Origin: a virus
Length of the DNA: 23,289 nucleotides
Direction: 5' to 3' (one strand)
IMG/VR virus record: IMGVR_UViG_3300046455_000165
Span: 1-23,289 of that record
The notes beneath the pieces are model-generated. The model worked only from the letters and a program-made list of their open reading frames with translations, did no database searches and had not been told where the DNA came from. This document shows positions 1 through 23,289 of this stretch, piece after piece. A program made the translations under genes and the position numbers. The number at the start of each line of letters is the position of its first letter. The first letter of the stretch is position 1.

Positions 1-2
1 TA

Positions 3-77
3 AATATTGTAATAACAATTGTTTTAATCTTTATGGTTGTTGATATTAAAAAAATTAAAAAGAAATTAGGAGAATAA
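3..77 (+). CDS. C-terminal end of a small membrane protein (partial)
   Basis: An open frame enters from the left edge and stops at TAA 75-77. The 24 visible residues are a hydrophobic stretch (IVITIVLIFMVV) followed by a basic tail (KKIKKK), which is a membrane segment with a cytoplasmic positive end. The next gene starts one base after the stop, and its ribosome binding site (AGGAGA) lies inside the last codons of this frame, so the two look translationally coupled. A holin or spanin subunit is possible given the neighbouring hydrolase-like gene, but too little is visible to decide. Confidence 0.45.
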   Translation, partial: NIVITIVLIFMVVDIKKIKKKLGE

Positions 78-78
78 T

Positions 79-324
79 ATGCCGATAATAGCCGCATCTT
101 TTCTAGCTTTGTTTATGACAGTTCAACCTTTAACTGTCTCAGGTCCACATTTGCTATGTAATAAGGGTAAGTGTCCTAAGATGGCCTGCTTAGATGGCTG
201 GGAATATAGGGGATATGATATGAATGGTAGATTGTTTATGACCTGTAGGACTTTTACCACCTCAGGACATGAGTTTAGTGAGGCCCACATGAGGGTTAAA
301 AATCATGTAAGGAATTGCTTCTAA
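79..324 (+). CDS. Small secreted cysteine-containing protein, function unknown
   Basis: 81 residues. The first 20 or so residues are hydrophobic (PIIAASFLALFMTV) and look like an export signal or membrane anchor, although no basic residue precedes the hydrophobic core. Five cysteines follow at about 27, 32, 37, 56 and 80, which would suit disulfides in the periplasm. An AGGAGA box sits just before the ATG. The stop TAA overlaps the start of the next gene as TAATG. I do not recognise a family. Its position between a membrane peptide and a papain-fold-like protein makes a role in lysis or envelope interaction possible; this is inference. Confidence 0.65.
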   Translation: MPIIAASFLALFMTVQPLTVSGPHLLCNKGKCPKMACLDGWEYRGYDMNGRLFMTCRTFTTSGHEFSEAHMRVKNHVRNCF

Positions 325-869
325 TGAAGGCCTATATCTATTTTTCTACCCCTAAAAATATCTTATGGTGGCCACTATCTTGGTTCATTAGATATATGGA
401 GTCCAAAGATAGACCCCATTTATGGCATAGTTCTCATGCTTCTATAAGGTTAGGAGATAATGTCTATGAAGCAGTCTTTTTTCTAGGTGTACGGAAGATA
501 AGTATAGGTGAGTGGGTTAAAAAGAATAATGTCAGTTTCCGTATGGAACTTGATGTACCAGAAGATAAAGTTGACGATTTAAAAGCGTTTATGAATGGAA
601 GTATAGGAGTACCTTACTCCTTTATGGAGTTATTTGGCATTTTATATACCAGATTTGTAAAAAGATTCTTCAAAAAGAACGTAAAAAATCCATTTAATAT
701 ACTTAAACGTAAGGTAAAATGTACTGAGTTCATCTTAGAATCAGTCAAAATTTTCATGGAAATTAATAGTTCAAAAGATATAAATAATATTGGAGTTTTA
801 GATTTAGAATTTTTAATAAGAGAAGCAAAGTATAAAGCCCAGAAGGCGAAATCTCAGAATATTAGTTGA
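324..869 (+). CDS. Permuted NlpC/P60 (YiiX-like) papain-fold protein
   Basis: 181 residues from ATG 324, which overlaps the previous stop (TAATG). A TTG nine bases upstream is also open, but the ATG and its AAGGA box fit better. The order of motifs is that of circularly permuted papain-like enzymes: His38 in SSHASIRL, Glu49 in VYEAVF with GV following, the G-x-PYSF-x-ELFG stretch near 95-105, and Cys133 in KCTEFILESVK, with a late DL at 160-161. Known members cleave peptide or amide bonds, many in cell-wall peptides or lipids. Here it may be a lysis enzyme or a virion-associated hydrolase that helps cross the wall; it sits directly before the tail-tip genes. Catalysis is inferred from spacing of His/Glu/Cys only. 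Confidence 0.6.
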   Translation: MKAYIYFSTPKNILWWPLSWFIRYMESKDRPHLWHSSHASIRLGDNVYEAVFFLGVRKISIGEWVKKNNVSFRMELDVPEDKVDDLKAFMNGSIGVPYSFMELFGILYTRFVKRFFKKNVKNPFNILKRKVKCTEFILESVKIFMEINSSKDINNIGVLDLEFLIREAKYKAQKAKSQNIS

Positions 870-887
870 CAAAAATGGAAGGTTAAT

Positions 888-1724
888 ATGCCTTTAGAGA
901 TACCGACAATAATCAAAGACCTCTATGCAAACTATCCATTTGATGGTGATTTAGTTGCACAGGGAAGGGAACATCTTATTAACTATAAGAAAGCGGTGGT
1001 TAATACTTTTCCTTATATTAACTCTGCTATAGAGACTACCCAAATCTATCTTGAGGATATGTTAAGAAAGGTTTCATTTGTTGATGATTCTTTAGTTTTT
1101 AATACCACAATATATAAAAGAGATTCGGGGGCCAGTAAATCAAATACATTAAGAGAGCTTTATATAACTAAAGACCAAAATATATTAGTAAGAGAGCCTT
1201 TACCACCATTAGGTACTGTTATTGAAAGTATTATGCTTCTATCTGAAATGCAGGCACTTTATGGTAATGATAAAGAAGGTAGACCTAGATGGGCATTATT
1301 AAATGGTCAAAGTATTATAGGTAGTAAACTTCAAGTAACTTCTAATATATCTACTTTACCTAATGCTTTTACAAATATGCTTTTCTTAGCAGCTCCTTTT
1401 GGTAGTGAGATAGAAGCTCAGGTTAAGCCATTTGATACTAATGTGAATAATCTAAAAATAACTACTAACTCTATTACTCATGGTGAGACTCATCATACAA
1501 GTACCCATACCCATACCCATACAAGGCAAGGATTAACTAATGAGGGAAATAGAACAAATAATGGCTCGGAAACTGCTCCTGATAATTGGGGTACAGCAAG
1601 GAGTACAATAGATGATAAGTTTGTAACTGCATCCAATACTCATACCCATACTCCTACTTTTACATGGGGAACTGAAACTGCTCCAAAGGCCTTAAAAGTT
1701 AATTATTTTATAAGGATAAACTAA
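888..1724 (+). CDS. Tail-tip adhesin 1, collar-like core with His-x-His boxes
   Basis: 278 residues, first of three tandem paralogues. Residues 1-60 form an attachment-type region (HLINYKKAVVNTFP). A collar-like core follows at about 104-160: PLPPLGTVIESIMLL, ALYG, then WALLNGQSI. Histidine boxes lie at 198-212 (THHTSTHTHTHT) and 251-255 (THTHT), and the chain ends NYFIRIN. Such His-x-His clusters bind metal along the axis of trimeric phage fibre tips (T4 gp37/gp12 type). The likely role is receptor binding at the tail tip. Its stop overlaps the next ATG (TAATG), and the AGG of the conserved RIN ending supplies the next ribosome binding site. A collar-domain tail protein is well supported; the receptor is unknown. 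Confidence 0.75.
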   Translation: MPLEIPTIIKDLYANYPFDGDLVAQGREHLINYKKAVVNTFPYINSAIETTQIYLEDMLRKVSFVDDSLVFNTTIYKRDSGASKSNTLRELYITKDQNILVREPLPPLGTVIESIMLLSEMQALYGNDKEGRPRWALLNGQSIIGSKLQVTSNISTLPNAFTNMLFLAAPFGSEIEAQVKPFDTNVNNLKITTNSITHGETHHTSTHTHTHTRQGLTNEGNRTNNGSETAPDNWGTARSTIDDKFVTASNTHTHTPTFTWGTETAPKALKVNYFIRIN

Positions 1725-2584
1725 TGATTATAAATGAATTTGACTTAACTACTCCTAAGGAAACAGACCCTCTTAGTATAGCAGATGATGAGATAAGGTC
1801 TATTAAAGGTGCTATCATGGATACCTTTAAATATTTTGACTCAGCATTTGAAATTAAGTTTTCTGATTTTAACAAATTTTCTACTTATTTAAATATAGAT
1901 GAAACTTCAAAGGTTATAAAATTAAATACTCCTAAATATGTTTATATGAATAGCAAGAGACTTTATGTAGACAATAATGGTGTTGTAATAAACCAGAATC
2001 CATTACCGCCACTGGGCTCAATAATAAAAACAGTTTTAACTTTAGCTCAATTAGATACACTTTATGGTGTTGGCACATTTGCATATTTAGATGGTTCAGA
2101 CCTAAATCCACAAGGTAGTTTAAAAAATGCAAATATAACTATAGCAACAGCCATTGGAACTCCACCGGACCCGTATATTAAATTAATGAATATAAATCAA
2201 GCTCCACCAGCAGCTCCAGCAGTCGACCCTAAAAGAACTTATTTTTTAAGACAATCTGATACTGAGGCAAATATAGAGAAATTAGAATTAGCTAAGACAG
2301 GAAAGCCTATAGGAGCTATAACTTCAACTGTAGTCTCTTATACCCATACACACTCAGGGAACCATGTTCATACCCTTTCAAATACTTTTGCTAATTCTGA
2401 TAAACATGGAAGAGACAGCACTTGTTGTCATGCTAATCTAACGACTTCTGAAATAACAACAGATGGTCCAAATATAACCACTACTGGTAGCTATACGCAT
2501 GGACATACAACTCTTTCAACGGCTGGTGATGATGAGACTAGGCCTAGAAGTATTAGTTTAAACTTTTTTATGAGGATAAATTAA
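1724..2584 (+). CDS. Tail-tip adhesin 2, paralogue of the preceding gene
   Basis: 286 residues with the same plan as its neighbours. The N-terminal motif DPLSIADDEIRSIKGAIMDTF (16-35, typical of phage fibre attachment domains) is followed by the core PLPPLGSIIKTVLTLAQL-DTLYG at 93-114. Histidine boxes are at 207-216 (THTHSGNHVH) and 258-261 (THGH), and the end is NFFMRIN. A Cys-Cys pair with His at 234-236 (CCH) is unique to this copy and might add to a metal site. It overlaps both neighbours by TAATG. The divergence between paralogues is greatest between the core and the His boxes, as expected for the receptor-facing part. The product is probably a trimeric tip protein; whether it forms hetero-complexes with the other two is unknown. 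Confidence 0.72.
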   Translation: MIINEFDLTTPKETDPLSIADDEIRSIKGAIMDTFKYFDSAFEIKFSDFNKFSTYLNIDETSKVIKLNTPKYVYMNSKRLYVDNNGVVINQNPLPPLGSIIKTVLTLAQLDTLYGVGTFAYLDGSDLNPQGSLKNANITIATAIGTPPDPYIKLMNINQAPPAAPAVDPKRTYFLRQSDTEANIEKLELAKTGKPIGAITSTVVSYTHTHSGNHVHTLSNTFANSDKHGRDSTCCHANLTTSEITTDGPNITTTGSYTHGHTTLSTAGDDETRPRSISLNFFMRIN

Positions 2585-3432
2585 TGGTAACTGAGAAAGC
2601 AATATATATACATGGAGTTGATGGACTTAATAGAGCTTGGCCTACAGGGGCAGACTCATTAAGTGAAGCAGATAATCATATAAGGATGTTAAAGTCTGTT
2701 ATCCAAAATACTTTTCCAAATGCTGATACTCCTTTGCTTGTCTCCTCTACTCAGATTAATAACTTACCAACAAGTATTAATTACTCTGGAGAGTATGTAA
2801 CCTTACTTGGACCTTATGATTATAATACAGAAGAAGATAAGATATTAAAGATAAACTCAAATAATGAGATTGTATTAGATGTAGAGGGTTCTTACCCAAT
2901 AGGTATGGTTTTTTGGAGCATTTTAACTTTAGCAAAAATTCAACAAATGTATGGAACTGGTTATGTTCTGGCCAATGGTCAAACTATTTCCAATACAACT
3001 GAATATTATAGAATTACTAATAAGACTACTGTTCCAAATATTATGGCCAATACTTATATTAGACCAACTTATCTTGTAAAGAGTACCTCAGGACCAGAAA
3101 CTAAAACACTTGAGCCATCTGAGGTTGTTCAAACTGAGTCTACTGCTGCGGAGGTTGGTTTTTCTGCTATATTAGATGATGTGGCCCATGCGCATGGAAT
3201 GAGCCATGTTCATAGATATAATGCTTCTAACAGTTACAATCATAGTGCTCATGAGAGCTCTGCAAATGTTCATGCAGCAAATTGGGAGCCAGCAAGTGGA
3301 ATTGTTAGTGGTCCTAGTTCTATGAACTTATCAAGTGATACTCATGACCATACAATTAACTTATTAAATAACACTCCAACAAAAAATGAACTTAATAGAT
3401 TAACACTTAACCCTTTTATAAGGATTAATTAA
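2584..3432 (+). CDS. Tail-tip adhesin 3, paralogue of the two preceding genes
   Basis: 282 residues, third member of the tandem set. It has the attachment motif TGADSLSEADNHIRMLKSVI then NTFP at 21-45, the core YPIGMVFWSILTLAKIQQMYG at 104-124 followed by VLANGQTIS, histidine boxes at 202-210 (HAHGMSHVH), 220-230 (HSAHESSANVH) and 253-256 (THDH), and the ending NPFIRIN. The His boxes differ in spacing from those of the other copies. Its stop overlaps the start of the nozzle-like gene (TAATG), with the AGG of the RIN ending as ribosome binding site, so all four proteins can be made from one message by coupled translation. Confidence 0.72.
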   Translation: MVTEKAIYIHGVDGLNRAWPTGADSLSEADNHIRMLKSVIQNTFPNADTPLLVSSTQINNLPTSINYSGEYVTLLGPYDYNTEEDKILKINSNNEIVLDVEGSYPIGMVFWSILTLAKIQQMYGTGYVLANGQTISNTTEYYRITNKTTVPNIMANTYIRPTYLVKSTSGPETKTLEPSEVVQTESTAAEVGFSAILDDVAHAHGMSHVHRYNASNSYNHSAHESSANVHAANWEPASGIVSGPSSMNLSSDTHDHTINLLNNTPTKNELNRLTLNPFIRIN

Positions 3433-5558
3433 TGGCCTCAATACCAATAAAACAAATAGGTCAGGGAGGTATGATAACAGACATACCAGAATATGCATTA
3501 CCACCTAATCAAATTAGTACGGCCTTTAATATTAGATATGAAAATGGAGTTCCAGCTAGGTGTAAAGGTTGGAAACAATTACCATTAGATATGTCAGCAT
3601 TTTCTGGTTACAAATTTGTAGGAGGAGCTGAGTCTATTAATAATGAGCAAAGCGGTATTGTCTTTGCTTTAACTTCTGCTGTAATGGCTGCTTTTAAAAT
3701 ACCTATTATAGGAAGAAGAAAAGATACTTTTCCTAGCTTACTGTCTACTGGTGATATGAAGATGATATTTTATGATGGTCTTTTACCAGCTCCATTAGAC
3801 ATAAGTCCTGATTATGGTTCTATAACTAATTTTAAGTCTTTAGATTGGTCAGCAATTTATGGGGCCGTAATAATGAATACCCAAGAAGGTGTTCCTTATA
3901 TTTATGCTGAATCAGATGATAGGTTTAGACAATTAGGTAGATGGATAGAATGTTTAGGACCTGATGCTGCTTGTAATATATTTACTAATTTTAAGAATTT
4001 TTATGTAGCACTAAACATGAAAGAAAAGGGCCAATTATTAGGAAATAAAATTAGATGGAGTGGAGTAATTGAACCACCAATAACAGCAGGTGCAAAAGAT
4101 AAATTTATCTTGACTACAACTCCAGCAAACACACCTTTAAACACTCTAAAATTTACTATCTATGTAGGAAGAGATTATCCATTACCTCCATTAACTCCAG
4201 TAACATTAGCGAAGCCTATTAATTTTTGGATTAATACTACTACAACGGCAGGATTAGGTAAGCCAATCTTTGGAAATGGAACAGAAACAGCCTATGAAAT
4301 TATGGTTGCTTCTACTGCAACAGCAATTCAGGTTGCAACCGCTACGGCAAATATAATTAATTCTACTGGATTTTTTACTGCATCAAATATTGTAAATTCT
4401 ATAGCTACAAATCAATTAACAATATCAAATAAAAATCCAGGCCTTAATAAGCCACCTGTGTTTACAGGAACAGGTTACGTTGGTTGGAGCAAAAGCCAAG
4501 TAACGGATGCAACTTTAGGTAATGACCCTACTTGGGATGAGGCTGACCTTAATGCCTTAGCTGGTTTTATGTTTCTTCCTGATGATACTGATGCGATAGT
4601 TTCTGCCTTAAAATTAAGTGATAAGTTAATGGTTTATACAATGAAGGCAACTTATGCCATGAGCTTTGTAGGTGGTTCCTATGTTTTCTCAATAGCTAAA
4701 GTATTTATGGATGATGGTTGTTGTAGCCAGTTTGGAGTCCAAGAATTTGATGGTAAACATTTCGTAGTTGGAAGAAGTGATATTTTTATACATGATGGAA
4801 ACAGTAAAAAAAGTATTGTTTCTGGTAGGATTAAAGAATATTTTTATAGTTCTATAAAAGACCTTGAGCTCATAAAAACTTTTAAAAATGCTTTAACCCA
4901 AGATATTTTTGTTTATTATTCACATGAACCTGAGGCAATAAGAGATAAGAATTATGATAGAGCATGGGTTTATAATTATAGAGATGATGCTTGGTCTATA
5001 ATTGAATTACCAAAAATTGAAAGCATGGTATTAGGTCCTAGTATTGCTTATATTAATACATCCTATGATATTTCAACTGATACTTGGGATAGTGTGGCCT
5101 CAAAATCATGGTCAGATTATAGCTCCTCATTAATTGCATCAAGATTTTATTTTGTGAGCTATTTCAATAATAAGGTTTATCTTGGAGACGAGGGAAGCCA
5201 AAGAGACTTTGTAGATTATCCTGCTTATGTAGGTAGGGGACATATTGATTTAGATGAGTTGTATAAAAGCAATTATCCTGTAAAATATATAAAGCAAATA
5301 TTACCCAGTATGCAAGGAGAAGGCTTAGTAAGTTTTGATTTTTCTATAAGTAGGGCCCCACTAGACTCAGAAAGACCGGTTACTTCTGTAAATAATGTTT
5401 ATTTAGGAGAGAAAGAGTTTAATTTATCAACCGAACAATACAAAATTGATACTCAATTTTCTGGTAGATATTTTAGTTATAGAGTTACAATGAATACTAA
5501 AGGTTCATTTAAAATACATGAAATGGAACTTAACCTAGAAGCAAGGGGGATGAGGTAA
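3432..5558 (+). CDS. Tail nozzle / tubular-protein-like structural protein
   Basis: 708 residues. The opening IKQIGQGGMITDIPEYALP then ISTAFNIRYENG-x-ARCKGW is the kind of start seen in short-tailed phage nozzle proteins of the T7 gp12 / P22 gp10 functional class (GG near residue 12, a proline-rich LP, then an NxR-x-NG-x-x-R-x-x-GW segment). The rest is beta-rich with many Thr/Ser/Asn stretches, a CC pair around residue 430, and no membrane segments. T7 gp12 is about 794 residues, so the length is comparable. It lies between the adhesins and the ejection proteins, the usual place for the nozzle. No homology search was possible; the assignment rests on the N-terminal pattern, size and position. 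Its stop overlaps the next ATG. Confidence 0.55.
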   Translation: MASIPIKQIGQGGMITDIPEYALPPNQISTAFNIRYENGVPARCKGWKQLPLDMSAFSGYKFVGGAESINNEQSGIVFALTSAVMAAFKIPIIGRRKDTFPSLLSTGDMKMIFYDGLLPAPLDISPDYGSITNFKSLDWSAIYGAVIMNTQEGVPYIYAESDDRFRQLGRWIECLGPDAACNIFTNFKNFYVALNMKEKGQLLGNKIRWSGVIEPPITAGAKDKFILTTTPANTPLNTLKFTIYVGRDYPLPPLTPVTLAKPINFWINTTTTAGLGKPIFGNGTETAYEIMVASTATAIQVATATANIINSTGFFTASNIVNSIATNQLTISNKNPGLNKPPVFTGTGYVGWSKSQVTDATLGNDPTWDEADLNALAGFMFLPDDTDAIVSALKLSDKLMVYTMKATYAMSFVGGSYVFSIAKVFMDDGCCSQFGVQEFDGKHFVVGRSDIFIHDGNSKKSIVSGRIKEYFYSSIKDLELIKTFKNALTQDIFVYYSHEPEAIRDKNYDRAWVYNYRDDAWSIIELPKIESMVLGPSIAYINTSYDISTDTWDSVASKSWSDYSSSLIASRFYFVSYFNNKVYLGDEGSQRDFVDYPAYVGRGHIDLDELYKSNYPVKYIKQILPSMQGEGLVSFDFSISRAPLDSERPVTSVNNVYLGEKEFNLSTEQYKIDTQFSGRYFSYRVTMNTKGSFKIHEMELNLEARGMR

Positions 5559-5953
5559 TGCCAGATGTACGGAAGAAGATTGACCCTAAGTATCTTCGGA
5601 AAACTTTAAATATTCCAATTATCCAATTCGTAAGTGAGGATTTATTTAGAAAAGCCATTAACGATTCTCTACAATCTATAGTTGACTTTATTAATCAAGA
5701 TAAGATTATTTTATTAGGAGAAATTGGTTGGTATATAGATAATCCAGAAAATGGTACACTTGTATTTGCTTCTGGATGGACCGACTTAGCTAGTAATAAT
5801 CCTGATATAAAAAGAAACTCAGGATTTAATCCTAAATTTAAATCAGACCATACCGAGGTAACAGGTACTCCAAAAGATGGTAGAGGTCTTTGGTTTAGAT
5901 TAGATGATAAATGGTATTCAGTTACATTAGGTTCAACAGGGTATCCACAATAA
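5558..5953 (+). CDS. Small putative virion protein, function unknown
   Basis: 131 residues, starting in a TAATG overlap with the nozzle-like gene. The first 50 residues look helical (FVSEDLFRKAINDSLQSIVDF). The rest is rich in Gly, Asp and aromatic residues (GWYIDNPENGTLVF, then GRGLWFRLDDKWYSVTLGS), suggesting a small beta domain. I do not recognise the family. An adaptor or tail accessory role is suggested only by position between the nozzle-like protein and the ejection proteins. Confidence 0.6.
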   Translation: MPDVRKKIDPKYLRKTLNIPIIQFVSEDLFRKAINDSLQSIVDFINQDKIILLGEIGWYIDNPENGTLVFASGWTDLASNNPDIKRNSGFNPKFKSDHTEVTGTPKDGRGLWFRLDDKWYSVTLGSTGYPQ

Positions 5954-5962
5954 GGAGTATTT

Positions 5963-7048
5963 ATGCCAAGAGGTAGTTGGAGTAGTGCAGGTCAAGGGGC
6001 ATCAGCAGGGGCCTCAATGGGTATGATGGCAGGACCTTGGGGTGCTCTAATTGGTGGTCTAGCTGGTGGAGCCTATGGTTACTTCTCAGGTGGTGAGGAG
6101 GAGAGACCTACATCAGATGTATGGGGTCCGCAGAAGGGATACTTAACTGATATATATGCCCAAGCTCAGGATTTATATGGCCAGACTAAAATGCCTTCCG
6201 ATTATGAGAATAGTTTATATGCTTATGGTAAGGACTTTTATGGACCTAATGGGCAAGCTAACCAAATGGCAGGTAATATATACGGCTTAGGTCAAGGTTA
6301 CTCACAGATGGGTAATGAGGCCATGAACAGATATATGAACTCTCCAGAAGCCAAAATAACTTATGATTATGGTAATATTGATAGAGGGATTAATAATGAT
6401 ATTTTACAGGCCCAGATAGATGCGGCTACTTCTGGCGAGTATCGAAAACTTAGAGAGCAAGAGTTAAAGGGAACTGCTGCGGATGCCGCAACTATGGGTG
6501 CGGTCGGTGGCTCCAGACAACATCAAATGGAGGCCGTATTAACTAGGGGTGCTCTTGATGCTGCTACAAATACTGCTGGTACTATGAGAGGTCAGGCCTA
6601 TGATACTGCTTATAAAGGAGAGTTACAGAGAGCAATAGAACAGGCCCAATTAGATGCAGCTACTAGGTCAGGTTATGGGGCATTTGGCTCTCAAATGGCA
6701 GGACTAGGATTACAAGCTCAACAAGGTGCTTATGGAATGTATAATAATAATATAGCTAGTGGAATTGGATTAGGAGAAAAACAAAGAATGGCCCCTTGGC
6801 AAGCCTTGCAAGCATATCAGCAAGCTATTGGAGCTCCTATGCAGGTTAATCAACAACAATTACCTAATCCAATGATGAGAGGATTGGCCTATGCAGGTCA
6901 AGGAATGAGTGCTGCTCAGGATGCATACCAAGGTCAACAGATGTATGACCTAAATAGACAGTATTACCAAAACTATATAAATAATGTGCCAATGGGTGGC
7001 GGTCAAACTGGTGGGCCAAGACCAATGGGTAATACAGCTTATAGTTAA
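5963..7048 (+). CDS. Glycine-zipper internal virion (DNA-ejection) protein
   Basis: 361 residues, preceded by AAGGAG. Residues 9-44 are a long glycine zipper (GQGASAGASMGMMAGP, GALIGGLAGGAYGYFSGG), able to insert in a membrane. A GPQKGYLTD segment follows at 55-63, then an Ala/Gln/Tyr-rich helical region (AQAQDLYGQ, AMNRYMNS, repeated DAAT) and a Gly/Met-rich C-terminus. This composition and order are typical of short-tailed phage ejection proteins of the T7 gp14 functional class, which leave the head first and line a channel through the outer membrane. It lies directly before two much larger ejection-type proteins. Function is by composition and context, not by a catalytic motif. Confidence 0.65.
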   Translation: MPRGSWSSAGQGASAGASMGMMAGPWGALIGGLAGGAYGYFSGGEEERPTSDVWGPQKGYLTDIYAQAQDLYGQTKMPSDYENSLYAYGKDFYGPNGQANQMAGNIYGLGQGYSQMGNEAMNRYMNSPEAKITYDYGNIDRGINNDILQAQIDAATSGEYRKLREQELKGTAADAATMGAVGGSRQHQMEAVLTRGALDAATNTAGTMRGQAYDTAYKGELQRAIEQAQLDAATRSGYGAFGSQMAGLGLQAQQGAYGMYNNNIASGIGLGEKQRMAPWQALQAYQQAIGAPMQVNQQQLPNPMMRGLAYAGQGMSAAQDAYQGQQMYDLNRQYYQNYINNVPMGGGQTGGPRPMGNTAYS

Positions 7049-7060
7049 GACGGAGGATAG

Positions 7061-10000
7061 ATGGCCAAGCCAAAAAGAAAATACGAATCATTATACAGTG
7101 GCCTCTTCGGACCAAAGAAGAACTACCTAGAAGATGTTCCTTTATATGGACCTAAGAAAACTTATTTAGATAGTGTGCAAACTGGTTGGAGTCCCGGACA
7201 ATTTGCTGACCCTCAAGCTCTAGCTGATAGACAGTTAATAAATAAAGCTAAAAATGCACCAGCCAACTCAGAAGATTATTTTAGATATAATGAGGGCGAG
7301 TTATCGCCTACTGTTCAAGCTGCTATAGATAGGGAAATGAAAAGGAATCTTCCGACTCCTAAGGCAAGACCAAGACATAGAGTTAAAGGTTTAAACCAAG
7401 TTCCACTTGAGCCACAACCTCAGCCAAGGCCTGAAATGGCCAGACCTGACGAGCCTATTACTGGTATTGGTCGTTACCCTGGCCCTACTGACCTTATACC
7501 GGAAGGTCCGCCTAAACCTGCAACAGCCGCAGAGCTAACCTTTCCTCAACCAGAACAACCAAAACTGCCACCAAGAACTCAACCACCTCCTGTTGGTACA
7601 GGTGGGATAAGACCTATTTCTGGTGCTACTGGAAAACCACAGCCGCAACCTGTTCCAGATGATGTACCAGAAGAAGATGATAGAAACTATATTCCTACAG
7701 CTAGACCTAAACCTGAACCACCTCTAAGCTCACAGTTATTTGGTGGTGGTCGTCCGAAAAATGGACTTGACCCAGACAGATTTACTATGGGTCCTTGGGA
7801 TAGACCGGAACCAAACATAGCTGGTGCAGACCCAGATTATATGTCTATGTATCCTGAGCCTCCAGCCTCATCATCTACATCTACATCTACAACAAGTACA
7901 GATAATGGACCTGAAATTCCAGAGGGTGTAGTTACTGCGGATACCAAAGAGATACGAGCTAGGATAATGGATGCCAGCGACCAGAAGTTTACACCTAGAA
8001 ACATATTATCACCTGAGCCTAAAAGTCCAAGACTTGCACCTATATGGGGTGGTGGACGTTATGAAAAGATTCCAACTAAGGTAGATAAATATGGAGAGCC
8101 ATTACCTAATGTACCAAAATTAGACCCTACTCATCCAATTACTCCTAATAGACGAATAGATGAAAATGTAGACCCTTATCAAAAAGGGCATAATTTGCCA
8201 CCTGAGTATAATATAGACCAAGGTCCAGAAGTAGGACCAAGGGAACGTGTAACTCCGACTGAAATGTATCAGGAAGTTAGGCCTGGAGTTTGGGAATTAA
8301 GAGAACCACCACCAACACCAGATTATGAAGATGTTAATATCGGCAAGCCTTTTGATAAACCAATGCCAGAGCCAACTCCTTTAGATAAAGCTCCTATTGG
8401 AGCAGAAAAAGATTATAACTTTACTAGAATAGGGGAGCCTGAAACTGTTGGACAAATGAGAGATAGGGTATACAGGCCTTATCTAAGAGAAGCTGATTAT
8501 GCAGATATTCAAGGTCCAGAAAGAATGGCCCAGCTTAAAAATCCAGAGTTAGGAAACTTTAAAGGATTAGAAGAATGGGATAAAGGAAAAGAAAAACCTT
8601 TTGTTAGAGCTCCTTATGCTGGTTATAGAAATGTGGGTGTAGCTGCTGGCATGGCAGATGTTTCACGTTCTATCTTCTCATTAGGTAAAGATTTCCAAGG
8701 AGCTGCTGGTAAGGCGGTAGGGGAAGAAGCTGACCGAATGGAGAGATTTAATTCCAGACAAGACCAGAAGGAATTGGCAATAGGTCAACTCAATCAAGCC
8801 GAGAGAGCTCAAAGATTAGCAGAACAAAATTTTAAAATGGGATTACAAAAAGCTATTAGTGAGCAGGGAATCCAGATTAGGGGCCAAGACTTAGACTATA
8901 TCAAAGCTGGAGCTCAACTTAGTATGCAGGAGTTTCAGACCAGATTACAAGAGAGGATGGGACATAATGCCGATAAGTTAAGATTTAATGAGTCATTGAT
9001 TAATGAGGCCCAAAACTTTAACCAAGCTGACCAGAATCTACAGGCAAAGAATATTGAAGCCAGAGGAGTAGACCGAGGATTAAAAGCAACATACGCACAA
9101 GTAAACAATCAAGCTACAAAAGAAAAAATACAAGCTCTACAACAAGAAGATAGATTTAAGTTTGATAGTTGGGCAAAGACCCAAGACCTTACTCAAGAAC
9201 AATACGGAAAAGCCTTAAATGCTTGGAGCATAGAACAACAAGCGAAATATGGACAGCAGGCATTGGGACTTGAGTCCCAGCAATTTAATGTTGGAACAGA
9301 TATAAAGAAATTCGACCAAGACTTATCCAAATGGGATAAGACAATGGGCTATACTGTACAAAATTTTAATGACTCTTTAGAAAGATGGAAAGAAGGAAGG
9401 GCCAATTATCAAGATTACCAAGTTTTAAGATTCCACCAAGAAAAACAGAATATTGACCAAGGCAATACAATCTTTAATCAAAAATTAGATGTATGGGATA
9501 AGACCTTGGGCCATAAAGATGCCAAGTTAAGAACTGATATAGATAGATGGAGAACAGGAGCAGACGACCATTACAAGTTCTTAGATGAGAAGAGATTAAG
9601 GTTTGGACTAAATGAGAAGGAGCAAAGAGATTATGATACCCTGGGTCTACAGAAATGGCAGATTGAACAATCCGCTAAAGATGCAAACTTTGATTCAAAC
9701 CTACAAAGATGGGACAAAGGATTAGACTTACATAAATTTATGTCTACAGAAGAGAGAGAAAGATTCAAAGAGAATAATGAAACTCTTTATAGAGCTGATG
9801 CAAACGCTATAGCTAAGTATGGTCAAGATGCAGACCTATGGGAGAAATATAACTCACTACCTAGCAGCATAAGAAAAGATGAAGCTATGGCAGATAACTA
9901 TATGAACTGGTATGCCCAAGAAGTTTTAAAAATGAAGGGTGAGAAAGAGAAGGCAATAGACCCATTAAAACTATCTGAGTATTATGATAAGTTTAATGCT

Positions 10001-10642
10001 CGTTGGACAGGCTCTCAAGCATGGAAAGACTATGAAGAGGCAGGTAAATCATTTCAAAAAATAGTCGCAGCCCCTCCTACTGGATTTGGTGATATGGCAG
10101 CTATCTATGGTTTCATTAAAGCGATAGACCCTAAGACAGGGGTTAAAGAGGGAGAGAGAGATTTTGCGGTATCGGCTATGGGATGGTTGAAAAAAGCTCA
10201 GGCCTCAGGTGCATTAGATGGATTACCTAGAGGTATAGTCCGAAAAATTCAAAAAGCTCTTGATGGTCAAATAATGTTACCAGAAGATAGAGAGGCATTA
10301 GCAGAGGCAGCCTTTGAAGCAACAAATGTACCAAGACAAATGTATTATAACCAGTATGCTCAACATATTAAGACATGGAAATCATCAGAAGCATTGAGAG
10401 ATAATACCGATAGAATTTTAACACAACCTGATTATTTTGGAGAGATTGATAAATTTGGAAATAAATTAGCTGAACCGGCCTGGAGAAAGGTATTAAGAGA
10501 AAAGTATAAGGATTACAAACCAAAAAATATTCAACCAAGACCAAAACCAAAAGGTAAACCAATACCAAAGCCAGATTATAATGACCCTAATTATGACCCT
10601 ACTGATGATTTTCAAGATGCCATTGATAATGAGCCTGCATAG
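7061..10642 (+). CDS. Large internal virion / ejection protein with Trp-periodic helix
   Basis: 1193 residues, start set by GGAGG before ATG 7061. Residues 17-38 hold two copies of a GPKKxYL motif (FGPKKNYLEDV, YGPKKTYLDSV), related to one in the preceding protein. Residues about 95-480 are strongly Pro-rich and probably extended. From about 545 the chain is Gln/Asn/Lys-rich helix without Pro. Residues 704-884 contain eight Trp at exact spacings of 18, 36, 18, 36, 18, 36 and 18. Residues 940-1150 look like a compact helical domain, and the tail is Pro/Lys-rich (PRPKPKGKPIPKPDY). Length is close to T7 gp16 (about 1318), but no lytic transglycosylase motif was seen. The most likely role is as a trans-envelope channel component during DNA ejection. 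Confidence 0.6.
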   Translation: MAKPKRKYESLYSGLFGPKKNYLEDVPLYGPKKTYLDSVQTGWSPGQFADPQALADRQLINKAKNAPANSEDYFRYNEGELSPTVQAAIDREMKRNLPTPKARPRHRVKGLNQVPLEPQPQPRPEMARPDEPITGIGRYPGPTDLIPEGPPKPATAAELTFPQPEQPKLPPRTQPPPVGTGGIRPISGATGKPQPQPVPDDVPEEDDRNYIPTARPKPEPPLSSQLFGGGRPKNGLDPDRFTMGPWDRPEPNIAGADPDYMSMYPEPPASSSTSTSTTSTDNGPEIPEGVVTADTKEIRARIMDASDQKFTPRNILSPEPKSPRLAPIWGGGRYEKIPTKVDKYGEPLPNVPKLDPTHPITPNRRIDENVDPYQKGHNLPPEYNIDQGPEVGPRERVTPTEMYQEVRPGVWELREPPPTPDYEDVNIGKPFDKPMPEPTPLDKAPIGAEKDYNFTRIGEPETVGQMRDRVYRPYLREADYADIQGPERMAQLKNPELGNFKGLEEWDKGKEKPFVRAPYAGYRNVGVAAGMADVSRSIFSLGKDFQGAAGKAVGEEADRMERFNSRQDQKELAIGQLNQAERAQRLAEQNFKMGLQKAISEQGIQIRGQDLDYIKAGAQLSMQEFQTRLQERMGHNADKLRFNESLINEAQNFNQADQNLQAKNIEARGVDRGLKATYAQVNNQATKEKIQALQQEDRFKFDSWAKTQDLTQEQYGKALNAWSIEQQAKYGQQALGLESQQFNVGTDIKKFDQDLSKWDKTMGYTVQNFNDSLERWKEGRANYQDYQVLRFHQEKQNIDQGNTIFNQKLDVWDKTLGHKDAKLRTDIDRWRTGADDHYKFLDEKRLRFGLNEKEQRDYDTLGLQKWQIEQSAKDANFDSNLQRWDKGLDLHKFMSTEERERFKENNETLYRADANAIAKYGQDADLWEKYNSLPSSIRKDEAMADNYMNWYAQEVLKMKGEKEKAIDPLKLSEYYDKFNARWTGSQAWKDYEEAGKSFQKIVAAPPTGFGDMAAIYGFIKAIDPKTGVKEGERDFAVSAMGWLKKAQASGALDGLPRGIVRKIQKALDGQIMLPEDREALAEAAFEATNVPRQMYYNQYAQHIKTWKSSEALRDNTDRILTQPDYFGEIDKFGNKLAEPAWRKVLREKYKDYKPKNIQPRPKPKGKPIPKPDYNDPNYDPTDDFQDAIDNEPA
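9149..9820 (+). repeat. Protein-level 54-residue repeat (18 + 36 Trp spacing), four units
   Basis: Within the 1193-residue protein, Trp falls at residues 704, 722, 758, 776, 812, 830, 866 and 884, with Tyr at 920 where the next Trp would be expected. Units start at 704, 758, 812 and 866. Recurrent local motifs are F-D/N-x-x-L-x-x-W before, and W-D-K-T/G-x after, several of the Trp. Since 18 residues are five turns of an alpha helix at 3.6 residues per turn, all these Trp fall on one straight stripe. The DNA itself has diverged, so the periodicity is kept at protein level. Confidence 0.8.
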
Positions 10643-10651
10643 GAGTTTTAT

Positions 10652-12868
10652 ATGGATATAGACCGATTAAATGCTATCAAGAGAGAAGCATTAAAACTCA
10701 AAGCTGCTGGTAAAACTAAAGAGTTTAATCAAGTGGCACAAATAGCTATTGATTATGAGAATGGCGAGGAAATGAGTACAGTTAGTGCGGCCCTTATTGG
10801 TGTAGCTGATGGTATTCTAGCTAGATGGGGTGATGAACTTGGAGGTGTGGCCAGTGGATTATATCAAGCTGCTACTACTGGTAAATGGAGTAATTACGAA
10901 AAAGGCTATGAGAAAACTAGAGATGCACTAAGAGGCTATCAAAAAGAGGCAGAACTTACTTCACCTTATGCTAAAGGTATAGGAGAGTTTGGAGGGGCAG
11001 TGGCCTCAGCAGGTTTTGGACCATCATGGTTACGAGCTGGTGAGAAAGGAGTAGAGGCAGTTAAATTAATGAAAGCCGCTAAAGGTGCATTACCTCTTAT
11101 GGAGGCAGTAAAGACAGCTCCTTATATAAAGGCCACAGCTCATGCAATCCATACACTAGGCGTACCTGCTGCAAGATATGGGGTTATCTCAGGAGCAGGA
11201 GGGGCAGAAGATATAGCTCATTCTCCGGCAAATATGGCAGTAAGTGGGGTTACAGGTTATGCAATAGGTGGAACACTTGGAACCTTAATAGGAAATCTAT
11301 TCTATAAGCCAGCATTAGAAGGTGGACAAGGTGCTCCTTTAACAAAAGTAGAAGTTTTGGCCAGAGCAAGGGAAACCTTCGAGCCTGAGTTTGTAGATAA
11401 ACACCAAGATAATTTAATGCATCTTCATGACTTGATAAAAAAACATGGATTTAAAGGTAAAGGTTTTGCAGAGGCACTTGATGAGGCAGAAAAATCAGGA
11501 AAAAGTTTAGATACTCAATTAAGTAGCTTTATGACTAATCTATCAAAATATTATAAAGGTCATGAGGCCAAAGGATATGTACCCAATCAAGACCCTACAG
11601 AAGTATCAGCAAGAGAGTTATTTGAAGGATTTAGAAACAGCCTAAAATCTATTAATAAACAAGCATGGGACCACAAGAGCGAGGGAGAAAAGATAAAAAG
11701 CATTATTGCTGGCTTCGAGGATAATCTTGACGATAACTCAGTTAGGACATTAAGTGATTCAGATGCAAAATGGAGAAGAACAGGAAAAGAGCCAGATATT
11801 TTAGATACATCAGCTACAGGAAGTCCAGGCCAATATGACAAAGTAAAATATGGACACGATACTTTAGGAGATAGTATAACTGGCGAGCCTGCTCAGGAGA
11901 GCTTTACTAAAGGCCAATACTCTCCAGGCCATAAACCACCAAGCGAAGATATTTTAGATAAAAAACTTTTCAATATTAAAGGCCAAAGACAACTTCTTAA
12001 ATATATGAATAAAGTTATATTAGGAGGAGATAGGTCTAAAGTTGACCCAGAAGTGGGAGATAGATTTGCTGGATTTGTACGGAATCTTTATCAAAAAAAT
12101 CTACAGAAATTAGATAAAGCAGGGCTGATGCAATATGGTCAGGACTCAGGTGTAACACCAGAAACACCTAATAAGATGCATGAACTTATTCAATTACAAG
12201 ATGCTTTTAAAAGTGGAGCTTCTAAAACATTAAATGAAGAGGCCACTAGATTGAGAGAGGGGCAATTACCTCGCTGGAAAAGAGCTACAAGATGGGCAGG
12301 GGATGCTTTTAGTGCATCTACACAAGGTCCAGTAGGAAAGGTAAGAACAGCTATAAATGCAGCAGATAGATTACTAATTAAAGATGTAAAGCCTAAAGGA
12401 TTAATGGAGGTTACACCCTCAGATATAGGGGATATGGGCGGATTACCGCAAAATATAGCTGATGATATGCTTAGTAAGTATAAGATACAGGATATAAAAG
12501 ATACTAAGGTTAGAGAGTATCCTAAACTCTTAGAACCAGTTAAAGATTTATTATCTCCAAGTATAAGGGTCAAGAAACCCACCATAAATTTCAATCTCCA
12601 AAAAGATAAAGAGGAAGAGGAGCAGAATAAATATCTACACGAACAGGATATAAAAGACTTAGAGAATACAGAGTATAGGAAAACTATGCCAGATATGAAA
12701 GATATGCTGAATTGGAAACAATCTCAGTTAAGTAACCCCAGAACAGATAAGATTTTAGCGGCATTAAAGAAGGCCAGAAATAATGGGGAGATTATATCTC
12801 CTACTGACCCAGACTTTAAAAAGAAAATAAGAAAGTATTTAGTTGATAGAGAACTTGATTTAGCTTAG
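10652..12868 (+). CDS. Internal virion / ejection protein (third of the set)
   Basis: 738 residues, preceded by AGGAG. Residues about 40-125 carry a pattern recurrent in phage ejection proteins: VADGILARWGDELGGVASGLY, then a helical segment with Arg (KTRDALRGYQKEAELT) and YAKGIGEFGGAVASAGFGP. A Gly-rich hydrophobic segment lies at about 197-214 (SGVTGYAIGGTLGTLIGNLF). The remainder is charged and helical with long Lys/Glu-rich stretches and few Cys. It is the last gene before the terminator, so the block ends with three ejection-type proteins, as in T7-like virions (gp14, gp15, gp16). The specific counterpart cannot be assigned without structural comparison. Confidence 0.6.
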   Translation: MDIDRLNAIKREALKLKAAGKTKEFNQVAQIAIDYENGEEMSTVSAALIGVADGILARWGDELGGVASGLYQAATTGKWSNYEKGYEKTRDALRGYQKEAELTSPYAKGIGEFGGAVASAGFGPSWLRAGEKGVEAVKLMKAAKGALPLMEAVKTAPYIKATAHAIHTLGVPAARYGVISGAGGAEDIAHSPANMAVSGVTGYAIGGTLGTLIGNLFYKPALEGGQGAPLTKVEVLARARETFEPEFVDKHQDNLMHLHDLIKKHGFKGKGFAEALDEAEKSGKSLDTQLSSFMTNLSKYYKGHEAKGYVPNQDPTEVSARELFEGFRNSLKSINKQAWDHKSEGEKIKSIIAGFEDNLDDNSVRTLSDSDAKWRRTGKEPDILDTSATGSPGQYDKVKYGHDTLGDSITGEPAQESFTKGQYSPGHKPPSEDILDKKLFNIKGQRQLLKYMNKVILGGDRSKVDPEVGDRFAGFVRNLYQKNLQKLDKAGLMQYGQDSGVTPETPNKMHELIQLQDAFKSGASKTLNEEATRLREGQLPRWKRATRWAGDAFSASTQGPVGKVRTAINAADRLLIKDVKPKGLMEVTPSDIGDMGGLPQNIADDMLSKYKIQDIKDTKVREYPKLLEPVKDLLSPSIRVKKPTINFNLQKDKEEEEQNKYLHEQDIKDLENTEYRKTMPDMKDMLNWKQSQLSNPRTDKILAALKKARNNGEIISPTDPDFKKKIRKYLVDRELDLA

Positions 12869-12877
12869 AATATATTT

Positions 12878-12895
12878 AGCGACTTTTAAATCGCT
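12878..12895 (+). other. Short hairpin after the ejection-protein operon
   Basis: AGCGA at 12878-12882 pairs with TCGCT at 12891-12895 over an 8-base loop, just after the stop at 12868. It has no U-tract and may only stabilise the 3' end of the late message before the main terminator. Confidence 0.3.
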
Positions 12896-12924
12896 CCTTA
12901 AAAAGTAAAGTTAATTGATGAAAG

Positions 12925-12959
12925 AGGCCCTAGTAACCATTTACACTAGGGCCTTTTTT
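12925..12959 (+). terminator. Rho-independent terminator of the late structural operon
   Basis: A perfect 10-bp stem, AGGCCCTAGT (12925-12934) with ACTAGGGCCT (12945-12954), closes a 10-base loop and runs into TTTTTT on the plus strand. Read from the minus strand the stem is the same but the following T-run is short (CTCTTT), so termination of the minus operon, which ends at 12961, is possible but weaker. It separates two convergent transcription units. Confidence 0.92.
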
Positions 12960-12960
12960 A

Positions 12961-13188
12961 TTAGACGAGTCTTATAAGCCTTGCCACATTTACGTTTAAG
13001 GCGGAAGCAAGGGCGTACAAATTAATCACACTAGGCAGTTGATTACCGGATTCATACCTTGCGATAGAAACCCTATGTATCCCGCATTTAGTGGATAGTT
13101 GCTCTTGCGAGAGCTTTTGTTTTGCCCTTGCGTCCTTTAAGTTTAATTTAATTGAATCTTTAATTTTTAATTCTAATTCTATTGGCAT
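12961..13188 (-). CDS. XRE/Cro-type helix-turn-helix regulator
   Basis: 75 residues from ATG 13188. A TTG further upstream extends the frame, but a GGGGAG box and a TAATG overlap with the exonuclease stop favour the ATG. Residues about 18-70 form a complete HTH_3 domain: ARAKQKLSQEQLSTKCGIHR, SIARYESGNQLPSV, then LYALASALNVNVARL. It would bind DNA, probably as a dimer. It is the last gene of the minus-strand recombination operon, so it may feed back on early transcription. A candidate operator is the 14-bp palindrome at 18741-18754, but this pairing is speculation. Confidence 0.85.
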   Translation of the reverse strand: MPIELELKIKDSIKLNLKDARAKQKLSQEQLSTKCGIHRVSIARYESGNQLPSVINLYALASALNVNVARLIRLV

Positions 13189-14069
13189 TATTCTTTCTCC
13201 CCTATTTTTAAAGTCCAACTTTCTGTCGGCTTTCTTTCAAACTCACTAGAAACCACAAATCCATTTTTCTCACAGAACTTTTTATAATCAAGTCCACCAG
13301 CTCTTAATGTTTTAAAGAGCTTCATGTTCTTGTAGCTCATCTTGTCATGCTTGGCATTGGAAATCAAATAAGCTCGTAGCTTTTCCTCTTCTATCTTTAG
13401 AGCTTCTATTTGCTTTTTAACAACCTCTATCTTATCGAAGGCAGTAGATAGGTCAAATTGAGACTCATCAACCTCATAGTAATCATCTTTGCCTAGTGGT
13501 GGTTCTACATTGGCCTCCATATAGGACATAAAAGCATCCGCAGCATCCTTGCATTTTGCAATAAAATCATTATCTCTTTCAACAGTAATGGCGAGCTTGG
13601 CCCCTGATTTAGTAACCACGAAGTAATTGGCCTCCTGAGCACCAGTAACATACATTTGCCATTGTAATTGGGCGAAGTGGTCAGGTCGTACATCCTTACC
13701 CTTTTTAAGGTCCGAGTAATACTCTTGAGCTACAAACTTAGCTTCAAATATCTCACCATTACAGTAACCATCAAGGGAACACTTATAAGGTGTATATTGT
13801 ATCTGAAAACACTTAGGCTCAAACACCTTACCAGTCAGCTCATTAAAGGAAGTCCTTGCCTCCTCCTCAGCTTGGCCGCCCATAATCTTGGCATACTCAG
13901 ATATTTGGTAGTCCTTGATTATATTTTTCTTGATTTTCCACAATTTGTTTTCAGAAATGTATGGAGATATACCAAGAATGGCAGGAACGTCAGACGCTCC
14001 CACTCCTTCTTTTCTCCATTGAATCCATTCCGGTGTACCTTGTTCTAGTTTAATTTCAAGTAAGCTCAT
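13188..14069 (-). CDS. YqaJ-type phage recombination exonuclease
   Basis: 293 residues. Motifs of the lambda-exonuclease/YqaJ nuclease fold are present in order: EWIQWRKEGVGASDVPAILG then SPY (14-36), GGQAEEEARTSFNELTG (64-80) with the conserved Glu, SLDGY (98-102) and E-A-K (109-111) as metal-binding residues, and HFAQLQWQMYVTGA (131-144). The C-terminal third is helical. Such enzymes resect one strand of double-stranded DNA and hand 3' tails to an annealing protein, which here is encoded in the same operon at 14665-15360. The start ATG overlaps the stop of a 31-codon ORF (ATGA), and its own stop overlaps the HTH start (TAATG). Confidence 0.88.
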   Translation of the reverse strand: MSLLEIKLEQGTPEWIQWRKEGVGASDVPAILGISPYISENKLWKIKKNIIKDYQISEYAKIMGGQAEEEARTSFNELTGKVFEPKCFQIQYTPYKCSLDGYCNGEIFEAKFVAQEYYSDLKKGKDVRPDHFAQLQWQMYVTGAQEANYFVVTKSGAKLAITVERDNDFIAKCKDAADAFMSYMEANVEPPLGKDDYYEVDESQFDLSTAFDKIEVVKKQIEALKIEEEKLRAYLISNAKHDKMSYKNMKLFKTLRAGGLDYKKFCEKNGFVVSSEFERKPTESWTLKIGEKE

Positions 14070-14161
14070 TTTTTCTCTCCTATTAAATCGGTTAATATTA
14101 TAATTATGATAGTAAGTAACACATTAGTTACAGTCAAGCTAATAAAGATAGCACCTATCAT
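14066..14161 (-). CDS. 31-residue single-pass membrane peptide
   Basis: ATG at 14161-14159, stop TGA overlapping the exonuclease start (ATGA). The peptide is almost entirely hydrophobic from residue 2 to 23 (IGAIFISLTVTNVLLTIIII) with a charged end (DLIGEKK). An AAAGGAG box lies about 10 bases upstream. Coupling on both sides argues that it is translated. Function is unknown; small phage membrane peptides can act in exclusion or host modulation. Confidence 0.6.
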   Translation of the reverse strand: MIGAIFISLTVTNVLLTIIIIILTDLIGEKK

Positions 14162-14292
14162 AATTTATTTTCTCCTTTAACTATCCTAGAACAGACTTTA
14201 AGTTTCTCATCCTTAGTCATAGGAAGAATGGCCTGGAGGTCGGCCATACAGGTTGATATTTTAAGAATCAAAGCAAGTGCAAGTGTAGTCAT
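14158..14292 (-). CDS. 44-residue small protein with hydrophobic N-terminus
   Basis: ATG at 14292-14290 with AAGGAG before it; its stop TGA overlaps the next ATG (ATGA). The N-terminus LALALILKISTC is hydrophobic and the second half is charged (MTKDEKLKVCSRIVKGENK). It contains two Cys. No family is recognised. Confidence 0.55.
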   Translation of the reverse strand: MTTLALALILKISTCMADLQAILPMTKDEKLKVCSRIVKGENKL

Positions 14293-14346
14293 TTATAATC
14301 TCCTTAAAAGAATTAATATTATTATTATTAACAGAAAGATAATCAT
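14293..14346 (-). CDS. 17-residue hydrophobic micro-ORF
   Basis: ATG at 14346-14344 overlaps the previous stop (TAATG), and the stop TAA lies directly against the next ATG. The translation is MIIFLLIIIILILLRRL: 14 hydrophobic residues then Arg-Arg-Leu. Its last codons contain the ribosome binding site of the next gene (AAGGAG). It may be a real toxin-like or leader peptide, or only a reading-through bridge that keeps ribosomes on the message. Confidence 0.4.
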   Translation of the reverse strand: MIIFLLIIIILILLRRL

Positions 14347-14501
14347 TATTTGCCCCTTAGAAAATAAATTAAAAATACTATAACCGCAATAAAAGTAACT
14401 AATAGAACACCAATATAAGTGTAGACTATTACTGTTACTGGTTGCTCTAGTTTACTTAAATCAAAATTCATTACTATATCGCCAATCTCTTTTACCTTCA
14501 T
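14346..14501 (-). CDS. 51-residue single-pass membrane protein
   Basis: ATG at 14501-14499 overlaps the stop of the preceding ORF (ATGA), with GGAG upstream. Residues 1-20 are polar (MKVKEIGDIVMNFDLSKLEQ), followed by a membrane span of about 26 residues (VTVIVYTYIGVLLVTFIAVI plus VFLIYF) and LRGK. Topology would be N-out or N-in with a short basic tail. Function is unknown. Confidence 0.6.
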   Translation of the reverse strand: MKVKEIGDIVMNFDLSKLEQPVTVIVYTYIGVLLVTFIAVIVFLIYFLRGK

Positions 14502-14665
14502 AACAACTCTCCTATATAAATAAATCTCTCATAAGAAGCAAGAAGGACATCCCCTCCCTGCTCTGTTTCGTGTGAAAAGGTTAATTTATTCCAGCAACTA
14601 AACACCACAAGAAATAGCTCATTTAATTGTGGTGAGTAGTAGATTTGTCCTGCTTTAAAGTTCAT
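14498..14665 (-). CDS. 55-residue small soluble protein
   Basis: ATG at 14665-14663 overlaps the annealing-protein stop (TAATG); the ribosome binding site would be inside that gene's end. The sequence begins MNFKAGQIYYSPQLNELFLV and has the look of a small beta-barrel (GQIYYSPQLNELFLVV, then GDVLLASYERFIYIG), a type common among short phage proteins. No function can be assigned. Confidence 0.55.
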   Translation of the reverse strand: MNFKAGQIYYSPQLNELFLVVFSCWNKLTFSHETEQGGDVLLASYERFIYIGELL

Positions 14666-15360
14666 TATTTACCTCCTATGCAATACTCTATAGCTTGGCA
14701 AACTTTAGAAGTATCAGGTGTCATTTTAGTACGGAAGTCGGTAGTCATTAGCCATTGATACCAGTCATTCAAATCTTTAAGAGCTACTGAGCCTATTGTA
14801 TGACCTTTAAACTTGCCAAAAGGTATTACTATTGACTTAGCCTTATCCAATGGTGATTGATTAGCAAATTGCCCCTCTAATGATTTAATGGCGGCATCCA
14901 CATCAGATGGTTTATTGACCACCAAAGGCTTAGCTTCAACAGGCTTAGAAACAGGAGAGGGAGCCAAACGGGTAGTATCAACCTTAAGAGCCTCTTGCTT
15001 CTCAATCGCATTTTGTACCTCCTCATAAGTAGCTATCGAAGTATCAACGCCAATACCTAGAAAGCCCAAAGCCCTACCTACCGCAGATGTTTCGCAATTT
15101 TCAATGAAGTTTGTTTTGTTTATGAAGCTAGTACCTTTATGCTCCATAGCTCTGCCCATTGATATGACCTTTCCAGATGGGTCTTTAACTAGGGCAACCA
15201 TTAGACAGAAATCTTTCTCAGTTCCAAGTTCCATTTTCTCTATGCCAACCTCAAGAGAATAACCCTTAAAATCGGGAGAGGTTCTAAAATACTTAATCCT
15301 CTCATTTACTTGGACATAATCTTTGTTGTTAATCTTAGTAGTCTTAAAATCAAAAGCCAT
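14665..15360 (-). CDS. Rad52/Erf-like single-strand annealing protein with C-terminal GKFKG domain
   Basis: 231 residues, strong AGGAGG box before ATG 15360. The N-terminal 120 residues contain IKYFRTSPDFKGYSLEV, a strand-rich middle, and FIENCETSAVGRALGFLGIG followed by TSIATYEEVQNA (85-117), resembling the helix motif of phage annealing proteins of the Rad52-like superfamily. A Pro/Lys linker (130-165) leads to a C-terminal domain at about 177-225, PFGKFKGHTIGSV with NDWYQWL, like the DUF3820 / exonuclease X C-terminal module. It would coat single strands and pair them with the product of the YqaJ-type exonuclease in the same operon. The family is inferred from motif and context; the C-terminal module is a less usual addition. 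Confidence 0.65.
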   Translation of the reverse strand: MAFDFKTTKINNKDYVQVNERIKYFRTSPDFKGYSLEVGIEKMELGTEKDFCLMVALVKDPSGKVISMGRAMEHKGTSFINKTNFIENCETSAVGRALGFLGIGVDTSIATYEEVQNAIEKQEALKVDTTRLAPSPVSKPVEAKPLVVNKPSDVDAAIKSLEGQFANQSPLDKAKSIVIPFGKFKGHTIGSVALKDLNDWYQWLMTTDFRTKMTPDTSKVCQAIEYCIGGK

Positions 15361-15390
15361 AAATATCCTCCTTAAATTAATGTTACCAGA

Positions 15391-15420
15391 AGGATAGTAT
15401 GGGAATAGTTACAATGTCAA
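15391..15420 (-). promoter_or_regulatory. Candidate promoter for the annealing-protein operon
   Basis: On the minus strand a perfect TTGACA (complement of 15415-15420) lies 18 bases before TATCCT (complement of 15391-15396). Transcription would begin about 25 bases before the annealing-protein ATG. The TTGACA abuts the stop codon of the upstream 27-codon ORF. The -10 matches only four of six positions. Confidence 0.5.
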
Positions 15421-15504
15421 CTAGGTATCAAAGAAAAAAACGATATATAAACAGACAGTAAATAATACTATGACAGGCAACATCTCAAGAAATACTTCTA
15501 ACAT
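15421..15504 (-). CDS. 27-residue membrane micro-ORF
   Basis: ATG 15504-15502, stop TAG 15421-15423. The translation begins MLEVFLEMLPVIVLFTVCLY and continues IVFFFDT, a single membrane span. An AAGGAA box lies upstream inside the end of the 59-codon ORF, with which it overlaps by 20 bases. Function is unknown. Confidence 0.45.
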   Translation of the reverse strand: MLEVFLEMLPVIVLFTVCLYIVFFFDT

Positions 15505-15664
15505 TTTTATATTTCCTTGGTGATGGGCCAATATCTTTTGTCGATAAAGGCTCTCCCATAGTAGGCAATACCATTATTTTTACGCCATTCTCAATCTTAT
15601 AATAGATAGATTCTGGAAGTTTCTTTTTCTTATATTGCTTATAGTTTTTAAATCTTAAATCCAT
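15485..15664 (-). CDS. 59-residue basic protein, function unknown
   Basis: ATG 15664-15662. It is preceded by ATAAGGAGTTTTAA, which matches the start box of the small genes at 16637-18493. The N-terminus is very basic (MDLRFKNYKQYKKKKLPES). The rest contains KIENGVKIMVLPTMGEP and a basic tail (SPRKYKNVRS). It may bind nucleic acid. No family is recognised. Confidence 0.55.
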   Translation of the reverse strand: MDLRFKNYKQYKKKKLPESIYYKIENGVKIMVLPTMGEPLSTKDIGPSPRKYKNVRSIS

Positions 15665-15674
15665 TTAAAACTCC

Positions 15675-15902
15675 TTATCCTTTGGTTTGTAATAGTTCCT
15701 TTCTATAGCTATCAATAGAATTTGAGAGGCTTAAAGACTTAATAAATCTACTCTCCCAATTATTAAGATTGTAGGTAGGTCTATATTTAATCTTTAGCTT
15801 AATGCTTCTTATTATTTCAGTTTGTTTTCTGCTTATAGTCTTATAAGTCTTAGGTCTTATTAACTTACTATTAGCTCTATTTTTATCCCAATTAATTTTC
15901 AT
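15675..15902 (-). CDS. 75-residue basic protein, function unknown
   Basis: ATG 15902, stop TAA 15675-15677; the stop forms the first bases of the TAAGGAG box of the next gene. The protein is rich in Lys, Arg, Asn and Ser (MKINWDKNRANSKLIRPKTY, RKQTEIIRSIKLKIKYRP, NNWESRFIKSLSLS). No ribosome binding site is visible; a possible promoter a few bases upstream could give an almost leaderless message. It may bind DNA or RNA; the family is unknown. Confidence 0.55.
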   Translation of the reverse strand: MKINWDKNRANSKLIRPKTYKTISRKQTEIIRSIKLKIKYRPTYNLNNWESRFIKSLSLSNSIDSYRKELLQTKG

Positions 15903-15912
15903 ATTTACAAAG

Positions 15913-15940
15913 CATATACCATAAGGTTACCATGTTACAA
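15913..15940 (-). promoter_or_regulatory. Possible promoter upstream of the 75-residue gene
   Basis: On the minus strand TTGTAA (complement of 15935-15940) lies 16 bases before TATATG (complement of 15913-15918). The start site would fall within about 10 bases of the ATG at 15902. A GGTTAC / GTAACC inverted pair (15925-15930 and 15961-15966) overlaps this area and could be an operator. Both box matches are imperfect. Confidence 0.25.
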
Positions 15941-15983
15941 GGCATTTATCTTATTTGGCCGTAACCTAAATAAACTGCGAAGT

Positions 15984-16223
15984 GAGCTGGAACGAAAACC
16001 CAAGCAACAGAATAGAACACTTGGAGATAGCTCTATAAACAGATTAAAAGATACTAGAAATGGATTAGATTAGCTGAGGAGAGTTTGTACTGTTGTTCTC
16101 GCTTAATGCCCTCATGCCTAGATAAAACTAGGAAACATTAAGATACGAAGCTAGAATAGTTCCAAGTAGGTCAGAGATTTTAGAAGTTTTCCCAATACTA
16201 TGAGGGGAAAAATGTTCTAGCTT
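15984..16223 (+). ncRNA. Structured non-coding RNA or long 5' leader upstream of rusA
   Basis: This gene-free stretch (15903-16236) holds three nested hairpins. I: GAGCT/AGCTC (15984-15988, 16029-16033) around CCAAG/CTTGG (16000-16004, 16020-16024). II: CTTAATG/CATTAAG (16102-16108, 16136-16142) around CCTAG/CTAGG (16117-16121, 16128-16132). III: AAGCTAGAATA/TGTTCTAGCTT (16148-16158, 16213-16223) around TTTTCCC/GGGAAAA (16187-16193, 16205-16211). Stems I and III extend by G-U pairs only when read as plus-strand RNA. The last stem ends 13 bases before the rusA ATG, so it may be a regulatory leader rather than a free RNA. It matches no RNA class I know. Confidence 0.55.
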
Positions 16224-16236
16224 ATTGAAAGGAATT

Positions 16237-16653
16237 ATGGAACTAAAGAATATACCCATACCGCCATCAGTAAACCATATGTATAGGACTCTCCCTAATT
16301 ATCGTAGGTGCAAAACCAAATATTTATTGGACTTTGAGAAGGACTTTGAATTGTGGGTATTACTCAATAAAGAGGCGATAAACACCGCCAGAAAGGAAAT
16401 AAAGGATAGCAAGTATCTAAAGCTAGACCTTAGATTCTATTTGAAGAGGCCTACGCTATTCTGTTTGAACAACACCGTAAAGAAAATGGATATAAGTAAT
16501 AGGATTAAAGCGGTAGAAGATGCGGTATCGAATTTATTAGGAATTGATGACAGCTTATTCTTTCAGGTATCAGCTAGCAAGGAAGTAGCGGACAAAGTAG
16601 GGGTAACTGCGACCATTACCCCATTAGATAGGCTAACTATTGGTTTAAAATAA
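16237..16653 (+). CDS. rusA: RusA-type Holliday junction resolvase
   Basis: 138 residues from ATG 16237; a TTG 12 bases upstream is also open but AAGGA lies just before the ATG. The family start IPIPPSVNHMYR (6-17) and the catalytic block VKKMDISNRIKAVEDAVSNL then LGIDDSLFF (81-109) are clear, with Asp85, Lys91 and Asp104/Asp105 as metal and catalytic residues. E. coli RusA has two Asp spaced D-x-D before the Asn; here the second is Ser87 (D-I-S-N). It would cut branched recombination or replication intermediates before packaging. It is the only plus-strand gene in this part of the map and runs convergently into a minus-strand gene, overlapping it by 17 bases. Confidence 0.85.
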   Translation: MELKNIPIPPSVNHMYRTLPNYRRCKTKYLLDFEKDFELWVLLNKEAINTARKEIKDSKYLKLDLRFYLKRPTLFCLNNTVKKMDISNRIKAVEDAVSNLLGIDDSLFFQVSASKEVADKVGVTATITPLDRLTIGLK

Positions 16654-16834
16654 TACCATCTTGGTCATAACTGATATGGCCACCATCTTCTAATGGCGTA
16701 TTATTTACACACTCGTCAGAACAGAACATAAGTCGGTCGATTTTCTCGCCCTTCTTAACCTTGTACTCCCTGCCACACCCTACACAATGGGTAAATAAAA
16801 AAACCTCCTGACCATTTACTCTTTTGTCGTTCAT
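16637..16834 (-). CDS. Small treble-clef/zinc-ribbon protein
   Basis: 65 residues. Four Cys form a metal site: C17-x-x-C20 (HCVGCGREY) and C38-x-x-x-C42 (FCSDEC), followed by an acidic tail. The FCSxEC signature is that of small treble-clef fingers. It is the last gene of the five-gene minus-strand block and shares its leader design (hairpin, GGC-AATTAA-GCC mini-hairpin, AATAAGGAGC). It overlaps the end of rusA on the other strand. It probably binds a nucleic acid or a host protein; the target is unknown. Confidence 0.65.
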   Translation of the reverse strand: MNDKRVNGQEVFLFTHCVGCGREYKVKKGEKIDRLMFCSDECVNNTPLEDGGHISYDQDGIILNQ

Positions 16835-16918
16835 AAAGCTCCTTATTTGGCTTAATTGCCTTATACATTTAACAATGGAGCCAGCCCCCTAACCCATTAA
16901 GTAGATGGCCCCACCGTT
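16835..16918 (-). promoter_or_regulatory. Leader module A (hairpin, mini-hairpin, start box)
   Basis: As minus-strand RNA, AACGGTGGGGCCA pairs with TGGCTCCATTGTT through 13 positions including G-U pairs (arms at 16906-16918 and 16871-16883, loop 22 bases). A second hairpin GGC-AATTAA-GCC lies at 16849-16860, then AATAAGGAGCTTT and the ATG at 16834. The large hairpin ends 37 bases before the ATG. Confidence 0.6.
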
Positions 16919-16939
16919 CAACATATAAACCATTATACG

Positions 16940-17242
16940 TTAAGAATATAATCCGCAATAATACTTAGCATCTTTGTATCTCATTTCATTGTAAGCCGCA
17001 TAATCCTCAGCTCTATTACTTGAACACTCTAAATCATCATCAGACTCTACAACCTCCTCAAGTTCCTCCTCATTAGCCTTCTCGTTTTCCTCAGCTACTA
17101 TAGACTCGTAAGATTGTTGGTCTAACTGGGCAAGTCTTGCCTCGTGGCACTCATTAGAACAGGTAAGCCCGTAGGTCATTGGGATTCCACAGATACAGCA
17201 GGTTAAATCAGATTCCATCATTTGCTCTTCTTTCTTAGTCAT
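16940..17242 (-). CDS. Small acidic protein with treble-clef finger
   Basis: 100 residues. A Cys cluster near the start, C15-C-x-C18 (TCCICG) and C28-x-x-x-C32 (TCSNEC), resembles the CSxEC half of the finger in the neighbouring 65-residue protein. Residues about 45-72 are strongly acidic (ENEKANEEELEEVVESDDD), and the end is Tyr-rich (YNEMRYKDAKYYCGLYS). A small zinc-binding protein with a DNA-mimic-like acidic segment is possible. The start is set by CTAAGGAGCTTTAAA before the ATG. Confidence 0.6.
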   Translation of the reverse strand: MTKKEEQMMESDLTCCICGIPMTYGLTCSNECHEARLAQLDQQSYESIVAEENEKANEEELEEVVESDDDLECSSNRAEDYAAYNEMRYKDAKYYCGLYS

Positions 17243-17307
17243 TTTAAAGCTCCTTAGTTATTGTTTAATTGTTCATTGATATGAGCCGACCTAAGCCAGC
17301 CCATACC
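17243..17307 (-). promoter_or_regulatory. Leader module B (hairpin and start box)
   Basis: As minus-strand RNA, GGTATGGGCTG pairs with CGGCTCATATC over 11 positions (three of them G-U), loop GCTTAGGT. The arms are at 17297-17307 and 17278-17288. The start box CTAAGGAGCTTTAAA precedes the ATG at 17242; the mini-hairpin position reads AACAATTAAACA and does not pair well. The hairpin starts 10 bases after the upstream stop. Confidence 0.65.
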
Positions 17308-17316
17308 CATTAACCA

Positions 17317-17727
17317 TTAAAGCCCTTCAACTTGATATTTTTGCATGATTGCCTTGCCGACAACGCCCAAGGTTTCTTTGATTTCCTTCTCAATGTGCCA
17401 GTAGATTGACCTTAAATCTGACCAAGGTTTTGAGCTTAAATCTCCCCATTGATTCTTAATCTTTCTGGCCATATTCAAATCATCATCACTCACAGTAAAG
17501 TCATAACTAAACTGGATGCTTGTGCCTGTATAATATCGGGTATCATTCATAATATCGCCATGAGCTTCTGACGTTTCCAAAGCCTTAATCTTATCAACTA
17601 ACTGGTTACTTGGCACTGTCTTAAAGGTTACTGTCATGGTCCTATAGTGCATTGAAGTTGATACCTGACAGCCCTCAGCTCTTGCTAGTTTCTTAATGTT
17701 TGCTGATAACTTCCGTAAATTGTCCAT
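17317..17727 (-). CDS. Small protein, function unknown (block 4)
   Basis: 136 residues. The N-terminus is a helix (NLRKLSANIKKLARAEG) followed by strands (CQVSTSMHYRTMTVTFK) and an alternating alpha/beta continuation (YYTGTSIQFSYDFTVSDDDL). The ending is helical (YWHIEKEIKETLGVVGKAIM). The S-x-x-x-T-x-T-V-x-F pattern faintly recalls small polyvalent-protein associated domains of phages, but this is not firm. Ribosome binding TTAAGGAGC precedes the ATG. Function is unknown. Confidence 0.6.
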   Translation of the reverse strand: MDNLRKLSANIKKLARAEGCQVSTSMHYRTMTVTFKTVPSNQLVDKIKALETSEAHGDIMNDTRYYTGTSIQFSYDFTVSDDDLNMARKIKNQWGDLSSKPWSDLRSIYWHIEKEIKETLGVVGKAIMQKYQVEGL

Positions 17728-17796
17728 TTAATTGCTCCTTAATAGGCCTGCTCAATTGCTAGGCTTGAGATACTGGCCAGCTATCTGACCAGTACC
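17728..17796 (-). promoter_or_regulatory. Leader module C (hairpin, mini-hairpin, start box)
   Basis: As minus-strand RNA, GGTACTGGTCA pairs with TGGCCAGTATC over 11 positions (two G-U), loop GATAGC; arms at 17786-17796 and 17769-17779. A second hairpin GCCT-a-GC / GCAGGC lies at 17746-17764 with loop AATTGA. TATTAAGGAGCAATTAA precedes the ATG at 17727. Confidence 0.7.
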
Positions 17797-17809
17797 GCAC
17801 GACCATCAA

Positions 17810-18133
17810 TCACCCATTAATCGTTTTAACTAGATTATAAAGCTCTACACAGAATTTCTTATCTGAAAACATGTGGACCCAAGTAGTTCCATTAGACTTA
17901 ATATGTAGGTTTGTTCTATCAGGTAGACCCAAACAAATAGAGTCATCAAACAAATCAATATCAAACTTATAAGCATAGTCGGAGAAGCCTGAATCTTTTA
18001 TTAGGTTTACCGACAAATCAAATTGGCTTGGCCTTACCCTCTTATCTACTTTCCATCTATAACCTTGGGCATAGAAGATAATTCCTGTTTCTGTTGTTTC
18101 TACGTTGGTAATTGTCTTTGATGATTTTCTCAT
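17810..18133 (-). CDS. Small protein, function unknown (block 4)
   Basis: 107 residues, apparently beta-rich: TITNVETTETGIIFYAQGYR, WKVDKRVRPSQFDLSVNL, FDIDLFDDSICLGLPD, HIKSNGTTWVHMFSDKKFC, then a helical end (ELYNLVKT). It has no signal peptide or membrane segment. No family is recognised. Start is set by TATTAAGGAGCATTTAA before the ATG. Confidence 0.6.
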   Translation of the reverse strand: MRKSSKTITNVETTETGIIFYAQGYRWKVDKRVRPSQFDLSVNLIKDSGFSDYAYKFDIDLFDDSICLGLPDRTNLHIKSNGTTWVHMFSDKKFCVELYNLVKTING

Positions 18134-18204
18134 TTAAATGCTCCTTAATAAGCCTGCTTAATTGCCTGCTCAGAGATACAAGCTGACAGATGCCAGCTCG
18201 TACC
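18134..18204 (-). promoter_or_regulatory. Leader module D (hairpin, direct repeat, start box)
   Basis: As minus-strand RNA, GGTACGAGCTG pairs with CAGCTTGTATC over 11 positions (two G-U), loop GCATCTGT; arms at 18194-18204 and 18175-18185. Between hairpin and start box there is a GCAGGC direct repeat around AATTAA (18152-18169). TATTAAGGAGCATTTAA precedes the ATG at 18133. Confidence 0.7.
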
Positions 18205-18217
18205 GCTTAACCTGTAA

Positions 18218-18493
18218 TTAGAAGGTGTTTAAATCTATTTGGCTTCTATAACCCAATAGCTTATCTCTATCATCAAACGAGATAGAGCTAATCAAATTCT
18301 TCTTATTATCTTCGTTAAACTCTATTCTTGGTGTCCCTTTGTAGATGATGATTCTCTTTGAGCTTGATACGTTCTTAGGTCGGTAGATAACCAAGGATTC
18401 GCCGTCAATAGTCTGAACCCAATCACCTGAGCTAATATGCTTCTCAGCTATGTTAATCATTACTAGGGCCAAATCACTGTTGGTGTTACTCAT
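18218..18493 (-). CDS. Small protein, function unknown (first gene of block 4)
   Basis: 91 residues: an N-terminal helix (SDLALVMINIAEKHI), then strands (SGDWVQTIDGESLVIYRPK, KRIIIYKGTPRIEFNED) and a charged end. It is soluble, with no known motif. It is the promoter-proximal gene of the minus-strand block and has the same leader design as the four downstream genes. Its product may act early in infection; this is inference from position. Confidence 0.6.
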   Translation of the reverse strand: MSNTNSDLALVMINIAEKHISSGDWVQTIDGESLVIYRPKNVSSSKRIIIYKGTPRIEFNEDNKKNLISSISFDDRDKLLGYRSQIDLNTF

Positions 18494-18571
18494 TTTAAAA
18501 CTCCTTATTAGTGGGCTTTATCGCCCTTGTTTATTGATTCATAGATTAGGGCCAATTTCTTAACCCTAACC
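18494..18571 (-). promoter_or_regulatory. Leader module E (hairpin, mini-hairpin, start box)
   Basis: As minus-strand RNA, GGTTAGGG pairs with CCCTAATC over 8 positions with G-U at position 2 (arms 18564-18571 and 18544-18551, loop 12 bases). A second hairpin GGGC-GATAAA-GCCC lies at 18513-18526. CTAATAAGGAGTTTTAAA precedes the ATG at 18493. Confidence 0.6.
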
Positions 18572-18591
18572 AATCAAAAAATAAACTGTTA

Positions 18592-18619
18592 TCAATTCCT
18601 ATCTGCTTACTCAATTCCT
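18592..18619. repeat. Direct repeat TCAATTCCT, 19-base period
   Basis: Two perfect copies lie at 18592-18600 and 18611-18619, about two helical turns apart. On the minus strand they read AGGAATTGA. They could be binding sites for a regulator or a weak iteron pair. Confidence 0.4.
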
Positions 18620-18740
18620 CCCATCCATACTAGATAGAGGCAAATACGAGTAGCCCCAAATCGGTAGGCTTCGTAACCTAGTTTAGCTCGCCCAAGTGGG
18701 TATCGAGTGGCAAAATGTAAAGACGGGAACAAGACAAGAT

Positions 18741-18754
18741 TAACTAATTAGTTA
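18741..18754. promoter_or_regulatory. 14-bp perfect palindrome, candidate operator
   Basis: TAACTAATTAGTTA is fully self-complementary. It sits in the control region upstream of the minus-strand block, next to repeated GTTAC words (18751, 18774 and 18821) and two GTCTAAC words (18761-18767 and 18795-18801). Length and symmetry suit a dimeric HTH protein such as the one at 12961-13188, but no link is shown. Confidence 0.4.
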
Positions 18755-18923
18755 CTATCTGTCTAACTATTCGGTTACAACAATTCAATATTTAGTCTAA
18801 CATTTAATTACATCCATAAGGTTACTAATAAAAGAAACTGACAATGCCGTAATAAATCCCAGTCAGTACCAGATAGATTAAGTTATAGAATAAGGTAATG
18901 AGTATTAAATAAAGGTAGGCCAA

Positions 18924-18929
18924 TATAAT
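18924..18929 (+). promoter_or_regulatory. Possible -10 box of the plus-strand gene at 18994
   Basis: A perfect TATAAT lies 64 bases before the ATG. No convincing -35 box is seen at 16-18 bases upstream, so an activator or another sigma factor might be needed, or the match may be chance in AT-rich DNA. Confidence 0.3.
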
Positions 18930-18993
18930 GGAGAGTGGATAGGATAAAAAAAAGTAGAGATTATTAATTGAGAATTAGGAGATACACCAATTT

Positions 18994-19191
18994 ATGAGTA
19001 AACAAAGGAAGGCAATTGGTAGACCAAAACCCAATCCAACCCCAGAGCTAATCAAGTATATAAGGATACAGCTCCAAATAACCAATGACCTGCTTAAGAA
19101 CAACGGCATGTCATCACATCGTTATGCTCTCTTATCGGGTAGGGTAGATGCTTACGCCCAGATAGTTAGTTGGTTGAAGGATAGATGCTAG
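18994..19191 (+). CDS. Small basic protein, function unknown
   Basis: 65 residues beginning MSKQRKAIGRPKPNPTPELI; the GRPKP stretch resembles an AT-hook-like minor-groove binder, followed by helices (IRIQLQITNDLLKNNG, VDAYAQIVSWLKDRC). The nearest AGGAG is 12 bases from the ATG, longer than usual. It is the first plus-strand gene after the control region and is separated from the terminase genes by its own gap with a promoter. A DNA-binding role is plausible only. Confidence 0.5.
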   Translation: MSKQRKAIGRPKPNPTPELIKYIRIQLQITNDLLKNNGMSSHRYALLSGRVDAYAQIVSWLKDRC

Positions 19192-19217
19192 GTCGAACGT
19201 CGAATCGGGGTAGAAAG

Positions 19218-19246
19218 TTGAAAGGTTAAACGTTATAATTTATAAA
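19218..19246 (+). promoter_or_regulatory. Sigma70-type promoter for the terminase operon
   Basis: TTGAAA (19218-19223) and TATAAA (19241-19246) are separated by exactly 17 bases, each five of six to the consensus. Transcription would start near 19253, about 165 bases before the small-terminase ATG, leaving a leader that includes the hairpin at 19306-19325. Confidence 0.6.
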
Positions 19247-19305
19247 AAAGTAAATTACTATTTAATACAAATAAATATTTAGACCCCGTTTCAAAAACTG
19301 TAACT

Positions 19306-19325
19306 GGAGTTTGAATGCGAACTCC
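19306..19325 (+). other. Leader hairpin before the small terminase gene
   Basis: GGAGTTTG (19306-19313) pairs with CGAACTCC (19318-19325) over 8 positions with one U-G, closing an AATG loop. No U-run follows, so it is not an intrinsic terminator. It may act as an RNA stability or processing element. Confidence 0.45.
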
Positions 19326-19418
19326 CCTAGACACCCTAAAATTTAACATTCCAATTCATACTCTTTTGCTCAAGCTCTTACCTCTTGCATACCATAATAA
19401 ATAAGCTACAGTAGAGTA

Positions 19419-20021
19419 ATGGACAACAATAAAGAGCCTATTGTGCTAGACCCTCTTGATGATACAATCGGATTAGATGACTACTGCGACATACCGAGTA
19501 AAGCGTTGGCTGCTGAGAATATACCTAGCTTGGTTAGCACTCTTGACGACTATTGCGACATACCTACGAAGGACCTCGCCTCTGAATTCTTTGATGTTGA
19601 TGTTGAGCAACCTAGTCCACTTGTTCCTTCTACCAGATTTCCGACAATGGTTAAGCATGAGGTTACTAGGGAGAAGAGGCTCAAAGTAAGGTTAATGAAG
19701 GTGGCAGGTATTGATAACGAGGTGCTAGCTAAGTGCATGGGCATATCTCAGGGTGTGTTGCACAAGTATTATAAAGCTGACTTAGAGGTTGGAGCTGCGG
19801 AGTGTACAGCTCTTGTTGCTGGTAAGTTGATGGAGAAGATAAGGAATGGAGATACAGCAAGTATTATATTTTACCTTAGAACTAGGGGAAAGTGGGCCCC
19901 TAAAAATGAACTTGAGATTACACATAGTCATACTATAAGACCTAGAAGCAAAGAGGAGATTGAGAGTGAGTTGCTTCGGATTGGTGTTCCACCTGATAAG
20001 CTCCATGAGCTTACAGAGTAA
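19419..20021 (+). CDS. terS: Small terminase subunit (DNA-recognition)
   Basis: 200 residues. A central helix-turn-helix (LMKVAGIDNEVLAKCMGISQ, then GVLHKYYKADL) is followed by a helical oligomerisation part (ECTALVAGKLMEKIRNGDTA) and IIFYLRTRGKWAPKNE, a combination typical of small terminases that bind the packaging site and recruit the large subunit. The N-terminus has a duplicated acidic motif, LDDYCDIPSKALAAE at 19-33 and LDDYCDIPTKDLASE at 42-56, not usual for the family. The large subunit lies 1.5 kb downstream in the same direction. The start ATG has only a weak upstream purine run. Confidence 0.7.
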   Translation: MDNNKEPIVLDPLDDTIGLDDYCDIPSKALAAENIPSLVSTLDDYCDIPTKDLASEFFDVDVEQPSPLVPSTRFPTMVKHEVTREKRLKVRLMKVAGIDNEVLAKCMGISQGVLHKYYKADLEVGAAECTALVAGKLMEKIRNGDTASIIFYLRTRGKWAPKNELEITHSHTIRPRSKEEIESELLRIGVPPDKLHELTE

Positions 20022-20043
20022 CTACGCTATTTGGGAGGATTGC

Positions 20044-20301
20044 ATGGATAAGACAAAGATTGATGATTACTATGTCCGACTTGCAAACAAATATCATAAA
20101 AGCGGACTCGACTGGAGTGATGCTTGGGGTTTATCAAGAGATGAGTATTATCAAGACAGGGAGCCGATTGGGGCAGGGACAGGGGTAACTCAGAAATATA
20201 ATGATAAGAGCAAATGGGATAGAGGTATACTACATATACCCTCTGAGGAGGGTGGTCTTGGTTTGACTTGGAATCCAAATAAACAATATGGCAGGAGGTA
20301 G
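20044..20301 (+). CDS. Small protein between terminase genes, function unknown
   Basis: 85 residues from ATG 20044, chosen because GGGAGG lies 6 bases upstream; the frame is open further but would overlap the small terminase. The sequence is Tyr-, Trp- and Gly-rich (DDYYVRLANKYHKSGLDWSD, KWDRGILHIPSEEGGLGLTW). It ends GRR with AGGAGG in the last codons serving as the ribosome binding site of the next gene. No family is recognised. A packaging or head accessory role is suggested by position. Confidence 0.55.
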   Translation: MDKTKIDDYYVRLANKYHKSGLDWSDAWGLSRDEYYQDREPIGAGTGVTQKYNDKSKWDRGILHIPSEEGGLGLTWNPNKQYGRR

Positions 20302-20303
20302 AT

Positions 20304-20552
20304 ATGGACCCAGAGAGAAGAGATAAGAATTTATTGATATTAGGTGGACTAGGTGCTGCTGGTGGGATTGGTTATGGGCTTGGGGCACTACACATGCAAG
20401 ATAGTGAGGATAAGCCTTGGATTAATATGTGGAGAAGGGCAGAGAGAGATAAATATGGGAAGTATAACCCTAAGGATGCCGAGTTTAAAGTTAAACAGGA
20501 TGAGTTAGAGGATATTTTTAAACCGAGTACTAAAAAATCACCTTGGAGGTAG
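20304..20552 (+). CDS. Small glycine-zipper protein ending KKSPWR
   Basis: 82 residues. A glycine zipper at about 10-29 (LLILGGLGAAGGIGYGLGAL) could span a membrane or pack as a helix. The middle is charged and Trp-rich (KPWINMWRRAERDKYGKYN). The last residues KKSPWR resemble those of the next protein (KKKTPWR), and both share a GALH tetrapeptide, hinting at distant relation. The TGG-AGG codons of the end form the next ribosome binding site. It may be a minor virion or head-vertex protein. Confidence 0.55.
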   Translation: MDPERRDKNLLILGGLGAAGGIGYGLGALHMQDSEDKPWINMWRRAERDKYGKYNPKDAEFKVKQDELEDIFKPSTKKSPWR

Positions 20553-20554
20553 AT

Positions 20555-20800
20555 ATGGGAAGATATAATGATAAACCATTAAGACTGGGTGGTAATACTG
20601 GTGTCTCTAGTGGGACATTAAATATGATACCAAGTAGAGGTAGCGCAGGAGCATTAGGACCAAGTAATAGATTTGGTGCACTTCACTTAAGTCCGGGGGA
20701 TGAGCTATTAAATGACCTTAATGATAATGAGGATGGTAAGAAAACATTATACCCAATTGGCACAGATGATATGAGGAAGAAAAAAACACCTTGGAGATAA
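20555..20800 (+). CDS. Small Gly/Ser/Asn-rich protein ending KKKTPWR
   Basis: 81 residues from ATG 20555; an upstream TTG in frame lies inside the previous gene's end and is rejected because GGAGG sits correctly for this ATG. The N-terminal half is Gly/Ser/Asn-rich and probably disordered (LGGNTGVSSGTLNMIPSRGS). GALHLSPGDELLNDL follows and the end is MRKKKTPWR. It shares GALH and the KKxPWR ending with its upstream neighbour. Function is unknown. Confidence 0.5.
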   Translation: MGRYNDKPLRLGGNTGVSSGTLNMIPSRGSAGALGPSNRFGALHLSPGDELLNDLNDNEDGKKTLYPIGTDDMRKKKTPWR

Positions 20801-20803
20801 GAC

Positions 20804-21016
20804 ATGGCTACGGAGGGTTATCAAATGTTATGCCCACATTGTAAGAAGCCGTATAACTGGAAGCTGGTCAAGATAGATGTCGAGCAGTTTAAACAACTGG
20901 TTAATGATGATATAAGTCCGAAGGAGATAGCCTTTAGGATGAAGATTAACACCTCTACAGTTTATAAGTACCTTTATAAATTTGGAGCTAGACGTGGGTT
21001 CAAGATTAAAATATGA
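20804..21016 (+). CDS. Small protein with CPHC knuckle and helix-turn-helix
   Basis: 70 residues. A single C-x-x-C (CPHCKKPYNW, near residue 10) is followed by an HTH of the resolvase/Sigma70-r4 style: FKQLVNDDISPKEIAFRMKI, then NTSTVYKYLYKFGARR. It probably binds DNA. Only one Cys pair is visible, so a metal site would need a second chain. Its stop overlaps the start of the next micro-ORF (ATGA). Confidence 0.6.
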   Translation: MATEGYQMLCPHCKKPYNWKLVKIDVEQFKQLVNDDISPKEIAFRMKINTSTVYKYLYKFGARRGFKIKI

Positions 21017-21147
21017 CACAAATTATATGCCACAACTTTATTGGATTTATGCTTCTAACCTTACTGACTATAATGTCAATTACTTTTTGTATCATATTGG
21101 TTTGTTTTTCTATTGATGTGATAAGGAGCACTTTTAATGATGGGTAA
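21013..21147 (+). CDS. 44-residue single-pass membrane peptide
   Basis: ATG 21013 overlaps the previous stop (ATGA), stop TAA 21145-21147. The translation has a long hydrophobic segment (FIGFMLLTLLTIMSITFCII, LVCF) and a short polar tail. Its end carries the start box of the next gene. Function is unknown. Confidence 0.5.
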   Translation: MTQIICHNFIGFMLLTLLTIMSITFCIILVCFSIDVIRSTFNDG

Positions 21148-21364
21148 ATTAGAAGCGATAGATAAGTTGGTTGATGGTATTAAGGTAAGACGACATGGCT
21201 GGCGACCTAAGACCAAGCACGTTTTCATGGAAGAGGATGGGATGATTTATATTGCCAGATATATAAATGACCCTGATGCCAAAGAGATTAATTTAAACCG
21301 ACAACCAGAAGATAGGTGGGAGGTATTAGATGAGAGTGATGGTTATGATTTGCATATTGAGTAG
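21137..21364 (+). CDS. DUF2829/Tad2-like small protein (tentative)
   Basis: 75 residues from ATG 21137 (or 21140). The opening LEAIDKLVDGIKVRRHGW matches the pattern EAl..L..GkkVrR.gW that starts DUF2829 proteins, and the end PEDRWEVLDE resembles their D-W-E-V/I strand. The middle strand (KHVFMEEDGMIYIARY) also fits. Length is normal for the family. Tad2 members of this family bind the Thoeris signal molecule and block that host defence. The usual DxLAxDW motif is not intact, so this is a family-like guess. The start is set by ATAAGGAGCACTTTTA, the same type of box as in the minus-strand block. Confidence 0.4.
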   Translation: MMGKLEAIDKLVDGIKVRRHGWRPKTKHVFMEEDGMIYIARYINDPDAKEINLNRQPEDRWEVLDESDGYDLHIE

Positions 21365-21527
21365 TTGTCATGGACCTTTTTGGGGTCGTGGCTCTCGTAG
21401 AGACTACCGACATGGAAGGGGACACTATCATATACTAGACTCCTCCTTTTGTAACAAGTATGATGGTCAGGAGAGACTTGATTGCCAAGATAAACAAACA
21501 AAATGGCTTGATGGACATTTAAAATGA
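21330..21527 (+). CDS. Small lipoprotein overlapping its neighbours
   Basis: 65 residues. ATG 21330 has an excellent GGGAGG six bases upstream. The N-terminus MRVMVMICILSSC is a compact lipoprotein signal with lipobox L-S-S-C (Cys13). The mature part is rich in Gly, Arg, His and Cys (GRGSRRDYRHGRGHYH, then FCNKYDGQERLDCQDKQ). It overlaps the upstream gene by 35 bases in another frame, and its stop overlaps the large-terminase ATG (ATGA), which suggests real coupling. A lipoprotein of this size could be an outer-membrane spanin or a superinfection-exclusion factor, and it implies a Gram-negative host. The signal is unusually short. Confidence 0.55.
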   Translation: MRVMVMICILSSCHGPFWGRGSRRDYRHGRGHYHILDSSFCNKYDGQERLDCQDKQTKWLDGHLK

Positions 21528-22984
21528 CTGAGCCAATAGACAAAGAGGAGATTCCGTATGAGCTTGAACGTTATGACCAGCTTAAGAGAGAGCTTCTCAT
21601 GGCTCGACGATTTAGAGGAATTGAGTTTTGGAAGCCTTATGACTGGCAACTCGAATTCCTTGCCGCAACCAAAACCTGCAAACAAATTGCATTATTTGCT
21701 GCAAATCGTGTTGGAAAAACTGATGCTACCTGTGCAGTTCTTGCTTGCCATCTTACAGGGGATTATCCTGATTGGTTTGATGGGTTTCGTTTTGATAATC
21801 CTATTACCGCTTTGGCCTCTGGTATTACAGGGGACCAAATCCGAGATGTACTCCAACAAAAGTTAATTGGAGAGGTCGATAGCCTAACTGGTCAGTTTCT
21901 AGGCGGTGGCTTTATAAAGACCGAGTTCCTTGGTCCATACATCATGTCTACTGGGACAAAAAATCTATTGAAAGAGGTAAAGGTCCGACATAAGTCCGGC
22001 AGCTTCTCAACTCTTATCTTCCGTTCATACGAGCAAGGACCCTCCATTATCCGAGGTCTATCCTTAGACTGGATACTTATAGATGAGGAGCCAAACTATA
22101 AAGGTATGGAGTTCTATGCCGAGTGTCTGGCCAGAACCGCTACTGGTAATAGAAATAAGGGTGGCTTCGTTGTCATTACTTTTACTCCTGAGAATGGGAT
22201 TACCGAGTTAGTAGACACCCTTCTCAATAAGCGACAAGCAGGCCAATATGTTATGACAATAGGTTGGGACCGAGCTCCGCATTTGGATGAGAGAACTAAG
22301 ACTCAATTATTAAAAGCAATTCCCAGATATATGCTCTCCGCTAAGACTCAGGGTATCCCCAATTTTGGAGATACTCAGATATTTAAAGTCATAGAGGAGG
22401 ATATAAGCTGTCAGCCCTTTCCGATACCAGACCACTTCTCATTACTATGTGCTATCGACTTTGGCATAGCCCACCCATTTGCGGCAGTTTTTGCCGCACA
22501 CGATAGAGATAGAGATATAATTTATATATATGACTGTTTTAAGGCCAGCAACGAGGTTCCAACTCAACACGCCCACAAGATTACTAAGAAGTGCAGAGGA
22601 GTAAGAGTCATATACCCTCAGGATGGGGACAATCGGGAGAAGGGTAGTGGAGAGACACTACGCTCATACTACGAAGATGCTGGGCTAAATATGCACCGAC
22701 AGTTTGAAAATCCTGACGGAACTAAGTCAGTAGAGGTTGGGATAATGGAAATGGAGACAAGGATGCAGGAAGGGAGGCTTAAAATCTTCTCTAGTATGAT
22801 TGAATGGTTTGAGGAGTTTAGGAAGTATCATAGAAATCCAAAAAATGGTAAGATTGTCAAAATTGACGACGACCTAATGGATGCAAGTAGGTATGCTGTC
22901 ATTACAGTACCGAGGTTTGGTCAGAAGAAGCAGGACTTCTATACGACCGAGCTTCCAAGATACTACCCGAACTTATTTATATAG
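21524..22984 (+). CDS. terL: Large terminase subunit (packaging ATPase/nuclease)
   Basis: 486 residues. The ATPase half has a Q-motif-like WKPYDWQLEFL (36-46), Walker A AANRVGKT (59-66, the A-x-R-x-GKT variant common in terminases), Walker B LDWILIDEE (181-189) and the coupling motif TFTPENG (219-225). The nuclease half has CAIDFGIAHPFAAVF (309-323, first Asp at 312), an Asp-rich middle (YPQDGDN, 364-370) and DDDLMDASRYAVIT (448-461). Length is normal. It drives DNA into the procapsid through the portal, whose gene follows after 9 bases. It starts in an ATGA overlap with the lipoprotein gene. Confidence 0.95.
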   Translation: MTEPIDKEEIPYELERYDQLKRELLMARRFRGIEFWKPYDWQLEFLAATKTCKQIALFAANRVGKTDATCAVLACHLTGDYPDWFDGFRFDNPITALASGITGDQIRDVLQQKLIGEVDSLTGQFLGGGFIKTEFLGPYIMSTGTKNLLKEVKVRHKSGSFSTLIFRSYEQGPSIIRGLSLDWILIDEEPNYKGMEFYAECLARTATGNRNKGGFVVITFTPENGITELVDTLLNKRQAGQYVMTIGWDRAPHLDERTKTQLLKAIPRYMLSAKTQGIPNFGDTQIFKVIEEDISCQPFPIPDHFSLLCAIDFGIAHPFAAVFAAHDRDRDIIYIYDCFKASNEVPTQHAHKITKKCRGVRVIYPQDGDNREKGSGETLRSYYEDAGLNMHRQFENPDGTKSVEVGIMEMETRMQEGRLKIFSSMIEWFEEFRKYHRNPKNGKIVKIDDDLMDASRYAVITVPRFGQKKQDFYTTELPRYYPNLFI

Positions 22985-22993
22985 GAGGTTATT

Positions 22994-23289
22994 ATGATGC
23001 CACAAGATAATAATGAAACGAGGAAGAAATCTATAGAGGAGCTTGGGGCGATAGTTGGTAGAGATATAACGGCTGCCGAAACCTTTCACATGGGTGAGGT
23101 AAGTAAACAAAGAGAGAGAGGATATGTCTATTACTATGGGGAGAAGATTGGCGAGAATGAGGCAGGAAAGAGTACACACGTTAGCAAAGATGTATTTAAT
23201 GTGGTTGAAACGGCAAAAGCAATATGTCTTGAGGCGTTCACCCAATCAAAAGATGTCGTCTACTTTCCACCGCAAAATGCAGAAGATTA
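22994..23289 (+). CDS. Portal protein, N-terminal part (runs off the window)
   Basis: 98 residues are visible from ATG 22994 with GGAGG upstream. The start EELGAIVGRDITAAETFHMG, then ERGYVYYYGEKIG and GKSTHVSKDVFNVVETAKAI, resembles short-tailed phage portals: a YYxGE segment, a K/R-S-x-V-S-x-D-V-x-x-V-E segment and a V-x-F-x-P at the end of the visible part. It lies directly after the large terminase, the usual place. The rest is outside the window. Confidence 0.75.
   Translation, partial: MMPQDNNETRKKSIEELGAIVGRDITAAETFHMGEVSKQRERGYVYYYGEKIGENEAGKSTHVSKDVFNVVETAKAICLEAFTQSKDVVYFPPQNAED

Follow-up and report, generated by a model that had tools for sequence, protein, structure and literature searches.

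The early RNase III sites of phage T7 (R1.1 type) are irregular sense-strand hairpins of about 60 nt that carry unpaired internal positions and lie between small genes. R1.1 itself measures 60 nt and comes from between genes 1.0 and 1.1 (PMC6121014). In cluster K mycobacteriophages, repeats known as SAS and ESAS stand before the start codons of a subset of non-structural genes, with an upstream inverted repeat whose spacer varies. According to Pope et al. 2011 (PMC3203893), where the arms of these inverted repeats differ, the changes as a rule do not favor RNA pairing; the Adephagia repeats contain SigA-like promoter hexamers (PMC11373665). Integron attC sites keep their structure while their sequence varies and are arranged in gene-cassette arrays. 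T4-type phages have PeSL, reportedly mobile regulatory cassettes in which an early promoter is combined with a terminator-like loop. Where PMC4177764 mentions PeSL cassettes, it attributes them to Arbiol et al. 2010.

The locus described here shares features with each of these systems. It lies in a 23.3-kb viral fragment, IMG/VR virus record IMGVR_UViG_3300046455_000165 (positions 1 to 23,289; hereafter the window), whose terminase large subunit is ~43% identical to those of podophages, Proteus phage Privateer among them. Between a RusA-like gene (16225-16653, plus strand) and the terminase side of the genome lies a cluster of five small minus-strand genes (18493 to 16637), which we treat as one operon on the strength of their order. 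Gene 1 (18218-18493, 91 aa), gene 2 (17810-18133, 107 aa) and gene 4 (16940-17242, 100 aa) had no family match; by eye, the Cys pairs of gene 4 are arranged as in a zinc ribbon. Gene 3 (17317-17727, 136 aa) had no match in 50,697 phage records, and gene 5 (16637-16834, 65 aa) is zinc-ribbon-like.

A first-pass annotation of this DNA had claimed a structured RNA leader before each of the five genes, and all five were found where it had placed them, on the minus strand. Copy 1 (18528-18587, core 18571-18544) precedes gene 1, copy 2 (18159-18220, core 18204-18175) gene 2, copy 3 (17753-17812, core 17796-17769) gene 3 and copy 4 (17262-17323, core 17307-17278) gene 4; all four fold, and with model R1 they scored 69.8 bits (E = 4.9e-16), 67 bits (E = 3e-15), 64.9 bits (E = 1.1e-14) and 71.7 bits (E = 1.5e-16), respectively. 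Copy 5 (16857-16931, core 16915-16874), before gene 5, is divergent and has an extra apical hairpin. It is a weak member of the family by model score (R1 14.8 bits; E = 0.32 within the window and 0.27 in a larger search) yet folds well, at -33.1 in the sense and -10.6 in the antisense orientation.

The cores end 35-50 nt upstream of the ATG. The annotated stems (11 bp in three copies, 8 and 13 bp in the others) exist but are actually longer: in minimum-energy folds, copies 1-4 have stems of 12, 13, 12 and 13 bp closed by 4-nt loops, and copy 5 has 13 bp plus the apical hairpin. Stems of at least 12 bp were found in four of the five leaders, as against 4 of 1707 75-nt windows taken outside the cluster, and in only 0.05-0.4% of dinucleotide shuffles of the leaders. 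Since such stems are this rare elsewhere and after shuffling, the leader stems are not a product of chance.

The whole element is a composite hairpin of ~62 nt. Its core of 12-13 bp starts with GGUA, ends with UAUC and usually encloses a 4-nt loop, the sequence of which is not conserved. Below the core lies an outer helix of up to 11 bp, only partial in some copies, and between the two are a purine-purine mismatch, two covarying pairs and a second, mostly unpaired position. Neither the outer helix nor the mismatch, which was present as A.G, G.A or G.G in 17 of 17 aligned copies, had been noticed before. The second core pair had been described as G-U in all five leaders, and it is so in copies 1-4 and in copy 5, where the first core pair is G-U as well; across the family it is G-U in 16 of 17.

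We then examined covariation in a plain MAFFT alignment of the 17 copies. As the copies are kin, shuffles overstate the significance of the differences in paired cells (90.5% versus 74.6%, with none of 500 shuffles as high), in cells changed on both sides (62 versus 20.8) and in the covariation score (0.536 versus 0.248); the slid controls, which reached at most 0.133, and the prediction of copies in a further phage (below) are free of that weakness. Both sides had changed in 16 of 26 pairs. Taken by itself, the outer helix scored 0.467 versus 0.220 in shuffles that carry the same kinship bias, and its count of double-changed pairs was not above shuffles. The annotated observation that stems vary in sequence yet keep pairing is thus supported far above both kinds of control, in the covariation test that the annotation had itself proposed.

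The pairing also distinguishes the strands. In 19 of 20 copies the sense strand, that is, the mRNA, gave the more stable fold (mean -25.5 versus -14.0 kcal/mol), and G-U cells outnumbered A-C cells by 71 to 12. For both reasons, selection most likely acts on the sense RNA, as the annotation had argued for the minus strand. This bears on whether the leader could instead be a DNA-level site, acting as an operator, as an inverted repeat that carries a promoter in the manner of the cluster K ESAS, or as a recombination hairpin of the attC kind that shuffles cassettes. Genes and leaders have been reassorted between phages, as such a site would predict, and single-stranded DNA of the sense strand folds better too; however, compensatory changes that include G-U wobble favor RNA, no sigma-70-like promoter was found within the leaders, and the seams of exchange fall at start codons rather than at a constant position within the hairpin. 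In the relative with a terminal repeat, neither integrase nor Y1 transposase families gave a match. We consider a DNA-level site very improbable.

Compared with attC sites, the leaders likewise keep structure over sequence in an array of gene cassettes, but they lack the RYYYAAC/GTTRRRY ends (the outer helix reads GTT ... AAC), favor the sense rather than the bottom strand and have their seams at start codons. A search for integron integrases (PF00589) gave no match in four records. The likeness to cluster K drawn by the annotation holds for layout and fails for RNA pairing, because the leader arms covary and those of cluster K generally do not; the leaders also contain no SigA-like promoter. 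The annotation was right that the sequences differ: the 13-bp SAS GGGATAGGAGCCC has three sites with 3 mismatches in the window (4.4 expected), none of them at a leader. Repeats with the layout of cluster K start-associated sequences can therefore be RNA rather than DNA elements. The phage leader RNA element is near certain to be real, and it is previously undescribed; a search of the leaders with Rfam 15 covariance models gave no match up to E = 1, and it has no Rfam counterpart.

A leader pattern search identified two uncultured relatives, L131 and L132, whose terminases are 89% and 70% identical to that of the window and which also share the position of the cluster. L131 has three leader copies, up to its contig end, and L132 has six. 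Their cluster genes are related to those of the window: the L131 orthologue of gene 1 is 98% identical, the L132 orthologue of gene 2 is 87% identical and lies behind a different leader core, and gene 5 is related to cluster genes of L132 and of a further phage, L136. A covariance model built from 13 copies (from the window, L131 and L132) found six new copies in L136, with a best E of about 1e-14 and a weakest of 0.05. The search of relatives suggested by the annotation thus returned new copies upstream of small genes. They precede six of the seven cluster genes of L136, the seventh being preceded by a short frame without a leader, and none occurs elsewhere in its 41.4 kb. The L136 genome (41,378 bases) is probably complete, because it has a 123-bp end repeat; L139 is the same phage. 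One further copy was found in L135, at the contig end, 10 nt downstream of a stop codon.

No model match came from records, several of them fragments, whose terminase identity is 53% or lower, and scans of viral contigs with single proteins (the recombination protein, the terminase and gene 3) found nothing. A pattern search by Shine-Dalgarno sequence only gave at least 120 matches, mostly single, and was set aside as chance. Core-only patterns, run on viral and bacterial collections, gave beyond the known relatives only lone core matches without the flanking architecture, which we also took as chance. In the collections searched, the element occurs only in a single clade of uncultured phages, and there only in one gene cluster. 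The observation is therefore larger than the one first annotated, as leaders precede nearly every gene of one small-gene cluster across a phage group. As a separate observation, one cluster gene of L132 (4053-4418, minus strand) had a weak match to SprT-like metallopeptidases (E = 7e-5, below the curated cut-off), and the protein of L136 6058-6474 (minus strand) is its 72% homologue.

Leaders and genes have been reassorted among these phages, and the leaders form islands of homology between non-homologous genes. The core of window copy 3 is identical to that of an L132 leader that precedes an unrelated gene, and identity between the window and L132 spans 17725-18176 and ends at the ATG of gene 3. 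Likewise, the copy 4 leader (17261-17322) shares 92% identity with a leader of L132, and the genes on either side are non-homologous. Two orthologous pairs of leaders in the window and L131 have flanks that are 97-100% identical and cores that are 63-68% identical; in one such pair, all six changed core pairs are still paired. Rapid substitution with compensation and the exchange of cores are both sufficient explanations of this divergence. It is possible, though unlikely in our estimate, that the leader is an RNA module, present once per gene, in which compensated substitutions rapidly alter the core stem, so that the copies of one genome share shape and not sequence. With such a module, a single RNA-acting factor could act on every gene in the same way, deletion between repeats would be avoided and the leaders would be standard joints for the exchange of accessory genes. 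Like T4-type PeSL, the leaders are hairpins that recur between small genes and mark the seams of gene exchange. Unlike PeSL, they contain neither an early promoter nor a terminator-like loop.

For the function of the leader, we tentatively prefer, at nearly even chances, an intercistronic processing and stability signal that doubles as a gene-swap seam and that RNase III of the host probably cleaves, as at the T7 early sites. The hairpin would form within the mRNA of the minus-strand small-gene operon, where its irregular duplex of ~26 bp would be a substrate for the double-strand RNA nuclease of the host; a search of these phages found no RNase III gene, and the host enzyme is therefore assumed. 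Cutting would split the polycistronic transcript into units that each have their own Shine-Dalgarno sequence, the hairpin may also protect the mRNA ends, and the repeated leaders would become seams for gene exchange between phages as a by-product. Several properties argue for processing: the element is about as long as R1.1 (62 versus 60 nt), and its shape is kept while its sequence varies, as expected for a duplex nuclease. In the 13 intercistronic copies checked, moreover, the upstream stop codon lies 2-13 nt ahead of the core, inside the outer helix, and the Shine-Dalgarno sequence does not pair in a consistent way, being unpaired with a mean probability of about 0.5; in L136 this sequence is mostly a different one, with the same hairpin. 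The absence of a U-tract and of a sigma-70-like promoter from the leaders points the same way. Unlike R1.1, which has a 4/5-nt asymmetric internal loop, the leaders have single opposed (1x1) mismatches, and unlike the T7 early sites they form a set of many compensated copies whose cleavage by RNase III is a prediction. Further points speak against processing: copy 1 stands at the head of the cluster, with no cluster gene ahead of it to be cut apart from gene 1; the outer helix is partial in some copies; and the fixed G-U pair and purine-purine mismatch could equally be contacts of a specific RNA-binding protein.

Because of this fixed wobble and mismatch, the main rival to processing is a regulon-wide RNA operator, recognized at these two positions by a phage or host RNA-binding protein that controls the translation or the stability of all the cluster genes together. 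One element per gene, and leaders that remain when genes are exchanged, would suit such an operator. However, the element ends 1-22 nt upstream of the Shine-Dalgarno sequence and does not consistently hide it, the loop sequences lack conservation, and no RNA-binding protein was recognized among the few proteins searched. We regard the operator as possible, if rather doubtful. The leader hairpin probably cuts or stabilizes the shared mRNA and marks points of gene swapping, and the cluster offers a clean test case for the handling of polycistronic early mRNA by phages and for gene-cassette exchange at RNA-coding joints.

Downstream of the hairpin, the annotation had claimed that a mini-hairpin is usually present, and this holds for four copies: in copy 1 it reads GGGC-GATAAA-GCCC (18507-18527 with its linker, minus strand), copies 2, 3 and 5 have the GC-AATTAA-GC type, and copy 4 has none. 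Across the family, about two thirds of the copies are followed by a mini-hairpin with an AAUUAA-type loop; in some of these, mini-hairpin and outer helix compete. This competition, together with stop codons inside the outer helix, raises a translation-coupled switch, in which the 5' strand of the outer helix is masked by a ribosome that stops on the upstream gene; the mini-hairpin would then form instead, and this would decide whether the long duplex, and hence cleavage, can occur. When those 16 nt were held open in copies w2, a2 and c4, the mini-hairpin did form, at a cost of 1-4 kcal/mol; by contrast, both helices coexist in copies w1, a1, b1 and b3, and copies w4, a3, b2, b5 and c3 have no mini-hairpin. 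Since it is not universal, the switch is only a minor rival, and an improbable one. The claimed start box TAAGGAGC is real in the window but is no part of the element, because L136 keeps the same hairpin with mostly GGAGGTATT in its place. Some leaders contain a small upstream reading frame (ATGGTTAAT...TAG), which was dropped because others lack it.

The leaders had been judged not to be terminators, and without a U-tract after the stem this stands. A transcription-elongation RNA repeated along the operon, either a put-like antitermination signal or a pause or attenuation site, would fit a sense-strand structured RNA at the operon head and at every joint, and a second conserved block does lie upstream of the first leader. 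Antitermination, however, usually relies on no more than one or two copies, whereas the leader recurs gene by gene, and the joints have no U-tracts or intrinsic terminators; we give this reading little probability.

The second block (18728-18600, minus strand) was found in four phages as CACATTNNGC...GATACCC...GGGC...GTATTTGCC. Its small stems seem to covary (CTCG/CGAG, CTTG/CAAG; TAGG/CCTA, AAGC/GCTT, AGGA/TCCT), it has no Rfam match, and it is a candidate operon-head RNA. Sigma-70-like promoter matches were fewer than in shuffles in window 13000-19450 (10 versus 22), L132 2600-5500 (0 versus 9) and L136 4400-7500 (2 versus 8).

Other features of the window were also recorded. A scrap resembling RusA, ELSKQIGIDNSLFF (18576-18620, minus strand), is weak (E = 0.008 in a 1-kb search) and contains a 26-bp inverted copy (88%) of 16538-16563 within the RusA-like gene. 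The minus-strand gene at 12961-13218 is of the Cro/CI helix-turn-helix type (HTH_3, E = 6e-16). The protein of 14665-15360 (minus strand) probably belongs to a recombination module, and its N-terminal half is ~47% identical to proteins of Lactobacillus delbrueckii phages, whereas the terminase of the window is closest to proteobacterial podophages. Finally, three tandem genes of ~280 aa each at 888-3432 (plus strand) have His-rich C-terminal parts and are probably paralogous, and L136 has three tandem genes of similar sizes.
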